From positions 1 to 64,000 of the forward strand of contig NZ_JAGBLU010000004.1 in NCBI RefSeq assembly GCF_017635265.1: a DNA stretch of 64,000 bases, given 5' to 3'. Below the pieces are notes generated by a model. It saw only the letters and a list, made by a program, of their open reading frames with translations, made no database searches and was not told the origin of the DNA. The DNA comes from Butyrivibrio sp. GTDB lineage: Bacteria; Bacillota; Clostridia; Lachnospirales; Lachnospiraceae. This document shows, piece by piece, positions 1-64,000 of this stretch. How positions within the stretch are numbered: position 1 is the first letter of the stretch; each line of letters opens with the position of its first letter. The translations under genes and the position numbers were made by a program.

Positions 1-152
1 GCGTAATTCTTCATGAAATCACCAATCTCATCCGTGATCACTTTCTTTCTGTATTTAGTTACGAAAATCACATGGTAAGTGAGTTTGTATACGGAATGTG
101 ATCCTCTTCTGTACTCGTTTAGGATATCTGATTCTACTATTGATTTCTGCAT
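1..152 (-). CDS. tnpA: IS200/IS605-type Y1 transposase TnpA, 5' part only
   Basis: The minus strand from the ATG at 152 down to the window edge encodes the first 50 residues of an IS200-type transposase. The conserved segment YKLTYHVIFVTKYRKKV is readable at residues 22-38, and it is typical of the single-strand DNA Y1 (HUH) transposases. The catalytic HUH and tyrosine lie further on, outside the window. The gene diverges from a tnpB-like fragment on the + strand at 258, which is the gene order of IS605-class elements. Completeness cannot be judged because the window ends inside the gene. Confidence 0.9.
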   Translation of the reverse strand, partial: MQKSIVESDILNEYRRGSHSVYKLTYHVIFVTKYRKKVITDEIGDFMKNY

Positions 153-183
153 AAATTTACTTCCCACCCAAAAGAACAAATGT

Positions 184-212
184 TTGCTTGTTTCTAAAAA
201 GTGTGCTATAAT
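184..212 (+). promoter_or_regulatory. sigma-A-type promoter before the tnpB fragment
   Basis: TTGCTT at 184-189 and TATAAT at 207-212 are separated by 17 bases, in the gap between the divergent tnpA and tnpB genes. The -10 box is perfect and the -35 is 4/6. It would drive the tnpB fragment and possibly the downstream HTH gene. Confidence 0.5.
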
Positions 213-257
213 ACTAAATATAACTAAATATAGAATACTAATAAGGAATTTTTAACC

Positions 258-590
258 GTGTACAGAACAAGGCAATACAGGATAAGCAACAACCACATAC
301 TCTATGACTATTGCAGGGATATCTGCAGAGCATCAGCCATTCTGTACAACAGGGCAAATTTCATCTTAAGGCAGTATTCGTCTGCAGTAGATTCAATGGC
401 CTTGTTCAAGCCTCTTTTCCCAAATCAGATGATGGTTTACAGGCTCGTAAGGGATAGCCTTTTGGGGACTAAATATCTTGGTGACAGCAAGTGGCTCTCA
501 TATAATGCCCTTGATCATATGCTAAAGGTTACAAGGGATAAGGCATGTGACACCATGTCACGGAAATTGGAGAATTTATGTATAAGATAA
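258..590 (+). pseudogene. tnpB: TnpB (IS605 OrfB) N-terminal fragment
   Basis: A GTG-started frame encodes about 110 residues. The first ~95 match the beginning of IS605-family TnpB: YRTRQYRIS, then a conserved DYC...LYNRANFxxRQ stretch, then LSYNALDHMLK. Full TnpB proteins are roughly 370-430 residues with RuvC-like catalytic Asp/Glu and a zinc finger. All of that is missing here. Homology is lost near base 545 and the frame stops at 590, overlapping the start of the next gene. It is read as a truncated, inactive guide-RNA nuclease/transposon accessory gene, deleted by a rearrangement that brought in the HTH gene. Confidence 0.8.
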
Positions 591-1435
591 CAGGCAGACT
601 TTCAGATGTACAGAAAAAAGAGCTTATTACAGGTTTCTTGAAAAACCTTGGAGAACGTCTGATGTTAAAGAGAAATGTCCGGAACATTTCACAGCAGGAG
701 TTGGCGGAGTGCCTGAATATAGACCGTAGTACATTGAGCAAATATGAGAGTGGTGACAGGAATATGCAGGTGTCAATGTTGCCATTATTTAGCACGTACT
801 GCAAGTTTTCCCTTCGAGAACGGTTTCCGGAGGATGAATCAAAAGAAATCCTTGACACCTTTTCAGTAGCGGTTATTATTACAGCTGACCGCAGGAAGCG
901 CCGTGATCAGTCAAGGCAGAAAAAGATGGGCGTAATTGCACCTTATGGTCAGGTTGAACAAAAAAGAATTCTAAAGGGGCAAGTCTATGATGTTGACGGT
1001 CAGGAAGTATTTGAGCCCACTGTTCATAAGCAGAAACCCAAGTCATTGCGTGAAAAGTACAAGGATGCTGAGATGCACACTGAATTTAGTGCATATTCAG
1101 ATATGGAGTTCTGTGATTTTGTAAAGAGCCAGAACGAAAGGCTTAAAGATTCCGTAGTATCAGCAGGCCAGTTCTTGAAGCAGATAGAAGAGTTGGCCAA
1201 TAAAGAAACTTTAAAGGGATTATTGGCAGATTATATAGTAGACGAGCTTGTCATAAATCGTGTAGCCAATGAACACCCTGATGAAGTAAGTCGTAGAGCA
1301 TACGCTTATTATCAGAAATTGTATCAGGAATATCTGTCAGGTGACAATGAGCGCAACGAAGGTAATGAGATTGATGACTGGCAACGCCCGGAAAAATTAA
1401 ATCTTTTATTCATTGGAACAATCTTATTTTGCTAA
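578..1435 (+). CDS. XRE-family helix-turn-helix protein, unknown function
   Basis: The protein has 285 residues. A helix-turn-helix of the XRE/Cro type is visible around residues 35-62 (ISQQELAECLNIDRSTLSKYESG). The remainder is charged, with a basic patch (RRKRRDQSRQKK) near residue 105, and I do not recognise a family for it. The ATG at 578 is supported by GGAAATTGGAG seven bases upstream, although it lies inside the end of the tnpB fragment frame. The C-terminus looks abrupt (LLFIGTILFC). A further open stretch follows directly (AEKMIDEDSRALMLKFINYL), so a frameshift or truncated tail is possible. It may be the regulator of an integrated element. Confidence 0.7.
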   Translation: MYKITGRLSDVQKKELITGFLKNLGERLMLKRNVRNISQQELAECLNIDRSTLSKYESGDRNMQVSMLPLFSTYCKFSLRERFPEDESKEILDTFSVAVIITADRRKRRDQSRQKKMGVIAPYGQVEQKRILKGQVYDVDGQEVFEPTVHKQKPKSLREKYKDAEMHTEFSAYSDMEFCDFVKSQNERLKDSVVSAGQFLKQIEELANKETLKGLLADYIVDELVINRVANEHPDEVSRRAYAYYQKLYQEYLSGDNERNEGNEIDDWQRPEKLNLLFIGTILFC

Positions 1436-1591
1436 ACAATAGCTGAAAAAATGATTGATGAAGATTCAAGAGCACTCATGTTGAAGTTTATCAATTATTT
1501 ATTGGTATCATAGCCATAATTATGCTATTTTATGTGTAAAAAGCCCGGGTAATACTTGAATACCAGATTGCGCCTTTATGGGAGTGGGACT

Positions 1592-2392
1592 ATGTTAGCT
1601 CAAGCAGAAGAAGCTCAGATAATACCTATTGCAGATAACAATGGGAAAGATACTCTTTTTATATGGTGCGCCATATTATTGTCATGTTTCATCCTATACA
1701 TGATAATCACCCTAATTCACGATATCGTAAGAGAAAAAAGGATTGAGAAATATAAGAGTACAGGATTATTTTTACAAAAACATATAGATATCGTTCCTAT
1801 GTGGCTTCAGTTCATTCTAAGAGTCGGTATCCCTGTACTTGGTGTATTATTCCTTCTTAGCAAGGTTGTTTGTATTACCATAGTTGCCTCCGGTTCAATG
1901 GAACCAAAGCTCAAGACCGGAAATACGGCTGTTTATAACAGACTAGCATATACAAAAACAGTTCCTAAGAGGGGTGACATTATAGGCTTCTGGTCACAGG
2001 AATTTAATGCTACTTATGCAAAAAGAGTTGTTGGAATTGCTGGCGATAATGTTGAATTTCATAACGGCTATGTCTATATCAATGGTATGAGGGCCGATGA
2101 AAGTCGGTACCTCGATGATAACATTGCTACAAACTCTAAAAAGACCTTTACTGTGCCAGACGGGTGTGTATTCGTTCTTGGCGACAATAGGAGAAGATCC
2201 ATTGATTCAAGGTTTTGGTCAAATCCGTATATTTCCTGCGATGACATTGTTGGAAAGTATATCGGGCAAGTTCCATTTGTACTCCCGGATATCTTTGGAA
2301 TAGCTGCTGATGACAGGGAGAATCGTTCATATACCGCAGAAGATGTGAGAATGACAGTAGAGCTTATGGAATCGTATTCTGGGGAGGATTAG
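1592..2392 (+). CDS. signal peptidase I (Ser/Lys type) with long N-terminal extension
   Basis: The enzyme would remove signal peptides from exported proteins at the outer face of the membrane. The catalytic Ser is in the SGSMEP motif (about residue 102). The general-base Lys is in AKRVVG (about 144). The GDNRRRSxDSR box is near residue 200. The Lys places it with the bacterial LepB/Sip Ser-Lys class rather than the Ser-His SipW class. It has two membrane segments (about 22-45 and 75-97) before the catalytic serine, so the N-terminus is longer than in usual one-anchor Firmicute enzymes. The ATG at 1592 is preferred because GGGAGTGGGA precedes it. A TTG 36 bases upstream is open but lacks such a site. 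It is probably an accessory paralogue, as it lies between mobile genes. Confidence 0.85.
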   Translation: MLAQAEEAQIIPIADNNGKDTLFIWCAILLSCFILYMIITLIHDIVREKRIEKYKSTGLFLQKHIDIVPMWLQFILRVGIPVLGVLFLLSKVVCITIVASGSMEPKLKTGNTAVYNRLAYTKTVPKRGDIIGFWSQEFNATYAKRVVGIAGDNVEFHNGYVYINGMRADESRYLDDNIATNSKKTFTVPDGCVFVLGDNRRRSIDSRFWSNPYISCDDIVGKYIGQVPFVLPDIFGIAADDRENRSYTAEDVRMTVELMESYSGED

Positions 2393-2440
2393 TGTCAAGA
2401 CTAAACAACAACGATACAGTTCTAAATGAAGGAAAATGAT

Positions 2441-2881
2441 ATGGAAATAGAGAATAATTCAAAATATGCAGTTGTAAGATTGCCGCTGTTAAGGACTGAA
2501 ATACTTGAAACCAAAGATCATGGCGAGATCTGCATAGATGTATCCGGTGTAAAGGAGTATCTTGAAAGCAAACGTTTACCGGAGTACAAATATGAATATT
2601 CAAAACCGAACATGTTATTTAGTAAAAAGAAATACAAAACGGCTCTTGAATCTGTTGATAAGGCAAACTGGGCATTTGCAAGTATTTATGGTTACTACAC
2701 AGAAAACCCAGGAGATGACTATTACTATAAAATGGATATATTTGAGAACTGGTCGGAGGTTGATGGAATAAATAAGCAAAGGGGCTGCTTAAAATCTGAT
2801 TGGCTGGATGCAGTAGATGAATATCTGAAAAGTTTAAATCAGAAAGAAACCGCAGAGGATATCGATTTGTGGTCGATTTGA
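2441..2881 (+). CDS. hypothetical protein, 146 aa
   Basis: I do not recognise this protein. It is soluble by appearance, with no signal peptide or membrane segment. It is rich in Tyr, Lys and Asp (YKYEYSK, DDYYYKMD), with an acidic tail ending in DIDLWSI. The ATG at 2441 is chosen because AAGGA lies seven bases upstream. An in-frame ATG at 2426 overlaps that site's upstream side and has none of its own. It follows the signal peptidase by 48 bases on the same strand, so the two may be cotranscribed. The IS element begins 29 bases after its stop codon. Confidence 0.6.
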   Translation: MEIENNSKYAVVRLPLLRTEILETKDHGEICIDVSGVKEYLESKRLPEYKYEYSKPNMLFSKKKYKTALESVDKANWAFASIYGYYTENPGDDYYYKMDIFENWSEVDGINKQRGCLKSDWLDAVDEYLKSLNQKETAEDIDLWSI

Positions 2882-2910
2882 AATTCCCCCAAAGTAATAG
2901 ATAATATATA

Positions 2911-4672
2911 GGCGTTTGTGAAACGCCAAAAGCTGCATAAATACGGCACTTTTGCTCTATAAAAAATGAATAACCCCTCACCGGATATGGTACAATAGAA
3001 TTGACGAGAAACCACTGACCAATACCAAGAAAGGAGTTATTCTGATATATATGATACCATATAAACAGCTTTCTTTGGCTGATATCTATGCAGATTGCCA
3101 AGATAAATTTGAAAATGACAAGCCTGCGTTTTTGTCTCTATTAGAAAACCATATCGACCTTGATGAAATTATTCCGCTTTCTTTTATAAAGCATTTCTAT
3201 GCATCAACGGGAAGATCCCGTAAATACCCATTAAAAGCTATGCTCTGGGCTTTAATTATCCAACGCATTTTTACTATCCCCACAGATCAGCTTCTACTGG
3301 TCTTTCTTGCATACTCGAAGCCACTTCGTGAATTCTGTGGTTTTACCAAAGTTCCTGATGCTTCTAAAATAACCCGCTTTAAGCAAGATTTTCTGGATGA
3401 CTTACAGCTTGTTTTTGATAAGCTCGTCGATATTACCGAGCCTATCTGTCAGGCTATTGATTCTGCAAAAGCCGACATGACCATCTTTGATTCTTCTGGG
3501 ATTGAAGCCTTTGTCACTGAAAACAATCCCAAGTATGCTAACAGGATCATCAAACAGCTTAAGGCATATGCCAAAGCAATGGGGGTTAATAAATCCTATG
3601 ATCCCTATAAGGCAGCCTATGGAGCAATGCCTTCTCATGCTTCTGCCAATCCTGAAATCAAACAGTTATATATCAACGGCCATTTCTGCTACGTTTTCAA
3701 GTTTGGCATTGTAACAAACGGCCTGGGAATCGTCCGCCATATTTCTTTTTACAACAAAGACTTTTTTTCATCTCACCCGGATATCGTTGTCGAAAAGAAA
3801 TCTGATTCACCTGATGAGGACAAATGTGTTCATGACGCAAAACTTCTCATTCCCACACTTCGGGACTTCTTTTCAAAACATCCACTCATCAATCCAAAAA
3901 CATTTTTGGGCGATGCTGCTTTTGATTCAGCTCTTCTGTATAAACAGCTACTTACAGGTGATACTTTTGGCACAGATAAACATTTTTCAAAAGCATATAT
4001 ACCCTTAAACAGTAGAGCAGGAATCAAATATCCTGATTGCAAAGTAAATGCTGACGGTATACCCTGTTGTCCTAATGATGACTCACTTCCGATGAAATCC
4101 GATGGTAAATCTTCAAGTAAGAATGGTTTAGTAAGGTTCAAATTTGTCTGTCCAAAAATCAAATATGTTTACGATAAATCTACCGGCAAGCAACATCGAG
4201 AGTGCCAATGCGATAACCCTTGTACCGGTTCTTCCTGCGGTCGTATGATACATATTTATCCCGAAAAGAATCTACGAGCCTATCCAGGAGTACTTCGCGG
4301 AACTGAAGAATGGGATAATACCTACAAGATCAGAACTACCGTGGAGCGCGATATCAACCATATGAAGGATAATCTTTGTTTGGCTGGACGTCGCACTCAA
4401 AATGAGAAAACTCTGCATGCTGATCTGATACTTGCTGGAATCACTCAGCTGATATCTGTAGTACTTGCCGACAAGATTCATCACCATGAATACATCAGAA
4501 GCCTCAAGCCACTCATAGCATAGGACTTACCAACTTAATAAGGCATCAGCCTTATTCAAGTGCGCCTAAGATAAGCTTTATCAGCCCAATTCACGTCTTT
4601 GCCCTCAAAAAAGCGTTCCAAAATGCTTTTGTTAAGGTTACACCTTAACTTCTAATGAGTTTCGCAAATACC
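2911..4672 (+). mobile_element. complete IS1182-like insertion sequence
   Basis: The element is about 1762 bases with one transposase gene. The left end starts GGCGTTTGTGAAACGCC and the right end, read inwards, starts GGTATTTGCGAAACTC, giving an imperfect terminal inverted repeat. Both ends are flanked by TATA (2907-2910 and 4673-4676), a likely 4-base target duplication. The left terminus is itself a hairpin (GGCGTTT/AAACGCC). Near the right end are two further hairpins, at 4537-4556 (AATAAGGC/GCCTTATT) and 4631-4649 (GTTAAGGT/ACCTTAAC), which may block transcription out of the element. With an intact transposase and matched ends, it may still be mobile. Confidence 0.8.
3051..4523 (+). CDS. 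IS1182-like DDE transposase
   Basis: This 490-residue transposase carries out DDE-type cut-and-paste chemistry on the surrounding inverted repeats. An N-terminal DUF772-like segment (about 35-125, including YPLKAMLWALIIQRI) precedes a DDE catalytic domain. Candidate acidic residues are Asp in TIFDSSG (about 146), Asp in FLGDAAFDS (about 287) and Glu in TTVERDIN (about 434). A Cys cluster (CxCDNPC...C) lies near 380-395, as in many IS1182/IS4-like enzymes. The frame is intact and full length. The ATG has AAGGAG 14 bases upstream, a long spacing that suggests weak translation, which is common for transposases. Confidence 0.88.
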   Translation: MIPYKQLSLADIYADCQDKFENDKPAFLSLLENHIDLDEIIPLSFIKHFYASTGRSRKYPLKAMLWALIIQRIFTIPTDQLLLVFLAYSKPLREFCGFTKVPDASKITRFKQDFLDDLQLVFDKLVDITEPICQAIDSAKADMTIFDSSGIEAFVTENNPKYANRIIKQLKAYAKAMGVNKSYDPYKAAYGAMPSHASANPEIKQLYINGHFCYVFKFGIVTNGLGIVRHISFYNKDFFSSHPDIVVEKKSDSPDEDKCVHDAKLLIPTLRDFFSKHPLINPKTFLGDAAFDSALLYKQLLTGDTFGTDKHFSKAYIPLNSRAGIKYPDCKVNADGIPCCPNDDSLPMKSDGKSSSKNGLVRFKFVCPKIKYVYDKSTGKQHRECQCDNPCTGSSCGRMIHIYPEKNLRAYPGVLRGTEEWDNTYKIRTTVERDINHMKDNLCLAGRRTQNEKTLHADLILAGITQLISVVLADKIHHHEYIRSLKPLIA

Positions 4673-4858
4673 TATAATATTTTTATATCGTTAATTCTAT
4701 GAAATTCCGCAAGGGACTGGCAATTCAGATAAGAAGTTTTTGTGTGCAAAAACAACCAAGTAGAATAGGCAGTAAGTTGTTGCATGGCAAAACGCAAAAT
4801 TTGATTTATAATATCAAATCCCTCTGAGTAATCAAATAAGATCAATACATTCAATAAA

Positions 4859-4887
4859 TTGTTATTGTTCTAAATAAGGTGTACAAT
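4859..4887 (+). promoter_or_regulatory. promoter for the MMPL/GLUG operon
   Basis: TTGTTA at 4859-4864, a 17-base spacer and TACAAT at 4882-4887 lie about 95 bases before the MMPL start codon. Confidence 0.5.
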
Positions 4888-4903
4888 ATATAGAATAGAT
4901 GCA

Positions 4904-4930
4904 TTCGATATTGTAAGAATATATATCGAA
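4904..4930. promoter_or_regulatory. inverted repeat, possible operator of the MMPL operon
   Basis: TTCGATAT (4904-4911) and ATATCGAA (4923-4930) are perfect 8-base arms separated by 11 bases. They lie just downstream of the predicted -10 box, where a bound repressor would block transcription. No regulator gene is adjacent. Confidence 0.45.
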
Positions 4931-4981
4931 GATTTGATAGGTGAATTTCTTATTCATACATCAACATACAGGGGGAACAAA

Positions 4982-7474
4982 ATGGATAATAGTGGGGAGA
5001 ATACCGGCAATAGCTTTATGCTGAAAATCTGCGCATTTATTGTTGATAAGCGCAATCTTTTCTTTTTAATCTACGCGATTCTGTGTATTTTTTCAGTTAT
5101 TTCAAGAGGGTGGGTAGGTGTAGAAAACCAGCTGTCTGAATATCTGCCCAAAACTTCGGAGACCAGGCAGGGGCTTGATCTTATGGAGGAGCAATTCACA
5201 ACCTATGGTTCGACCAAGGTTATGGTTGCAAATATTTCATATGATCAGGCACTTTTGATTCAAAAGGATTTGGAAAGCATGGATGGTGTTTTTTCTGCTG
5301 AGCTTGACGATACAGATAAACACTACAACAACGGTTCTGCTTTGTTCAACATTACTTTTGACTATGACGAAACAGATGATATGTGTCTTGTGCTTCTTGA
5401 TCAGGTAAAAGAGTATTTTGATAAATATGACTATTATCTATCAACAACTCTTGGAGATACCCAGTCCGAGCTTATTGCCAAGGAGATGGATGTTATATCC
5501 GTAATTGTGGTTTTTGTAGTTGTGGGAGTACTTCTTCTTACGTCTCAAGCCTATGCGGAGGTACCGATACTCCTTTTGACTTTTGGAAGTGCGGCACTTG
5601 TTCAGATGGGCTCAAACTTTCTTCTCGGAACAATTTCTTTTGTATCCAATTCTGTTACAATTGTGCTTCAGCTGGCCCTTTCAGTGGATTATGCTGTTAT
5701 TTTTCTTAACAGGTATAAAGAAGAACATGCACTTTTATCTGCCAGAGAAGCCTGCATAATAGCTTTGTCTAAATCAATTCCCGAAATATCCGGAAGCTCA
5801 CTGACTACAATAGGTGGTCTTATAGCCATGCTCTTTATGCAATTCGGAATAGGAAGAGATATGGGTATCGTTCTTATAAAAGCCATATTGCTAAGTCTTT
5901 TGTCAGTGTTCCTCTTGATGCCCGGAATCATAATGCTTTTTTCAGGTCTCATGGAAAAGACAAAGCACAAGAACTTTATTCCTAAGATTCCTTTTGTAGG
6001 AAAATTTGCATATGCCACCAGATTTATTATTGCACCGGCATTCGTCGTTGTGATAATAATTGCCAACAGAATTTCTTCAGGCACACCATATGTTTATGGT
6101 TATACCAAGATAACGCCTCCGCTTATCAATGAGGTTCAGGCTGCTCAGAATATGCAGGACGACAACTTCAGATCTGATAACATGGTCGCCCTGGTATTTC
6201 CGTCAGGCGACTATGACAAGGAAAAGAAACTTATAGAGGATCTTTTGGCTGATGACAATGTTGCTTCTATAACAGGTCTTGCAAATACTGAGGCTTTAAA
6301 TGGATATACCCTTACAGAAAAGCTTTCGCCAAGACAGTTTTCCGAGCTCTTAAATATTGATTATGAAATTGCAGAGCTGATATATACAGCTTATGCCGTT
6401 AATGATGAAGACTACGCCAAGGTTGTAAACGGTCTTGCCAATTACAAAGTCCCCCTTATAGAAATGTTCATGTTTGTATATGAAGAAGTTGAAGAAGGAT
6501 ATGTGACTTTAAGCGATGATCTTATGAATAAACTTGAAGATGCGAACAGAATGATGGATTTTGCAAAAAAGCAGCTTCAGGGTGAAGATTATTCGAGAAT
6601 ACTTGTGTATTTAAATCTTCCGCAGGAATCGGATGAAACCTTTGCCTTTCTTGAGAAGATGCATACCTACGCAGAAAAATATTATGACGCGGACAAGATA
6701 TATGTGGTTGGCGAGTCTGTCAGCCAGTATGACCTTAAAAAGTGTTTTGCCAGAGATAATACAGTTACCGGTGTGATTTCAATTCTTGCGGTATTGGTGG
6801 TGCTTCTTTTTACCTTTAAATCAGCAGGTATGCCGGTGCTGCTCATTGCTGTCATTCAGGGCTGTATCTGGATTAATTTCTCTGTGCCTGCCATAGAACA
6901 TGACAATCTTTTCTTCCTGGGATACTTAATCGTCAGTTCGATTCAGATGGGTGCCAACATTGACTATGCAATCGTTATTGCGGGCAGATATACAGAGCTT
7001 CGACAGACCATGGGAAAAAGAGATGCGATTATCGATACAATGAACCTTTCATTCCCGACTATTATCACATCAGGAACAATGCTTGCTGTGGCGGGAACTT
7101 TGATTGGTAAAATGACATCTGACTGTGCTATTTATGGAATCGGTAAATGCCTGGGACGAGGAACCATTATCTCCATCCTAATTACAATGTTTGTTCTTCC
7201 GCAGATACTTTTGGTTGGAGATAAAGTCATTGAACTTACTGCATTTGTCATGAACGTACCGCTATCCACCAAACAAAGGTCAGGAACTATGCGAATAGAC
7301 GGCATGATCAGAGGCCATATTGATGGAAATATCACAGGTGTGATTCATGCTGTAGTAAAAGGAAATGTCAGCGCATTTGTTGAAAACGGTGATGTAACCA
7401 TGATGGACGAAGAACCATTTGATGCAGCTGCTGAAAACAGTGAATTCTATTATTCGGAAGGGGAGGAAAACTAA
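4982..7474 (+). CDS. MMPL/RND-type membrane transporter
   Basis: An 830-residue integral membrane protein with the internal duplication of MMPL (RND superfamily) transporters. It has one membrane segment near residues 26-41, an external loop, a first bundle of membrane helices (about 175-345), a second external loop (about 370-590) and a second bundle (about 600-760). Signature stretches are LALSVDYAVIFLNRY in the first half and QMGANIDYAIVIAGRY in the second, holding the transmembrane Asp used for proton coupling. MMPL proteins usually export lipids, surfactants or drugs; the substrate here is unknown. The ATG at 4982 follows GGGGGA at a good distance. The last ~60 residues form an unusual cytoplasmic tail of alternating Gly/Ile-Val pairs. 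The GLUG protein follows after one base. Confidence 0.88.
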   Translation: MDNSGENTGNSFMLKICAFIVDKRNLFFLIYAILCIFSVISRGWVGVENQLSEYLPKTSETRQGLDLMEEQFTTYGSTKVMVANISYDQALLIQKDLESMDGVFSAELDDTDKHYNNGSALFNITFDYDETDDMCLVLLDQVKEYFDKYDYYLSTTLGDTQSELIAKEMDVISVIVVFVVVGVLLLTSQAYAEVPILLLTFGSAALVQMGSNFLLGTISFVSNSVTIVLQLALSVDYAVIFLNRYKEEHALLSAREACIIALSKSIPEISGSSLTTIGGLIAMLFMQFGIGRDMGIVLIKAILLSLLSVFLLMPGIIMLFSGLMEKTKHKNFIPKIPFVGKFAYATRFIIAPAFVVVIIIANRISSGTPYVYGYTKITPPLINEVQAAQNMQDDNFRSDNMVALVFPSGDYDKEKKLIEDLLADDNVASITGLANTEALNGYTLTEKLSPRQFSELLNIDYEIAELIYTAYAVNDEDYAKVVNGLANYKVPLIEMFMFVYEEVEEGYVTLSDDLMNKLEDANRMMDFAKKQLQGEDYSRILVYLNLPQESDETFAFLEKMHTYAEKYYDADKIYVVGESVSQYDLKKCFARDNTVTGVISILAVLVVLLFTFKSAGMPVLLIAVIQGCIWINFSVPAIEHDNLFFLGYLIVSSIQMGANIDYAIVIAGRYTELRQTMGKRDAIIDTMNLSFPTIITSGTMLAVAGTLIGKMTSDCAIYGIGKCLGRGTIISILITMFVLPQILLVGDKVIELTAFVMNVPLSTKQRSGTMRIDGMIRGHIDGNITGVIHAVVKGNVSAFVENGDVTMMDEEPFDAAAENSEFYYSEGEEN

Positions 7475-7475
7475 C

Positions 7476-10400
7476 ATGAAAAAAAGAATATGTGTACTCC
7501 TTTTGGGAATAGTAGTTGGTTTTGAAATGCCTCTTTTAACTCTGGCAAAAGAAGGAGAGGTAGTTGAGACAGGAACCCAGCAAAGAGCAATAGAAAATGA
7601 AGTCGATGTAGACGAAGACATAAAAAAAGATATTGAAGAAAAGATTTCCGAAGATATTGAAGAAATAACAATAAATACAACCGATGAATTTATTGAATTT
7701 GCTGAAAACTGCAAGCTTGATACATGGTCAGCCAATAAAAGAGTTATCTTAAATTCTGATATATCCCTTTTGGGAACAGGATTTGAAGGAGTTCCTACTT
7801 TTGCTGGGGAGTTTGTAGGTAACGGTCATACCATAGGTGATTTTACAATAGGAAAAGACTCCTCGCATATTGGGCTTTTTATAAATCTTCAAAAGGGAGG
7901 AATTATAAAAAACTTAAAGGTCAGAGGCTCTATAATTCCATCCGGTGAAAATATCATAGTCGGAGGTATTGTTTCTGATAACAGCGGAATAATCCAAAAC
8001 TGTGAATTTGAAGGCGTTGTCACAGCCAATGACTATGTGGGCGGAATAGTGGGAATCAACCAGCTTTCCGGAGATATAAAGGAGTGTACTTCCAGAGGAT
8101 TCATTCACGGCGTTCATTATGTTGGGGGAATCGCCGGTGAGAATATGGGAAACATTTATGGATGTACCAATGAAGCACTGGTGAATACAACCAATGAAGA
8201 TACACAGATAACCATTGATTCCATGAGTGCTCTAAATAAAGTAATCTCACTTGTTAAGAATATAAACAGTACATCTGAAGAAGCAAATGCGGATGTTACA
8301 GCTTCTGATGTTGGCGGAATTGCGGGACAATCAATAGGAATAATAGGAAGAAGCATTAATATAGCAGACGTTGGGTATGAACATGTTGGCTACAATATAG
8401 GCGGAATTGCAGGAAGGCAGTCCGGATACATCTATTATTGCAACAATAACGGAAAAATACTTGGAAGAAAAGATGTAGGCGGAATAGTTGGACAGGCTGA
8501 GCCTTATATTACGGTTGATCTTAGTTCGGATATTGCTTACCAGTTATCGGAGGCAATCGGAAAACTCCATGATATTGTAACAGAAACGCTAAATGATACC
8601 AAAAATCAGTCAGGTGTTATTTCAAGCAGATTATCTGCTATACAGCAATTTACAGATGGAGCAATCAAGGATGTAAAGGTAATTGCAACCGGGGCTGTTG
8701 ATTATGCAAACGGAATATCAGGGGCAGCATCTGAGGCTTTTTCAAGGGTTGATTATGTGCTTGATGAGGCTTCAAAGGAAGATGGGCTTCTTGATCAGAC
8801 TTCAAATGCCATTAACAGTACATCCAAGTCTGTGGATGAGCTAAAAAAGGCTGTTTCGGATTTGGGCATTGAGCAGTATATGTCAGATGCCGAAAAGGAA
8901 GAATACAACAGGCATAAGGATATTTTGGAGAGTGTTGCAAGCCAATATGCAACACTTACCGCAGCTGCCGAGAAAGGTTATTATAACAAGTATATTGATG
9001 AGAATAAGTCTTCATATGAAGGGACAAGTGATCTTCAGTACAGCGGGAGCTTTGCTGACAGCTCCGACCCGGTTGAAAAATACAATGTATCGGGCTCATG
9101 GTCACATAGTACTGACGGAGCGTCTTTTCCGGTAACAGATTCGTCAGATGAAAGACAAACAGATGACATAACTCTTAGTGATAACGCACTGTCATATGCA
9201 GCAGATAATTCTGAAACCTATGCTCTTGCCAATTATACAAGTCCTGTGGATGGAACAACAGGTGCAGATTCATATTACCGTGATCTTTCTGACTCGTCTG
9301 CGCAAATAAGCTCAATAGTTTCATCCAATATTCAAAAAATGACTGAAGCAGCAAGGAGTGATGCCCTTAAATCAATGTCTTCACTGCAAAGTGCAACGGA
9401 CAGTTTAAAAGAAGCAGGAAGCGATGCAAAGAGCATTGTTACGCATGTTTCAGGAATGGATAATATTGCATTTCCTCAGTTTAGCAATGATTACAGGGAA
9501 CATACTACATCTTTTGTAAATAATATGCAGGGAATGAATGACAATTTTGGCCTTCTTAACTCTGAAATGAACAATGCTACAGGAGTAATAGTTGATGATC
9601 TTCAGGCAATGAATGATCAGTTTAATACTATAATGATGCTGTTCTCCGATGCAGTGGATGGTGTGCTTGAAGCTGACTATACAACAAATTATGAAGATAT
9701 TTCTTTTGATGAAGCGGAAAACTGTACGGATGCAACAATTGACTGGTGTATTAATTACGGTACAGTTGAAGGAGATATTGACACCGGCGGTATAGCAGGA
9801 ACAATGGCAATCGAATATGATTTTGACATGGAGAGCGATACCACAGGGATAAAGGACTCCAAACTTAACAGCTCCTATTTGACAAAATGTGTCCTTAGAA
9901 ATAACAAAAACTACAGCGATGCAACAGGAGAGAAAAACTATGTCGGCGGTATTTGCGGTCTACAGGAAATGGGGACGATATTAAAGTGCTCTAATCTTGG
10001 AAATTTAAAATCAAATTCCGGACAGTATACAGGAGGCGTTTGCGGAAGGTCATTGTCATATGTTACTAACTCAAATTCAATGGGAATTCTCACCGGAGAA
10101 TCCTATGTGGGAGGCATAGTCGGGGATGGATACAATGTAAGTGACTGTCTTTCGCTGGTTAAGATTGAGGATGCTGAAAGCTTTTTCGGGGCAGTGGCAG
10201 GGCATGTGGATGATGCCGGCGTTATCAGAAATAATACCTTTATAAGCGATGATCTTGCAGGAATAGACAGGATAAGCCATTCGCATAAAGCTGAACCTGT
10301 AAGCTATAACGAGAGTGAACTTCCCTATGACTTTAAAAAACTTAGTGTTTCTTTTGTGCTTGAGGATGAAGATATTGACGGTGGAAAAGAACTGATAAAT

Positions 10401-11186
10401 AAAGTCAGCGCCGATTATGGAGATAGTCTGGATGAAGAAGCATATCCTGAAATAAAGGAAAAAGAAGGTTATTATGTGGCATGGGATAAGGAGAGCATAG
10501 ACAGTATAAAAACCGATGAAACAGTAACGGCATCCTATGTTAAATACAGAACCACCATTTCGGAGGATATGTCTGAAACCGGTGATGGATTTTATCAGGA
10601 TGAAATACTTGTCGATGGACTGTTTAAGGAGGGTGATTATCTTACTGTAGAACATGACATACATTATGAGGATATTCAGTATGAAAAGGTGACAAAGATA
10701 AAAGATCTGGTGGAATATGAGACAATGACTGTCAATGTTCCTGATGATGGGCAAAAGACTCATCAGATAAGGATCAAGCCTTTGACAGAAATTGCAGAGA
10801 GCTTAAAGGATTTTGATGTTTATCTTGTACAGGGAGATAATGAGATTCTGCTTCAGAAAACAGGAGTTCTAGGCGATTACAATTTGTACGAAGTCGATGG
10901 TAATGCCTTTTCGTTAAAGATTAAGTTTAACGGTGCACAGAGAAAAGCATATATTGTTTTGGCTGAGATTTTTGGAATTATACTTGGCGTATTTCTGGTA
11001 ATTGCTTTGATCATTATCTTTATAGTAAGGCATAGTGGGAAACTTCCGGGAATACTCAATAAGATTTTTGGAAAGATTTCTCAAAAAATTGAGAGTAAAG
11101 AGCAGATTTTCTATGATGACAGCAGTGATGAAAAAAATGAAAGAAAAGATGACGGAAAAGAGGATGATAATGATGGCGGTAAATAG
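7476..11186 (+). CDS. large secreted GLUG-repeat protein with C-terminal membrane anchor
   Basis: The protein has 1236 residues. A signal peptide (basic start, hydrophobic core, cut near TLA-KEG) is followed by two blocks of GLUG-type repeats (motifs such as YVGGIVG, NIGGIAG, YVGGICG), roughly at residues 130-340 and 765-920. Between them is a long, mostly helical Ser/Asp/Asn-rich segment (about 350-750) resembling the coiled regions of YhgE/Pip-type surface proteins. A single membrane helix near 1163-1186 and a 50-residue charged cytoplasmic tail end it. It is translated one base after the MMPL gene with GGGGAGG as ribosome site, so the two are almost certainly one operon. It may be an external partner of the transporter or an adhesin; function is unknown. 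Confidence 0.8.
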   Translation: MKKRICVLLLGIVVGFEMPLLTLAKEGEVVETGTQQRAIENEVDVDEDIKKDIEEKISEDIEEITINTTDEFIEFAENCKLDTWSANKRVILNSDISLLGTGFEGVPTFAGEFVGNGHTIGDFTIGKDSSHIGLFINLQKGGIIKNLKVRGSIIPSGENIIVGGIVSDNSGIIQNCEFEGVVTANDYVGGIVGINQLSGDIKECTSRGFIHGVHYVGGIAGENMGNIYGCTNEALVNTTNEDTQITIDSMSALNKVISLVKNINSTSEEANADVTASDVGGIAGQSIGIIGRSINIADVGYEHVGYNIGGIAGRQSGYIYYCNNNGKILGRKDVGGIVGQAEPYITVDLSSDIAYQLSEAIGKLHDIVTETLNDTKNQSGVISSRLSAIQQFTDGAIKDVKVIATGAVDYANGISGAASEAFSRVDYVLDEASKEDGLLDQTSNAINSTSKSVDELKKAVSDLGIEQYMSDAEKEEYNRHKDILESVASQYATLTAAAEKGYYNKYIDENKSSYEGTSDLQYSGSFADSSDPVEKYNVSGSWSHSTDGASFPVTDSSDERQTDDITLSDNALSYAADNSETYALANYTSPVDGTTGADSYYRDLSDSSAQISSIVSSNIQKMTEAARSDALKSMSSLQSATDSLKEAGSDAKSIVTHVSGMDNIAFPQFSNDYREHTTSFVNNMQGMNDNFGLLNSEMNNATGVIVDDLQAMNDQFNTIMMLFSDAVDGVLEADYTTNYEDISFDEAENCTDATIDWCINYGTVEGDIDTGGIAGTMAIEYDFDMESDTTGIKDSKLNSSYLTKCVLRNNKNYSDATGEKNYVGGICGLQEMGTILKCSNLGNLKSNSGQYTGGVCGRSLSYVTNSNSMGILTGESYVGGIVGDGYNVSDCLSLVKIEDAESFFGAVAGHVDDAGVIRNNTFISDDLAGIDRISHSHKAEPVSYNESELPYDFKKLSVSFVLEDEDIDGGKELINKVSADYGDSLDEEAYPEIKEKEGYYVAWDKESIDSIKTDETVTASYVKYRTTISEDMSETGDGFYQDEILVDGLFKEGDYLTVEHDIHYEDIQYEKVTKIKDLVEYETMTVNVPDDGQKTHQIRIKPLTEIAESLKDFDVYLVQGDNEILLQKTGVLGDYNLYEVDGNAFSLKIKFNGAQRKAYIVLAEIFGIILGVFLVIALIIIFIVRHSGKLPGILNKIFGKISQKIESKEQIFYDDSSDEKNERKDDGKEDDNDGGK

Positions 11187-11209
11187 GCTTATATAGCGAT
11201 GGTTTAAGG

Positions 11210-11257
11210 AAAAGTAGAAAGGAAAATAGTGTTGCACATTCCTTTCTACTTTTTTAT
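11210..11257 (+). terminator. intrinsic terminator after the GLUG gene
   Basis: Perfect 15-base arms AAAAGTAGAAAGGAA (11210-11224) and TTCCTTTCTACTTTT (11239-11253), a 14-base loop, and a T-rich end. The arms are symmetrical enough to work in both directions. Confidence 0.8.
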
Positions 11258-11260
11258 AAT
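11232..11260 (+). promoter_or_regulatory. promoter of the ATP synthase operon, inside the terminator
   Basis: TTGCAC (11232-11237), a 17-base spacer and TATAAT (11255-11260). The -35 lies in the terminator loop and the -10 immediately after the right arm. It is the only good promoter before atpB. Confidence 0.55.
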
Positions 11261-11318
11261 GATTGGTAGTGCCTGATTCGTCTGTAAACAGGCATTTGAG
11301 GTTTGGGGGCTATATGGT

Positions 11319-12002
11319 ATGAAAGAATTACTGAATGAGATTCTGATGGAAGACAAAACATTAATTCACTTTCCGTTTGGCAATGGCTTTTTTGATATTT
11401 ACAAGTCTGTTGTTATTTCGTGGGTGGTTATTGCTTTTGTCTTTATTTTTATTCTGATCATGACAAGCAACCTTAAAGTTCATAATATATCCAAAAGACA
11501 GGCGGCAGTTGAGGCGTTTGTATTGTGGATAAGGGGAGTTACCGGGGGAATGCTCGGAGAAGAGGGCGAGAGGTACGTTGATTACATTGCAACCGTCCTT
11601 ATATTTATCGCCTGCTCCAATATGGTGGGACTTTTTGGGCTTACACCGCCGACAATGGATCTCACAGTGACTATTGCGCTGTCAATAATGAGTATAGTTC
11701 TGGTGGAGGCAGCAGGCATTCATAAAAAAGGACCAAAAAAGTGGATTAAGGGTTTTGCGGAACCTATGGCAGTCATAGCACCGATGAACATTCTTGAACT
11801 TGTGATCCGTCCCTTGTCACTGTGCATGCGACTTTTTGGAAATATACTTGGTGCTACGGTAATCATGGAACTTATCAAGTTTGTGATTCCGGTTATTTTT
11901 CCGGCGTTTCTTAGTCTGTACTTTGATATTTTTGACGGATGCATTCAGGCCTATGTATTTGTGTTTTTGACTTCGCTATATATAAAAGAGGCCGTAGAAT
12001 GA
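11319..12002 (+). CDS. atpB: ATP synthase F0 subunit a
   Basis: Subunit a forms the two ion half-channels against the c-ring. The 227-residue protein has about five membrane segments and the essential arginine in the signature SLCMRLFGN (Arg171). The LFGLTPPT motif near 105-112 is also typical. It is slightly short compared with most bacterial a subunits (230-270). No atpI gene precedes it. It is the first gene of the order a, c, b, delta/alpha, gamma, beta, epsilon. Translation starts at the ATG at 11319 after a G-rich stretch (TTTGGGGGC). Confidence 0.95.
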   Translation: MKELLNEILMEDKTLIHFPFGNGFFDIYKSVVISWVVIAFVFIFILIMTSNLKVHNISKRQAAVEAFVLWIRGVTGGMLGEEGERYVDYIATVLIFIACSNMVGLFGLTPPTMDLTVTIALSIMSIVLVEAAGIHKKGPKKWIKGFAEPMAVIAPMNILELVIRPLSLCMRLFGNILGATVIMELIKFVIPVIFPAFLSLYFDIFDGCIQAYVFVFLTSLYIKEAVE

Positions 12003-12029
12003 TGTAAACAACATAAAGGAGGATTAAAA

Positions 12030-12248
12030 ATGAGTTTAACAGCAATCGGAGCAGCTATTGCTGCATTTACAGGAATCGGAGCAGGCATAGGTATCGGACT
12101 TGCCACAGCAAAAGCTACAGATGCAGTAGCCCGTCAGCCTGAAGCAGACGGCAAAATCATGAAGCTTTTACTTCTTGGTTGTGCTCTTGCAGAGGCAACC
12201 GCTATTTATGGATTCGTAGTAGCTATAATGATTATTCTTTTCTCATAA
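12030..12248 (+). CDS. atpE: ATP synthase F0 subunit c
   Basis: A 72-residue hairpin membrane protein forming the rotor ring. The polar loop ARQPEA separates two helices. The ion-carrying Glu55 lies in AEATAIY of helix 2. The position equivalent to the Na+ ligand Gln32 of the Ilyobacter ring is Ile22, and the Ser66 equivalent is Ala56, while Tyr60 is kept. The full Na+ site is therefore absent and proton coupling is the simpler prediction. AAAGGAGGATT gives it the strongest ribosome site of the operon, fitting its high copy number. Confidence 0.96.
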   Translation: MSLTAIGAAIAAFTGIGAGIGIGLATAKATDAVARQPEADGKIMKLLLLGCALAEATAIYGFVVAIMIILFS

Positions 12249-12280
12249 AAGAAGATATTTTTGTATAAAGGGGATACAAA

Positions 12281-12772
12281 GTGTTAACAACCAGTATTGT
12301 AAACATAGCATGTACTATATTTAATCTTCTGATCCTGTATTTCTTGTTCAAGAAGTTTTTGTTCGGGAGAGTTGACAAGGTTCTGATGCAGAGAAGAGAA
12401 GAAGTTGAGACTGCCACCAAGGCTGCTGATGAGATGACAAAGTCTGCAATTGCCACCAAAAAAGATTACGAAAAGAAAATCGAAAAGGTTGATGAGGAAA
12501 AAGAGCAGATTCTGGCTGATATCAAAAAGCAGGGATATGATGAGTATGACCGTATCATAAATGAAGCAAAAAGGAGAGGCGAGCAGATTCTCGTAGAGGC
12601 AAGGCACAACGCTGAAGTTGAGAATGAGCGTGCCAAGGAAGTTTATGCAGCTCAGCTCACAGACATGGTTGTGGATGCCGCGTCTAAAATTGCTGCGACT
12701 AAGCACAGCAAGGAAGACGACATGGAACTGTATGAGAAATTTATAAGTGAAGCCGGAGCAAATAATGAGTGA
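12281..12772 (+). CDS. atpF: ATP synthase F0 subunit b
   Basis: The peripheral stalk subunit. One N-terminal membrane helix (about residues 5-27) is followed by a long charged helix with heptad character and a C-terminal part ending in AGANNE. The length of 163 residues is normal, so this is not a b-delta fusion as in mycobacteria. It starts with GTG after AAGGGG. Its last eight bases overlap the start of the delta/alpha fusion gene, which suggests translational coupling. The C-terminal end of b normally binds the delta C-terminal domain, which in this operon is attached to alpha. Confidence 0.93.
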
Positions 12773-14544
12773 ATCTTTGAAAGCAAAACTGCGATATGCC
12801 AATACTGCTCCCAGTTCAGAACAGATAGAAAAGATAAAAAAGGTTCTTGAAAAGAAATTTGAAAATGCAGACATCGATATAGAAATAAAAGAAGATCCTT
12901 CTATCGGTGGCGGATTTATCGTATCCTGCAAGAACTTTGAATATGACTGGTCTGATGCGGGAAGAGCAAGGCAATTACGCGCAGAACTTAATAACCTTAG
13001 CAGAAAGTCAGGAGACCACGATACAGGCAGGATAATATCCATGCTCGGAAGAAAAGTGGTGGATTTTGACTTGCAGGTTGAGGATAAGGAAGTCGGAAAC
13101 GTAACCTGGGTTGGTGATGGAATCGCCAATATTGATGGTATCGACCACGCTTTTTACGGAGAGATAATTGAATTTGAAGACGGCACCAGAGGAATGGCAC
13201 AGGACATAAGAAGTGACCACATCGGGTGTATTCTTTTTGGCAATGATACAGGAATCAGACAGGGAACAAGAGCAGTCAGAACCTATAAAGAAGCCGGAAT
13301 CCCTGTTGGTGAGGCTTTTATCGGAAGAGTTGTAGATGCGCTGGGCTCACCTGTAGATGGTCTTGGTGATATAAAAGAAACAAGCTACAGGCCGGTTGAA
13401 CAGCTCTCACCCGGTATTGTCGAGAGGCAGTCGGTAAATGAACCTATGGAAACAGGAATTCTTTCTATTGATACTATGTTTCCTATAGGACGAGGACAGA
13501 GAGAACTTATAATCGGTGACAGACAGACCGGTAAGACTTCCATAGCCCTTGATACCATAATTAACCAGAAGGGCAAAGACGTTATCTGTATTTATGTTGC
13601 TATAGGTCAGAAGGCATCCACCGTTGCCAAAATAGTTCAGACTCTTAAAAAGACAGGCGCGATGGACTATACAATAGTTGTAAGCTCTACTGCATCTGAC
13701 ATGGCACCGCTACAGTACATTGCACCTTATTCGGGAACGGCTATGGCAGAGTTCTTTTTACATCAGGGAAAAGATGTACTGATAGTATATGATGATCTGT
13801 CAAAGCATGCGGTAGCTTACAGAGCGTTATCTCTTCTTCTTGAAAGATCTCCCGGAAGAGAGGCTTACCCCGGAGATGTATTTTATCTGCACTCAAGGCT
13901 TTTGGAAAGATCATGTAAGCTTTCGTCAGAACTTGGAGGTGGTTCCATCACGGCACTTCCTATAATTGAGACCTTAGGCGGAGATGTATCCGCATACATA
14001 CCGACCAATGTAATTTCTATTACAGATGGTCAGATATTCCTTGAAAGTGATCTTTTCTTTGAAGGAATGAGACCTGCAGTAAATGTTGGACTTTCTGTTT
14101 CCCGTGTGGGAAGTGCGGCTCAGACCAAGGCTATGAAGAAAGCTGCGGGCAGCATAAGAGTTGACCTTGCACAGTACAGAGAGATGGCTGTATTTACACA
14201 GTTTTCATCAGATCTTGATGAGACAACCAAGAATCAGCTCCGTCACGGAAGTGTTTTGATGGAACTTTTAAAACAGCCTCTTGAACATCCTCTTAAGATG
14301 CATGAGCAGGTAATCGTCCTTGTGGCAGCCAATGCCGGAAGACTTGACTTTGTACCTGTCAAAAAAGTTAAAGAGTATAAGGAGAAGCTTCTTGGTTTTT
14401 TTAATGCTGAACAGGGTGAAATATGTGAAGAACTTGAAAAGAGCGGAGAGCTTTCGGAACAGCTAAAGAAAAAGATTCTTGATTGTGTAGATATTTTTAA
14501 TGATATTGAAAATAAAAGGCTTAAAGAAGAAATAGAAGGTATTC

Positions 14545-14558
<14 letters not shown>
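12765..14558 (+). CDS. atpA: fused delta C-terminal domain and ATP synthase F1 subunit alpha
   Basis: The protein has 597 residues against about 500 for ordinary alpha. Residues ~10-75 resemble the C-terminal domain of delta/[20 protein letters not shown], then [13 protein letters not shown], then [16 protein letters not shown], matching the family pattern of D-P-S-x-x-G-G-F and the Y-D-x-S motif. From about residue 88 the sequence is alpha, with [13 protein letters not shown], the nucleotide loop GDRQTGKT at 251-258 and the usual C-terminal half. No separate atpH lies between b and alpha, and the helical N-terminal domain of delta is missing. The ATG at 12765 follows CCGGAG and overlaps atpF. 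An internal AGGA and ATG at 13041 could start a 505-residue alpha. The reading frame is continuous. Confidence 0.9.
13029..13043 (+). promoter_or_regulatory. possible internal ribosome site and start codon for free alpha
   Basis: AGGA at 13029-13032 is eight bases before an in-frame ATG at 13041. Starting there would give a 505-residue alpha without the delta-like domain, but lacking part of the usual N-terminal helix. This is a proposal from spacing alone. Confidence 0.35.
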
Positions 14559-16852
<2,294 letters not shown>

Positions 16853-16854
16853 GT

Positions 16855-17280
16855 ATGATTGAGGATAAAGTACCGACCTTTGGACTTCAGGTTATTTCTG
16901 TAAACGGAGTCTTTTATGATGACAAGGCAGAGGAGATAATACTTCCTTGCGAAGATGGTGAACTTGCTGTTCTTGCCGGTCACGAGGAGATGATCCTTGC
17001 ATTGTCCGATGGTGTTATCAAGATAAAAAAGCCCGGCGGCGAGTGGATTTACGGTGTAGTAAGCCTGGGCTCGGTTCAGGTTGCCAATAACAGATGTATT
17101 GTGATAGTTAATACTGTAGAAAAACCGGGAGATATTGATAAAAGAAGAGCGCAGGAGGCCTATGAATTTGCTATGGAGCACCTGCAGCAGAAGCAGTCTA
17201 TCAAAGAATTTAAAAAGTCACAGGCAGGACTTGCCAGAGCGCTTACCAGACTATCGGCTGCTTCCAAGTATAAAGACTAA
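16855..17280 (+). CDS. atpC: ATP synthase F1 subunit epsilon
   Basis: A 141-residue rotor subunit. The N-terminal beta sandwich is recognisable (FGLQVISVNGVFYDDKAEEIILPCEDGE, GELAVLAGHE-like segment), followed by a helical C-terminal hairpin (RRAQEAYEFAMEHL to ALTRLSAASKYKD) that regulates hydrolysis. It starts two bases after the beta stop codon with no clear ribosome site, so translation is probably coupled. A TTG two codons earlier is an alternative start. It is the last canonical gene of the operon. Confidence 0.92.
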   Translation: MIEDKVPTFGLQVISVNGVFYDDKAEEIILPCEDGELAVLAGHEEMILALSDGVIKIKKPGGEWIYGVVSLGSVQVANNRCIVIVNTVEKPGDIDKRRAQEAYEFAMEHLQQKQSIKEFKKSQAGLARALTRLSAASKYKD

Positions 17281-17294
17281 GTGGGGAATGTGTT

Positions 17295-17810
17295 TTGAAA
17301 AGAAAAAGAAAATTTCTTTTGCTGGCCATGTTGCTGGGGATGATTTTAAGTGGCTGTCAGAAGGAAACGAATGATGAACTTGAAAGTTATAAGGAGAGCA
17401 TGAGCTCGTTCTATGATAAGCTTTCGTATTTGGATGAGGCTATAAACGGAATCGATCCGGAATCTGAGACGGCAGTAGCCCAGCTTTTGGGATATTTGGA
17501 TGAAATGAATGAAGCCTACAAAAGTATGGCTGAGTTGACAATTCCTGATGAGTTCTCGGGAATTTCGGATATTGCTGTAGAAGCAGCAGATTATATGGAA
17601 ATGGCAGATCAGTTTTATCATGAAGCATATGATAATGAGTTTGATTCGGATACAGAGTATCTTGCCGGTCAGTACTACCAGAGAGCGTGTAGCAGAGTGC
17701 TGGTTATGCTGCAGGTCCTTCATGGAGAAGTTCCATCCGGAGAAGGAGTTACAGTAACAACCCAGGATTCCATTCAGTTCTCTACTATAGGAACGAGTTC
17801 AGAGGAATGA
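17295..17810 (+). CDS. small lipoprotein of unknown function
   Basis: A lipoprotein signal is clear: a basic start (MKRKRK), a hydrophobic stretch, and the lipobox LSGC with Cys at residue 21. The mature part (about 150 residues) is acidic and mostly helical, with a Thr/Ser-rich end. I do not recognise a family. It starts at a TTG 14 bases after atpC behind GTGGGGA, and its stop overlaps the start of the acyltransferase gene. It is therefore probably transcribed with the atp operon at least by read-through. Confidence 0.75.
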   Translation: MKRKRKFLLLAMLLGMILSGCQKETNDELESYKESMSSFYDKLSYLDEAINGIDPESETAVAQLLGYLDEMNEAYKSMAELTIPDEFSGISDIAVEAADYMEMADQFYHEAYDNEFDSDTEYLAGQYYQRACSRVLVMLQVLHGEVPSGEGVTVTTQDSIQFSTIGTSSEE

Positions 17811-18862
17811 TGAATACATTTATATATTTAGTAAAATTTATAGCATCAATGGGCGTGATAATCGGACATACCAGGTTTCCGGGAACTTTTGGCTACATAT
17901 GGGATGCCGTTTCAAGATATATCTGCCCATTCTTTTTTGCTATTTCGGGGAGATTTCTTATTCCCTACAGCATGAAAAAAACTCCTGATATTAGAAAAAG
18001 AGTAGGAAAGGCCATAAAAAAGCTTTTAAAGACTACAGGCATAGTCTATGGGATTTATTTGGCGTACTCGCTTATATTTCATTTAAAAAACGGAATAGGC
18101 TTTGTTGAATGGTTTTCTTCCAAGTTTAATCTTTCGGAAGCCAGATGGTTCTTTTTGTTTAATTCCGGTAAGTTCATATATGACGGTTCATATACCTTTG
18201 ATCATCTGTGGTATTTGTTTGCACTTTTTTATGTCTTTGGACTTATCTATATTTTCGCACCTGTACTCAGGAAATGGATGAAAGCTTTGGTTGTGATTCT
18301 ATTGGGAGGTCTTTATTTTGGAGAACTTCTTCAGACCTTTTATCCCATAAGACCTTTTGATATTAGCATCACTACCTGGTATGTGCTTAGAAACTGGCTC
18401 TTTGAAGGGATGCCTTTTGTTCTCATAGGTATATGGTTTTCGGATTATATCGGAAAGCTAAAGGAAGATCTTGGAGAAGATAAGTTTAGAGCAAGAAGCA
18501 AAAAATGGATAATCCCTGGCTTTTGCAGTATTGCAATCGGAATGGTGTGTTCTGGTTTTGAGTTTATGCTTCTTGGCAAAAAAGAGTGTCCCTTTGGAGC
18601 TCTTTTAATGGTACTTGGAATACTGTTTTTATCTGAAACAGGTATAGGTGGAGGAAGGTTCTTGTGGAAGATCGGAAAAGAAGGCTCATCTGACATTTAC
18701 TTTTACCATGTTCTTGTAATCTGTCTTGTGGATCAGCTTTCCTATTACAAGATAATCCCTGATTTTTCCATGGCGGCGAAGCCTTTTATTGTAATGGCTC
18801 TTTGCCTCATATTTATCTGGTATATTCCAAGGACTGTAAGGGCACACAAGAAAAAAGCATAA
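17807..18862 (+). CDS. membrane acyltransferase (acyltransferase-3 family)
   Basis: A 351-residue protein with about ten membrane segments. The N-terminal pattern VKFIASMGVIIGHTRFPG, with its membrane-embedded His, and the following PFFFAISGRFL fit the acyltransferase-3 (OafA/NodX/WecH-like) family. These proteins move acyl groups onto sugars of cell-surface glycans. The exact substrate cannot be read from sequence. It overlaps the lipoprotein gene by four bases (ATGA), so the two are coupled. No glycan biosynthesis cluster is adjacent. Confidence 0.75.
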   Translation: MMNTFIYLVKFIASMGVIIGHTRFPGTFGYIWDAVSRYICPFFFAISGRFLIPYSMKKTPDIRKRVGKAIKKLLKTTGIVYGIYLAYSLIFHLKNGIGFVEWFSSKFNLSEARWFFLFNSGKFIYDGSYTFDHLWYLFALFYVFGLIYIFAPVLRKWMKALVVILLGGLYFGELLQTFYPIRPFDISITTWYVLRNWLFEGMPFVLIGIWFSDYIGKLKEDLGEDKFRARSKKWIIPGFCSIAIGMVCSGFEFMLLGKKECPFGALLMVLGILFLSETGIGGGRFLWKIGKEGSSDIYFYHVLVICLVDQLSYYKIIPDFSMAAKPFIVMALCLIFIWYIPRTVRAHKKKA

Positions 18863-18905
18863 GGACAAAGATAACTGAAAATATAACTGTAAAGAGATAA
18901 AAGGT

Positions 18906-21368
18906 ATGAACAGAGAAGAGTTTTTAGAGAAGTTTAAGGGGAGAGTAGTTTTTTTGGACGGAGCCACCGGAACAAACCTCATGAAGGCCGGCATGCCGGC
19001 AGGTGTCTGCCCCGAAAAGTGGATACTTGATCATAAGGAAGTTATGTTGGAACTTCAAAAAAGCTATGTAGATGCAGGGGCGGATATTATCTATGCCCCT
19101 ACTTTTACAGGTAATAGGATAAAGCTATCCGATTATGGGCTTGATGATGATATAGAGTCTATTAATACAAGTCTTGTTGAGCTTGCCAAAAAGGCTGCCG
19201 GAAAAAAGGCCCTTGTTGCAGGTGATATCACCATGACGGGAAGGCAGCTTAAACCTATAGGAAATCTGGGATTTGAAGAGCTTATTGATACCTACAAAGA
19301 ACAGATAAGGATACTTGAAAAAGCAGGGTGCGACATTATAGTTGTTGAGACCATGATGAGCCTTCAGGAGTGCAGAGCTGCACTTCTTGCAGCCAAGGAA
19401 GTTTCTGATATTGCCGTTATGGTGACATTAACTTTTGAAGCAGACGGAAGAACTCTTTATGGTTCCGGGGCAAAGTCAAGTGCCATTACTTTAGAGGCAC
19501 TTGGAGCCTGTGCCATTGGTGCTAACTGCTCTACGGGACCTGACAAGATGGAAGAGATCATAAGGGATATGGCAAGCGTAACGGGTATTCCTATTATTGC
19601 CAAGCCAAATGCTGGACTGCCTTCTGTTGATGAGAATGGAAATACTGAATATGACATGGATGAGGATACCTTTGTCATAGAGATGAAAAGGCTTATTGAT
19701 GCAGGTGCGAGTATAGTAGGTGGATGCTGCGGAACAACTCCTGCATACATTGGCTCCTTGAGAAAAGAATATGAGAGCTATAAACTTCCCGTTGATATTC
19801 CCAGAAAGATCGAGGGAAGAAGATATCTTTCTTCAGAGAGAAACAGCCTCTCTTTCGGACTTGACGATAATTTTATGATTGTCGGAGAGAGAATTAATCC
19901 TACCGGAAAAAAGAAGCTTCAGGCACTTCTTCGTGAAGGTGACCTTTCAATGGTTTCTGATTTTGCAAGAAGTCAGGAAGAAGAGGGAGCAGCTATTCTT
20001 GATATCAATGTGGGCATGAGCGGCATAGATGAAAAAGAAATGATGCTAAATGTCCTTGAGGAAGTTATGTCTCAGACGGATTTACCTCTTTGCATTGACA
20101 CCAGCAGTAGTGAAGTCATGGAGGCTGCCCTTAGGATTTATCCCGGCAGGGCTCTTATGAACTCTATTTCACTTGAAAAGGGTAAGGCAGAAAAATTCCT
20201 TCCTCTTGCAAAAAAATATGGCGCTATGTTTATTCTTTTGCCCTTGTCTCCTGAAGGTCTTCCCAAGGATACAGAGGAAAAAATAGAAAATATAAAAGAA
20301 CTTACAAAAATGGCGCAGGAAAACGGCCTTGAACTGGAAGATATAGTTGTTGACGGACTTGTTGCAACAGTTGGCGCTGATAAGGAAGCAGCAATAAAGA
20401 CTTTGGATACTATAAGCTTTTGCCATGATAATGGTTATGCGACTGTGTGCGGTCTTTCCAATATTTCTTTTGGCCTTCCTGAGAGAATGAATGTAAATAC
20501 AGCCTTTCTTACCATGGCGATTTCAAGGGGACTGACTATGGCGATTGCCAATCCGTCTCAGGAAATGCTGGTAAATGCAGCATTTGCGTCAGATCTTTTA
20601 CGCAACAAGGAAGGGGCTGATATAAGATATATCGAAAGGATGCAGCGCCTTGCAGAAAAAAAAGAGGATAAAATCGCTACGGAAGGTGCAGGGGGAAAAG
20701 AGGATAAATCAGGCTCTACAAATAGTGATGATATTCTTGCTATAATAAAAGGTGACGTTCTAAAGGGCGCAAAGAGAACTATCGAAAAAGATACTCAGAC
20801 AGCTCTTGATATGGGAATTGCTCCCAGAGTGATTTTGGACGAAGTGCTCATGCCGGCCATAAACGAAGTCGGAGATCTTTTTGATAAAGGAAAATTCTTT
20901 CTTCCGCAGTTGATTTCGGGTGCTGAAGCCATGAAGCTTTCGATTGGGATTTTGGAGCCTCTTCTTAAAGACAAAGATACATCGGACCAAAAGCTTCCGG
21001 CAGTAGTAATTGCTACTGTCCACGGGGATATTCATGATATTGGTAAAAACCTTGTTGCGCTTATGTTAAAAAACTATGGTTTTAATGTCATAGATCTGGG
21101 CAAGGACGTGCCCAAGGAAGAGATAATAAAGGCAGCAAGAGATAATGATGCCGGTATTATAGCTCTTTCAGCCCTTATGACAACTACCATGAAGGAAATG
21201 AAAAACGTGGTGGATTTGGCTCATAAAGAGGGACTGGATTCCAAGATCATCATAGGTGGTGCCGTTGTTACACAGGACTATGCAGATGAGATCGGAGCTG
21301 ACGGATACTCGTCAGATGCTGCTGATGCAGTAAAAGTTGTAAAACAGATTTTAAATATCGAAGATTAA
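18906..21368 (+). CDS. metH: B12-dependent methionine synthase without reactivation domain
   Basis: It transfers a methyl group from methyltetrahydrofolate to homocysteine through cobalamin. The 820-residue order is: homocysteine-binding domain (1-290; FLDGATGTNL, zinc Cys in GANCSTGPD and GGCCGTTP), pterin-binding domain (about 320-570; GERINPTGKKK and DINVG), a poorly conserved charged linker (about 580-605), B12 cap domain, then B12-binding domain with DIHDIGKN. The C-terminal AdoMet-dependent activation domain of E. coli MetH is absent, as usual in Clostridia, where a separate activator protein exists. The gene is followed 20 bases later by ilvB. No B12 or SAM riboswitch fits in the 43-base upstream gap. 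Confidence 0.9.
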   Translation: MNREEFLEKFKGRVVFLDGATGTNLMKAGMPAGVCPEKWILDHKEVMLELQKSYVDAGADIIYAPTFTGNRIKLSDYGLDDDIESINTSLVELAKKAAGKKALVAGDITMTGRQLKPIGNLGFEELIDTYKEQIRILEKAGCDIIVVETMMSLQECRAALLAAKEVSDIAVMVTLTFEADGRTLYGSGAKSSAITLEALGACAIGANCSTGPDKMEEIIRDMASVTGIPIIAKPNAGLPSVDENGNTEYDMDEDTFVIEMKRLIDAGASIVGGCCGTTPAYIGSLRKEYESYKLPVDIPRKIEGRRYLSSERNSLSFGLDDNFMIVGERINPTGKKKLQALLREGDLSMVSDFARSQEEEGAAILDINVGMSGIDEKEMMLNVLEEVMSQTDLPLCIDTSSSEVMEAALRIYPGRALMNSISLEKGKAEKFLPLAKKYGAMFILLPLSPEGLPKDTEEKIENIKELTKMAQENGLELEDIVVDGLVATVGADKEAAIKTLDTISFCHDNGYATVCGLSNISFGLPERMNVNTAFLTMAISRGLTMAIANPSQEMLVNAAFASDLLRNKEGADIRYIERMQRLAEKKEDKIATEGAGGKEDKSGSTNSDDILAIIKGDVLKGAKRTIEKDTQTALDMGIAPRVILDEVLMPAINEVGDLFDKGKFFLPQLISGAEAMKLSIGILEPLLKDKDTSDQKLPAVVIATVHGDIHDIGKNLVALMLKNYGFNVIDLGKDVPKEEIIKAARDNDAGIIALSALMTTTMKEMKNVVDLAHKEGLDSKIIIGGAVVTQDYADEIGADGYSSDAADAVKVVKQILNIED

Positions 21369-21388
21369 ACATATTAAGGAGTTTATTC

Positions 21389-23014
21389 ATGATAGGTGCG
21401 CAGGCAATCGTAAAATGTCTTCAATGTGAAAATACAGAGGTCATTTTTGGATATTCAGGAGTGGCAATTGATCCTTTTTGGAATGAAATGCTAAAGACAG
21501 ATATCAAAAAGGTTCTGATTCGTACGGAACAGAATGCGGCTCATTGTGCCAGCGGATATGCCAGAGTCAGTGGGAAAGTCGGAGTGTGTGCAGTTACTTC
21601 AGGACCCGGTGCTACAAATCTCATAACAGGAATTGCAACTGCCTATGCGGACAGTATTCCTCTAGTTGCTATTACCGGACAGGTTAACAGCGATATGATC
21701 GGAAGTGATGTGTTTCAGGAAGCAGATATAACGGGAGCCGTTGAGTCTTTTGTTAAATACAGCTATCTTGTGAGAAATGTTGAAGATATCCCAAGGATAT
21801 TTAAAGAGGCTTTTTATATTGCAGGAAGCGGAAGAAAAGGACCTGTTCTTATAGACATTCCTTTTGATGTTCAGACAGCGGAATTTTCAGGTAAGTTCTC
21901 ATATCCTGAGACAATTTCCATGAGAACATATAAGCCAACGGTAAACGGTAATATTGTTCAGATAAAAAAGGTCATCAAAGAAGTTGAAAAGGCAAAGCGT
22001 CCGATTATCTGTGTGGGCGGAGGTGTTCATTTAAGCGCAGCAGAAGATGAGATAGTAAGGTTTGCGGAAATAAATGATGTGCCTGTCGTTTCTACAATGA
22101 TGGGTATAGGAGTTATGCCGACAGACCATCCGCTGTATTTTGGCATGGTGGGAAACAACGGACAGGCCTATGCCAACAGGGCAATGAATGAGTCTGACCT
22201 TCTTTTGATGGTTGGTGCCAGAGTAGCAGACAGGGCTGTAAACAGACCGGATCTTATTACAGAGAATAAGGTCATGGTTCATATAGATGTTGATCCTGCA
22301 GAAATCGGTAAAAATGTAGGTCCTACAATTCCGCTTGTTGGAGATATCAAGCATATTTTTGAAGATTTTCTGGAACAGGATGATCACAATGATAATCATG
22401 ATGACTGGGTTAAGCTTTTAAAAGAGTACAAGAAAGAAATGCAGGTAGAAAGAAAGCCTGCGGGAGCAGCTTATGTTGATCCCCAAATTTTTATAAATAA
22501 ACTATCCGATGCCGTTGACAGGGATGCAATCTATGTGGCTGATGTGGGACAGAATCAGATGTGGTCCTGTTCATATTACAAGGTAAAAGAAGGAAGATTT
22601 TTGACATCCGGCGGCATGGGAACAATGGGATATTCAATTCCGGCTGCCATGGGAGCAAAGCTTGCTGATTCAAAAAAACAGGTACTGGCTGTGATTGGAG
22701 ATGGTGCCTTTCAAATGTCAATGATGGAGCTGGCTACAATGAGGCAGTATGACATTCCCGTAAAGATTGTTGTTATGAAGAACGGATATCTGGGCATGGT
22801 CAGAGAACACCAGCACTTTGCTTATGACGATAATTACTCAATGGTTGAACTTTCAGGAGATCCTGACCTTTCACTTATTGCCGCAGCTTATGGCATGGGA
22901 TATATGAAGGTGGATGGAAATAGTGATATAGATGGTTCTTTAATAGAGTTTTTAAAGGACGATAAAGCTTTCCTGATGGAAGTGGTTGTTGATCCTATGG
23001 CACTGACCAGATAA
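21389..23014 (+). CDS. ilvB: acetolactate synthase large subunit
   Basis: A thiamine-diphosphate enzyme, 541 residues, catalysing the first common step of valine, leucine and isoleucine synthesis. The catalytic Glu is in RTEQNAAHCASGYARVSG. The ThDP/Mg motif is GDGAFQMSMMEL ending in the NGYLGM region. It is slightly shorter than typical IlvB (560-570). Because catabolic AlsS is similar in size, the assignment as biosynthetic rests on the two small-subunit genes and ilvC that follow. The ATG follows AAGGAG and lies 20 bases after metH. Confidence 0.9.
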   Translation: MIGAQAIVKCLQCENTEVIFGYSGVAIDPFWNEMLKTDIKKVLIRTEQNAAHCASGYARVSGKVGVCAVTSGPGATNLITGIATAYADSIPLVAITGQVNSDMIGSDVFQEADITGAVESFVKYSYLVRNVEDIPRIFKEAFYIAGSGRKGPVLIDIPFDVQTAEFSGKFSYPETISMRTYKPTVNGNIVQIKKVIKEVEKAKRPIICVGGGVHLSAAEDEIVRFAEINDVPVVSTMMGIGVMPTDHPLYFGMVGNNGQAYANRAMNESDLLLMVGARVADRAVNRPDLITENKVMVHIDVDPAEIGKNVGPTIPLVGDIKHIFEDFLEQDDHNDNHDDWVKLLKEYKKEMQVERKPAGAAYVDPQIFINKLSDAVDRDAIYVADVGQNQMWSCSYYKVKEGRFLTSGGMGTMGYSIPAAMGAKLADSKKQVLAVIGDGAFQMSMMELATMRQYDIPVKIVVMKNGYLGMVREHQHFAYDDNYSMVELSGDPDLSLIAAAYGMGYMKVDGNSDIDGSLIEFLKDDKAFLMEVVVDPMALTR

Positions 23015-23045
23015 GTTTTTACATGGGTAAAGAAAGGTACTAGAC

Positions 23046-23528
23046 ATGAAGCGAATATATTCAGTTCTTGTAGAAAACAGAGCAGGTGTGCTTTCTAAAG
23101 TGGCAGGTCTTTTCTCAAGAAGGAATTTCAATATTGATTCTCTTGTTGTAGGTGAAACAGCAGATAAGAGTGTCTCCTGTATGACTATTGTTTCTACGGG
23201 AGATGAGCGCACTATTGAACAGATTGAAAAGCAGCTCAACAAAAAGATTGATGTTATCAAGGTTAAGACCTTTAAGGAAAGCATGAGTATCAACAGGGAG
23301 CTTATGCTTATAAAGGTGAAATATAACAGGGACAACAGAAGAGATATAATGGAAAACTGCCAGATTATGGGAGCATCCATAGTTGATATGTCCAAAAATA
23401 TGATGGTCATTCAGATATGCGATACATCAGAGAGAATTGAACTTTTTATAGAGATGTTAAAAAGTGTCAGCATTGTTGAAATAGCAAGGACCGGAACAGT
23501 GGCTTTAACCAAGTGTAAGGAGCAGTAA
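23046..23528 (+). CDS. ilvN: acetolactate synthase small (regulatory) subunit, first copy
   Basis: A 160-residue protein starting with an ACT domain (YSVLVENRAGVLSKVAGLFSRRNFNIDSL), which binds valine for feedback inhibition. A C-terminal domain follows, with MIVKVK-like and ARTG (IVEIARTGTVAL) segments. It sits 31 bases behind ilvB and is presumably its direct partner. It differs clearly from the second small subunit gene downstream, so they are paralogues rather than a recent duplication. Confidence 0.9.
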   Translation: MKRIYSVLVENRAGVLSKVAGLFSRRNFNIDSLVVGETADKSVSCMTIVSTGDERTIEQIEKQLNKKIDVIKVKTFKESMSINRELMLIKVKYNRDNRRDIMENCQIMGASIVDMSKNMMVIQICDTSERIELFIEMLKSVSIVEIARTGTVALTKCKEQ

Positions 23529-23561
23529 CTTTATTACTTTAAAGCCAAAAAGAAAAAATGA

Positions 23562-23589
23562 TTGACACGGGGTTTATTGAGAGTATAAT
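23562..23589 (+). promoter_or_regulatory. strong promoter before the second ilvN
   Basis: Perfect TTGACA (23562-23567) and perfect TATAAT (23584-23589) with a 16-base spacer. A leader of about 45 bases, including the palindrome ATACATGTAT, precedes the start codon. It would transcribe the second small subunit and ilvC apart from ilvB. Confidence 0.75.
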
Positions 23590-23639
23590 TTGAAATAAAT
23601 TCCAAGCTTTACATACATGTATACAACAGGGGAGTATAA

Positions 23640-24143
23640 ATGCAAAAAAAAGTTTTTCAGTTGCTTGTTGATAATAATCCCGGAACACTTTCCAGGATAT
23701 CAGGACTTTTTTCCAGACGAGGATATAACATTGAAAGTATAACTGCCGGTACCACAGCAGATCCGAGATTCACACGAATTACCATTGTTGCGTCAGGGGA
23801 TGATGTGATACTTGAGCAGATAGAGAAACAGGTGAGAAAGCTTGTGGATGTAAGAGATATTCATGAGCTTTTACCCAAAGACAGTGTTTACAGAGAACTT
23901 GCTCTTGTAAAGGTTAAAGCAGAAGCAGATAAGAGACAGAGTATTCTTGCTACAGCCAATATATTCAGAGGTAACATAGTCGATGTCAGTATTGACTCGG
24001 TAATTATAGAGATTACGGGAAGCCAGTCCAAGGTTGACGCATTTTTAAAGCTCCTTGAAGGCTATGAGATTCTTGAACTTGCCAGAACGGGAATTGCCGG
24101 TCTTGGGCGAGGCACAGATAACGTTATTTATTTAGACGAATAA
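23640..24143 (+). CDS. ilvH: acetolactate synthase small (regulatory) subunit, second copy
   Basis: A 167-residue ACT-domain protein (FQLLVDNNPGTLSRISGLFSRRGYNIESI; ARTGIAGLGRG near the end). It is of normal length for IlvH/IlvN. It has its own strong promoter and lies 48 bases before ilvC. Which large subunit it serves is open: only one is encoded here, so it may share IlvB with the first copy or pair with a large subunit elsewhere. The symbol is used only to tell the two copies apart. Confidence 0.88.
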   Translation: MQKKVFQLLVDNNPGTLSRISGLFSRRGYNIESITAGTTADPRFTRITIVASGDDVILEQIEKQVRKLVDVRDIHELLPKDSVYRELALVKVKAEADKRQSILATANIFRGNIVDVSIDSVIIEITGSQSKVDAFLKLLEGYEILELARTGIAGLGRGTDNVIYLDE

Positions 24144-24179
24144 TTTGATTATTCAATTTTCAATATATCAAGATAGTAG

Positions 24180-25220
<1,041 letters not shown>

Positions 25221-25250
25221 TTTGAAAATGAATATATTTTAGACTATGAT

Positions 25251-25287
25251 AGAAAGGGTATCCTTTTGTGATACTCTTTCTATTTTT
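25251..25287 (+). terminator. intrinsic terminator after ilvC
   Basis: Arms AGAAAGGGTATC (25251-25262) and GATACTCTTTCT (25270-25281), with one G-T pair, a 7-base loop, then ATTTTTG. Confidence 0.85.
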
Positions 25288-25309
25288 GTGCAAAGCACTT
25301 GCTGAGGGC

Positions 25310-25369
25310 TTTTTCGAGCTTAGTGCGAACAATGCAAGTTTACTTAACGAAGTTTTTTCGAGTTTAGTG
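25310..25369. repeat. short direct repeat upstream of the YfhO gene
   Basis: TTTTTCGAGCTTAGTG (25310-25325) recurs as TTTTTCGAGTTTAGTG (25354-25369), one mismatch, 44 bases apart. It lies between the ilvC terminator and the yfhO-like gene. Function unknown. Confidence 0.6.
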
Positions 25370-25396
25370 AAGCCTGCAATAAGTTATGGAGTGAAA

Positions 25397-27796
25397 ATGA
25401 AAAAGAAATATTATACCCCGATGATTATGTTTTTAAGTGCGTTTTTAATGTACGTGCTTGCCATCCTGCCTATTTTGATTTCCAGAGGATTGCCGTTTTT
25501 CTATTATGGCGATTATAATGTTCAGCAGGTTCCGTTCTATATTGCGGCCCACAGAGCCGTAAGAAACGGAGAGTTTTTCTGGAACTGGAATATAGATCTG
25601 GGCGGAACAATGTTTGGGGATTTTGCCTTTTATCTGTGGGGAAGCCCTTTCTTTTGGATTACAGTTCTTTTCCCTGAAAATGCAATTCCATACCTAATGC
25701 CGTTTCTCATGGCACTTAAGTATGCTACAGCAGCTACCTGTGCGTACCTTTATATTGAAAGGTATACTTACAAGTATACCTATGCCATGATTGGCGGCTA
25801 TTTGTATGCTTTTTCCGGGTTTAATGCATGTAATATTGTATTTAATCACTTTACTGATTCTGTTGCCTTTTTTCCGCTTTTTCTCCTTTGTTTTGAAGAG
25901 CTTATGGATGCAGAGGGCAGAAATAAGTATAAAAGATTCATTTTGTTTGCCATAATGACTGCCTTTATGTCTGTTGTTAATTACTATTTCTTCTTTGGAC
26001 AGGTAGTTTACATGGTTCTGTACTTTGTGGTCAGATACATAAAGGGAAGTACCGTAAAACAGGTTGCAGGACGTTTTTTTAGAGCTCTTTTGGGCGGGAT
26101 ACTTGGTGTTATGATCTCAGGCTTTTTCCTTATGCAGGCATTTGCAGGTATACAGGGAAACACCAGACTTGATAATTTTATAAACGGTTATGACATTCTT
26201 GTGTACCCAAGCGAAAAGCTATTATGGGATATAGTAAAGAGTGTGTCCATGCTGCCGGATATCATAGGAAAGGGAACGCTTTTTTATACAGGAACAGTCA
26301 AAAATGCTTCGCTTGCGGCATATTTACCGCTGTTTGGTCTATCCGGTGTAATTGCATATTTTCTTTTGAACAAGAAAAAGCATAATTGGGAAAAGACAAT
26401 GCTCATAATATGTGCTGTTATCGCTTTTGTCCCTGTGTTTAACGCAGCCTTTTCAATGTTTAACAGTTCGTACTATGCCCGCTGGTTTTACATGCCAATA
26501 CTTCTCATGTGCCTTATGACTGCTCAGGCTGCTCAAAGAGGTAAATCCAGACAGATGAAGATTGGGGCTGTGGCAGCTGTCTTAATGTTTATGTTCTTCT
26601 GCCTTGTGTATTTCTTCCCGTCCAAAAATGACAGTGGGGAGATGGTCATGTTTAACATGACTGAGAACAATACGATTTTTTTACGGGATGTGCTTGGAAC
26701 AGCAATTTTGAGCTTCTTTCTGTTGATGTCAATATTTGTTGTTCCTAAGAAATGTAAACTGGACAAAGAAAAAGCCCTTATTAAAATAAGGGATGTTGTG
26801 ATTTTGTTTGTTGTTATCTGCAGCTGCATTCTTGCTACCTTTATACCTGTAAAGAATGGAAGTTCTATAATCAGTGACAGAGGAAAACAAAAGTGGCAGG
26901 AGCAGATGCTGTTTAACAAAGTAAATGTTGATCAGAGTGATTTTTGCAGAGGTGAGGTGGATTCCACTTCAACCAACTATGATATTGTCTGGGGAATTCC
27001 TTCCATTCACTGCTTTTTAAGTACGGTTCCTTCGGAAATCTTTGACTTTCTCGACGGAACTTTGGGAATAACAAGAACTGTTGAGACCAACATACCTGTT
27101 TCAAGAGCCGGGGCAAGAGCGATTCTTTCCGCCAGATATTATTTTGAAAATGCAGATATCAGCAAGAACAGAGTTTACAACAACGGTGAGGGCACAGAAG
27201 GGTATGTGTTCATTGATAATCAGGACGGCTTTGATATTTTTGAGAATCAGAACTTCATTCCGATGGGATTCACCTATGACTATTACATACAGGAGTCTGA
27301 GTGGGAAGACTTAAATGCTGATGATCATGATCTTGATCTTGCCAGAGTTCTTATAATTCCTGATGAAGTTGCACTTGAAATCGGCGATACCCTTAATATG
27401 ACTGAGCTTTTTGCAGAAGACCTCATGGAAGACGACTTTTCTTACTATGACTTTGAAATTGAATGTGACAAAAGAGCTGCCACGTCCTGCACGTCCTTTG
27501 AAACAGACACTTATGGCTTTACAGCTAAGACAGCTATGCTTAGTGATAATACACTTGTCTTTTTCTCGGTGCCATATACCAAAGGCTTTAGCTGCACTGT
27601 TGATGGACAGGAAACAGAGATTTTATCTGCTGATTACGGACTTATGGCCATACCTGTTCAGGGAGGATGCCATGAGATAAGAGTTACATATACCCCTGAA
27701 GGTTTTAAAAGCGGTCTGATCATAAGTATTGTCGGGCTGGCTGTTTTAGGCGTTCTTACATGGTATACATTAATTTATATCAAGAAAAATGATTAA
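25397..27796 (+). CDS. yfhO: YfhO family polytopic membrane protein
   Basis: The 799-residue protein starts with many membrane helices (residues ~5-510). An extracytoplasmic domain of about 260 residues and one last helix near the C-terminus follow. The N-terminal signature DYNVQQVPFYIAAHRAVRNGEFFWNWNIDLGG, given here by its key parts GDYxxQ and WxWNxDLG, is that of the YfhO family. In Bacillus and Listeria, YfhO homologues act outside the membrane to glycosylate teichoic acid with CsbB-made lipid-linked sugars; the same role is inferred here. The ATG at 25397 follows GGAG. The frame is open 129 bases upstream, but that part has no signal-like sequence. Confidence 0.85.
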   Translation: MKKKYYTPMIMFLSAFLMYVLAILPILISRGLPFFYYGDYNVQQVPFYIAAHRAVRNGEFFWNWNIDLGGTMFGDFAFYLWGSPFFWITVLFPENAIPYLMPFLMALKYATAATCAYLYIERYTYKYTYAMIGGYLYAFSGFNACNIVFNHFTDSVAFFPLFLLCFEELMDAEGRNKYKRFILFAIMTAFMSVVNYYFFFGQVVYMVLYFVVRYIKGSTVKQVAGRFFRALLGGILGVMISGFFLMQAFAGIQGNTRLDNFINGYDILVYPSEKLLWDIVKSVSMLPDIIGKGTLFYTGTVKNASLAAYLPLFGLSGVIAYFLLNKKKHNWEKTMLIICAVIAFVPVFNAAFSMFNSSYYARWFYMPILLMCLMTAQAAQRGKSRQMKIGAVAAVLMFMFFCLVYFFPSKNDSGEMVMFNMTENNTIFLRDVLGTAILSFFLLMSIFVVPKKCKLDKEKALIKIRDVVILFVVICSCILATFIPVKNGSSIISDRGKQKWQEQMLFNKVNVDQSDFCRGEVDSTSTNYDIVWGIPSIHCFLSTVPSEIFDFLDGTLGITRTVETNIPVSRAGARAILSARYYFENADISKNRVYNNGEGTEGYVFIDNQDGFDIFENQNFIPMGFTYDYYIQESEWEDLNADDHDLDLARVLIIPDEVALEIGDTLNMTELFAEDLMEDDFSYYDFEIECDKRAATSCTSFETDTYGFTAKTAMLSDNTLVFFSVPYTKGFSCTVDGQETEILSADYGLMAIPVQGGCHEIRVTYTPEGFKSGLIISIVGLAVLGVLTWYTLIYIKKND

Positions 27797-27880
27797 ATTT
27801 GATATGTGTTTTGCTTCTGATTTTCATGTTATATTTACTAGTATATTTTTGATATTTCTTATTACTTAGGCAGTATCCGC

Positions 27881-27892
27881 ATCCGATCGGAT
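27881..27892. promoter_or_regulatory. 12-base palindrome upstream of leuC
   Basis: ATCCGATCGGAT is a perfect palindrome 43 bases before the leuC start codon, in an intergenic stretch of 138 bases. It may be an operator, but no cognate regulator is visible. Confidence 0.35.
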
Positions 27893-27934
27893 TTAGTCAG
27901 ATATAAACTATTATTGAAGAGGAGAATGACGTGT

Positions 27935-29206
27935 ATGAGCAAAATGACCATGACTCAAAAAATTTTGGCAGCCCATGCGGGACTTTCTGAAGTAAGACCA
28001 GGGCAGCTTATTGAGGCAGACCTTGATCTGGTACTTGGAAATGATATTACAAGTCCCGTAGCTATCAAAGAAATGGAAAAGTTTAATAAAGAGGGAGTAT
28101 TTAACAAAGATAAGATTGCCCTTGTACCTGACCATTTCGTTCCCAATAAAGATATTAAGTCAGCCGAGAACTGCAAATGCGTAAGAGAATTTGCCAGAAG
28201 GAACAGCATTACGAATTATTTTGAGGTTGGAAAAATGGGCATTGAGCATGCTCTTTTACCGGAAAGCGGACTTACACTTCCCGGCGATCTTATAATTGGA
28301 GCTGATTCTCATACATGTACATATGGAGCACTCGGAGCATTCTCTACAGGTATAGGCTCAACAGATATGGCAGCCGGAATGGCAACGGGAAAAGGCTGGT
28401 TTAAGGTTCCTTCTGCCATTAAATTCAATATTGTTGGAAAGCCTTCCAAGTGGGTAAGCGGTAAGGATGTTATACTACATATTATTGGAATGATCGGTGT
28501 TGACGGAGCTTTGTACAAATCAATGGAGTTTGTGGGTGAGGGCATAAAGAACCTATCCATGGATGACAGATTTACTATTGCAAACATGGCAATTGAAGCC
28601 GGCGGAAAAAACGGTATTTTCCCTGTGGATGAAATAGCTGTTAATTATTTAAATGAACACGCAAACGGAAAAAGCTATACCGTATATGAGGCAGATCCTG
28701 ATGCGGAATATGACGAAGAGTATACCATTGACCTTGGACAGCTTAAGCCGACGGTATCTTTTCCTCATCTTCCTGAAAATACTCATACCTTTGATGAAAT
28801 CGATGATATTAAGATTGACCAGGTTGTTATCGGTTCATGTACAAACGGCAGAATAGACGACCTTAGATGTGCAGCAGAGGTTCTTTCCGGTAAGCATGTG
28901 GCTGAGGAAATCAGATGTATAGTGATTCCGGCTACACAAAAGATTTATATGCAGGCTATGAAGGAAGGACTTCTCGAAACATTTATTAATGCAGGTGCGA
29001 TTGTATCTACTCCTACCTGTGGACCATGCCTTGGTGGATACATGGGAGTTCTGGCTTCCGGAGAGAGATGTGTTTCTACAACCAACAGAAACTTTGTCGG
29101 AAGAATGGGAGCTATAGATTCTGAAATTTATCTGGCTTCACCGGCTGTTGCCGCTGCAAGTGCAGTAACAGGTAAAGTTTCACAACCATCAGAAATAGGT
29201 CTCTGA
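27935..29206 (+). CDS. leuC: 3-isopropylmalate dehydratase large subunit
   Basis: The [4Fe-4S] subunit that isomerises 2- to 3-isopropylmalate in leucine synthesis. The 423-residue length and the [11 protein letters not shown] start identify the short LeuC/HacA-like class common in Clostridia and archaea. Cluster Cys are in GSCTNGR and [10 protein letters not shown]. The motif [15 protein letters not shown] holds active-site residues. The ATG at 27935 is preferred because AAGAGGAG precedes it. The partner gene leuD follows after 57 bases; leuA and leuB are not in this window. Confidence 0.94.
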
Positions 29207-29263
29207 TATCGCACCAAAGCTGATCAGATATAAACATTTGTTTACACAAGGAGAAGAATAGAT

Positions 29264-29755
29264 ATGAAAGCTGCAAAGGGAACGGTTTTTAAATATGGTG
29301 ATAATGTAGATACAGACGTAATTATTCCTGCAAGGTATCTTAATACAACAGACCATGCTGAACTTGCAAAACACTGCATGGAAGATATTGACAAGGACTT
29401 TACTTCTAAGGTAAAGACCGGAGATATAATTGTTGCCGACAAGAATTTTGGATGTGGCTCGTCAAGAGAACATGCTCCGATAGCTATCAAAGCATCAGGT
29501 GTCAGCTGCGTCATAGCCAAGAGCTTTGCGAGGATTTTTTATAGAAACAGCATAAATATCGGACTTCCTATTATCGAATGTGAGGAAGCTGCAGAAAATA
29601 TCAAGGCAGGAGATACAGTATCAATCGATTTTGATACAGGTCTTATTACAGATGAGACAAGCGGCAGGACTTTTACCGGACAGGCTTTTCCGCCATTTAT
29701 GCAAAAAATCATTGATTCGGAAGGTCTTATCAATTATATAAACAACAAGGAATAA
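29264..29755 (+). CDS. leuD: 3-isopropylmalate dehydratase small subunit
   Basis: The swivelling-domain subunit that completes the active site of LeuC. At 163 residues it is the short form matching the short LeuC. Typical motifs are [16 protein letters not shown], given here as DNxDTDxIIPARYL, and [20 protein letters not shown] precedes the ATG. The same 12-base word TCAGATATAAAC occurs 40 bases before this start codon and 38 bases before that of leuC. A strong terminator follows. Confidence 0.95.
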
Positions 29756-29762
29756 TAAACAG

Positions 29763-29812
29763 ATGCTTTGTTTTTTGAGGTGTGATGCCTTTAAAAACAA
29801 AGCATTTTATAT
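29763..29812 (+). terminator. intrinsic terminator after leuD
   Basis: Perfect 13-base arms ATGCTTTGTTTTT (29763-29775) and AAAAACAAAGCAT (29793-29805), followed by TTTATATT. Confidence 0.8.
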
Positions 29813-29860
29813 TATTATATTAGTTGTGAATTTTTGAGAAAAGATAAGAAGGATTGTTAT

Positions 29861-30844
29861 ATGAACAGACTGTTTTGTGTTATTCCCTGCTATAACGAGC
29901 AGGAAGTTCTTCCGGAGACATCTAAGAGACTTGAGGCTAAGCTAAAAGAACTCATTTCTGCCGGTAAGATTTCCAAAGATAGCAGGATTCTTTTTGTAAA
30001 TGACGGATCTAAGGATAATACCTGGAACATGATAAAAAAGCTTCATGAGGAAAACGAGATTTTTCAGGGTATTAATCTTTCTAAAAATATGGGACATCAG
30101 AATGCACTTTTGGCAGGCCTGATGACAGCCAAGGATCTTTGTGATGCTGCAATTTCTCTTGATGCAGATCTTCAGGATGATATAAACGCTATCGATGAGA
30201 TGGTTGATAAGTTTAACAGCGGCATTGATATTGTCTATGGTGTCAGATCAAAGAGAGCTACTGACACATTTTTTAAGAAATTTACAGCAGAGACTTTTTA
30301 CAAGCTTATAAATTCAATGGGCGGTAATACTGTTTATAATCATGCAGATTACAGACTTATGAGTAGGCGCGCCCTCATGGCTCTTTCTGAATTTGGCGAA
30401 GTTAATCTGTTCCTTCGCGGAATTGTTCCGATGATAGGATTTAATACCGATGTGGTTTACTACGAGAGAGCAGAGAGATTTGCAGGTGAGAGTAAATATC
30501 CTCTCAAAAAGATGCTTAGCTTTGCTGTTGAGGGAATCACAAGCTTAAGTACAAAACCTATAAAGCTTATTACAGGACTCGGATTTTTTATTTTCTTTGT
30601 AAGTATCGTTGTACTTATTTATTCACTTGGCAGGTATTTTACAGGACATACAATTCCGGGATGGACAACTACAGTTCTTTCCGTGTGGGCAATTGGCGGT
30701 CTGATTATGATTTCTCTCGGAGTAATTGGCGAATATGTCGGCAAAATTTATCTTGAGAGTAAGAACAGACCGAGGTTTATCATTGAGTCCTATGTGGGAG
30801 ACAAAGAAGATATGGAAACATCAGAGTATGTATACAAGAGATGA
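29861..30844 (+). CDS. family 2 glycosyltransferase (CsbB/GtrB-like)
   Basis: A 327-residue membrane-bound transferase expected to load a sugar onto a polyprenyl phosphate at the inner face. The GT-A domain (1-235) has IPCYNEQEVL, FVNDGSKDNTW, the DxD site SLDADLQDD and the family mark RFAGESKYPLKKM. Two C-terminal membrane helices (about 245-270 and 282-305) match the GtrB/CsbB/DPM1 layout. The ATG at 29861 follows AGAAGGA. In known systems such an enzyme supplies YfhO-type or GtcA-containing glycosylation pathways. A YfhO homologue lies 2 kb upstream, separated by leuCD; no GtcA flippase is present. Confidence 0.85.
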   Translation: MNRLFCVIPCYNEQEVLPETSKRLEAKLKELISAGKISKDSRILFVNDGSKDNTWNMIKKLHEENEIFQGINLSKNMGHQNALLAGLMTAKDLCDAAISLDADLQDDINAIDEMVDKFNSGIDIVYGVRSKRATDTFFKKFTAETFYKLINSMGGNTVYNHADYRLMSRRALMALSEFGEVNLFLRGIVPMIGFNTDVVYYERAERFAGESKYPLKKMLSFAVEGITSLSTKPIKLITGLGFFIFFVSIVVLIYSLGRYFTGHTIPGWTTTVLSVWAIGGLIMISLGVIGEYVGKIYLESKNRPRFIIESYVGDKEDMETSEYVYKR

Positions 30845-30901
30845 TGTTTTTTTAACTTATCGAGTAGTATAAATAAAAGTACGAATCAGGAGATTTTTAT
30901 A

Positions 30902-31708
30902 ATGGCTAAGAAACCGGAAGATTTTAAAAAACAGATGGAAGATAACATGAAAGCTGCACCCAATCCCAATTCTCATGTTAAAAAAGTTATAGGAATAGTC
31001 AGCGGAAAGGGAGGCGTAGGTAAGAGCCTTGTTACGGGACTTTCTGCCGTAGCTATGAATAAGAAGGGATATAAGACAGGTATCCTTGATGCAGATATTA
31101 CAGGACCTTCTATTCCAAAGATGTTTGGCATCGGCAAGTTTAACATGGGAGATGAAAAAGGTCTTATTCCTGCAGCCACTTCTAATGGTACCAAGGTTAT
31201 GTCTCTTAACATGCTTACGGAAAATGAGACAGACCCGGTTATCTGGAGAGGACCTGTTATCGCAGGTATTGTCAAACAGTTCTGGTCGGATGTTAATTGG
31301 GGCGATGTGGACTTTTTGTTTGTTGATATGCCTCCGGGAACAGGGGATGTTCCGCTTACAGTTTTCCAGTCACTTCCTGTTGACGGTATTATTGTTGTTT
31401 CAACACCTCAGGATCTGGTAGAGATGATAGTTGAAAAGGCTATCAATATGGCAAATTTGATGAACATTCCTGTACTTGGAATCGTTGAAAATATGAGTTA
31501 TATGAAATGTCCTCACTGTGGTGAAATGCTTAATATCTTCGGTAACAGCAAAATCGAGAGCTATGCTGCGTCAAACGGAATCGATATTCTGGGGAAGATT
31601 CCGCTTGATCCTGAAATTGCAGCTCTCTGCGATGGCGGTAAAATTGAAGATATAAAAGAGAATTACCTTGAGAGTCTTGAGTTTATTCTAGAGGGAATGA
31701 TTGACTAA
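30902..31708 (+). CDS. mrp: Mrp/NBP35-type iron-sulfur carrier ATPase
   Basis: A 268-residue P-loop ATPase of the Mrp/ApbC/NBP35 family, which binds and delivers Fe-S clusters. The deviant Walker A is GKGGVGKS (about 36-43). Other motifs are DADITGPSIPKMFG, the Walker B-like VDMPPGTGDVP, and the cluster-binding CPHC near residue 203. It lacks the N-terminal DUF59 domain of longer Mrp proteins. It stands alone between the glycosyltransferase and the AI-2E family gene, with 57- and 38-base gaps. Confidence 0.92.
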   Translation: MAKKPEDFKKQMEDNMKAAPNPNSHVKKVIGIVSGKGGVGKSLVTGLSAVAMNKKGYKTGILDADITGPSIPKMFGIGKFNMGDEKGLIPAATSNGTKVMSLNMLTENETDPVIWRGPVIAGIVKQFWSDVNWGDVDFLFVDMPPGTGDVPLTVFQSLPVDGIIVVSTPQDLVEMIVEKAINMANLMNIPVLGIVENMSYMKCPHCGEMLNIFGNSKIESYAASNGIDILGKIPLDPEIAALCDGGKIEDIKENYLESLEFILEGMID

Positions 31709-31746
31709 TATATTATTGATGAGAGATTTGACAGGGGAATATTGAT

Positions 31747-33153
31747 ATGAAGATTAAACCTGAAAAAAACCAGGTGACTTGGGCGATTACGATATTTATT
31801 TTGGCAATTGCGCTGATGATTGCCTATTATATTATTTTTGATGGAAGAACACTTGTAAATTCCATAGGTGGAGTGGTGGATTCTCTTTCAGGAATAATAA
31901 TTGGTGTTGTTATTGCGTTTGTCTTGTTGCCGCTTTTAGAGGGGATAGAAGAGAAGATTCTTTATCCCTTGTATAAACTTTTTGGAAAAGAAACTTCTGA
32001 ATATGCCAAAGAGGATAGAAAGAAGAGAGAACAGATCAGGAAAATAGCAATTCTTTTGACTATGGTAATATTTATTCTGATTATCTATAGCCTTTTTAGA
32101 ATCATTATTCCGCAGCTTATTGACAGTATTAAGGAAATAGCAACGAATCTTCCGATATATGTAAACAATGTGGATGAGTATTCAAATCTTTTTTTGAGCA
32201 ATAACCCTGAGTTGCAGAAGTTAATCGATTCTCAGCTGGATGCATATTATGAGAACTTAAGTGAATTCCTTACCAAAAAGCTCCTTCCTATGCTTCCTAG
32301 TGTTGACACAATGTTCAAGTTTGCATCAAAAAGTGTCTTTTCAATCGTTGGAGTTATGATTGACCTGATTGTAGGAACAATTGTTGCTATATATGTGCTT
32401 AATTCCAAGGAAAAGTTTACAACTGTAGGCAAGAAGATGGCTTATTCTTTCTTTAGGGAAGACTTTGCCAATGAGCTTATTGGTGGATTCAGATTCACAA
32501 AGACCACATTTGAGAGTTTTATCGGCGGTAAGATTATAGATTCTCTGATTATTGGAGTTATCTGCTATATTGGTGCTCTGATACTTAAGATTGATTATCC
32601 TGTACTTATATCAGTTATTGTAGGAGTAACTAACATTATTCCTTTTTTTGGTCCTTATATCGGAGGAATAGCAGGAGCTCTTTTATTAGTACTCATTGAT
32701 CCGATTGAAGCGCTTATATTCCTTATTTTTGTGATTGTGCTTCAGCAGTTCGACGGTAATATTTTAGGACCGATGATCCTTGGTAGTTCAACAGGTCTTT
32801 CGAGCTTCTGGGTTATTTTTTCCATTACACTTTTTGGCGGATTATGGGGAATTATCGGATGGCTTATAGGTGTTCCTATTTTTGCCGTGTTCTACGCTTT
32901 TGTGGGGTGGATCACAAATATTCTTTTGGAAAAGAGAAAGTTAAGCACAAATACTGAGGACTACTATGATCTTGCCTATATAGAAAACAAAGAGTATAAA
33001 CCTTTGAGCAATAAAGAGAACGTTAAGTTCAATGCCAGTAAGGAAGCTGATACATTTAAAAAGATATTTAATGTTGAGGGAATAAAGAAAGCTGCAAGGC
33101 AGAAAAAAGTTGCAAAGAAGGGGAAAACTTCTGATCAGGAAGATAAGTCTTGA
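31747..33153 (+). CDS. AI-2E family transporter
   Basis: A 468-residue membrane protein of the PF01594 (AI-2E/PerM) family, with about eight membrane helices. The conserved C-terminal half includes GVTNIIPFFGPYIGGI and QQFDGNILGPMILG. A mostly soluble segment (about 135-200) lies between helices, as is usual. A Lys/Glu-rich cytoplasmic tail of about 70 residues ends it (AKKGKTSDQEDKS). Family members include Na+/H+ antiporters and exporters of small molecules, so the substrate cannot be given. Confidence 0.88.
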   Translation: MKIKPEKNQVTWAITIFILAIALMIAYYIIFDGRTLVNSIGGVVDSLSGIIIGVVIAFVLLPLLEGIEEKILYPLYKLFGKETSEYAKEDRKKREQIRKIAILLTMVIFILIIYSLFRIIIPQLIDSIKEIATNLPIYVNNVDEYSNLFLSNNPELQKLIDSQLDAYYENLSEFLTKKLLPMLPSVDTMFKFASKSVFSIVGVMIDLIVGTIVAIYVLNSKEKFTTVGKKMAYSFFREDFANELIGGFRFTKTTFESFIGGKIIDSLIIGVICYIGALILKIDYPVLISVIVGVTNIIPFFGPYIGGIAGALLLVLIDPIEALIFLIFVIVLQQFDGNILGPMILGSSTGLSSFWVIFSITLFGGLWGIIGWLIGVPIFAVFYAFVGWITNILLEKRKLSTNTEDYYDLAYIENKEYKPLSNKENVKFNASKEADTFKKIFNVEGIKKAARQKKVAKKGKTSDQEDKS

Positions 33154-33227
33154 CGAATGCTTTTAAAGGATTATAATGATATTTATTAGCGCTTTGACGT
33201 ATTAAAGTCTAAAAGGGGATGAAAATT

Positions 33228-34259
33228 ATGAGTAAAAAGAATTTAGATTGGGCAAACATTGGATTTAGCTACATGGTAGCAGATAAGAGATATGTATCCA
33301 ACTTCAAAGACGGCAAGTGGGATGATGGATGCCTTACAGAGGATTCGAAAGTTGTTTTAAGTGAGGATTCAGGTGTTCTCCACTATGCACAGGAATGCTT
33401 TGAAGGCCTTAAGGCTTATGAAACAGAGGATGGAAAGATTGTTACATTCAGACCGGATCTCAATGCTAAAAGAATGGTTGATTCAGCCAAGAGACTTGAA
33501 ATGCCTCCTTTCCCTGAAGACAGATTCATAAAAGCTGTAGAGGAAGTTGTTGCAGCTAATAGAGACTGGGTTCCTCCATATGGTAGCGGTGCTACACTTT
33601 ATATAAGACCTGTTATGTTTGCAACAGGAAATGTAATTGGTGTTAAGCCTGCTGATGAGTATCAGTTCAGAATTTTCGTTACTCCTGTTGGTCCGTATTT
33701 CAAAGGCGGTGCTAAACCAATCGTTGTTAAGATAAGTGATTTTGACAGAGCAGCACCACACGGAACAGGTAATATCAAAGCCGGTCTTAACTATGCAATG
33801 AGTTTACATGCTATCGTTACAGCACACGAAGAGGGATTTGCCGAGAACGTATATCTTGATGCTGAGTCAAGAACATATATTGAGGAGACAGGTGGAGCAA
33901 ATATTATATTTGTTACTAAGGATGGAGGACTTGTTGTTCCTAAGTCACATACAGATTCAATTCTTCCTTCAATCACAAGAAGATCCATTGTATATGTAGC
34001 AAGGGAAATTCTTGGTCTTAATGTCGAGGAGAGACCTGTTAAACTTTCAGAAGTTGACGGTTTTACAGAAATGGGACTTTGCGGAACAGCAGCAGTTATC
34101 AGCCCTGTTGGCAAGATTAATGATCATGGCAGAGAAATCTGTTTCCCAAGTGGCATGGACGAGATGGGACCTGTTATCAAGAAACTTTATGATACTTTGA
34201 CAGGTATTCAAATGGGAACTGTTGAAGCTCCTGAAGGTTGGATTCACGTAATTGAATAA
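33228..34259 (+). CDS. ilvE: branched-chain amino acid aminotransferase
   Basis: A fold-type IV PLP enzyme, 343 residues, making the last step of valine, leucine and isoleucine synthesis. The Schiff-base Lys lies in GTGNIKAGLNYA. The cofactor-binding EETGGANIIFV and GTAAVISPVG segments match BCAT II-type enzymes. The ATG at 33228 is preferred over one at 33219 because AAGGGG (33213-33218) then has a normal spacing. It completes the branched-chain gene set around it (ilvB, ilvC, leuCD), though ilvD, leuA and leuB are elsewhere. Confidence 0.95.
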   Translation: MSKKNLDWANIGFSYMVADKRYVSNFKDGKWDDGCLTEDSKVVLSEDSGVLHYAQECFEGLKAYETEDGKIVTFRPDLNAKRMVDSAKRLEMPPFPEDRFIKAVEEVVAANRDWVPPYGSGATLYIRPVMFATGNVIGVKPADEYQFRIFVTPVGPYFKGGAKPIVVKISDFDRAAPHGTGNIKAGLNYAMSLHAIVTAHEEGFAENVYLDAESRTYIEETGGANIIFVTKDGGLVVPKSHTDSILPSITRRSIVYVAREILGLNVEERPVKLSEVDGFTEMGLCGTAAVISPVGKINDHGREICFPSGMDEMGPVIKKLYDTLTGIQMGTVEAPEGWIHVIE

Positions 34260-34286
34260 ATTTTGGCAGATATTTATATAGAGAGT

Positions 34287-34326
34287 AAAAGAGCTTTGCA
34301 CCGCGGTGATGCAAAGCTCCTTTTTA
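34287..34326 (+). terminator. intrinsic terminator after ilvE
   Basis: Arms GAGCTTTGCA (34291-34300) and TGCAAAGCTC (34310-34319), flanked by AAAA and CTTTTT, so it may act in both directions and also end the minus-strand remnant. Confidence 0.85.
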
Positions 34327-34331
34327 AAAAT

Positions 34332-34870
34332 TTATTTTGTTGTAATAGCCTGCTCGGCGTCAACTTTGGCGAAGAGGTCGCTGATCTTAGATTCAGAGAG
34401 TTTGAATCTGTCAAAAATACGATGACGAATCTTATCATCAGAAATGCCTTCTTCTTTACAGAACTTTATCATTTCCAATGCAGCTTCTTCCATTGTCTCT
34501 TTTCTTGTTTCTTCCCTGACTTCGCGTTTTATAGATAACTCACGGTCCCATTGTCTCATATATTCGTCGATGACCTCCTTGCGATTTTTAATCCTGGCGC
34601 ATTTCCTGAAGCTTTTGACTATGTTCAGAAGAGATAGTGATTTTGCCTGATGCGCTGTTCTTACATAAGTTTGAATTCGAATCACTGCCAGCAACTTAAA
34701 AGTTAGGCTTTCCGTTGCAATAGAGATAGATGTGACGTATTCCATCATCATAATCAATGCCCGGATGAGTTATAAGAGTGGTACTTGCTTCATAGTACAT
34801 ATCACCGGCAAGAATAAGTACACCACAAATACAGCCTCTCACAAAATAGACAAGAGACTTTCATTATTTC
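34332..34870 (-). pseudogene. decayed Rpn/PD-(D/E)XK-type recombination nuclease gene
   Basis: Two pieces in different frames are visible. The downstream piece (34332 to about 34690) ends like Rpn-type nuclease/transposase proteins: RKEVIDEYMRQWDREL, a Glu/Arg-rich helix (KREVREETRKETMEEA), then a short conserved C-terminus (EEGISDDKIRHRIFDRF). The upstream piece (about 34705-34870) reads GDMYYEASTTLITHPG then DYDDGIRHIYLYCNGKPN and then stops. At least one frameshift separates them and the N-terminal part is lost. It is a remnant of an accessory gene typical of Lachnospiraceae genomes. The exact family assignment is by pattern only. Confidence 0.6.
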
Positions 34871-34931
34871 CTAAAAAAGGATATAGTATAGTAATTAAAA
34901 CACTTAATTATAATTCAATGGGAGATAGGTA

Positions 34932-35033
34932 ATGGCAAAGAGATTAGAAAGAACTGGATATGATAGTTCTAAACTGGCTTCGCAGATTAAGATATTCGGC
35001 GAAAATGTCACTATCAAACTCTTTCTTTTATAA
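34932..35033 (+). CDS. possible 33-residue small ORF or gene remnant
   Basis: An ATG with a strong upstream GGGAGATAGG encodes MAKRLERTGYDSSKLASQIK, then IFGENVTIKLFLL. Nothing is recognised. It may be the intact front end of a deleted gene, since it lies between two remnants in the island. Evidence is only the ribosome site and open frame. Confidence 0.25.
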   Translation: MAKRLERTGYDSSKLASQIKIFGENVTIKLFLL

Positions 35034-35109
35034 GATAGCAACCTAATTATAATAGTTGATGACAGCCCTTTTGTCAAATGCCCATTCCACATTTAAAACC
35101 GTCATGCAG

Positions 35110-35370
35110 TCACGCACAATACCCTGCATATACAGATGAAAGCGCATTTAACTGATTTCTCTTTTGCTCCATGGACGGATGAACATAGCGGTTAAGCGTG
35201 ATCTGAACACTTGAATGCCCTAAGATTTCGCTTAGTGCCTTGGCATCCATCCCGTTATATACGCAGTTTGTGGCAAAGGTATGCCTCAAAACATGGAATT
35301 TCTTATGACTGATTCCGACATCTTTAAGTATTTTACCATATTTTATGCGAAAGCGTCGGTTGAGAATGCA
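35110..35370 (-). pseudogene. tyrosine recombinase (integrase) C-terminal remnant
   Basis: The minus strand encodes about 86 residues without a start. They match the end of a phage/ICE-type tyrosine recombinase: LNRRFRIKYGKILKDVG, HVLRHTFATN (catalytic His-x-x-Arg), ILGHSSVQITLNRYVHP (His and nucleophile Tyr). An in-frame stop lies just upstream at 35371-35373 and the N-terminal DNA-binding and core parts are missing. It marks the region as a former integrated element. Confidence 0.85.
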
Positions 35371-35450
35371 CTAATTAATGTTGATAAAGGCTTTTCTGAA
35401 AAATTTTTTCCTCATTGATCTTGTATCAAAGAGCCTTGCAACTTTGATTG

Positions 35451-36692
35451 TCAAAAATCTTTATAATTTGGATTTGGTCTTTGGTTAACATATGGCACTT
35501 CATCCAAATAGTAGTACATTTCTCTGTCGTAACTTATTGGAATATTGTGCTGGAACTCCAGGAAAAGATCCAGCTTATTACTGTAGGAGTCTGCTATCAT
35601 TTTTGCTTTTTGGCTATCAATGCCGTGCTCAATATAGTATTTTTTTACTTTTAACGGTGTTGGCAGAAGCGAAGTATTGACCAAAGTTTTGTTATGTACT
35701 AACTGAAGTCTGTTTACCTCAAGCTTATCGATTCCATTATCTTCTAAACGCAGTAGTGATGCTCTGTTCATGTACTGTGGAATGTCAAAAAACATGGAAT
35801 TTCCGTTATCGTATATTGGAGCCATTGAGACGAACTTGAGAGTATCCGGATTTCGTAATATTCCAAAATTATCCCAGTGTCTGTCTGCGTTTGTAGTGAT
35901 GAAATCTATCATGATCATATAATCGAGAAAGTTTTGAACATAGCCGCAGTCTAAACCATTGTTTATGCAGATATCAATGAATTTATTTAACTCTGTTGAG
36001 GAATCATATGATTCCTCATTTTTATATCCTCCGGTAACTTGAAATGCTGTGATTAGTTCCAAGTGTTCATCGGTGAAAAAGTGACATCTGCTGTATTTAT
36101 TGTTCTCAGAGTCCTCGCCAAGGATTTCATAAGGTGTATATTCACTAAATCCCTGTTGCCTATGAACCAAGGATACAAATGATTCATTAACATTTTGGAT
36201 GCCATTGGCATATTTTGGATTGCTCAACTTATCCAAAAACCATTTCCCTTTTATGTTTATGGCTTTTTTGTCCAAGGATCCGTTTAATGCTGCATCAGGC
36301 GAGTTTGAATAATGTGCTCTTCCCTCACCGCTGTGAAAATGTATTGTCTTATTCCCGTTTTTAAATAGATTAACTTCTTTCCATAATAAAGTAAGTTCTG
36401 CAGGGCATATCCAATATGTATCGGTAAGGCTTAACCCCAGGTTTTTCATTAGAAGTTCTGAAGGAGAAGAGCAGTCATATGCCTTTAGAAGGGAAAGAAG
36501 ATGCTCTCTCCCTTCAGGAATTGAGCGCTGTTTCCACCAGTCATATAAATGCTTGCTTTTGGTTGAACCAAGGTAAGGCATATGCATAGGATTGATAATG
36601 TGGTGATTCATGATTTCACCATCATTGTTTAATTGCAAAATTGCAACATCTATATCTTTATGTTTCAGTATGAACATTCTGTCTTCGTTCAT
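35451..36692 (-). CDS. HipA-like kinase domain protein
   Basis: The protein has 413 residues. The C-terminal half has the HipA kinase pattern: catalytic loop NADRHWDNFG (Asp270, Asn275) and metal-binding APIYDNGNSMF (Asp295). HipA kinases phosphorylate proteins, classically glutamyl-tRNA synthetase, and act as persistence toxins. The N-terminal ~130 residues are not the usual HipA N-domain but include a W-W-x-x-R-S-I-P-x-x-R motif and LGLSLTDTYWI, seen in a HipA-related group of Clostridia by my recollection. The gene overlaps the upstream unknown gene by 35 bases, so the pair is coupled. Substrate and toxicity are unknown. No XRE-type HipB antitoxin is adjacent. Confidence 0.75.
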   Translation of the reverse strand: MNEDRMFILKHKDIDVAILQLNNDGEIMNHHIINPMHMPYLGSTKSKHLYDWWKQRSIPEGREHLLSLLKAYDCSSPSELLMKNLGLSLTDTYWICPAELTLLWKEVNLFKNGNKTIHFHSGEGRAHYSNSPDAALNGSLDKKAINIKGKWFLDKLSNPKYANGIQNVNESFVSLVHRQQGFSEYTPYEILGEDSENNKYSRCHFFTDEHLELITAFQVTGGYKNEESYDSSTELNKFIDICINNGLDCGYVQNFLDYMIMIDFITTNADRHWDNFGILRNPDTLKFVSMAPIYDNGNSMFFDIPQYMNRASLLRLEDNGIDKLEVNRLQLVHNKTLVNTSLLPTPLKVKKYYIEHGIDSQKAKMIADSYSNKLDLFLEFQHNIPISYDREMYYYLDEVPYVNQRPNPNYKDF

Positions 36693-37509
36693 AATATTTT
36701 GATACCTCTTTTTCGAAATTGATCTGATTTATGTATTTTTCTACAAAAAAGCCCATTCGAGCGCATTCTGCATCAAATTTGGAGGAACTGTCGCTAAAAT
36801 ATGGTTCATATTGCAATTCATATTTTTCCTTTTGGTGATAAAAAGTAATGGTGTAATCGGTGGAATTCTTTTTAAAGCTGTATTTTATTCCGGAGTTTGT
36901 CCGTGATACAGTAGGTTGTTTTTTACTTTTTGCAGGATAGAGATCATGTGATGATATAAGCTGCTTGTTGCAGTCATTGTCAACAATAAGACCGGCAGTG
37001 GTCATGTAATCAGCTATTTTATCGATAGACGATTCATTGACATATATCATGTTTACTGTATGAATCTGCTTCTTGCCGTAGTAATGAATCACATAGCAGT
37101 TATTTTCTTCCGAATACTGCAAATAAAAAAGAAGATTATGTCCCGGGCTGATTCCCATAGCATTTTCAAGTATTTTTTCGTTGTGCTCATATGAAACAAT
37201 CATAGAGTTCGAGCATTGAATGTTATCAAGAAGTGTCAGGTCTTCCTCAATTTCATGAAGCCGTTTTTCAAGATCCTGCCGTGAATCAAAACACTGTTTG
37301 CATAGTTTTTTCTTGTCTTTTGATAGATAAACAGAGACAAGGCGGTAATGCGTGTCTTTAAATTGAAGATACTCGCTTTTATTACCACGGATATTTTTAA
37401 CAGAAATATAGCCTGGGATGGCGTACTTTTTAGAGAGACATTGAAGAAATGTCTTTTCTGATAAAAGAGAAGATTTAGTTTTGGTTAGAAATTCTTTCAA
37501 TTCACTCAT
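36658..37509 (-). CDS. unknown protein paired with the HipA-like kinase
   Basis: A 283-residue protein I cannot name. Residues ~28-60 read YAIPGYISVKNIRGNKSEYLQ, reminiscent of the small P-x-G-Y-I-x-x-K-x-I-x-G-x-x-Y-x-Y-L-Q domain in uncharacterised Firmicute proteins. A predicted coiled coil (about 70-105) follows, then a mixed alpha/beta remainder. The ATG at 37509 is chosen because AGAGG precedes it; an in-frame start 60 bases upstream would overlap the promoter. The gene heads a two-gene operon with the kinase. By position it could be an antitoxin, adaptor or kinase substrate, but that is inference. Confidence 0.6.
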   Translation of the reverse strand: MSELKEFLTKTKSSLLSEKTFLQCLSKKYAIPGYISVKNIRGNKSEYLQFKDTHYRLVSVYLSKDKKKLCKQCFDSRQDLEKRLHEIEEDLTLLDNIQCSNSMIVSYEHNEKILENAMGISPGHNLLFYLQYSEENNCYVIHYYGKKQIHTVNMIYVNESSIDKIADYMTTAGLIVDNDCNKQLISSHDLYPAKSKKQPTVSRTNSGIKYSFKKNSTDYTITFYHQKEKYELQYEPYFSDSSSKFDAECARMGFFVEKYINQINFEKEVSKYYERRQNVHTET

Positions 37510-37510
37510 A

Positions 37511-37553
37511 AACAACCTCTTATATAGTTGAGTTATTTGTATTGTAGGTTGTT
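37511..37553. promoter_or_regulatory. inverted repeat covering promoter spacer and ribosome site
   Basis: AACAACCT (37511-37518) and AGGTTGTT (37546-37553) are perfect 8-base arms. One overlaps the promoter spacer/-10 edge, the other the ribosome site of the first gene. It fits either a repressor operator or an mRNA hairpin. Confidence 0.5.
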
Positions 37554-37569
37554 TTGCAAGGCAAGTCAA
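37541..37569 (-). promoter_or_regulatory. promoter of the HipA-like operon
   Basis: On the minus strand, TTGACT (37569-37564), a 17-base spacer and TACAAT (37546-37541), about 30 bases before the start codon of the first gene. Confidence 0.65.
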
Positions 37570-37680
37570 GGAAATCTTAAGAAGCCATCGAAAAAACGTT
37601 CAATTACAATAGTATAAATATTTTTATAGATTAATGTTACAATACAAATTATGAATTAAAAGAATTGGCGGGATAAGATA

Positions 37681-38301
37681 TTGATAGCATATGTAAATGG
37701 AATTTTAGAAAATATAGAAGAAGGACTGGCTGTAGTTGATGTAAATGGCGTTGGCTACAATGTGAATATATCCGGATCTACCATGGACAGGATGCCGGGA
37801 ATAGGAGAAGCGGTCAAACTCTATACATATACAAACGTAAAAGAGGATGCCTTTACGCTTTTTGGCTTTCTTTCAAGGGATGAGCTTAATCTTTTTAAGA
37901 TGCTCATAACAGTAAACGGTATAGGTCCCAAGGGGGGACTGGCTATATTATCTGTTATGACGCCGGATGACTTAAGATTTGCGATTATAGCAGGAGACAG
38001 CGGAGCAATTTCCAAGGCTCCCGGAGTTGGAAAAAAGACTGCGGAGAGGATTACTCTTGAACTCAGGGATAAGATTAAGGCTACAGAAGACAGTATGCTT
38101 GCATCTGCGGCTGGCCTTTCTTCATCAGAAATAAAAGAAACAGAGAATCCTGCAAGAGATGAGGCTGTCGCAGCGCTTGTAGCTCTTGGTTATAATGCGG
38201 CAGATGCGACAAAAGCAGTGAGAAAGGTTCTTTCTATTAATCCGGATATGTCTAATGATACTGAACTGCTTTTGAAACAGGCATTAAAAGAGATGTTTTG
38301 A
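37681..38301 (+). CDS. ruvA: Holliday junction branch migration protein RuvA
   Basis: The DNA-binding tetramer that targets RuvB to Holliday junctions. The 206-residue protein has the N-terminal OB fold (MIAYVNGILENIEEG, YTYTNVKEDAFTLFGF), two helix-hairpin-helix motifs (VNGIGPKGGLAIL and APGVGKKTAERI) and the C-terminal domain (EAVAALVALGYN) that contacts RuvB. It starts at TTG (37681), which gives the exact family N-terminus and follows GGCGGGAT. No ruvC is present, as usual in Firmicutes, where RecU acts as resolvase. Confidence 0.95.
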   Translation: MIAYVNGILENIEEGLAVVDVNGVGYNVNISGSTMDRMPGIGEAVKLYTYTNVKEDAFTLFGFLSRDELNLFKMLITVNGIGPKGGLAILSVMTPDDLRFAIIAGDSGAISKAPGVGKKTAERITLELRDKIKATEDSMLASAAGLSSSEIKETENPARDEAVAALVALGYNAADATKAVRKVLSINPDMSNDTELLLKQALKEMF

Positions 38302-38385
38302 TAATGGGGTATCTTTTATCACATAATAAGAAACAACTGCAATAGAGTTAAAAAATAAATTTATTTTGAACTTGGGAAGAATAGT

Positions 38386-39417
38386 ATGGAAAAACGTAAG
38401 ATTGTAACTTCGGCAAGGGGAGTTGATACACAGGCAAATGTAGAGGATGCCAGAATAGAAGGATCTCTTCGCCCCAGAAGTCTTGATTCATATATAGGAC
38501 AAAAGAAAATAAAAGAGAGCCTGAAGATATATATTGAAGCTGCTAAGGGGAGAGGCGAAAGCCTTGATCATCTTCTCTTTTACGGACCTCCCGGACTTGG
38601 CAAAACCACACTTGCGAGCATTATAGCCAATGAGATGGGAGTTAATATTAAGATAACATCGGGACCTGCCATTGAAAAGCCGGGTGACATGGCGGCAATC
38701 CTTAATAATCTTCAGGAAGGGGATGTCCTTTTTGTTGATGAGATTCACAGACTAAACAGACAGGTTGAAGAAGTTCTTTATCCTGCTATGGAAGACTATG
38801 CTATAGATATCATGATCGGTAAGGGACCTACAGCCAGATCCATAAGGCTTGACCTTCCGCATTTCACGCTCATAGGTGCAACCACAAGGGCGGGAATGCT
38901 TTCAGCTCCACTGCGCGACAGATTCGGAATGATACATAGGATGGAGTTCTATGATATTGATGAGCTTTGCCGGATTATCTGTCAGTCTGCCAAGGTGCTT
39001 GATGTGGAGGTTGATACAAAGGGTGCTGTAGAAATGGCAAAAAGGAGCAGAGGAACACCTCGTCTTGCTAACAGAATCTTAAAAAGAGTACGTGATTTTG
39101 CTCAGGTAAAATATGACGGAGTCATAACAGAAGAAATTGCAAATATTGCTCTTGATCTTATGGATGTTGATAAGCTTGGCCTTGATCACACTGACAGGAA
39201 TATCCTTCTGACAATGATAAATAAGTTTGGAGGCGGCCCTGTTGGACTTGATACTTTGGCTGCCGCTATCGGTGAAGATGCAGGAACTATTGAGGACGTA
39301 TACGAACCATATTTAATAAAGAACGGACTCATAAACAGAACGCCAAGAGGACGCGTTGTTACAGATACTGCATATCATCATTTAGGACTTGAAAACAGTA
39401 GCGTGGGCGATATATAA
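38386..39417 (+). CDS. ruvB: Holliday junction helicase motor RuvB
   Basis: AAA+ ATPase driving branch migration with RuvA. The 343-residue protein starts the conserved region at [17 protein letters not shown]. Walker A is GPPGLGKTT (67-75) and Walker B is [11 protein letters not shown]. The sensor I motif [18 protein letters not shown] and the C-terminal winged helix ([18 protein letters not shown]) are complete. It follows ruvA by 84 bases on the same strand. Confidence 0.97.
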
Positions 39418-39482
39418 TTTTGAAATAAAAGATTGCTTGGATTTAGCAATTTCACATTTGAGTTTTTCAGGGGGAGTGTTAC

Positions 39483-39896
39483 ATGGCATCCAAAACAGAT
39501 ACCGAAGTTATAATTGGTGGAAAAGTTTTTACATTAAGCGGCTATGAAAGTGAAGAGTACCTTCAGAAGGTTGCTTCATATATTAATAATAAAATTGCTG
39601 AATACAACAAGATTGATGGCTTTAAGAGACAGCCGATAGATACTCAGAATGTATTGCTGCAGCTCAACATTGCTGATGATTATTTTAAATCCAAAAAGCA
39701 GATAGAGCTTATGGAAGAGCAGCTTTCTGAAAAAGAAAAAGAGCTGTATGACCTCAAACATGAGCTTATCGCTACTCAGATAAAGCTTGAGAATACTGAA
39801 AAAAACTCAAAAAGCCTGCAGAACAAACTTGATGATTCATCCAAGAAAATCATTCAGCTTGAGACACAGGTAAAAGGAACAGGAAGTAAAAAGTAA
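39483..39896 (+). CDS. zapA: cell division protein ZapA
   Basis: A small 137-residue FtsZ-bundling protein. The N-terminal ZapA fold is clear (VIIGGKVFTLSGYESEEYLQKVASYINNKI, shortened to its key parts GGKxYTLxG and VAxYINxKI). The following long coiled coil (about 70-137) is typical of Firmicute forms. AGGGGGAG precedes the start. A small terminator-like hairpin follows, but the U32 gene starts within 40 bases, an arrangement widely conserved in Clostridia. Confidence 0.9.
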   Translation: MASKTDTEVIIGGKVFTLSGYESEEYLQKVASYINNKIAEYNKIDGFKRQPIDTQNVLLQLNIADDYFKSKKQIELMEEQLSEKEKELYDLKHELIATQIKLENTEKNSKSLQNKLDDSSKKIIQLETQVKGTGSKK

Positions 39897-39900
39897 TTTT

Positions 39901-39929
39901 TAGGCTGTCGGAAGGACAGCCTATTTTTA
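39901..39929 (+). terminator. hairpin terminator between zapA and the U32 gene
   Basis: Arms TAGGCTGTC (39901-39909) and GACAGCCTA (39915-39923), then TTTTTA. The next start codon is at 39936, so it may attenuate rather than fully stop transcription. Confidence 0.7.
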
Positions 39930-39935
39930 AGTGAT

Positions 39936-42203
39936 ATGAAGAAAGTTGAATTACTTGCCCCTGCAGGGGGCTATGAAACAATGGTGGGCGCATTCAATGC
40001 GGGTGCGGACGCTGTATATCTTGGCGGTTCTAAATTTGGCGCCAGAGCCTATGCGGATAATTTTGATACGCAGGAGGTTTTGGACGCTATTTCTTATGCC
40101 CACTTATTTGGTAAAAAAATTTACATGACAGTAAACACTCTTGTGAAAGAGAGAGAATATGGCGAACTCTATGATTTTATGCTTCCTTTTGCAGAAAAGA
40201 AGCTTGATGGAGTGATTGTTCAGGATCTGGGAGTTATGAAGCTTATCAGGGATGAGTTTCCTGAAATCGAACTTCATGCCAGCACGCAGGCAACCGTTAC
40301 AGGAGTATATGGTGCCAGACTCTTAAAAGAGCTTGGATGTGTGAGAGTTGTCCCTGCCAGAGAGCTTAGTCTTTTGGAAATGAAAGAGATAAGAGAAAAG
40401 GCTGATGTTGAAGTCGAAGCCTTTATTCACGGTGCTATGTGTTATTGCTACTCGGGAATGTGTCTTTTTAGCAGTATGGTCGGCACCAGAAGCGGTAACA
40501 GAGGAAGGTGTGCGCAGCCTTGCAGATTGCCATATGCACTGGCTGGTTCATCTGCGAAAGAGCAGTATCCACTTAGTCTTAAGGATATGTGTACTGTTTC
40601 TATGATTCCGGAGCTGATCGAGGCGGGAATAGATTCTTTCAAGATAGAAGGAAGGATGAAGCGACCTGAATATGCTGCAGGAGTAACATCAATTTACCGT
40701 AAATACATAGACCTTTATTATCAGGAGCCGAAAGTTCTTCATGAGATTTCAAAAGAAGATATGGAGGTTTTAAACTCTCTGTATCTGCGAACACAGATCA
40801 GTCAGGGATATTATCACAAGCATAATGGCAAGGATATGATCACGTTGGAATCGCCATCTTATAACGGAACTTCTGATAAGGTTCTTTCTAATGTAAGAGA
40901 GAAGTATCTAAGTGGAGAGTTAAAACTGAAGGTCAGCTTAAACTGCAGACTTGTAGTTGGGGAAGAGGCTGCACTTACCATGACGCACATTCATGATGGA
41001 CAGGAATATTCTCTTACAGTTCATGGAGGCAAGGTTCAGGGAGCTCTAAAAAAACCTATGGATGAGGAAAGTGTGTTAAAACAGCTCTCCAGGTTTGGGG
41101 GAACTTCTTTTGAGCTTGATAATATCCATATCCTGATAGATGATAAAGGAAGCGGAAGGGGGATATTTATTCCCGTTAGTGAGCTTAATGAGCTTAGAAG
41201 GAATCTCTGCGAACAGATGCTTTCGTGCATTCTGGAAAATGATGATGTTGATTTAAAGTCCGGAAAAGACGCTGACAGGATTAATAAGATAAATGATAAA
41301 ACTGCCGCTAAGCCTGAAAAAGAGAGTTTGAAACTTTCTGATCACGAGCCCTCTTTACATGTTCTTGTTAATACAAAAGAGCAGCTTGATGGTGTACTTA
41401 GAGTTCAGAAAAAAACCTGCAGTATTTCAAGGGTTTATATAGACAGCAATATCTTTCTGGAAAATGACAGATCTTTTGATAGTGAAGGAATTGAGGTGTT
41501 CGTGGCACTTCCTTATATGACAAGACACGAAAACTTTGATGGAACTCTTGATATTATGAAAATAGCTGATTCGGCTATGGACAAGGGAATTTCGGGACTT
41601 CTTGTGCGTAATCTTGAGCAGTTGGGGATTCTTAAAGAGAAAGGCTATACAGGGAGGATTATCCTTGATTATGGGCTTTATATATGGAATGAGCAGGCTG
41701 CGGATATGGTAAAAAATCTTGCATCTGAAGTATCTGCACCACTTGAACTTACTATTCATGAGGCACGTGAAGTGGCTGAAAAAGTCAGAAAGAAATCCGG
41801 TATTCCTGTGTCGCTTAATGTTTACGGCTATGCGCCTATGATGATAAGTGCAGGATGTGTAAAAAAGACATTGGAAAAATGCACCGGTAATCAGGGAAAA
41901 GTGTTTGCATCCAAAACAGCTATTATTGACAGAATGGGCAATGAACTTAAGGTTACGACCAACTGCCGAAATTGCTACAATGTCATTTGGAATGCACTTC
42001 CAACTTCACTTCATAAGAAACTTCCGGGGATTATGGATAAGTTCTCTTTTGACAATTTCAGAGTTGATCTGACTATTGAAGATGGAAAAGAGGCTGAAAA
42101 AATCGTGACTTCTTTTGCTGCCCTTATGAAAAAAGAAATTGCGGATACAGGATTTGATGGTCTTGAATATACAACTGGACATTTTAAACGCGGAGTAGAG
42201 TAA
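39936..42203 (+). CDS. U32 family protein (RlhA/YdcP-like)
   Basis: The 755-residue protein begins KVELLAPAGGYETMVGAFNAGADAVYLGG, shortened to its key LLAPAG and GADAVYxGG marks. It carries the U32 signature EAFIHGAMCYCYSGMC with Cys169, Cys171, Cys176, Cys192 and Cys196, then a DUF3656-like middle part. U32 proteins were named as collagenases, but relatives RlhA and TrhP are RNA hydroxylation factors, so an RNA-modification role is more likely than proteolysis. A charged, low-complexity link (about 435-470) separates the two halves. It sits behind zapA as in many Firmicutes. Confidence 0.88.
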   Translation: MKKVELLAPAGGYETMVGAFNAGADAVYLGGSKFGARAYADNFDTQEVLDAISYAHLFGKKIYMTVNTLVKEREYGELYDFMLPFAEKKLDGVIVQDLGVMKLIRDEFPEIELHASTQATVTGVYGARLLKELGCVRVVPARELSLLEMKEIREKADVEVEAFIHGAMCYCYSGMCLFSSMVGTRSGNRGRCAQPCRLPYALAGSSAKEQYPLSLKDMCTVSMIPELIEAGIDSFKIEGRMKRPEYAAGVTSIYRKYIDLYYQEPKVLHEISKEDMEVLNSLYLRTQISQGYYHKHNGKDMITLESPSYNGTSDKVLSNVREKYLSGELKLKVSLNCRLVVGEEAALTMTHIHDGQEYSLTVHGGKVQGALKKPMDEESVLKQLSRFGGTSFELDNIHILIDDKGSGRGIFIPVSELNELRRNLCEQMLSCILENDDVDLKSGKDADRINKINDKTAAKPEKESLKLSDHEPSLHVLVNTKEQLDGVLRVQKKTCSISRVYIDSNIFLENDRSFDSEGIEVFVALPYMTRHENFDGTLDIMKIADSAMDKGISGLLVRNLEQLGILKEKGYTGRIILDYGLYIWNEQAADMVKNLASEVSAPLELTIHEAREVAEKVRKKSGIPVSLNVYGYAPMMISAGCVKKTLEKCTGNQGKVFASKTAIIDRMGNELKVTTNCRNCYNVIWNALPTSLHKKLPGIMDKFSFDNFRVDLTIEDGKEAEKIVTSFAALMKKEIADTGFDGLEYTTGHFKRGVE

Positions 42204-42207
42204 TCCA

Positions 42208-43569
42208 ATGGAATTATACGTAACTGAAATATCAAAATATGTCATAGCTTTTCTGATGTTCTTATATACATTGGAATCCTTTGTGGCATTTAGATGGAAG
42301 ACAGAAAATAAAAGAAAAGGTTTGTATATAAGACAGGTGATTTTGATGTTTGCTATTCAGATTGCGTGTTTTGTTCAGATAATGGCGAGAACCGGCAAAC
42401 CTGTTTATTTGTTTTTCTTTGCTTTTCAGATAATTGCTTTTTCATCGGTGATTCTTTTGTTTTATGTTATTTATCCTGATGGAAACAGACTGATAATAAA
42501 TAACAGCTGTATGCTCATGATGATTGGGCTTATTATGCTTACAAGACTTTCCTATGACAGGGCGGTAAAGCAGTTTTTTATCATAGTAGCTTCATTTATT
42601 GTAGGTTTTATTGTGCCTGAAATAATATTCAGGTTTGAGTTTTTAAAGCGCTTTACCTGGATATATGCTGCTCTTGGCGTAGTAGCCATCGGGGTGGTTC
42701 TTCTTATGGGAGCTGTTACTAACGGTTCCAAGATTTCATATACCGTTGCAGGTATAACGCTTCAGCCTTCGGAATTTGTAAAAATCCTTTTTCTTTTCTT
42801 TATGGCAGGAGCATTGGATAATGCCGAAAATATTTGGCAGCTGTTTATTGCTTCGGTTGTTGCAGCTCTTCATGTGATCATTCTTGTTTTGTCAAAAGAT
42901 CTGGGAAGTGCGCTTATTTTTTTTGTCATTTATCTTGCACTTATCTATATATCAACAGAAAATATAGGATATCTGGCCATAGGACTTTCTTTTGGTGCCT
43001 TGGCCAGTGTGATAGCTTACAAGCTCTTTTCACATATTCAGGTTCGTGTTCAGGCGTGGCTGGATCCGTTTACAGATATTGAATCTACGGGATATCAGCT
43101 TTCACAGTCTTTGTTCGGAATCAGCTCCGGTGGCTGGTTTGGACTTGGACTTTACGGCGGTTCACCAAAATCAATCCCGTTTGTAGAGCAGGACTTTATC
43201 TTTTCTGCTATTGCTGAAGAGATGGGCGTTATTTTTGCGGTACTGATGGCACTTGTCTGTGTCAGTACTTTTATTGAGATAATGAGACTGGGATATTTTC
43301 TCAGGGATACATATTACAGACTTGTGGTCTGCGGAATTGGAGTGGCCTATATTTTCCAGACTTTCCTTACAATCGGAGGCGGAGCTAAGTTTATACCGCT
43401 TACAGGAGTCACACTTCCGTTTGTAAGCTATGGCGGCTCATCGGTACTTGTGACAATCATGATGATAATGATTGCGCAGGGAATTTTTATGATAAGGACT
43501 GATGAGAGATATGAAGCTATTGAGAGGATGAAGAGGCGCAGAGAAAATGAGAGACAAAAAGAATACTAG
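42208..43569 (+). CDS. SEDS family glycan polymerase (RodA/FtsW-like)
   Basis: A 453-residue polytopic protein that polymerises peptidoglycan from lipid II together with a class B PBP. The family marks are LQPSEFVKI, the catalytic-Asp loop region SKDLGSALIFF, and the C-terminal PFVSYGGSS. It has about two or three more N-terminal membrane helices than standard RodA/FtsW. The start lies four bases after the U32 stop. The transpeptidase gene overlaps its end by 23 bases, so the pair is a cognate SEDS-bPBP unit. Whether it serves elongation, division or sporulation cannot be told. Confidence 0.9.
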   Translation: MELYVTEISKYVIAFLMFLYTLESFVAFRWKTENKRKGLYIRQVILMFAIQIACFVQIMARTGKPVYLFFFAFQIIAFSSVILLFYVIYPDGNRLIINNSCMLMMIGLIMLTRLSYDRAVKQFFIIVASFIVGFIVPEIIFRFEFLKRFTWIYAALGVVAIGVVLLMGAVTNGSKISYTVAGITLQPSEFVKILFLFFMAGALDNAENIWQLFIASVVAALHVIILVLSKDLGSALIFFVIYLALIYISTENIGYLAIGLSFGALASVIAYKLFSHIQVRVQAWLDPFTDIESTGYQLSQSLFGISSGGWFGLGLYGGSPKSIPFVEQDFIFSAIAEEMGVIFAVLMALVCVSTFIEIMRLGYFLRDTYYRLVVCGIGVAYIFQTFLTIGGGAKFIPLTGVTLPFVSYGGSSVLVTIMMIMIAQGIFMIRTDERYEAIERMKRRRENERQKEY

Positions 43570-44986
43570 GAAAAAGAAAATCAGATCATACCCAATAATT
43601 GTTCTTTCTGTTTTCTACGGAGCTTTGTTTGTAGCTATGCTATCTTACATTTGTTTTTATTCGTATAACAACAGACAGACACTTATGAATAATAGTTTTA
43701 ACACAAGGCAACAGATTCTTTTGTCTCAGAACATTAGAGGCAAGATACTTTCAAGAGATGGAGAAACGCTGGCTTATACGGAAGTTTCAGAGGATGGAAC
43801 GGAGAAAAGAGTATACCCTTATGGCAAAGAATTTGCTCATGTTGTGGGATATTCAACTAACGGTAAGGCAGGGATAGAAGCACTTACCAATTATTATCTG
43901 ATAAATTCAGGAATTGATCTGACTCAGAAAGTAAAGCTTGATGCTTCAGGAACCAAATATCCGGGCGATAGTGTAATAAGTACTTTGGATGTGAATCTGC
44001 AGGAAGTGGCATATAATGCACTTTCAGCCAGAAAAGGCGCAATAATAGTAACCAATCCAAAAACAGGCGAAGTTCTTGCACTTGTTTCAAAGCCTGATTT
44101 TGATCCCAATACCATTGCGGAGGAGTGGGATAGCCTTTTGGCAGATACATCCACTGATGCCAAGCTGTTAAACAGAGCAACTCAGGGACTATATCCTCCG
44201 GGCTCTACATTTAAGATAGTCACTTCACTTGCCTATTTAAAAGATCATCCGAGCGACTATAGCAATTATAAATATACTTGTTCCGGAAGCTTTAAGGTAG
44301 GTGAAGACAGCATTTCATGTTACCACGGTCAGGTTCATGGCAGCCTTGATCTGTTTACTTCTTTTGCTGAGTCCTGCAATTCATCTTTTGCAAATATAGG
44401 TGTGGGAGTATCAGAAAGTTCTTTTAACAGTGCCCTTGATGATCTTATGTTTGGTAAGGAACTGCCTCTTGATGTGCTTTATTCAAAAAGCAGTGCAACA
44501 TATACTGAAGGAATGTCAACCGCAGATATAATGCAGCTTGCCATAGGACAGGGGACAACTTCGGTTACTCCGATACATATGAACATGATCACGTGTGCAA
44601 TTGCCAATGAAGGAAATCTCATGAAGCCTTGTTTTTTTACCCAGGTAAAAACTGAGGAAGGAAAGGTAGTGGAGAGTACTTCTTTCGAAAAATACAAAAG
44701 GTTGATGTCTGCCGATGAAGCTGCGGTTCTGCGTCAGATGATGGAACAGGTGGTATTAACGGGAACAGCCAGCAAGTTAAAGGGACTTTCATACAGTGCC
44801 GCAGGTAAAACGGGATCTGCAGAGTTTAACTCACAATCAGATTCTCATGCGTGGTTTACGGGCTATGCACCGGCTGATGATCCGGAAATTTGCGTGACGA
44901 TAATTGTCGAAAATGCAGGTAGTGGCGGAAGTTATGCTGTGCCTATTGCAAAGCGCATATTTGACGCTTATTTCGGTGTAGAATAG
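43547..44986 (+). CDS. class B penicillin-binding protein (transpeptidase)
   Basis: A 479-residue membrane-anchored transpeptidase crosslinking peptidoglycan. One N-terminal membrane helix (about 14-38) follows a very basic start. The catalytic motifs are STFK (Ser220, Lys223), SCN (276-278) and KTGS (421-424). The N-terminal pedestal is short, as in the PbpA group of actinobacteria and Clostridia, which is likewise paired with a RodA-like gene. It overlaps the SEDS gene by 23 bases. Confidence 0.92.
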   Translation: MRDKKNTRKKKIRSYPIIVLSVFYGALFVAMLSYICFYSYNNRQTLMNNSFNTRQQILLSQNIRGKILSRDGETLAYTEVSEDGTEKRVYPYGKEFAHVVGYSTNGKAGIEALTNYYLINSGIDLTQKVKLDASGTKYPGDSVISTLDVNLQEVAYNALSARKGAIIVTNPKTGEVLALVSKPDFDPNTIAEEWDSLLADTSTDAKLLNRATQGLYPPGSTFKIVTSLAYLKDHPSDYSNYKYTCSGSFKVGEDSISCYHGQVHGSLDLFTSFAESCNSSFANIGVGVSESSFNSALDDLMFGKELPLDVLYSKSSATYTEGMSTADIMQLAIGQGTTSVTPIHMNMITCAIANEGNLMKPCFFTQVKTEEGKVVESTSFEKYKRLMSADEAAVLRQMMEQVVLTGTASKLKGLSYSAAGKTGSAEFNSQSDSHAWFTGYAPADDPEICVTIIVENAGSGGSYAVPIAKRIFDAYFGVE

Positions 44987-45142
44987 TGATTATGACTTAC
45001 TTGTTCGGAAGATATATTTTGCTTGTGATTTTTTGATAAGATAATTTAAGTTTTAATTATAGCTATATATGTTAGAATATTTAGTGACATATTTAATGAA
45101 ATTAAAGTGACAATTCGATTTTTTGGTACTTTGGGAGTAGAT

Positions 45143-45472
45143 ATGGTAAAAAAAAGATTCTGTGAGTTTTATAAGAATCTGTATTGGGGAAGTTCGGTAA
45201 ATAACAAGGCCTTAGTTAAGTGGAAGCTTTCTCATGGCGCCGGACAGATTTCTGTTTTCTGCGTGACAAGAGCACTAAACTCCAAGGATCAGCTTGATAT
45301 AATCCATTGTGCTTTTTTGAAACAGCCTTTTTTTAAGGAACATCCATCGTTTGTTTATGGTATAGCAACAAGCCGTGATGAGGCTGTGGATATTGTTCTT
45401 AGAATTTCGCAGGAAGCGTCGATGGCAGGGCTTGACGGAAGACTGCTTGATTATCTTGATAGCAGGGAATAA
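45143..45472 (+). CDS. conserved-looking hypothetical protein, 109 aa
   Basis: I do not recognise a function. The short soluble protein has a compact alpha/beta look (KWKLSHGAGQISVFCVTRAL, then a helix ending EEASMAGLDGRLLDYL-like). The ATG at 45143 is used because TTGGGAG lies just upstream; an earlier GTG at 45107 has no ribosome site. It lies 19 bases before the DUF2953 gene and probably shares its transcript. Confidence 0.6.
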   Translation: MVKKRFCEFYKNLYWGSSVNNKALVKWKLSHGAGQISVFCVTRALNSKDQLDIIHCAFLKQPFFKEHPSFVYGIATSRDEAVDIVLRISQEASMAGLDGRLLDYLDSRE

Positions 45473-45491
45473 GTTAATTAGCGGGGATTTT

Positions 45492-46601
45492 ATGTTGGCG
45501 GGAGTTTTAACTGTTTTAAAAATATTTGGGATAGCGCTTCTTTGTATTTTGGGGCTATTGATATTTTTGCTTTTACTGGTTCTTTTTGTCCCTGTCAGAT
45601 ACAGACTTGATGGGAATATACCAAGGATGAATCCGGATGAGGGCTTTGACGTTGAAAAAATAAATGTAAACGCGTCGTTTTCATGGCTACTTCATATAAT
45701 AAGCGGTGGTATAAGCTATCCGGAGAACAAAGAGTTTCAAATAAGGGTATTTGGAATAAAAGTTTACCCTTTTAAGGAAAAGAAAAATAAATCCGATAAA
45801 AAAAGTGATGATAAAAAAACATCATCCGGTGTCATTGAAATGAGCAACATGGGTGAGCAGACAGAAAAGCCGGAAACAGGTAAAGATGCAGATAATGCTT
45901 CAAAAGAGACTGATGAGTCAAGCAATGTTGAGAGTACTGTTACAGTAAATACGGAGATTGACTTAAATATAGAAAACTTGGGTGAAGAAAATTTTGAGAA
46001 ACAAGAAGCTGTTTCTGATAACTCTGGAGTTGAAGAGACAACTGAGAAAAAATCTGATGATGAGAATCCAACTGACAAAGGATTAGGCGCTGAGAAAAAA
46101 ACGGATGGTGAAAAGTCAGATGATAAGTCATTTTTGGATGTGCTTTGGAATATAATAGACAATGTGTCAAATATTCTGAAAACGCCACAAAATGTGTTTG
46201 AAAAAATACAATATACAACATCTAGAGTTTGTGGTAAGATTAGTATGATTAAAACCACAATTGAGAATGACATCTTTAAAAGGGCATTTGACCTTGTTAA
46301 AAGTAAACTTATAAAAATAATCAGGATGATTCTTCCCGATAAATGTGATGTGCGATTGAACCTTGGAACCGGAGATCCGGCTCAGACGGCTGAGATGATA
46401 GGCATTTTTGGTGCTTTATATCCTTTCTTTTATAACAAAGTCTGCTTCGAGCCTGATTTTGATGAAAAGGTAATAGAGCTTGATGCACATTTAAAAGGAC
46501 ATATCACAGCTTTTACAATAGTTTACAGCGCGGCGGTTTGCTTTTTTAACAAAGATGTGAAAAAGGTAATCAGACGCTTCAAAAAAATATTAAAATCATA
46601 A
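45492..46601 (+). CDS. DUF2953 family protein (YtfI-like)
   Basis: The protein has 369 residues. An N-terminal membrane helix (about 5-32) is followed by the DUF2953 start (VPVRYRLDG). A long acidic low-complexity insert (about 97-218: runs of Lys, Glu, Asp, Ser) comes next, and then the conserved DUF2953 end (LNLGTGDPAQTAEMIGIFGALYPF). B. subtilis YtfI is the usual name of this family; its gene lies next to ytfJ, as here. The ATG at 45492 follows GCGGGGA. Function is unknown; the family is linked to sporulation mainly through its neighbour. Confidence 0.85.
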   Translation: MLAGVLTVLKIFGIALLCILGLLIFLLLLVLFVPVRYRLDGNIPRMNPDEGFDVEKINVNASFSWLLHIISGGISYPENKEFQIRVFGIKVYPFKEKKNKSDKKSDDKKTSSGVIEMSNMGEQTEKPETGKDADNASKETDESSNVESTVTVNTEIDLNIENLGEENFEKQEAVSDNSGVEETTEKKSDDENPTDKGLGAEKKTDGEKSDDKSFLDVLWNIIDNVSNILKTPQNVFEKIQYTTSRVCGKISMIKTTIENDIFKRAFDLVKSKLIKIIRMILPDKCDVRLNLGTGDPAQTAEMIGIFGALYPFFYNKVCFEPDFDEKVIELDAHLKGHITAFTIVYSAAVCFFNKDVKKVIRRFKKILKS

Positions 46602-46623
46602 TAAGACTGATTATCCGGAGGGT

Positions 46624-47025
46624 ATGATGGGAGAGAACAATTTTAACGGTGTAGTTGAGTCATTGTTAAACGGAATGCATTCCGTTATGGAAGCTAAGAC
46701 AGTAGTTGGTCAGCCTACACAGGTAGGAGATACAATAGTACTTCCTTTGGTAGATGTTTCTTTTGGTGTTGGTGCCGGTGCAACATCAGCTGATAAAAAG
46801 AATGGCGGTACAGGCGGATTTGGAGCAAAAATGTCTCCAAGCGCAGTACTTGTTATAAAGAATGGTTCCACAAAGCTTGTTAACATTAAGAATCAGGATG
46901 CGGTTACTAAAGTTCTGGATCTTGTACCTGATATCGTGGATCGTTTTTCAAGTAAAAAAGAAAATATCATGGATGATGAAAAAGCAGTAGATATTGCTTT
47001 TCCGCAGGAGGGTAAGGAAGAGTAA
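46624..47025 (+). CDS. ytfJ: GerW family protein (YtfJ-like)
   Basis: A 133-residue protein with the full GerW/YtfJ pattern: VVESLLNGMHSVMEAKTVVG, GDTIVLPLVDVSFGVGAG, a Gly-rich stretch (GGTGGFGAKMSPSAVLVI) and NIKNQDAVTKVLDLVPDI. In Bacillus, YtfJ/GerW is a spore protein needed for normal germination. Presence here does not prove sporulation, since non-sporulating Lachnospiraceae keep it. CCGGAGGG is the ribosome site; either of two adjacent ATG codons could be used. Confidence 0.9.
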   Translation: MMGENNFNGVVESLLNGMHSVMEAKTVVGQPTQVGDTIVLPLVDVSFGVGAGATSADKKNGGTGGFGAKMSPSAVLVIKNGSTKLVNIKNQDAVTKVLDLVPDIVDRFSSKKENIMDDEKAVDIAFPQEGKEE

Positions 47026-47057
47026 TATTTAGGCACATCGAAGAATAAATAAATAGT

Positions 47058-47163
47058 ACAAAATCCTGATAATTACTTCAAGATACTGCGTTGTCGTCAG
47101 TCATTGATGCTTATATTGACATCATCTTCCGCTTTGTATCTGAAAATTATTTTAGGATTTGTA
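47058..47163. repeat. long imperfect hairpin, possible MITE or structured RNA
   Basis: The 106-base stretch between the GerW and J-domain genes has imperfect complementary arms of about 26 bases: TACAAAATCCT...CTTCAAGATAC on the left (47058-47086) and GTATCTGAAA...AGGATTTGTA on the right (47136-47163). The inner part contains GTCA/TGAC and GATG/CATC short pairs. No coding frame is evident. Confidence 0.5.
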
Positions 47164-47217
47164 TCAGGTATTAATTATTTGGTGTATAGGTAATTCGTAG
47201 TAACGGGGGCAATTGCT

Positions 47218-47754
47218 ATGGAAGAAAAGAGAAATTTGGAAGAGATCATATTAAACGGCACAGAAGATGATCTTGCGCAGCTTCGCGTATGGCTTTTTAA
47301 AGAGAGTGTACGACTGGAGAATCATGAGAGCGCTTTATCCGAGCGGTATGAGAGGCTTGAAGCAGACGAGCAGGCTTTTAGAGAAAAAATGGATAAGGCT
47401 GAAAGAAAGCTTGAGAATGCATCCAAAAAATTAAATAATGATAAGGCTTTATTTGAACAGAGGCTAAAAATCCTTAACAGCGGATTTGAACAGCTCAACA
47501 ATGATAAAAAGAAGCTTGAGGCTGATTTCATCAGACTTGAAAGAGAAAAAATGTATCAGAGAGAGAACGAATATGATGCTCTTGATCTTCTTTTTAGAGG
47601 AGCAAACACTCCGCTTACATTGAAAAAGAGATACAAGGATCTCATGAAAATGTTCCATCCCGATAATATCAGTGGTGATGCTGAGATGGTGCAGCTCATA
47701 AATCAAGAGTATGCCGCACTTTGCAGACAGTACGATATGAGTGCGTTTAACTGA
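47218..47754 (+). CDS. coiled-coil protein with C-terminal J-domain
   Basis: A 178-residue protein. Residues ~25-120 form a charged coiled coil. The last ~55 residues look like a DnaJ J-domain: LTLKKRYKDLMKMFHPDNISGD with the essential HPD, then INQEYAALCRQY. J-domains stimulate DnaK ATPase, so this may recruit DnaK to an unknown partner through the coil. It lacks the Gly/Phe and zinc-finger regions of DnaJ. The ATG at 47218 has only a weak upstream GGGGGC. Confidence 0.75.
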   Translation: MEEKRNLEEIILNGTEDDLAQLRVWLFKESVRLENHESALSERYERLEADEQAFREKMDKAERKLENASKKLNNDKALFEQRLKILNSGFEQLNNDKKKLEADFIRLEREKMYQRENEYDALDLLFRGANTPLTLKKRYKDLMKMFHPDNISGDAEMVQLINQEYAALCRQYDMSAFN

Positions 47755-47836
47755 TATTTTTTTTGAAGCATTCAAGTAGTGTAGTTATTCTTTAGTATGA
47801 ATGTATTAGAATATTTACCTTTTAGTTAGGTATTTT

Positions 47837-47865
47837 TTGACAAGAAATTAATAATATGATAGCAT
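47837..47865 (+). promoter_or_regulatory. promoter-like sequence upstream of the recA region
   Basis: TTGACA (47837-47842), a 17-base spacer and TAGCAT (47860-47865). It would transcribe the 230 bases before recA, including a small open frame. A second promoter adjacent to recA is stronger by context. Confidence 0.4.
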
Positions 47866-47918
47866 AATCAAGTCATTGTTCTTTTTTATGGGCAATGGCT
47901 TGTGTATGTTCTAAGGGG

Positions 47919-48050
47919 ATGATGTGTTTCGGAGTGTATCAGATTCCGGATGCAAATAGATCGTTTGGCGTTTCTGCCGGGGATTTCATAGATTTATTAA
48001 TTAAAACATTTTATAGAAAAATTATTGACACAATCGAACATTTGTTTTAG
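47919..48050 (+). CDS. possible 43-residue small ORF before recA
   Basis: An ATG directly after TAAGGGG opens a frame reading MMCFGVYQIPDANRSF, then GVSAGDFIDLLIKTF and a polar end. It stops inside the recA promoter. The ribosome-site spacing is too short for the first ATG and marginal for the second (47922). No homology is recognised, so this may be chance. Confidence 0.22.
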   Translation: MMCFGVYQIPDANRSFGVSAGDFIDLLIKTFYRKIIDTIEHLF

Positions 48051-48053
48051 TAT
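48025..48053 (+). promoter_or_regulatory. recA promoter
   Basis: TTGACA (48025-48030), a 17-base spacer and TAGTAT (48048-48053), 42 bases before the recA start codon. A LexA-type box fills the spacer. Confidence 0.75.
48036..48047. promoter_or_regulatory. LexA (SOS) box 1 in the recA promoter
   Basis: CGAACATTTGTTT, close to the Firmicute SOS consensus CGAAC-n4-GTTCG, lies between -35 and -10, an ideal repressor position. Confidence 0.7.
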
Positions 48054-48064
48054 GAAAATATGCA

Positions 48065-48076
48065 GAACGGATGTTC
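48065..48076. promoter_or_regulatory. LexA (SOS) box 2 in the recA leader
   Basis: GAACGGATGTTC, a perfect GAAC-n4-GTTC palindrome (extended to AGAAC...GTTCT), lies just downstream of the predicted transcription start and before the ribosome site AAGGAG. Confidence 0.75.
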
Positions 48077-48094
48077 TAAAAGAAGGAGATTGGT

Positions 48095-49213
48095 ATGGAA
48101 AGAGAAGATAAACAAAAAGCATTAGAGGCAGCTCTTGGACAGATTGAAAAACAGTTCGGTAAAGGCGCTGTTATGAAGCTTGGCGACTCATCAGATACTA
48201 TGAATATAGAAACTATTCCTACAGGCTCACTCAGCCTTGATATAGCACTTGGTCTTGGTGGTATTCCCAAGGGGAGAATTATTGAGATATATGGACCTGA
48301 ATCCAGTGGTAAGACAACTGTTACTCTTCATATGATAGCTGAAGTTCAAAAACGTGGTGGTATTGCAGGATTTATTGACGCCGAGCATGCGCTTGACCCT
48401 GTTTATGCCAAAAACATCGGAGTTGATGTTGACAATTTGTATATTTCACAGCCGGATAGTGGTGAGCAGGCTCTTGAGATTACAGAGACTATGGTTCGCT
48501 CCGGAGCTATTGATATAGTAGTTGTTGACTCTGTTGCAGCGCTTGTTCCAAAGGCTGAAATTGATGGAGATATGGGCGATTCACATGTAGGTCTTCAGGC
48601 AAGGCTTATGTCACAGGCTCTTCGTAAGCTTACAGCTGTTATCAGTAAATCTAATTGCACAGTTGTATTTATTAACCAGCTCAGAGAGAAGGTTGGAGTT
48701 ATGTTTGGCAATCCTGAGACTACAACAGGTGGACGTGCACTTAAGTTCTATTCATCGGTTCGTATGGATGTTCGCCGTATTGAAGCTATTAAGCAGAATG
48801 GTGAGAATATTGGTAACAGAACAAGAGTAAAGGTTGTAAAGAATAAAATCGCACCTCCATTCAAGGAGGCTGAATTTGATATTATGTTTGGTAAGGGAAT
48901 ATCTATAACAGGTGATATCCTTGACCTTGCTGCGGGAGTTGATATTGTCAATAAGAGTGGCGCATGGTATCAGTACGAGGGTGAGAAGATTGGACAGGGA
49001 CGTGAGAATGCAAAGCTTTATCTTGAGAATAATCAACTTATCAGAGATGAGATTGAAGCAAAGGTAAGAGCTCATTATGGTCTTCCTGTAGATGGCTCTT
49101 CAGTAGCTGTAGCTGCTACAACGGCTGATAAAGCTTCAAGTAGTGCTGATTCTGCTTCATCTGATGATGATGGAGTTAAGACTTCTGCCAAGAAAAGCAA
49201 AGCGTCTAAGTAA
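48095..49213 (+). CDS. recA: recombinase RecA
   Basis: The strand-exchange and SOS coprotease protein, 372 residues. Walker [10 protein letters not shown] (67-75), Walker [16 protein letters not shown]-binding loops ([19 protein letters not shown] region and [10 protein letters not shown]) and the C-terminal domain are normal. The end carries a Ser/Lys/Asp-rich tail of about 35 residues ([12 protein letters not shown]). AAGGAG is the ribosome site. Two LexA boxes upstream indicate DNA-damage induction. recX follows after 286 bases. Confidence 0.98.
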
Positions 49214-49314
49214 TTAGAGGTTACTTTATCAAATATTTGAAAGCTGATGCTTTAATATTACTTATGTTCGTTTATTTGGCATCATTCTTTAGATTCTTTA
49301 TGTTAAACTCATTT

Positions 49315-49338
49315 ATCGGTGGCCGGACGGCCACCGAT
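49315..49338 (+). terminator. hairpin terminator after recA
   Basis: Perfect 11-base arms ATCGGTGGCCG (49315-49325) and CGGCCACCGAT (49328-49338) with a GA loop, then only a weak T-run (TTTCT). The tight loop may cost the outer pairs nearest it. The rest of 49214-49499 shows nothing else. Confidence 0.65.
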
Positions 49339-49499
49339 TTCTACGTAAATTCAACGTACTTTATTGATATCGATAAACTAATGTGCATTCTTGTTTTTTA
49401 GGCCTTAAGGATGGCGTCAGTACCGGAAATAGTTGGGCAAAAAGCTAAACATCAATTATCAATTTAAATTGCATTAACTGATTTAATGAGGATAAATAA

Positions 49500-50120
49500 G
49501 TGATAATTTCAGACATAATTGAATTTGATAAAAAAAGAAGTAAAGTTTACATCGATGGTGAGTTTGCTTTCCTTCTCTATAAGGGCGAGCTAAGAGATTA
49601 CAGTATCAAGATTAACAATGAATTATCAGAAAACTCATACGAAACAATAACAAAAGAGCTTCTTCCAAAAAGAGCTACCAAAAGAGCAATGAATCTTCTT
49701 CAAAAGAAAGACTACACTGAAAAGCAGCTGCGTGATAAGCTGTCGGAAGGACTTTATTCTGATGAAGCCATGGATGCGGCAATAGATTATGTTAAATCCT
49801 ACAGATATTTGGATGATCGCAGGTTTGCAAGGGATTATGTCGTATATCATATTGAAGCCAGAAGTAAAAACAGAGTAGTCAATGATCTGGTCTCTAAAGG
49901 AATTTCTAAACAGACCATTATTGATACATTTGAAGAGTTGGAAAATGAGGGGCTATTTGGAGATATTTCTGAAAATCAACTAAATCAGATCACTGATTTA
50001 CTGAATAAAAAACATTACCGCTCTGATATGGAATACAAAGATAAGCAGAAAATTATGGCTTTTTTGTTGCGCAAAGGTTACGATATGGATTTGATAAAAA
50101 AAGCCATGGAAAATACTTAA
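49500..50120 (+). CDS. recX: RecA regulatory protein RecX
   Basis: A 206-residue helical protein that modulates RecA filaments. Typical repeats are RAMNLLQKKDYTEKQLRDKL, AIDYVKSYRYLDDRRFARDYV and a third C-terminal three-helix unit ending MAFLLRKGYDMDLIKKAM. The N-terminal beta part (YIDGEFAFLLYKGEL) is also typical of Firmicute RecX. It starts at GTG with GAGGAT upstream. Its place after recA supports the assignment. Confidence 0.92.
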   Translation: MIISDIIEFDKKRSKVYIDGEFAFLLYKGELRDYSIKINNELSENSYETITKELLPKRATKRAMNLLQKKDYTEKQLRDKLSEGLYSDEAMDAAIDYVKSYRYLDDRRFARDYVVYHIEARSKNRVVNDLVSKGISKQTIIDTFEELENEGLFGDISENQLNQITDLLNKKHYRSDMEYKDKQKIMAFLLRKGYDMDLIKKAMENT

Positions 50121-50238
50121 ACAAATTTCTTTTATTACTTTATTATTTTACTTTTACTTTAAGATATAATTCATACTTTGGCTTGACATACTTTCACTTT
50201 TGATTTTTAATTTTCTTTTTTGAAGAGGCCTACGCTTC

Positions 50239-50267
50239 TTGACACTGTCATTTATAAAAGGTAAAAT
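50239..50267 (+). promoter_or_regulatory. promoter of rny
   Basis: Perfect TTGACA (50239-50244), 17-base spacer and TAAAAT (50262-50267), about 95 bases before the start codon. Confidence 0.7.
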
Positions 50268-50361
50268 TTAAGTGTTGTAAAATTGTATCTGAGTGGGCTT
50301 TTTTGGGGTTCACTATACAAAATATTGTACAATGAAAATTGAATAAGGAGGTGCTCCTGTA

Positions 50362-51906
50362 ATGACCACTGTTATTATTGCAGTAGTAGCAGCTCTTGTC
50401 GCTTTTGTTGCAGCATGGTTCATATCCACCGGTTATCAGAAAAAAGTAACTGAGGGTAAAATCGGAAGTGCAGAGGAAAGGGCAAGAAAGATTATTGACG
50501 AAGCACTCAAAACTGCCGAAGAAACGAAGCGTGAGAAACTTCTTGAAGTAAAGGAAGAGGCACTGAAAACACGTAATGATCTCGAAAAGGAAGTTAAGGA
50601 TCGTCGCAATGAGGTTCAGCGTACTGAAAGAAGAATTCAGCAGAAAGAGGAAAACGTCGAAAAAAGATCTGAAGCGATTGAAAGAAAAGAGCAGAGCTTA
50701 AATGCCCGTGAAGAGGCACTTAGCAAGAAGAGTGAAGAGGTTGCAAAGCTAAATGAACAGAGGATACAGGAACTTGAAAAAATCTCTGGCTTAACCTCCG
50801 AGCAAGCAAAAGAGTATCTTTTAAAGATTGTTGAAGATGATGTAAAACATGAATCAGCTGTCATGATTAAAAACATGGAAGCTGAGGCTAAGGAAGAAGC
50901 GGATAAGAGGGCGAAGGAGATAGTTGTTAACGCAATTCAGCGTTGTTCAGCTGACCATGTTTCTGAAACTACAATTTCTGTAGTACAGCTTCCTAACGAT
51001 GAGATGAAAGGTAGAATCATCGGTAGAGAAGGAAGAAACATTAGAACTCTTGAAACAATGACCGGTGTAGATCTTATTATTGATGATACACCGGAAGCTG
51101 TAGTTATTTCCGGATTTGATCCTATACGTAGAGAAGTCGCTCGTATAGCACTTGAGAAACTTATCGTTGATGGAAGAATTCACCCGGCTAGAATCGAGGA
51201 AATGGTCGAAAAGGCACAGAAGGAAGTTGCTGCCAAGATCAAAGAAGAAGGTGAAAATGCTGCAATTGAAGCGGGCGTTCATGGACTTCATCCGGAAGTT
51301 ATAAAGATTCTTGGACGAATGAAATTCAGAACAAGCTACGGACAGAATTGCCTTAAGCACTCTGTCGAAGTGGCACAGCTCTGCGGACTTTTAGCATCAG
51401 AACTTGGACTTGATGTTCGTGTTGCTAAGAGAGCAGGTCTTTTACATGATATTGGTAAGGCTGTAGATCATGAGCTTGAAGGCTCACACATTCAGCTTGG
51501 TGTAGATATCTGTAAAAAGTATAAGGAATCTCAAATCGTTATTAATGCGGTTGAGGCTCATCATGGTGATGTAGAACCACAGTCACTCATAGCAGTCCTT
51601 GTTCAGGCAGCTGATACGATTTCATCAGCAAGGCCCGGCGCTAGAAGAGAGACTCTTGAAACTTACACATCCAGATTAAAAGAACTCGAGGACATTACCA
51701 ATAGCTTTAAGGGTGTTGATCACTCATTTGCTATTCAGGCTGGTAGAGAAGTCAGAGTAATGGTAGTTCCTGAGCAGGTTTCAGATGCCGATATGGTACT
51801 TATGGCTCGTGATATTGCAAAGAAGATTGAGGATGAAATGGAATATCCGGGTCAGATTAAGGTCAATATCATAAGAGAGAGTAGAGCAACTGAATACGCA
51901 AAATAA
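50362..51906 (+). CDS. rny: ribonuclease Y
   Basis: A membrane-anchored endoribonuclease that starts mRNA decay in Firmicutes. The 514-residue order is an N-terminal membrane helix (about 3-22), a long coiled coil (25-190), a KH RNA-binding domain ([19 protein letters not shown]) and an HD domain with the metal-binding [13 protein letters not shown] and [10 protein letters not shown]. All key residues are present. TAAGGAGG is a near-perfect ribosome site, and a clean terminator follows. Confidence 0.96.
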
Positions 51907-51910
51907 TTTT

Positions 51911-51944
51911 AAGAAGCTGTCCGATGAGGACAGCTTCTTTTTGC
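51911..51944 (+). terminator. intrinsic terminator after rny
   Basis: Perfect 12-base arms AAGAAGCTGTCC (51911-51922) and GGACAGCTTCTT (51928-51939), loop GATGA, then TTTTTG. Confidence 0.9.
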
Positions 51945-52006
51945 GTGTAAAGCAGAGCCATGTGGCATTAGCGACATTTTTTCTCAATAGAACAATGCAA
52001 TTTATC

Positions 52007-52057
52007 TTGAATGAGCTGTAAGCCTATGCTAACATAATGATGTTAGCGATGTCTAAC
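52007..52057 (+). promoter_or_regulatory. flavodoxin promoter with overlapping palindromes
   Basis: TTGAAT (52007-52012), 17-base spacer and TAACAT (52030-52035). A perfect palindrome GCTAACAT-AATG-ATGTTAGC (52028-52047) covers the -10 box. A second inverted pair GTTAG/CTAAC (52042-52057) continues it. The half-sites resemble those bound by DtxR/IdeR-type iron regulators, and such a regulator is encoded 1.2 kb downstream. Confidence 0.55.
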
Positions 52058-52105
52058 ACATCTAAAACGTTTCCTAATATAATATAAATAATCGGAGGAA
52101 TTAAT

Positions 52106-52531
52106 ATGAGCAAAGTTAAAGTTGTTTACTGGTCAGGAAGTGGTAATACAGAGGCTATGGCAAATGCTGTTGCTGACGGAATCAGACAGGCAGGTTCAGA
52201 AGCTGAAGTGGTTACATTTGATTCTATCAACCCATCAGATCTGTCTTCAGATACTTCAATCGCACTTGGATGCCCTGCAATGGGAGCTGAAGTTTTGGAG
52301 GAGTCTGTTGTTGAACCTTTCATTTCAACTTTCGAAAATCAGTGTGCAGGCAAAAAACTTGGTCTTTTCGGCTCTTACGGATGGGGAGATGGACAGTGGA
52401 TGCGTGACTGGGTTGACAGAATGACAGCTGCAGGTGCAACAGTAGTTGGAAATGAAGGTGTAATTGCAAACAATGCTCCTGATGATGCGGCAGTTGAAGC
52501 ATGCAGAAATCTGGGATTGGCTCTTGCCTGA
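52106..52531 (+). CDS. flavodoxin
   Basis: A 141-residue FMN electron carrier that can replace ferredoxin under iron shortage. The phosphate-binding loop YWSGSGNTEAMANAV (8-22), the FMN-stacking region around LGCPAMGAEVLEE and LFGSYGWGDGQW, and the overall length fit short-chain clostridial flavodoxins. It has a strong ribosome site (CGGAGGAA). The promoter palindrome and iron-type neighbours suggest metal regulation. Confidence 0.95.
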   Translation: MSKVKVVYWSGSGNTEAMANAVADGIRQAGSEAEVVTFDSINPSDLSSDTSIALGCPAMGAEVLEESVVEPFISTFENQCAGKKLGLFGSYGWGDGQWMRDWVDRMTAAGATVVGNEGVIANNAPDDAAVEACRNLGLALA

Positions 52532-52607
52532 TAAATGAGTTCTGAGGTAGAACTGCTTTAGAAAAACAACAATTTTAGAGGAGAAGAGTAAAAGAGTATA
52601 AACGGGG

Positions 52608-53153
52608 ATGAGTACAGAATTAGCAAATAAAATCGATAGAAACAATGTCAGACATATGATGGTGCTAAGTTGTGCACCTCTTTTGGCAGGGCTTAAGATA
52701 GCATCTTTATTTGTTACGAGAGCGATTAATTATGAGGAAGTTTTAAGCGTGCTTAAGGGTACAGAAGTTGAAATATTAACTCTATCAAGTAATAATGGGA
52801 TGCTTACTCTTTTGCTCTATAACCGTGAAGAATTATCCAAGTACCTTAGCAGGAATATGAATGCATCTTTTTTACGAAAACTTGAATATAAAAGCTGCGA
52901 TGTGGATGTTGTGCTTAATGAATTTGCTTATAGATATAGTTTGTATTTAAAAGATCGCATGGATTTTCCTCATGAGATGGGTATTATACTTGGGTACCCA
53001 CTTGAAGATGTTAACGGGTTTATGTGTAATCAGGGAAAAAACTATTTAATTAGCGGATATTGGAAAGTATATAACAGACCTGCCATTGCAAAGAGGATAT
53101 TTAAAGAGTACGATGAAGCGACTGAGCGTATGATTAAAGAATTGGTGGAATAA
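52608..53153 (+). CDS. DUF3793 family protein
   Basis: The 181-residue protein shows the DUF3793 pattern: CAPLLAGLKIASLFV near the start, a central LTLLLYNREELSKYL, and FPHEMGIILGYPLEDVNGFM. Function is unknown. Members often sit beside flavodoxin genes in Clostridia, which suggests an iron- or heme-linked role, but this is inference from context. The start codon follows directly after ACGGGG, a tight spacing, so an internal start at one of the ATGs around residue 17 cannot be ruled out. Confidence 0.8.
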   Translation: MSTELANKIDRNNVRHMMVLSCAPLLAGLKIASLFVTRAINYEEVLSVLKGTEVEILTLSSNNGMLTLLLYNREELSKYLSRNMNASFLRKLEYKSCDVDVVLNEFAYRYSLYLKDRMDFPHEMGIILGYPLEDVNGFMCNQGKNYLISGYWKVYNRPAIAKRIFKEYDEATERMIKELVE

Positions 53154-53267
53154 GAGGATATAGTACTTGATTAAATTGATTGTGTGCAATATAATATCAT
53201 TGAGATTGCTAATTAAAAGAAAAATCTGTACATTATATGTTAAGAGAATGTGGAGAGGGGTTTTAAA

Positions 53268-53636
53268 ATGCACGAATCAGGCGAAGACTATATCGAGACA
53301 ATTTACCTATTAAAAAAGAAAAAGGGCATGGTACGTTCTATCGATGTTGCTAATGAACTTGGCTTTTCAAGACCAAGCGTATCAAGAGCTGTAGGAATTC
53401 TAAAAGACAATGGACTGATTGTTGTTGAGAGTGACGGAGAAATTGTTCTTACGGATGAAGGCCTAAAAACTGCAAAAAAAGTATATGAAAAGCATACCAA
53501 TCTTACAAAATTTCTTATGGTCACAGCGGGAGTCAATGAAGAAATTGCAGAGACTGATGCTTGCAGAATCGAGCACATCATTAGTCCGGAGACTTTTAAA
53601 GGAATAAAAAGGTTCTTGAAAGAAAATGCTAAATAA
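53268..53636 (+). CDS. DtxR/MntR-family metal-dependent repressor
   Basis: A 122-residue metalloregulator without the SH3-like third domain. The winged helix is IDVANELGFSRPSVSRAVGILKDNGL (shortened: ANELGFSxPSVSRAV, about 29-43). The metal-site positions align by number with B. subtilis MntR: Asp7, Glu10, His76, Glu102 and His103. Position 99, Glu in MntR, is Cys here (ACRIEH), as in DtxR/IdeR. The mix makes the metal, Mn or Fe, uncertain. The ATG at 53268 follows GGAGAGGGG; an in-frame GTG at 53250 overlaps that site. Confidence 0.9.
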   Translation: MHESGEDYIETIYLLKKKKGMVRSIDVANELGFSRPSVSRAVGILKDNGLIVVESDGEIVLTDEGLKTAKKVYEKHTNLTKFLMVTAGVNEEIAETDACRIEHIISPETFKGIKRFLKENAK

Positions 53637-53760
53637 TTATAAACACCGATGTATTGTCTTGTTTGTAGTTAAGCGGTGTAAGTCAGAACACCGGGGAAAT
53701 CACATTGTACATTTTTGGTGTAACTTGTGATTATAATAAAATTTAATAATGATATGTAGA

Positions 53761-53805
53761 AGACAGCACGAGTGCAATGTTATTGCATTTGTGCTGTCTT
53801 TTTGT
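53761..53805 (+). terminator. intrinsic terminator downstream of the DtxR gene
   Basis: Outer arms AGACAGCAC (53761-53769) and GTGCTGTCT (53791-53799) plus inner TGCAAT/ATTGCA, then TTTTTG. The rest of the 320-base gap (53637-53956) is AT-rich, with a small CGGTGT/ACACCG hairpin at 53674-53693 and no gene. Confidence 0.8.
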
Positions 53806-53956
53806 GTGAACGTTTTGAGTTTAAAATGTGTCCTTTTTATGAAAATTTAATATTTTTCTACAAAATCATGACTGATTATGATGATTTTTATGATTGATAT
53901 TTTTTTATTATAAAAAAGGATTTTTTTATGAGATTTTATGAGAGGGAGGCAGTAAT

Positions 53957-56900
53957 ATGCACAAGCGGCTAAAGAGATTTATTACATTTATGCTGGCGCT
54001 TACGCTGATCTGTACAAATTTTGGCAGTGATTTTGCAAGTGCCAGAGCATATGCAGTTACTGACGAGGATGAACTTGAAGTTACGGTTGACTCATCTGAA
54101 ATCAGTGACATTTTCGAGGATATTCCTGATGTTGAAACGTCAGAGGAGTCTGAAGAAAACGAGGAGGAGATAGTAGTCAGCAGTGAGGGAGAAGTTGACT
54201 ATTCTTCAGCAGAAGCGGCTGTAGTAGATGCTACTCTTGTTGAGGAAAAAAGTGAGGGTTTAGAGAATAATATAGAAGAGTCTGTTAAGGAAAGCTCAGC
54301 TGAGGGAGAAGCAGTTGCAGCGATTTCTGGCAGCACAGAGGAAGGCAATGCAGCTTCTCTTGCATCATCAGATGCGGCTGCACTTGCAAGTTCTGAGGAT
54401 GCAGCTACACTTGCGTCATCAGATGCAGCAGCGCTTTCAAGCTCCGAGGATGCAGCTACACTTGCGTCATCAGATGCAGCAGCACTTGCAAGTTCGGACG
54501 CGGCAGCTTTGGCATCATCAGATGCGGCAGCGCTTGCAAGTTCTGAGGAAGAAGAACCAATAGAGTTTAGTCCGGATCCTGTAGTTTTAAATGGGGTAAA
54601 GATTACTCTTTACGCTATGCCAGGAGTTCTTCCTAATGACGCAGAGCTTCAGGTTTCAGAAATTGAAAGTAATCTTGAAGATAAGATCACGGAAGCTATT
54701 GATGAAGATACAGGTGCAGACGTTGAGGTAGTAAAGACAATCTCTTACGATATCAAGATTTATTCAGAGAGCGAGGGGGATTTCGTTCAGCCTGAAGATG
54801 GAACTGTAAGAGTTACTTTTGAAGAAATTGACGAGGCTTCCGACGAGGAAATAGCACTTGCTGTTTACCATGTTGAAGAGTCAGGTGATGAAGTTGAAAA
54901 CGTTGATGAGGTAAAAAAGGGAGAGGAAAATTCAACTGAGACAGAAATAGGCTTTGATGCAAAGCATTTCTCAATTTATACAATTGCTTTTCTAAAAGAA
55001 GAAATCGAAGGAAAAGCAGCCAAATTTCAAATTGTCCCTATAGATGAAAACGGAAAGGAAATCAATATCTCTAATTATGGTGAAACTATAGTAACTATTG
55101 ACTCGGATGTTGTTTCTTCTGCTGAGGATTTGGCTTTAAATCTTCCTGGGTATGAATATATCAGTGCTTATTATGAAAAGGATATTGACGGAGCAAAACG
55201 AAAAGCGGATGTAACTGGTATAGAAGTTGATACTACTGATCAGAAATTGTTTATTAGCTATGAATATTCTGGCACTAGTTATACGGATCAGTTTGATTGG
55301 GTTAAAAAGAAAAAAAATGAAGGTAGTAACATACCAAAAATCAAATATATATATAAGAATTCTGATGACATATCTGCAGATTCTGAACTTATATATTTCT
55401 TTGTATTGATAGATGGCAATGAACCTCCGTTAACATCAGATGGTGATAGTCAGGGGAAATATTACCCTTCATATGGAAGTAACGGATATAAAGATGGAAA
55501 ACGTTATTATGGAGAGAGTGATATTAACAATAAGTGGGTTGGAAGAGCTAAGTCTTTACTGCTTGTAGATGATGAAGACAAAGATGGTGTTAAAGCCTCA
55601 TATCATAAAATGAATACTGAAAATATTTATGATCTGACAGGCGCAAAGGTAGAGAAGTATATCATTGAGAAACCAACAGACAAGATCAATGATTATTTTG
55701 CATCTGAGTATCCGGGGTATGGCTTTGGTGACAATGATAATGATTATAACTTAACAGAAGAAGATATAGTATGGTATGTATATAAGAATCAGATTGATGC
55801 ATTCCATATCGATGGATATATCAATTCTGCTGTTAGATATAACACAAACTTTGGTGCTACACCTGATACGTCAACAGATACAGTGAGATTTTTGACTAAC
55901 TATAATATCAAAGATTATGGTGATGTATTCAGCACATCAAGAGATGGATATACTTTTGTTGGATGGAGTACTGATCCTTATGATTATGAGTCAGATGGCA
56001 TAATAGATAACAATACATATTATTACGGAAATTACAGTCATGCTGTTGCGGTAAATGAAGTAATTACAGTTGGTAAAAAGGTAACTCTTTATGCTCAGTG
56101 GAAGAAGGATGGCGTTCTGGATACAAACATCGAAGTATGGGCCAAGGATGATGAGTGGTTCTATGATGGAACAGAACATACAAATAACGAAATCCTTAAG
56201 CAGACAAGCGATGATCCTAATTACGAAGTAACTGCTATTGTAACAAATGGAAAAGTAAAGAATGTTAGTGATACAAGTGCTCTTAACAATAAGATCACTA
56301 AGGTAACAATTAAGGATAAGACTAGTAACAAGGAATATACATTTACTGTTAATGGTAATAGTGAAGTAGTAACTATCAATGGCGAAAAGACAAAGGTAAC
56401 TGTTCATAACAGTACACTTACGATTAAGCCAAGAACTGTTACACTTACTTCAAAGAGTCTTTCAAAGAAATTTGATGGAACTTACCTTACTGCCGATGAG
56501 CGCTATGCAGCAGGTGAGAAGTATGCAAGAGATATTACTCCAACTGCCTTCAATAAAGAAAAAGGTGAAGGCTTTGTGGCAAATGAAGGTATAGTAGAAT
56601 CAGCTACTGAGTTTACAGGCAAGCTACTTGCTATAAAGAAAGTCGAAAAAGCTAATACTTTTAACTACACACTACAAGAAAAAACACTTGCAGAAAACTA
56701 TAAAATTGAGCGAGAATATGGAAATCTTGAAATAACTCCTCCTGATGAGAAGATTAAATTAAAGATCAAATTAAAGGCAAATGCTGATGGTACAGGCCGT
56801 GACACTTACGTAATATATGATGGCACTACACAGCAGGCTATCATGGAAGTTCATGTGACTGTTGAAGGTGAGGTTGATACAGAATCACTTCTTAAAAGAA

Positions 56901-57859
56901 TTATTGAAGCTCTAAAAAATGGAGCATCTAGTCTTTTAAATGCTGGAACACTTGTGGCTTATGCTGCAGACAAGCCGGGTGATCCGATTAAGGTTGATGC
57001 GCAGACCATCAATATAGCAGGACTTGAGATTACGGTTGATAATCTCTATGTTCATGGCGGAGCAGGAACTGATGTAGGCCATTACCCAATCATTCTTGAT
57101 TATTCAGGTATGACAATAGTAACTACCATAAATGGAGAAGAGATTGATCTAAGCAAGGTAGTAGAGCTTGAAATTGACAGCATAAAGGGCGAAACAGAAA
57201 AGTATAATGTTAACCCTGAAATCAAGACTGATGAAGATATCATTGGCTGGCTCCATGTAAGTGAGAGAGAAGTTACAATGCTTTCAGATACAGCAAGCAA
57301 GCAGTATGACGGGACACCGCTTACAGCCAAACATGTAACGGAGACAGAATATGTTGAAGATAAAACTTCCAACAAAGGATTTGTTCCCGGAGAAGGAGCT
57401 GACTATGATATAACTGGATCACTTGTCGGTTCAGCAACAGAGACACAGTCAGTAAGAAATGATTACACATACACATTAAAGAGTAATACTAAGGCATCAA
57501 ATTATATTATTACTCAGGAATACGGTACACTTACAGTTACACCACTTGGCGGAGGAGACAATCCACCACCACCTGGACCAAATCCCGGACCCGATCCTGA
57601 CCCGGATCCTAGTCCTGATCCTGATCCTGATCCGGATCCACCAACAACCACAACAGTCGTTCCTCCAAGTCCTGTTGCAGCAGTACTTGGTGCCAGAAGA
57701 GAAACTGTTTCTGACGGCGCAGCAGTACTTGGTGCAAGAAGGGCAGGAACGGAGGATACAACCAATGACAACCTGAGAATATTTGTGGTGGTTATAGCTG
57801 CGGGAGCTGCAATTTCACTTCTTTTCTTTGGAAAAAAGAAAGAGAAGGATAAATTGTAA
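53957..57859 (+). CDS. large cell-surface protein with InlB-type and MBG-like repeats
   Basis: The protein has 1300 residues. A signal peptide (about 1-33) is followed by a Glu/Ser-rich region, then a tandem Ala/Ser repeat (about 133-200). Next come an InlB B-repeat/Listeria-Bacteroides-type module (about 640-715, YTFVGWSTDP to KVTLYAQWKK) and at least two MBG-like modules (TLTSKSLSKKFDGTYLTA and TMLSDTASKQYDGTPLTA, each followed by a NYTL/NYII stretch). A Pro-Asp linker (PDPDPDPSPDPDP) leads to a twice-repeated AAVLGARR. A membrane helix (about 1273-1291) and a Lys-rich tail end it. No LPXTG is present. GGGAGG is the ribosome site. An adhesin or scaffold role is likely; the ligand is unknown. 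Confidence 0.82.
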   Translation: MHKRLKRFITFMLALTLICTNFGSDFASARAYAVTDEDELEVTVDSSEISDIFEDIPDVETSEESEENEEEIVVSSEGEVDYSSAEAAVVDATLVEEKSEGLENNIEESVKESSAEGEAVAAISGSTEEGNAASLASSDAAALASSEDAATLASSDAAALSSSEDAATLASSDAAALASSDAAALASSDAAALASSEEEEPIEFSPDPVVLNGVKITLYAMPGVLPNDAELQVSEIESNLEDKITEAIDEDTGADVEVVKTISYDIKIYSESEGDFVQPEDGTVRVTFEEIDEASDEEIALAVYHVEESGDEVENVDEVKKGEENSTETEIGFDAKHFSIYTIAFLKEEIEGKAAKFQIVPIDENGKEINISNYGETIVTIDSDVVSSAEDLALNLPGYEYISAYYEKDIDGAKRKADVTGIEVDTTDQKLFISYEYSGTSYTDQFDWVKKKKNEGSNIPKIKYIYKNSDDISADSELIYFFVLIDGNEPPLTSDGDSQGKYYPSYGSNGYKDGKRYYGESDINNKWVGRAKSLLLVDDEDKDGVKASYHKMNTENIYDLTGAKVEKYIIEKPTDKINDYFASEYPGYGFGDNDNDYNLTEEDIVWYVYKNQIDAFHIDGYINSAVRYNTNFGATPDTSTDTVRFLTNYNIKDYGDVFSTSRDGYTFVGWSTDPYDYESDGIIDNNTYYYGNYSHAVAVNEVITVGKKVTLYAQWKKDGVLDTNIEVWAKDDEWFYDGTEHTNNEILKQTSDDPNYEVTAIVTNGKVKNVSDTSALNNKITKVTIKDKTSNKEYTFTVNGNSEVVTINGEKTKVTVHNSTLTIKPRTVTLTSKSLSKKFDGTYLTADERYAAGEKYARDITPTAFNKEKGEGFVANEGIVESATEFTGKLLAIKKVEKANTFNYTLQEKTLAENYKIEREYGNLEITPPDEKIKLKIKLKANADGTGRDTYVIYDGTTQQAIMEVHVTVEGEVDTESLLKRIIEALKNGASSLLNAGTLVAYAADKPGDPIKVDAQTINIAGLEITVDNLYVHGGAGTDVGHYPIILDYSGMTIVTTINGEEIDLSKVVELEIDSIKGETEKYNVNPEIKTDEDIIGWLHVSEREVTMLSDTASKQYDGTPLTAKHVTETEYVEDKTSNKGFVPGEGADYDITGSLVGSATETQSVRNDYTYTLKSNTKASNYIITQEYGTLTVTPLGGGDNPPPPGPNPGPDPDPDPSPDPDPDPDPPTTTTVVPPSPVAAVLGARRETVSDGAAVLGARRAGTEDTTNDNLRIFVVVIAAGAAISLLFFGKKKEKDKL
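54353..54555 (+). repeat. in-gene tandem repeat coding Ala-Ser-Asp units
   Basis: About eight copies of a 24-27-base unit encode variants of LASSDAAA or LASSEDAAT. Unit sequences differ at third positions, so the array is old, but it could still change length by slippage. Confidence 0.85.
57677..57741 (+). repeat. direct repeat coding AAVLGARR twice
   Basis: GCAGCAGTACTTGGTGC at 57677 recurs at 57719, 42 bases apart, just before the C-terminal membrane helix of the surface protein. Confidence 0.8.
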
Positions 57860-57890
57860 TCCAATATAAGATCTCATAAAAATCCAAGAG

Positions 57891-57922
57891 GAGCTGGTGC
57901 ATTTTGCATCAGCTTCTTTTGA
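57891..57922 (+). terminator. intrinsic terminator after the surface protein gene
   Basis: Arms GAGCTGGTGCA (57891-57901) and TGCATCAGCTTC (57905-57916), with a G-T pair, then TTTTG. Confidence 0.8.
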
Positions 57923-57988
57923 TATGGATTTGTTATTATTAAAAAAAACTGTTAGTATAGCCATAGAGTTTTTATGGAGGTTTTGATT

Positions 57989-59521
57989 TTGATACCTGAA
58001 AAGTTTAAAGAACGCATGAAAAAATATCTTGGAGAAAACGAGTATGAGGATTTCCTATGCTCTTTTGATAACGACAAAAGATATCATGCCCTTAGAATAA
58101 ATCCATTAAAATGCACTATTGAAGACATAAAGAAAAGGCTTGGATTTCTAAAAGAGCAGGTGACCTGGGAGGAGAATGGGTTTTATTATGAAGATGATGC
58201 TCAGCCCGGTAAACACCCCTATCACGAGGCAGGACTTTATTATATTCAGGAGCCGAGTGCCATGGCACCGGTGCATTTTCTTGATCCAAAGCCCGGTGAA
58301 AAGATACTTGATTTATGCGCTGCACCTGGAGGCAAAACTACACAGATTGCAGCTGCCATAGGCGGCGAAGGAATTTTGGTCACCAACGAAATAAACAGAG
58401 ACCGTGCAAAGATTCTATCGCTTAATGTTGAAAGAATGGGAATAACTAATGCCCTTGTTCTTAACGAGGATTCAGCGCATCTTTCTGAATGTTTTGAAGG
58501 ATATTTTGAAAAAATACTTGTGGATGCGCCATGCTCCGGTGAAGGAATGTTCAGAAAAAATGATAACGCCGGTGATGAATGGAATCCGGAAAATGTCCGT
58601 GTGTGTGCTTCAAGGCAAAAAGAAATTCTGGCAAACGCGGCAAAAATGCTCCTTCCGGGAGGGCGACTTGTATACTCGACATGCACTTTTTCTGCCGATG
58701 AAAATGAAGAAACAGTTTTTGAATTTCTTTTTGATAATCCGGATTTCCATACGGTAAAAGCAGTAAAGAAAGGCGGAATTGAAAACGGAAGAAAAGAATT
58801 TATTTCAGCTGAGCTTTATAACAAATATGCAGCCATTGATGCAAAAAGAACTGAAATATGCAGGGAAGAAGTGTCGAATTCTCTAAGATTATGGCCCCAT
58901 AAGCTTAAGGGAGAGGGACATTTTCTGTGCGTTTTTGAAAGAGATGGCAGTTTTGCCAAGGAAGTAAAAAGCACCTATGTTCCCGGTGGCAGAAACATTC
59001 CTGTAAAACCTGAAATTGCCGGAATATTTGGGAGCTTTCTAAAAGAAACAATCTCCTTTGCCAAAGATGCTTTTGAGCTGAAAAGAGGCAGGATCGAGTG
59101 TAGACTTGGAAGTGGAAGGAATTTAAAAGGACTTATCTTTATGTTCGGGGAACAGCTCTATCTTTGTCCGGAGGATATGCCTTCTGTAAATGGCCTTAAG
59201 GTCATGAGAGGTGGTTTTCACCTTGGAACTATTAAAAAAGACAGATTTGAACCTTCTCACGCGCTGGCTTTATTTCTAAAGTCTGAAGATGTATTTCTAA
59301 ATAAGGACTATCCATCTGATAGTGACGAAATTAGAAGTTACTTAAATGGTCAGACCATAAATATTGGAAATGATGAGGAAGAAATGCGTGGGGGTAGTGT
59401 TAATAAAAACAGCAAGGGTTGGACACTTATAACAACTGATGGATACAGTATCGGTTGGGCTAAGGCTGCCGGTGGCATGCTTAAGAATCATTACCCAAAG
59501 GGATTAAGGATTAATTACTGA
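57989..59521 (+). CDS. rsmF: rRNA cytosine-C5 methyltransferase (RsmF/NSUN type)
   Basis: The 510-residue enzyme methylates cytosine in ribosomal RNA with AdoMet. The N-terminal PUA-like/NSUN part precedes the Rossmann domain. The AdoMet site is LDLCAAPGGKTTQIA. The catalytic Cys pair are in DAPCSGEGMFRK and the TCTF motif (VYSTCTFSADENE). The C-terminal RsmF extension (from about 290) ends GWAKAAGGMLKNHYPKGLR. The TTG at 57989 is chosen because GGAGG (57976-57980) has the right distance; the upstream in-frame ATG overlaps that GGAGG. Confidence 0.9.
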   Translation: MIPEKFKERMKKYLGENEYEDFLCSFDNDKRYHALRINPLKCTIEDIKKRLGFLKEQVTWEENGFYYEDDAQPGKHPYHEAGLYYIQEPSAMAPVHFLDPKPGEKILDLCAAPGGKTTQIAAAIGGEGILVTNEINRDRAKILSLNVERMGITNALVLNEDSAHLSECFEGYFEKILVDAPCSGEGMFRKNDNAGDEWNPENVRVCASRQKEILANAAKMLLPGGRLVYSTCTFSADENEETVFEFLFDNPDFHTVKAVKKGGIENGRKEFISAELYNKYAAIDAKRTEICREEVSNSLRLWPHKLKGEGHFLCVFERDGSFAKEVKSTYVPGGRNIPVKPEIAGIFGSFLKETISFAKDAFELKRGRIECRLGSGRNLKGLIFMFGEQLYLCPEDMPSVNGLKVMRGGFHLGTIKKDRFEPSHALALFLKSEDVFLNKDYPSDSDEIRSYLNGQTINIGNDEEEMRGGSVNKNSKGWTLITTDGYSIGWAKAAGGMLKNHYPKGLRINY

Positions 59522-59552
59522 GATTTATTCCATGAATTGAACGGAGAATTTG

Positions 59553-61277
59553 ATGAGAAAATTACTTGTATATTTAAAAGACTATAAAAAAGAAACCATA
59601 CTTGGACCTTTATTTAAGCTTCTTGAAGCTTCCTTTGAACTTTTGGTGCCGCTTGTTATTGCGGCTATGATTGATAAAGGAATTGCAAGTGGAGACAGGG
59701 GCTATGTTCTTAAAATGTGCCTTTTGCTTGTTCTTCTTTGTTTTATCGGCTGCATTAGTGCGGTAACTGCGCAGTTTTTTGCAGCTAAGGCCGCCGCTGG
59801 ATTTGCCAAAAAAGCCAAGAGAGCTCTTTTTGATAATATTCAAAAACTATCATATTCCGATATGGATAAGCTTGGAACCTCAGCAATGATCACACGAATG
59901 ACCAGTGATATGAATCAGGTTCAGCAGGGGGTCAACATGACTATAAGGTTGCTTCTTAGATCGCCGTTTGTTGTGTTTGGCGCTATGGCCATGGCTTTTA
60001 CAATCGATATAAGACAGGCGCTTATTTTTGTTGTCACAATCGCTCTTTTGTCATTTGTGGTTGTCTTTATTACAGCTTGGAGTATTCCCAGATATGAAAA
60101 GATTCAAAAGGGGCTGGATACTCTTCTTAGGCTTACCAGAGAAAATCACACCGGAGTCAGGGTAATCAGGGCATTTGGACTTGAGACAAGTGAAAAAGAC
60201 AGATTCAATGAAAATAATGATCGTCTCATGGGGCTTCAGAAATTCGTGGGATCAGTGACAGCCCTAATGAATCCGGTAACTTATGCAATTTTAAATCTCT
60301 CGGTGGTTGTTCTTATCTATAAAGGAGCAATCTTTGTCAATAATGGAGAGCTTACACAGGGGCAGCTTGTAGCGCTCTATAATTACATGTTCCAGATACT
60401 TGTTGAGCTTATTAAGCTTGCGAATCTTATCCTTACCATGACTAAGGCAATAGCATCAGGCAACAGAGTTCAGGAGCTTATGGAATATACGTCTTCCATG
60501 GAAGATGGTAAGATTACAGAATTTGCAAACTCAAAAGAACATGTTGTTTTTGAAAATGTATCTATGAGGTATGTTTCAAATGCAGAGGACAGTATCGAGA
60601 ATATAAGCTTTGTTGCAAACAGAGGAGAGCGCATAGGAATAATTGGAGGGACAGGAAGCGGTAAGTCAACACTCATAAATCTTATTCCGAGATTTTATGA
60701 TGTAAGTAAAGGCAGAGTTCTAATCGATGGATTGGATGTAAAAGAATACAAGCTTGAAGCCTTAAGAGAGAGAATCGGCATTGTTCCGCAGAAGGCAGTT
60801 CTTTTCCATGGGACTATCAGAGATAACATGAAGTGGGGAAAAAAGGATGCGACGGATGAGGAAATATATGAAGCATTGAAAATTGCTCAGGCAGAAGAAA
60901 TTGTAAAGGGAAAAAACGGAGCGCTTGACTTTATGGTTGCCCAGGGGGGAAAGAACTTTTCCGGCGGTCAAAAGCAGCGCCTTACCATAGCAAGAGCGCT
61001 TGTCAGAAAGCCGGAGATACTGATACTTGATGATAGTGCATCCGCCCTTGATTATCTGACTGACAGAAATTTACGAGCTGCTATATCAGGCATGAAAAAT
61101 GCACCTACGACCTTTATAGTTTCCCAGAGAACTGCTGCTGTCAGCGATTGTGACAAGATCATTGTCCTTGATAATGGACAGGTTGCAGGCATGGGAAAGC
61201 ATGAAGAACTTCTTGATGGATGTGAGCTCTATAAAGAAATCTACGATTCACAATACAAAAAGGAGGGAGAAGCATGA
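59553..61277 (+). CDS. ABC exporter half-transporter, degenerate-site subunit
   Basis: A 574-residue protein with six membrane helices (about 1-310) and a C-terminal ATPase domain. Walker A is GGTGSGKS and the signature is FSGGQKQR. In Walker B the catalytic Glu is Asp (LILDDSASALD), and the switch His is Gln (IVSQRTA). Such changes are known from asymmetric heterodimers like TM287/288 and LmrCD, where one nucleotide site does not hydrolyse. The ATG at 59553 follows CGGAGA. It overlaps the second subunit by four bases. The exported substrate is unknown. Confidence 0.92.
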   Translation: MRKLLVYLKDYKKETILGPLFKLLEASFELLVPLVIAAMIDKGIASGDRGYVLKMCLLLVLLCFIGCISAVTAQFFAAKAAAGFAKKAKRALFDNIQKLSYSDMDKLGTSAMITRMTSDMNQVQQGVNMTIRLLLRSPFVVFGAMAMAFTIDIRQALIFVVTIALLSFVVVFITAWSIPRYEKIQKGLDTLLRLTRENHTGVRVIRAFGLETSEKDRFNENNDRLMGLQKFVGSVTALMNPVTYAILNLSVVVLIYKGAIFVNNGELTQGQLVALYNYMFQILVELIKLANLILTMTKAIASGNRVQELMEYTSSMEDGKITEFANSKEHVVFENVSMRYVSNAEDSIENISFVANRGERIGIIGGTGSGKSTLINLIPRFYDVSKGRVLIDGLDVKEYKLEALRERIGIVPQKAVLFHGTIRDNMKWGKKDATDEEIYEALKIAQAEEIVKGKNGALDFMVAQGGKNFSGGQKQRLTIARALVRKPEILILDDSASALDYLTDRNLRAAISGMKNAPTTFIVSQRTAAVSDCDKIIVLDNGQVAGMGKHEELLDGCELYKEIYDSQYKKEGEA

Positions 61278-63034
61278 AAAAGGGAACACTAAAAAAGGTA
61301 CTTGGCTATGCAGTAAGATATAGGCTGCTGATATATTTATCAATGATTCTTGCCGTAGTGACAGCTCTTTTGTCTCTGTACGTGCCAATATTGGCAGGAA
61401 GAGCTATTGACCATATTATAGGAAAAGAAAATGTGGATTTTGGTGCAGTTACCGGCATTCTTATAAAAATGATTGTAACCATAGCTATAATTGCCATAAG
61501 CCAGTGGGTTATGAACAAGGCCAATAATAAGATCACATTTCAGGTCGTAAGAGATGTGAGAAAAGAGGCATTTGCTAAATTACATGTTTTACCGTTTGAA
61601 TATATGGATTCCAAGCAGACAGGAGATATTGTAAGCAGAATCATTTCGGATGTGGACTTGTTTTCAGATGGTCTTTTAATGGGATTTACCCAGCTTTTCA
61701 CAGGAATTGTCACTATAATCGGAACACTTTTATTTATGTTCTATTTAAACTTCAGGATCGCTCTTGTTGTAGTGATTTTGACGCCTCTTTCTTTGTTTGT
61801 AGCCAGATTTATTGCCACAAAGAGCTTTAGCCTGTTTAAACTTCAGTCTGAAGCCAGATCTGATCAGACATCTTTTGTTGATGAAATGGTAGGTAATTTA
61901 TCTGTAGTCAAGGCTTTTGCTCATGAAGATGAAAACATGGAGTATTTTGACAAGGTTAATGAAAGACTTGAAAATGCATCTGTAAAAGCTACATTTATTT
62001 CATCACTTACTAATCCGGGAACAAGGTTCATTAATAACCTTGTTTATGCTGCTGTTGCACTGTTTGGAGCTTTTACCTGCATTGCAGGAGGAATGACTGT
62101 TGGCGGACTTACAATTTTCCTAAGCTATGCCAATCAGTACACAAAACCTTTTAACGAAATTTCCGGCGTTGTTACCGAACTTCAAAATGCCCTTGCCTGT
62201 GCAGAGCGAGTATTTGCGCTGATAGAAGAAAAGACAGAAGAACCTGATATTCCTTTTGCACCTGAAAGCTTTGAACCGGAAGGAAATGTGACATTTAAGG
62301 ATGTTTTCTTTTCATATGACAAAAATAAAAAACTTATAGAAGACTTAAACCTTGATATCAAAAAAGGTCAGAAAGTTGCCATTGTTGGGCCGACCGGTGC
62401 AGGAAAGAGTACCATGATAAATCTTCTTATGAGATTTTATGATGTAGATAACGGCAGCATTTCAATAGATGATAAGGACCTTAGAAGCTTAAAGAGAAGA
62501 CAGATAAGAGACAACTTTGGAATGGTTCTTCAGGAGACTTGGCTTCGGGGTGGAACCATAAAAGAAAATATAACTCTTGGAAGAGAAGGATTTACAGATG
62601 AAGAGATAATAGAAGCTGCAAAGGCTTCTCATGCCCATAGCTTCATCAAAAGATTGCCGCAGGGCTATGATACAGTTATTTCAGAAAATGGAGGGAATCT
62701 TTCTCAGGGGCAGAAGCAGCTTCTTTGTATAACAAGGGTAATGCTAAGCATTCCACCTATGCTTATTTTGGATGAGGCTACATCATCTATTGATACCAGT
62801 ACAGAGATACGTATTCAGAAGGCGTTTAATAAGATGATGATGGGGCGTACCAGTTTTATTGTAGCTCACAGGCTTTCTACTATCAGAGAGGCGGATCTGA
62901 TACTTGTCATGAAGGATGGTCATATTATCGAGAAAGGAAGTCACAACGAGCTTTTGGAGAAGAAGGGCTTTTATCACAAGCTTTATAATAGTCAGTTTGG
63001 AGCTGATACTCAGTCAGCAGCCGGTACTGCATGA
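61274..63034 (+). CDS. ABC exporter half-transporter, catalytic-site subunit
   Basis: A 586-residue partner of the preceding gene. Six membrane helices (about 15-320) precede the ATPase domain with Walker A GPTGAGKS, signature LSQGQKQLL, canonical Walker B LILDEATSSID with the catalytic Glu, and switch His in IVAHRLST. It therefore supplies the active Walker site of the heterodimer. GGAGGGAGA precedes the ATG, which overlaps the first gene's stop (ATGA). No dedicated regulator or substrate gene is near. Confidence 0.93.
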   Translation: MKKGTLKKVLGYAVRYRLLIYLSMILAVVTALLSLYVPILAGRAIDHIIGKENVDFGAVTGILIKMIVTIAIIAISQWVMNKANNKITFQVVRDVRKEAFAKLHVLPFEYMDSKQTGDIVSRIISDVDLFSDGLLMGFTQLFTGIVTIIGTLLFMFYLNFRIALVVVILTPLSLFVARFIATKSFSLFKLQSEARSDQTSFVDEMVGNLSVVKAFAHEDENMEYFDKVNERLENASVKATFISSLTNPGTRFINNLVYAAVALFGAFTCIAGGMTVGGLTIFLSYANQYTKPFNEISGVVTELQNALACAERVFALIEEKTEEPDIPFAPESFEPEGNVTFKDVFFSYDKNKKLIEDLNLDIKKGQKVAIVGPTGAGKSTMINLLMRFYDVDNGSISIDDKDLRSLKRRQIRDNFGMVLQETWLRGGTIKENITLGREGFTDEEIIEAAKASHAHSFIKRLPQGYDTVISENGGNLSQGQKQLLCITRVMLSIPPMLILDEATSSIDTSTEIRIQKAFNKMMMGRTSFIVAHRLSTIREADLILVMKDGHIIEKGSHNELLEKKGFYHKLYNSQFGADTQSAAGTA

Positions 63035-63114
63035 GAAGGTGATACAATTTGCATAGCACATAAATTATGGGGTATTATGTTTAGAGAGGCTTTTTATACA
63101 GGAGAAAATAATAT

Positions 63115-64000
63115 ATGACAAATCAAAAGAGACCTGTTTTTGTAACAGGCCACAAGAATCCGGATACAGATTCAATTTGTGCAGCAATCACATATGCAAA
63201 TTTAAAAAGACAAATAACAGGAGATGACTATATTGCATGCAGGGCAGGCCATCTCAATGAGGAAACTCAGTTTGTTCTTTCTCATTTTACTGTTGAAATT
63301 CCTGCTTACGTAAAAGATGTGAGAACTCAGGTAAGAGATATGGAGATCCGTATGCTTGACGGTATCAGCGATAACTTATCTCTTAAAAACGCATGGTCAA
63401 AAATGAGAGATGCAAGCGTTGTTACTCTATGTGTTACAGAAGGAGATCAGCTTGCCGGAATCGTAACTACCAATGATATTGTTGAAACATACATGGATGT
63501 TATTGATCCAAAGATTCTTTCCAAGGCTCAGACATCTTATAAAAATATTGTTGAGACTCTGGATGGCGAGCTTATAGTAGGTGAGATAGATGATACTCTG
63601 ACCAGAGGAAAAGTAGTTATAGCTGCAGCAAATCCCGATATGATGGAAAACGTCATTGAGGAGGGAGATGTAGTTATTCTCGGTAACAGGTACGATATGC
63701 AGCTTTGCGCAATAGAGATGAATGCAGGCTGTATAATTGTCTGTGAGGGCGCAAGTGTGGCCAAAACTATTCAGACGCAGGCCAGAGACCATGGAACCAA
63801 GATAATCTGCACTCCGCATGATACATTTGTTGTGGCAAGACTTATCAATCAGAGCATGCCTGTTTCTTATGTAATGAAAAAGGATAATCTGATTTGTTTC
63901 CATATGGATGATTATATTGAAGATATTCAGGAAGTTATGGCTTCAACAAGACACAGATATTTCCCGGTTCTTGATAAAGATGATCATTATATTGGAATGA
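63115..64000 (+). CDS. ppaC: Mn-dependent inorganic pyrophosphatase with CBS domains, 5' part
   Basis: The first 295 residues of a family II pyrophosphatase, cut by the window end. The DHH-domain start GHKNPDTDSICAAI (13-26) holds metal-binding His and Asp. A first CBS domain (about 72-125, GDQLAGIVTTNDIVETYMD) and a DRTGG-like segment (about 150-245) follow. A second CBS (from about 255, VSYVMKKDNLICF to RHRYFPVLDK) runs to the edge. CBS-containing forms are about 540-550 residues and are controlled by adenine nucleotides. The second half of the DHH core and the DHHA2 domain lie beyond the window. ACAGGAGA is the ribosome site. Confidence 0.92.
   Translation, partial: MTNQKRPVFVTGHKNPDTDSICAAITYANLKRQITGDDYIACRAGHLNEETQFVLSHFTVEIPAYVKDVRTQVRDMEIRMLDGISDNLSLKNAWSKMRDASVVTLCVTEGDQLAGIVTTNDIVETYMDVIDPKILSKAQTSYKNIVETLDGELIVGEIDDTLTRGKVVIAAANPDMMENVIEEGDVVILGNRYDMQLCAIEMNAGCIIVCEGASVAKTIQTQARDHGTKIICTPHDTFVVARLINQSMPVSYVMKKDNLICFHMDDYIEDIQEVMASTRHRYFPVLDKDDHYIGM

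Follow-up and report, generated by a model that had tools for sequence, protein, structure and literature searches.

How many protons an ATP synthase moves per ATP has been regarded as fixed by the c-ring, because every ATP synthase described to date has a single a-subunit (PMC12229609). In the account of Ueno et al. (2025; PMC12229609) the enzyme is restricted to a single stalk by the N-terminal domain of delta, which lies on the threefold axis, and this limit is lifted when the domain is removed and the remainder of delta is fused to alpha. Their engineered deltaDeltaN-alpha FoF1 of Bacillus PS3 (PDB 9JC1) carries as many as three b2 stalks with one a-subunit apiece, has an H+/ATP ratio of 5.8 as against 3.0, and synthesises ATP at about half the proton gradient. 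Cryo-EM particles with 0, 1, 2 and 3 stalks made up 15, 51, 26 and 8%, and the average was about two stalks both by gel and by H+/ATP (PMC12229609). In one paragraph of the Discussion the same authors named natural cases, in Acidaminococcus fermentans and under UniProt G4Q3K6 and A0A1I2C5T3, for which they considered a multi-stalk state highly likely and in need of verification; natural use of the arrangement is offered there as a guess (PMC12229609).

Here we describe a fusion of this kind, and its wider relatives, starting from a locus of Butyrivibrio sp. The window, by which we mean the whole stretch of 64,000 nucleotides that was analysed, comes from contig 144; the draft genome to which it belongs has 4.15 Mb in 151 contigs and a completeness of 88%. 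It contains an ATP synthase operon with the canonical bacterial order of F-ATP synthase genes, in which a and b are each encoded once (Table 1).

Table 1. Features of the ATP synthase operon in the window, with positions counted from the first letter of the window.
Feature	Positions	Strand	Evidence
atpB, subunit a, 227 aa	11319..12002	+	PF00119, E 1.1e-42
atpE, subunit c, 72 aa, H+-type ligand pattern (I at 32, E-A-T at 65-67)	12030..12248	+	
atpF, subunit b, 163 aa, GTG start	12281..12772	+	PF00430, E 3.3e-14
deltaCTD-alpha fusion gene, 597 aa, start taken as ATG 12765	12765..14558	+	
delta C-terminal (b-binding) domain, residues 2-77	12768..12995	+	local profile
Pfam OSCP part of the delta C-terminal domain, residues 17-75	12813-12989	+	PF00213
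linker and alpha N-terminal helix (IISML...), retained	12996..13079	+	
in-frame ATG, residue 93, moderate Shine-Dalgarno energy (-6.5)	13041..13043	+	
alpha subunit proper: beta-barrel, nucleotide-binding and C-terminal domains	13080..14555	+	TIGR00962, residues 90-579
atpG, gamma, 309 aa	14545..15474	+	PF00231, E 2.6e-83
atpD, beta, frame of 480 aa; true start may be slightly inside	15410..16852	+	translation; likeness to beta frames of other loci
atpC, epsilon, 143 aa	16849..17280	+	PF02823, E 3.4e-19; PF00401, E 7.5e-13

The first-pass annotation of this locus had proposed that the C-terminal domain of delta is joined to alpha in one frame, that the N-terminal domain of delta is missing from the fusion, and that no separate delta gene lies between b and alpha, and each of these points is borne out. 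The joined frame of 597 residues holds a complete alpha, with Pfam alpha domains from residue 109, and is opened by a PF00213 match above the curated cut-off (E 1.7e-7 for the full-length protein, 1.5e-8 for residues 1-94 taken alone). That match begins at model position 114 and runs to position 172 of 172, and the C-terminal domain delimited by the local profile begins at residue 2 of 597; the delta N-terminal domain is absent. When 60 such N-termini were built into a profile, solved delta subunits were matched by it at the C-terminal domain; for the Bacillus PS3 delta (6n2y) the match covers residues 104-176 with an E of 6.9e-12. No separate delta frame was found between b and alpha in the window operon, and b is a frame of its own, so there is no b-delta fusion either. 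The stop of atpF overlaps the start of the fusion gene, of which the first in-frame start codon is GTG 12747 and ATG 12765 a possible opening. Among the NCBIfam matches listed (25 of 39), those to the fusion gene all begin at residue 90 or later and none spans the joined part. Directly upstream of the operon (7419-11186) is a frame of 1255 aa in which several GGI-G-like repeats occur and a hydrophobic segment lies close to the C-terminus; judged by eye, it is probably a surface protein.

The same annotation had known of no description of this form, and in this it was mistaken, as Ueno et al. (2025) built it, solved it and named natural cases (PMC12229609). The window gene is thus a further instance of a form that had been engineered, and given a single paragraph on its natural occurrence, in 2025. 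Alignment of the 9JC1 chain with a profile of natural fusions extends over the C-terminal domain, the linker and the alpha N-helix, interrupted by just one gap, of one residue (E 3e-16), and the alpha N-terminal helix is retained behind a short linker as in the construct. What is new here is the breadth and history of the natural fusions. A full-text literature search, with most subscription papers outside its reach, returned Ueno et al. (2025) as the only work among the matches listed that deals with the deltaDeltaN-alpha form, and nothing was found there on that breadth or on the full-length fusions, stand-alone and tandem domains and triple chain described below.

Alpha loci fall into several forms, of which the commonest in our collection are the short fusion, as in the window, the full fusion with a whole delta, and separate delta and alpha genes. 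In a first set of 80 loci, the best of 592 ranked by likeness to the fused query, these numbered 44, 18 and 18, and among the first 100 alpha genes classed there were 50 short fusions, one of which is truncated at the end of its contig, 28 full fusions of 669-698 aa and 22 separate genes. The final collection of 171 loci comprises 76 short fusions, 35 full fusions, 53 separate genes, four stand-alone C-terminal domains, one delta with tandem domains, one b-deltaCTD chain and one b-deltaCTD-alpha chain; because the loci were unevenly drawn and include stretches fetched for looking odd, these counts are not frequencies. Eighteen loci were left out before this count, namely the stretches of the window itself and of the Na+ operon of its genome, shorter copies of longer loci, one stretch without an F-ATPase, and, in error, L116 and L119, which are same-genus short fusions and not copies; L103 was left out with a broken alpha, and loci from L190 on are later additions. 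Four near-identical rows (L108 and L114, short; L132, separate; L137, full) are kept in the 171 and were removed for the tree only. An even sample of the window's class gave the fused frame in at least 33 of 291 genomes and in 16 family codes, the window's own included (32 of the 33 were domain-checked), and a phylum sample of 299 genomes, at least ten of them of the window's class, gave it in at least six genomes outside the class, all six domain-checked. Gene order is identical in all 100 of the 171 loci that have a, c, b, alpha, gamma, beta and epsilon in view. Measured from where the delta domain ends, the alpha core is 29 away in the window gene, and the median is likewise 29 in the short and in the full fusions.

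Some of the forms resemble intermediates. Stand-alone genes for the delta C-terminal domain, of 77-92 aa, lie between b and alpha at L151, L152, L153 and L154 (genomes G157, G161, G400 and G196, respectively), and a delta of 261 aa at L150:3271-4056 (G401) has two C-terminal domains in tandem. At L098:2105-2788 (G065) b and the delta C-terminal domain form one chain of 227 aa with no delta N-terminal domain, and at L106:1656-3992 (G068:C33) b, the delta C-terminal domain and alpha share a single frame of 778 aa. The latter chain is the only PF00430 match above the cut-off in G068, which has two weak ones below it, and it contains the only F-type alpha found; a search of the genus of G068 gave no further chain of this kind, which is thus known from a single genome. 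The operon at L098 also has gamma and beta in one frame (L098:4317-6617, 766 aa), as does L162:5597-7957 (G277, 786 aa), so that rotor is joined to stator; strong ribosome sites precede the beta start in both (-12.5 and -8.4, respectively), and therefore beta can also start alone. In seven loci of the large short-fusion branch (L030, L044, L045, L050, L052, L074 and L078) some 45 or more residues at the N-terminus of the c frame resemble, by eye, a signal peptide.

To follow the history of these forms, a tree of 164 rows was made from alpha, beta, gamma and a (three further rows of the 171 failed length or edge filters); this tree and those cited below are quick searches. With branches of support below 95 collapsed, and with both changes taken as irreversible, that is without fission or regain, a minimum of nine losses of the delta N-terminal domain and of 12 fusions of delta to alpha is required; without collapsing, the counts are 13 losses and 19 fusions. 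Under irreversibility, fusion and domain loss have therefore each arisen repeatedly. On their order in the lineage of the window the trees differ. A five-subunit tree of 95 rows groups this lineage with fusions alone, in a branch of 37 rows (support 97; 21 short, 16 full), and a thinned alpha tree of 69 rows does likewise in one of 10 rows (support 98), both of which favour fusion before loss; the 99-row alpha tree, in which the window's branch of eight short rows is sister to a mixed group with supports of 81-89, does not, and the collapsed 164-row tree is neutral. Elsewhere loss can also come first, since stand-alone, b-joined and alpha-joined forms occur together in a nine-row group of the 164-row tree from which the N-terminal domain is absent. 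The proposition that the domain is lost only after fusion is ruled out by the stand-alone C-terminal domains of four genomes. Those fusions outside the window's class that were included in the alpha tree (family codes f99, f117 and f188) fall in its other, fully supported half, and therefore probably arose apart from the window's.

F-type alpha genes were counted with PF00306 in 20 chosen genomes, and 11 of them have exactly one, which is fused. In nine of these the fusion is without the N-terminal domain (G043, G062, G068, G071, G079, G109, G130, G142 and G137) and in two it is with it (G050 and G082); of the other nine genomes, G065 has one alpha beside its b-deltaCTD chain, six have two alphas and two have none. 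A single PF00213 match at E 0.001 was obtained for each of the 11; for seven of them the match rows are not among the matches listed, and the match of G137 reads upstream across two stop codons. Completeness is 94-99% for ten of the 11 and 81% for G137. The sole alpha being fused and the delta match single, the fused enzyme appears able to function with no other delta.

The genome of the window differs from these in having a second complete F-ATPase operon, on contig 64, which is canonical, with an alpha of 506 aa and a two-domain delta of 179 aa (atpH at G000:C64:54736-55275). In its c subunit E at 32 and E-T-T at 65-67 make up the Na+ pattern, in a position numbering of the Na+ ligands that we assume to hold for c subunits, and this pattern is lost in the c subunit of the window operon (I at 32, E-A-T). 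RnfC and an Ech-like 49 kDa subunit are also encoded. One missing ligand indicates the H+ type (PMC11738941), and butyrivibrios are described in reviews as having one Na+ and one H+ ATP synthase (PMC11026938, PMC11187502), both activities having been found in membranes of Pseudobutyrivibrio ruminis (Schoelmerich et al., 2020, as told in PMC11026938 and PMC11187502). Three Pseudobutyrivibrio loci (L014, L017 and L076), which are not from P. ruminis itself, have a full-length delta-alpha fusion in the corresponding operon, and the H+ activity measured in P. ruminis may therefore well have come from a fused enzyme.

We consider it somewhat better than an even chance that the window encodes an H+-type F1Fo-ATP synthase which lacks a delta cap and in at least some molecules has more than one stalk. 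With a delta C-terminal domain on each alpha, the top of F1 would offer three equal docking places for b, and no delta N-terminal domain would occupy the threefold axis. By analogy with the engineered enzyme, two or more b2 stalks, with an a-subunit apiece, would then most likely dock in at least part of the molecules, and more stalks would mean more protons per ATP and hence ATP synthesis at a low proton gradient, by an enzyme that would stand in the cell beside a canonical Na+-type enzyme with a single delta. Several stalks are taken as most likely because the natural gene shares the features of the engineered chain. The domain content, the 9JC1 alignment, the sole fused alpha in 11 of 20 genomes, and the contrast between an H+-type c in the window and a Na+-type c with a full delta on contig 64, together with RnfC and the Ech-like subunit, all count towards this reading. 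So do the lack of a conserved internal start, discussed below, and the constraint on the C-terminal domain, which is alike in all forms, with mean distances of 0.598 in short fusions, 0.613 in full fusions and 0.608 in separate genes (mean alpha distances 0.281, 0.259 and 0.255). Against it stand the one a and one b gene, the weaker ribosome sites of b, the window's internal ATG 13041 and the finding that only part of the engineered particles were multi-stalk (PMC12229609). A further point against it is the N-terminal domain of the full fusions: relaxed constraint, as expected of a domain made redundant by tethering, was not found (distance 0.692 as against 0.677 in separate genes; 256 and 474 pairs), so that this domain still does something in full fusions, and three copies of it per head are hard to place. 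The interpretation of the first-pass annotation as a whole is supported in part.

A serious rival, though less likely than not, is that the enzyme has a single stalk with a covalent anchor, such that the fusion replaces the grip of the N-terminal domain, one C-terminal domain binds b2 and two remain unoccupied. A single stalk was seen in half of the engineered particles (PMC12229609), and the stand-alone C-terminal domain genes of four genomes imply that the N-terminal domain is dispensable even without fusion. The single a and b genes of the operon agree with one stalk, as does the ribosome site of b, which is weaker in fused operons (median -7.4 in short fusions as against -9.5 in separate genes, p 2.7e-6); that of a is stronger (-8.0 as against -2.9, p 3e-4), and both contrasts are confounded because the classes differ in taxonomy. 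Ribosome-site strength, pointing in opposite directions for a and b and confounded by kinship, was accordingly rejected as a stand-in for stalk number. However, nothing seen in the sequence would restrict docking to one site, and the engineered equivalent averages about two stalks (PMC12229609).

Processing or internal initiation could instead yield one fused and two free alpha subunits per F1, restoring the usual single delta C-terminal domain, which we think improbable. Candidate starts do exist: ATG 13041 in the window gene, and in the L106 chain an ATG at residue 276 with a ribosome site of -7.7, to which may be added the strong internal sites before beta in the gamma-beta frames of L098 and L162. 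Of 22 separate alpha genes, 16 show a ribosome site near their start that reaches at least the strength of -6, mostly at about -10.8. In-frame starts near the junction reach -6 in six of 28 full and nine of 49 short fusions, where about 3.4 and 6.7 are expected by background (43 and 86 candidate codons at 0.078 each, the rate inside alpha over 1577 codons), and the searched junction stretch has no ATG, GTG or TTG at all in six of the 28 and 11 of the 49. ATG 13041 is not conserved as a start, its ribosome site being -2.5 to -4.1 in four close relatives, and a start there would cut into the alpha N-helix. With junction starts at about the background rate and no conserved site, a general internal start making free alpha is unlikely; as a conserved source of free alpha it was rejected, and single candidate ATGs remain in the window gene and in L106.

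That the full delta of the contig 64 operon caps the fused enzyme in trans is very improbable. A complete atpH elsewhere in the genome had been raised as a possible objection to the fusion; such a gene is indeed present in the same genome, and it fails to refute the fusion because it belongs to a complete operon of its own and because in 11 other genomes the sole F-type alpha is fused and accompanied by a single delta match. An assembly or sequencing error that joined two genes, conceivable in a draft of this kind, is a negligible prospect, since chance or error as the source of the join is excluded by its recurrence in isolates and single-contig genomes: the same short junction occurs in the nearest named relatives, Butyrivibrio INlla18 and INlla21 (88 and 86% identity), and in the single-contig genomes G173 and G426, and the complete genome AP018536 carries a full-length fusion.

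Returning to an enzyme with more than one stalk, we tentatively propose, as something a little short of an even chance, that Clostridia and their kin have repeatedly made F-ATP synthases with three docking sites, bearing two or three b2 stalks with their a-subunits, as a low gear for weak gradients; that butyrivibrios run an H+ version beside a single-stalk Na+ enzyme; and that the b-deltaCTD-alpha chain of L106 in G068 fixes one b per alpha. We know of no stator of this last kind, with one b per alpha in a single chain. The census indicates repeated origin of the fusion and of intermediate-like forms in gut and rumen bacteria, sometimes as the only F-type enzyme found, and because of these repeated origins the guess of natural multi-stalk use is testable now in several separate lineages, including relatives of Pseudobutyrivibrio ruminis, with its reported H+-dependent ATP synthase activity in membranes. 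If these enzymes are multi-stalk, nature may have made a low-gear motor many times, for use at a weaker proton gradient.

Among known systems, V/A-type ATPases have two or three stalks around one head, made of unrelated stalk proteins, with one a-type subunit. The mycobacterial enzyme with its b-delta fusion keeps one whole delta. The mycobacterial and N-ATPase b-delta proteins, as described, resemble the window's in that delta material is fused to a stator neighbour, but the partner there is b. The N-ATPase gene order is beta-epsilon-X-X-a-c-b(delta)-alpha-gamma, from which the window's a-c-b-alpha-gamma-beta-epsilon differs, and the fusion alpha scores 586.7 bits against TIGR03324, which we take to be the model for N-ATPases, below its cut-off of 750.5. 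From the canonical bacterial F-ATP synthase the window operon is set apart by the absence of a separate two-domain delta. The natural proteins of Acidaminococcus fermentans, G4Q3K6 and A0A1I2C5T3 are delta-alpha fusions without the N-terminal domain, like the window's; Ueno et al. (2025) give them one paragraph, with no census in the available text, in which the present work differs (PMC12229609). The engineered PS3 FoF1 is man-made, has a truncated epsilon and is the system in which stalk number and H+/ATP were measured, whereas the window enzyme is known from its genes, but the two share the delta C-terminal domain on the alpha N-terminus, the deletion of the delta N-terminal domain and a junction of nearly equal length (PMC12229609).
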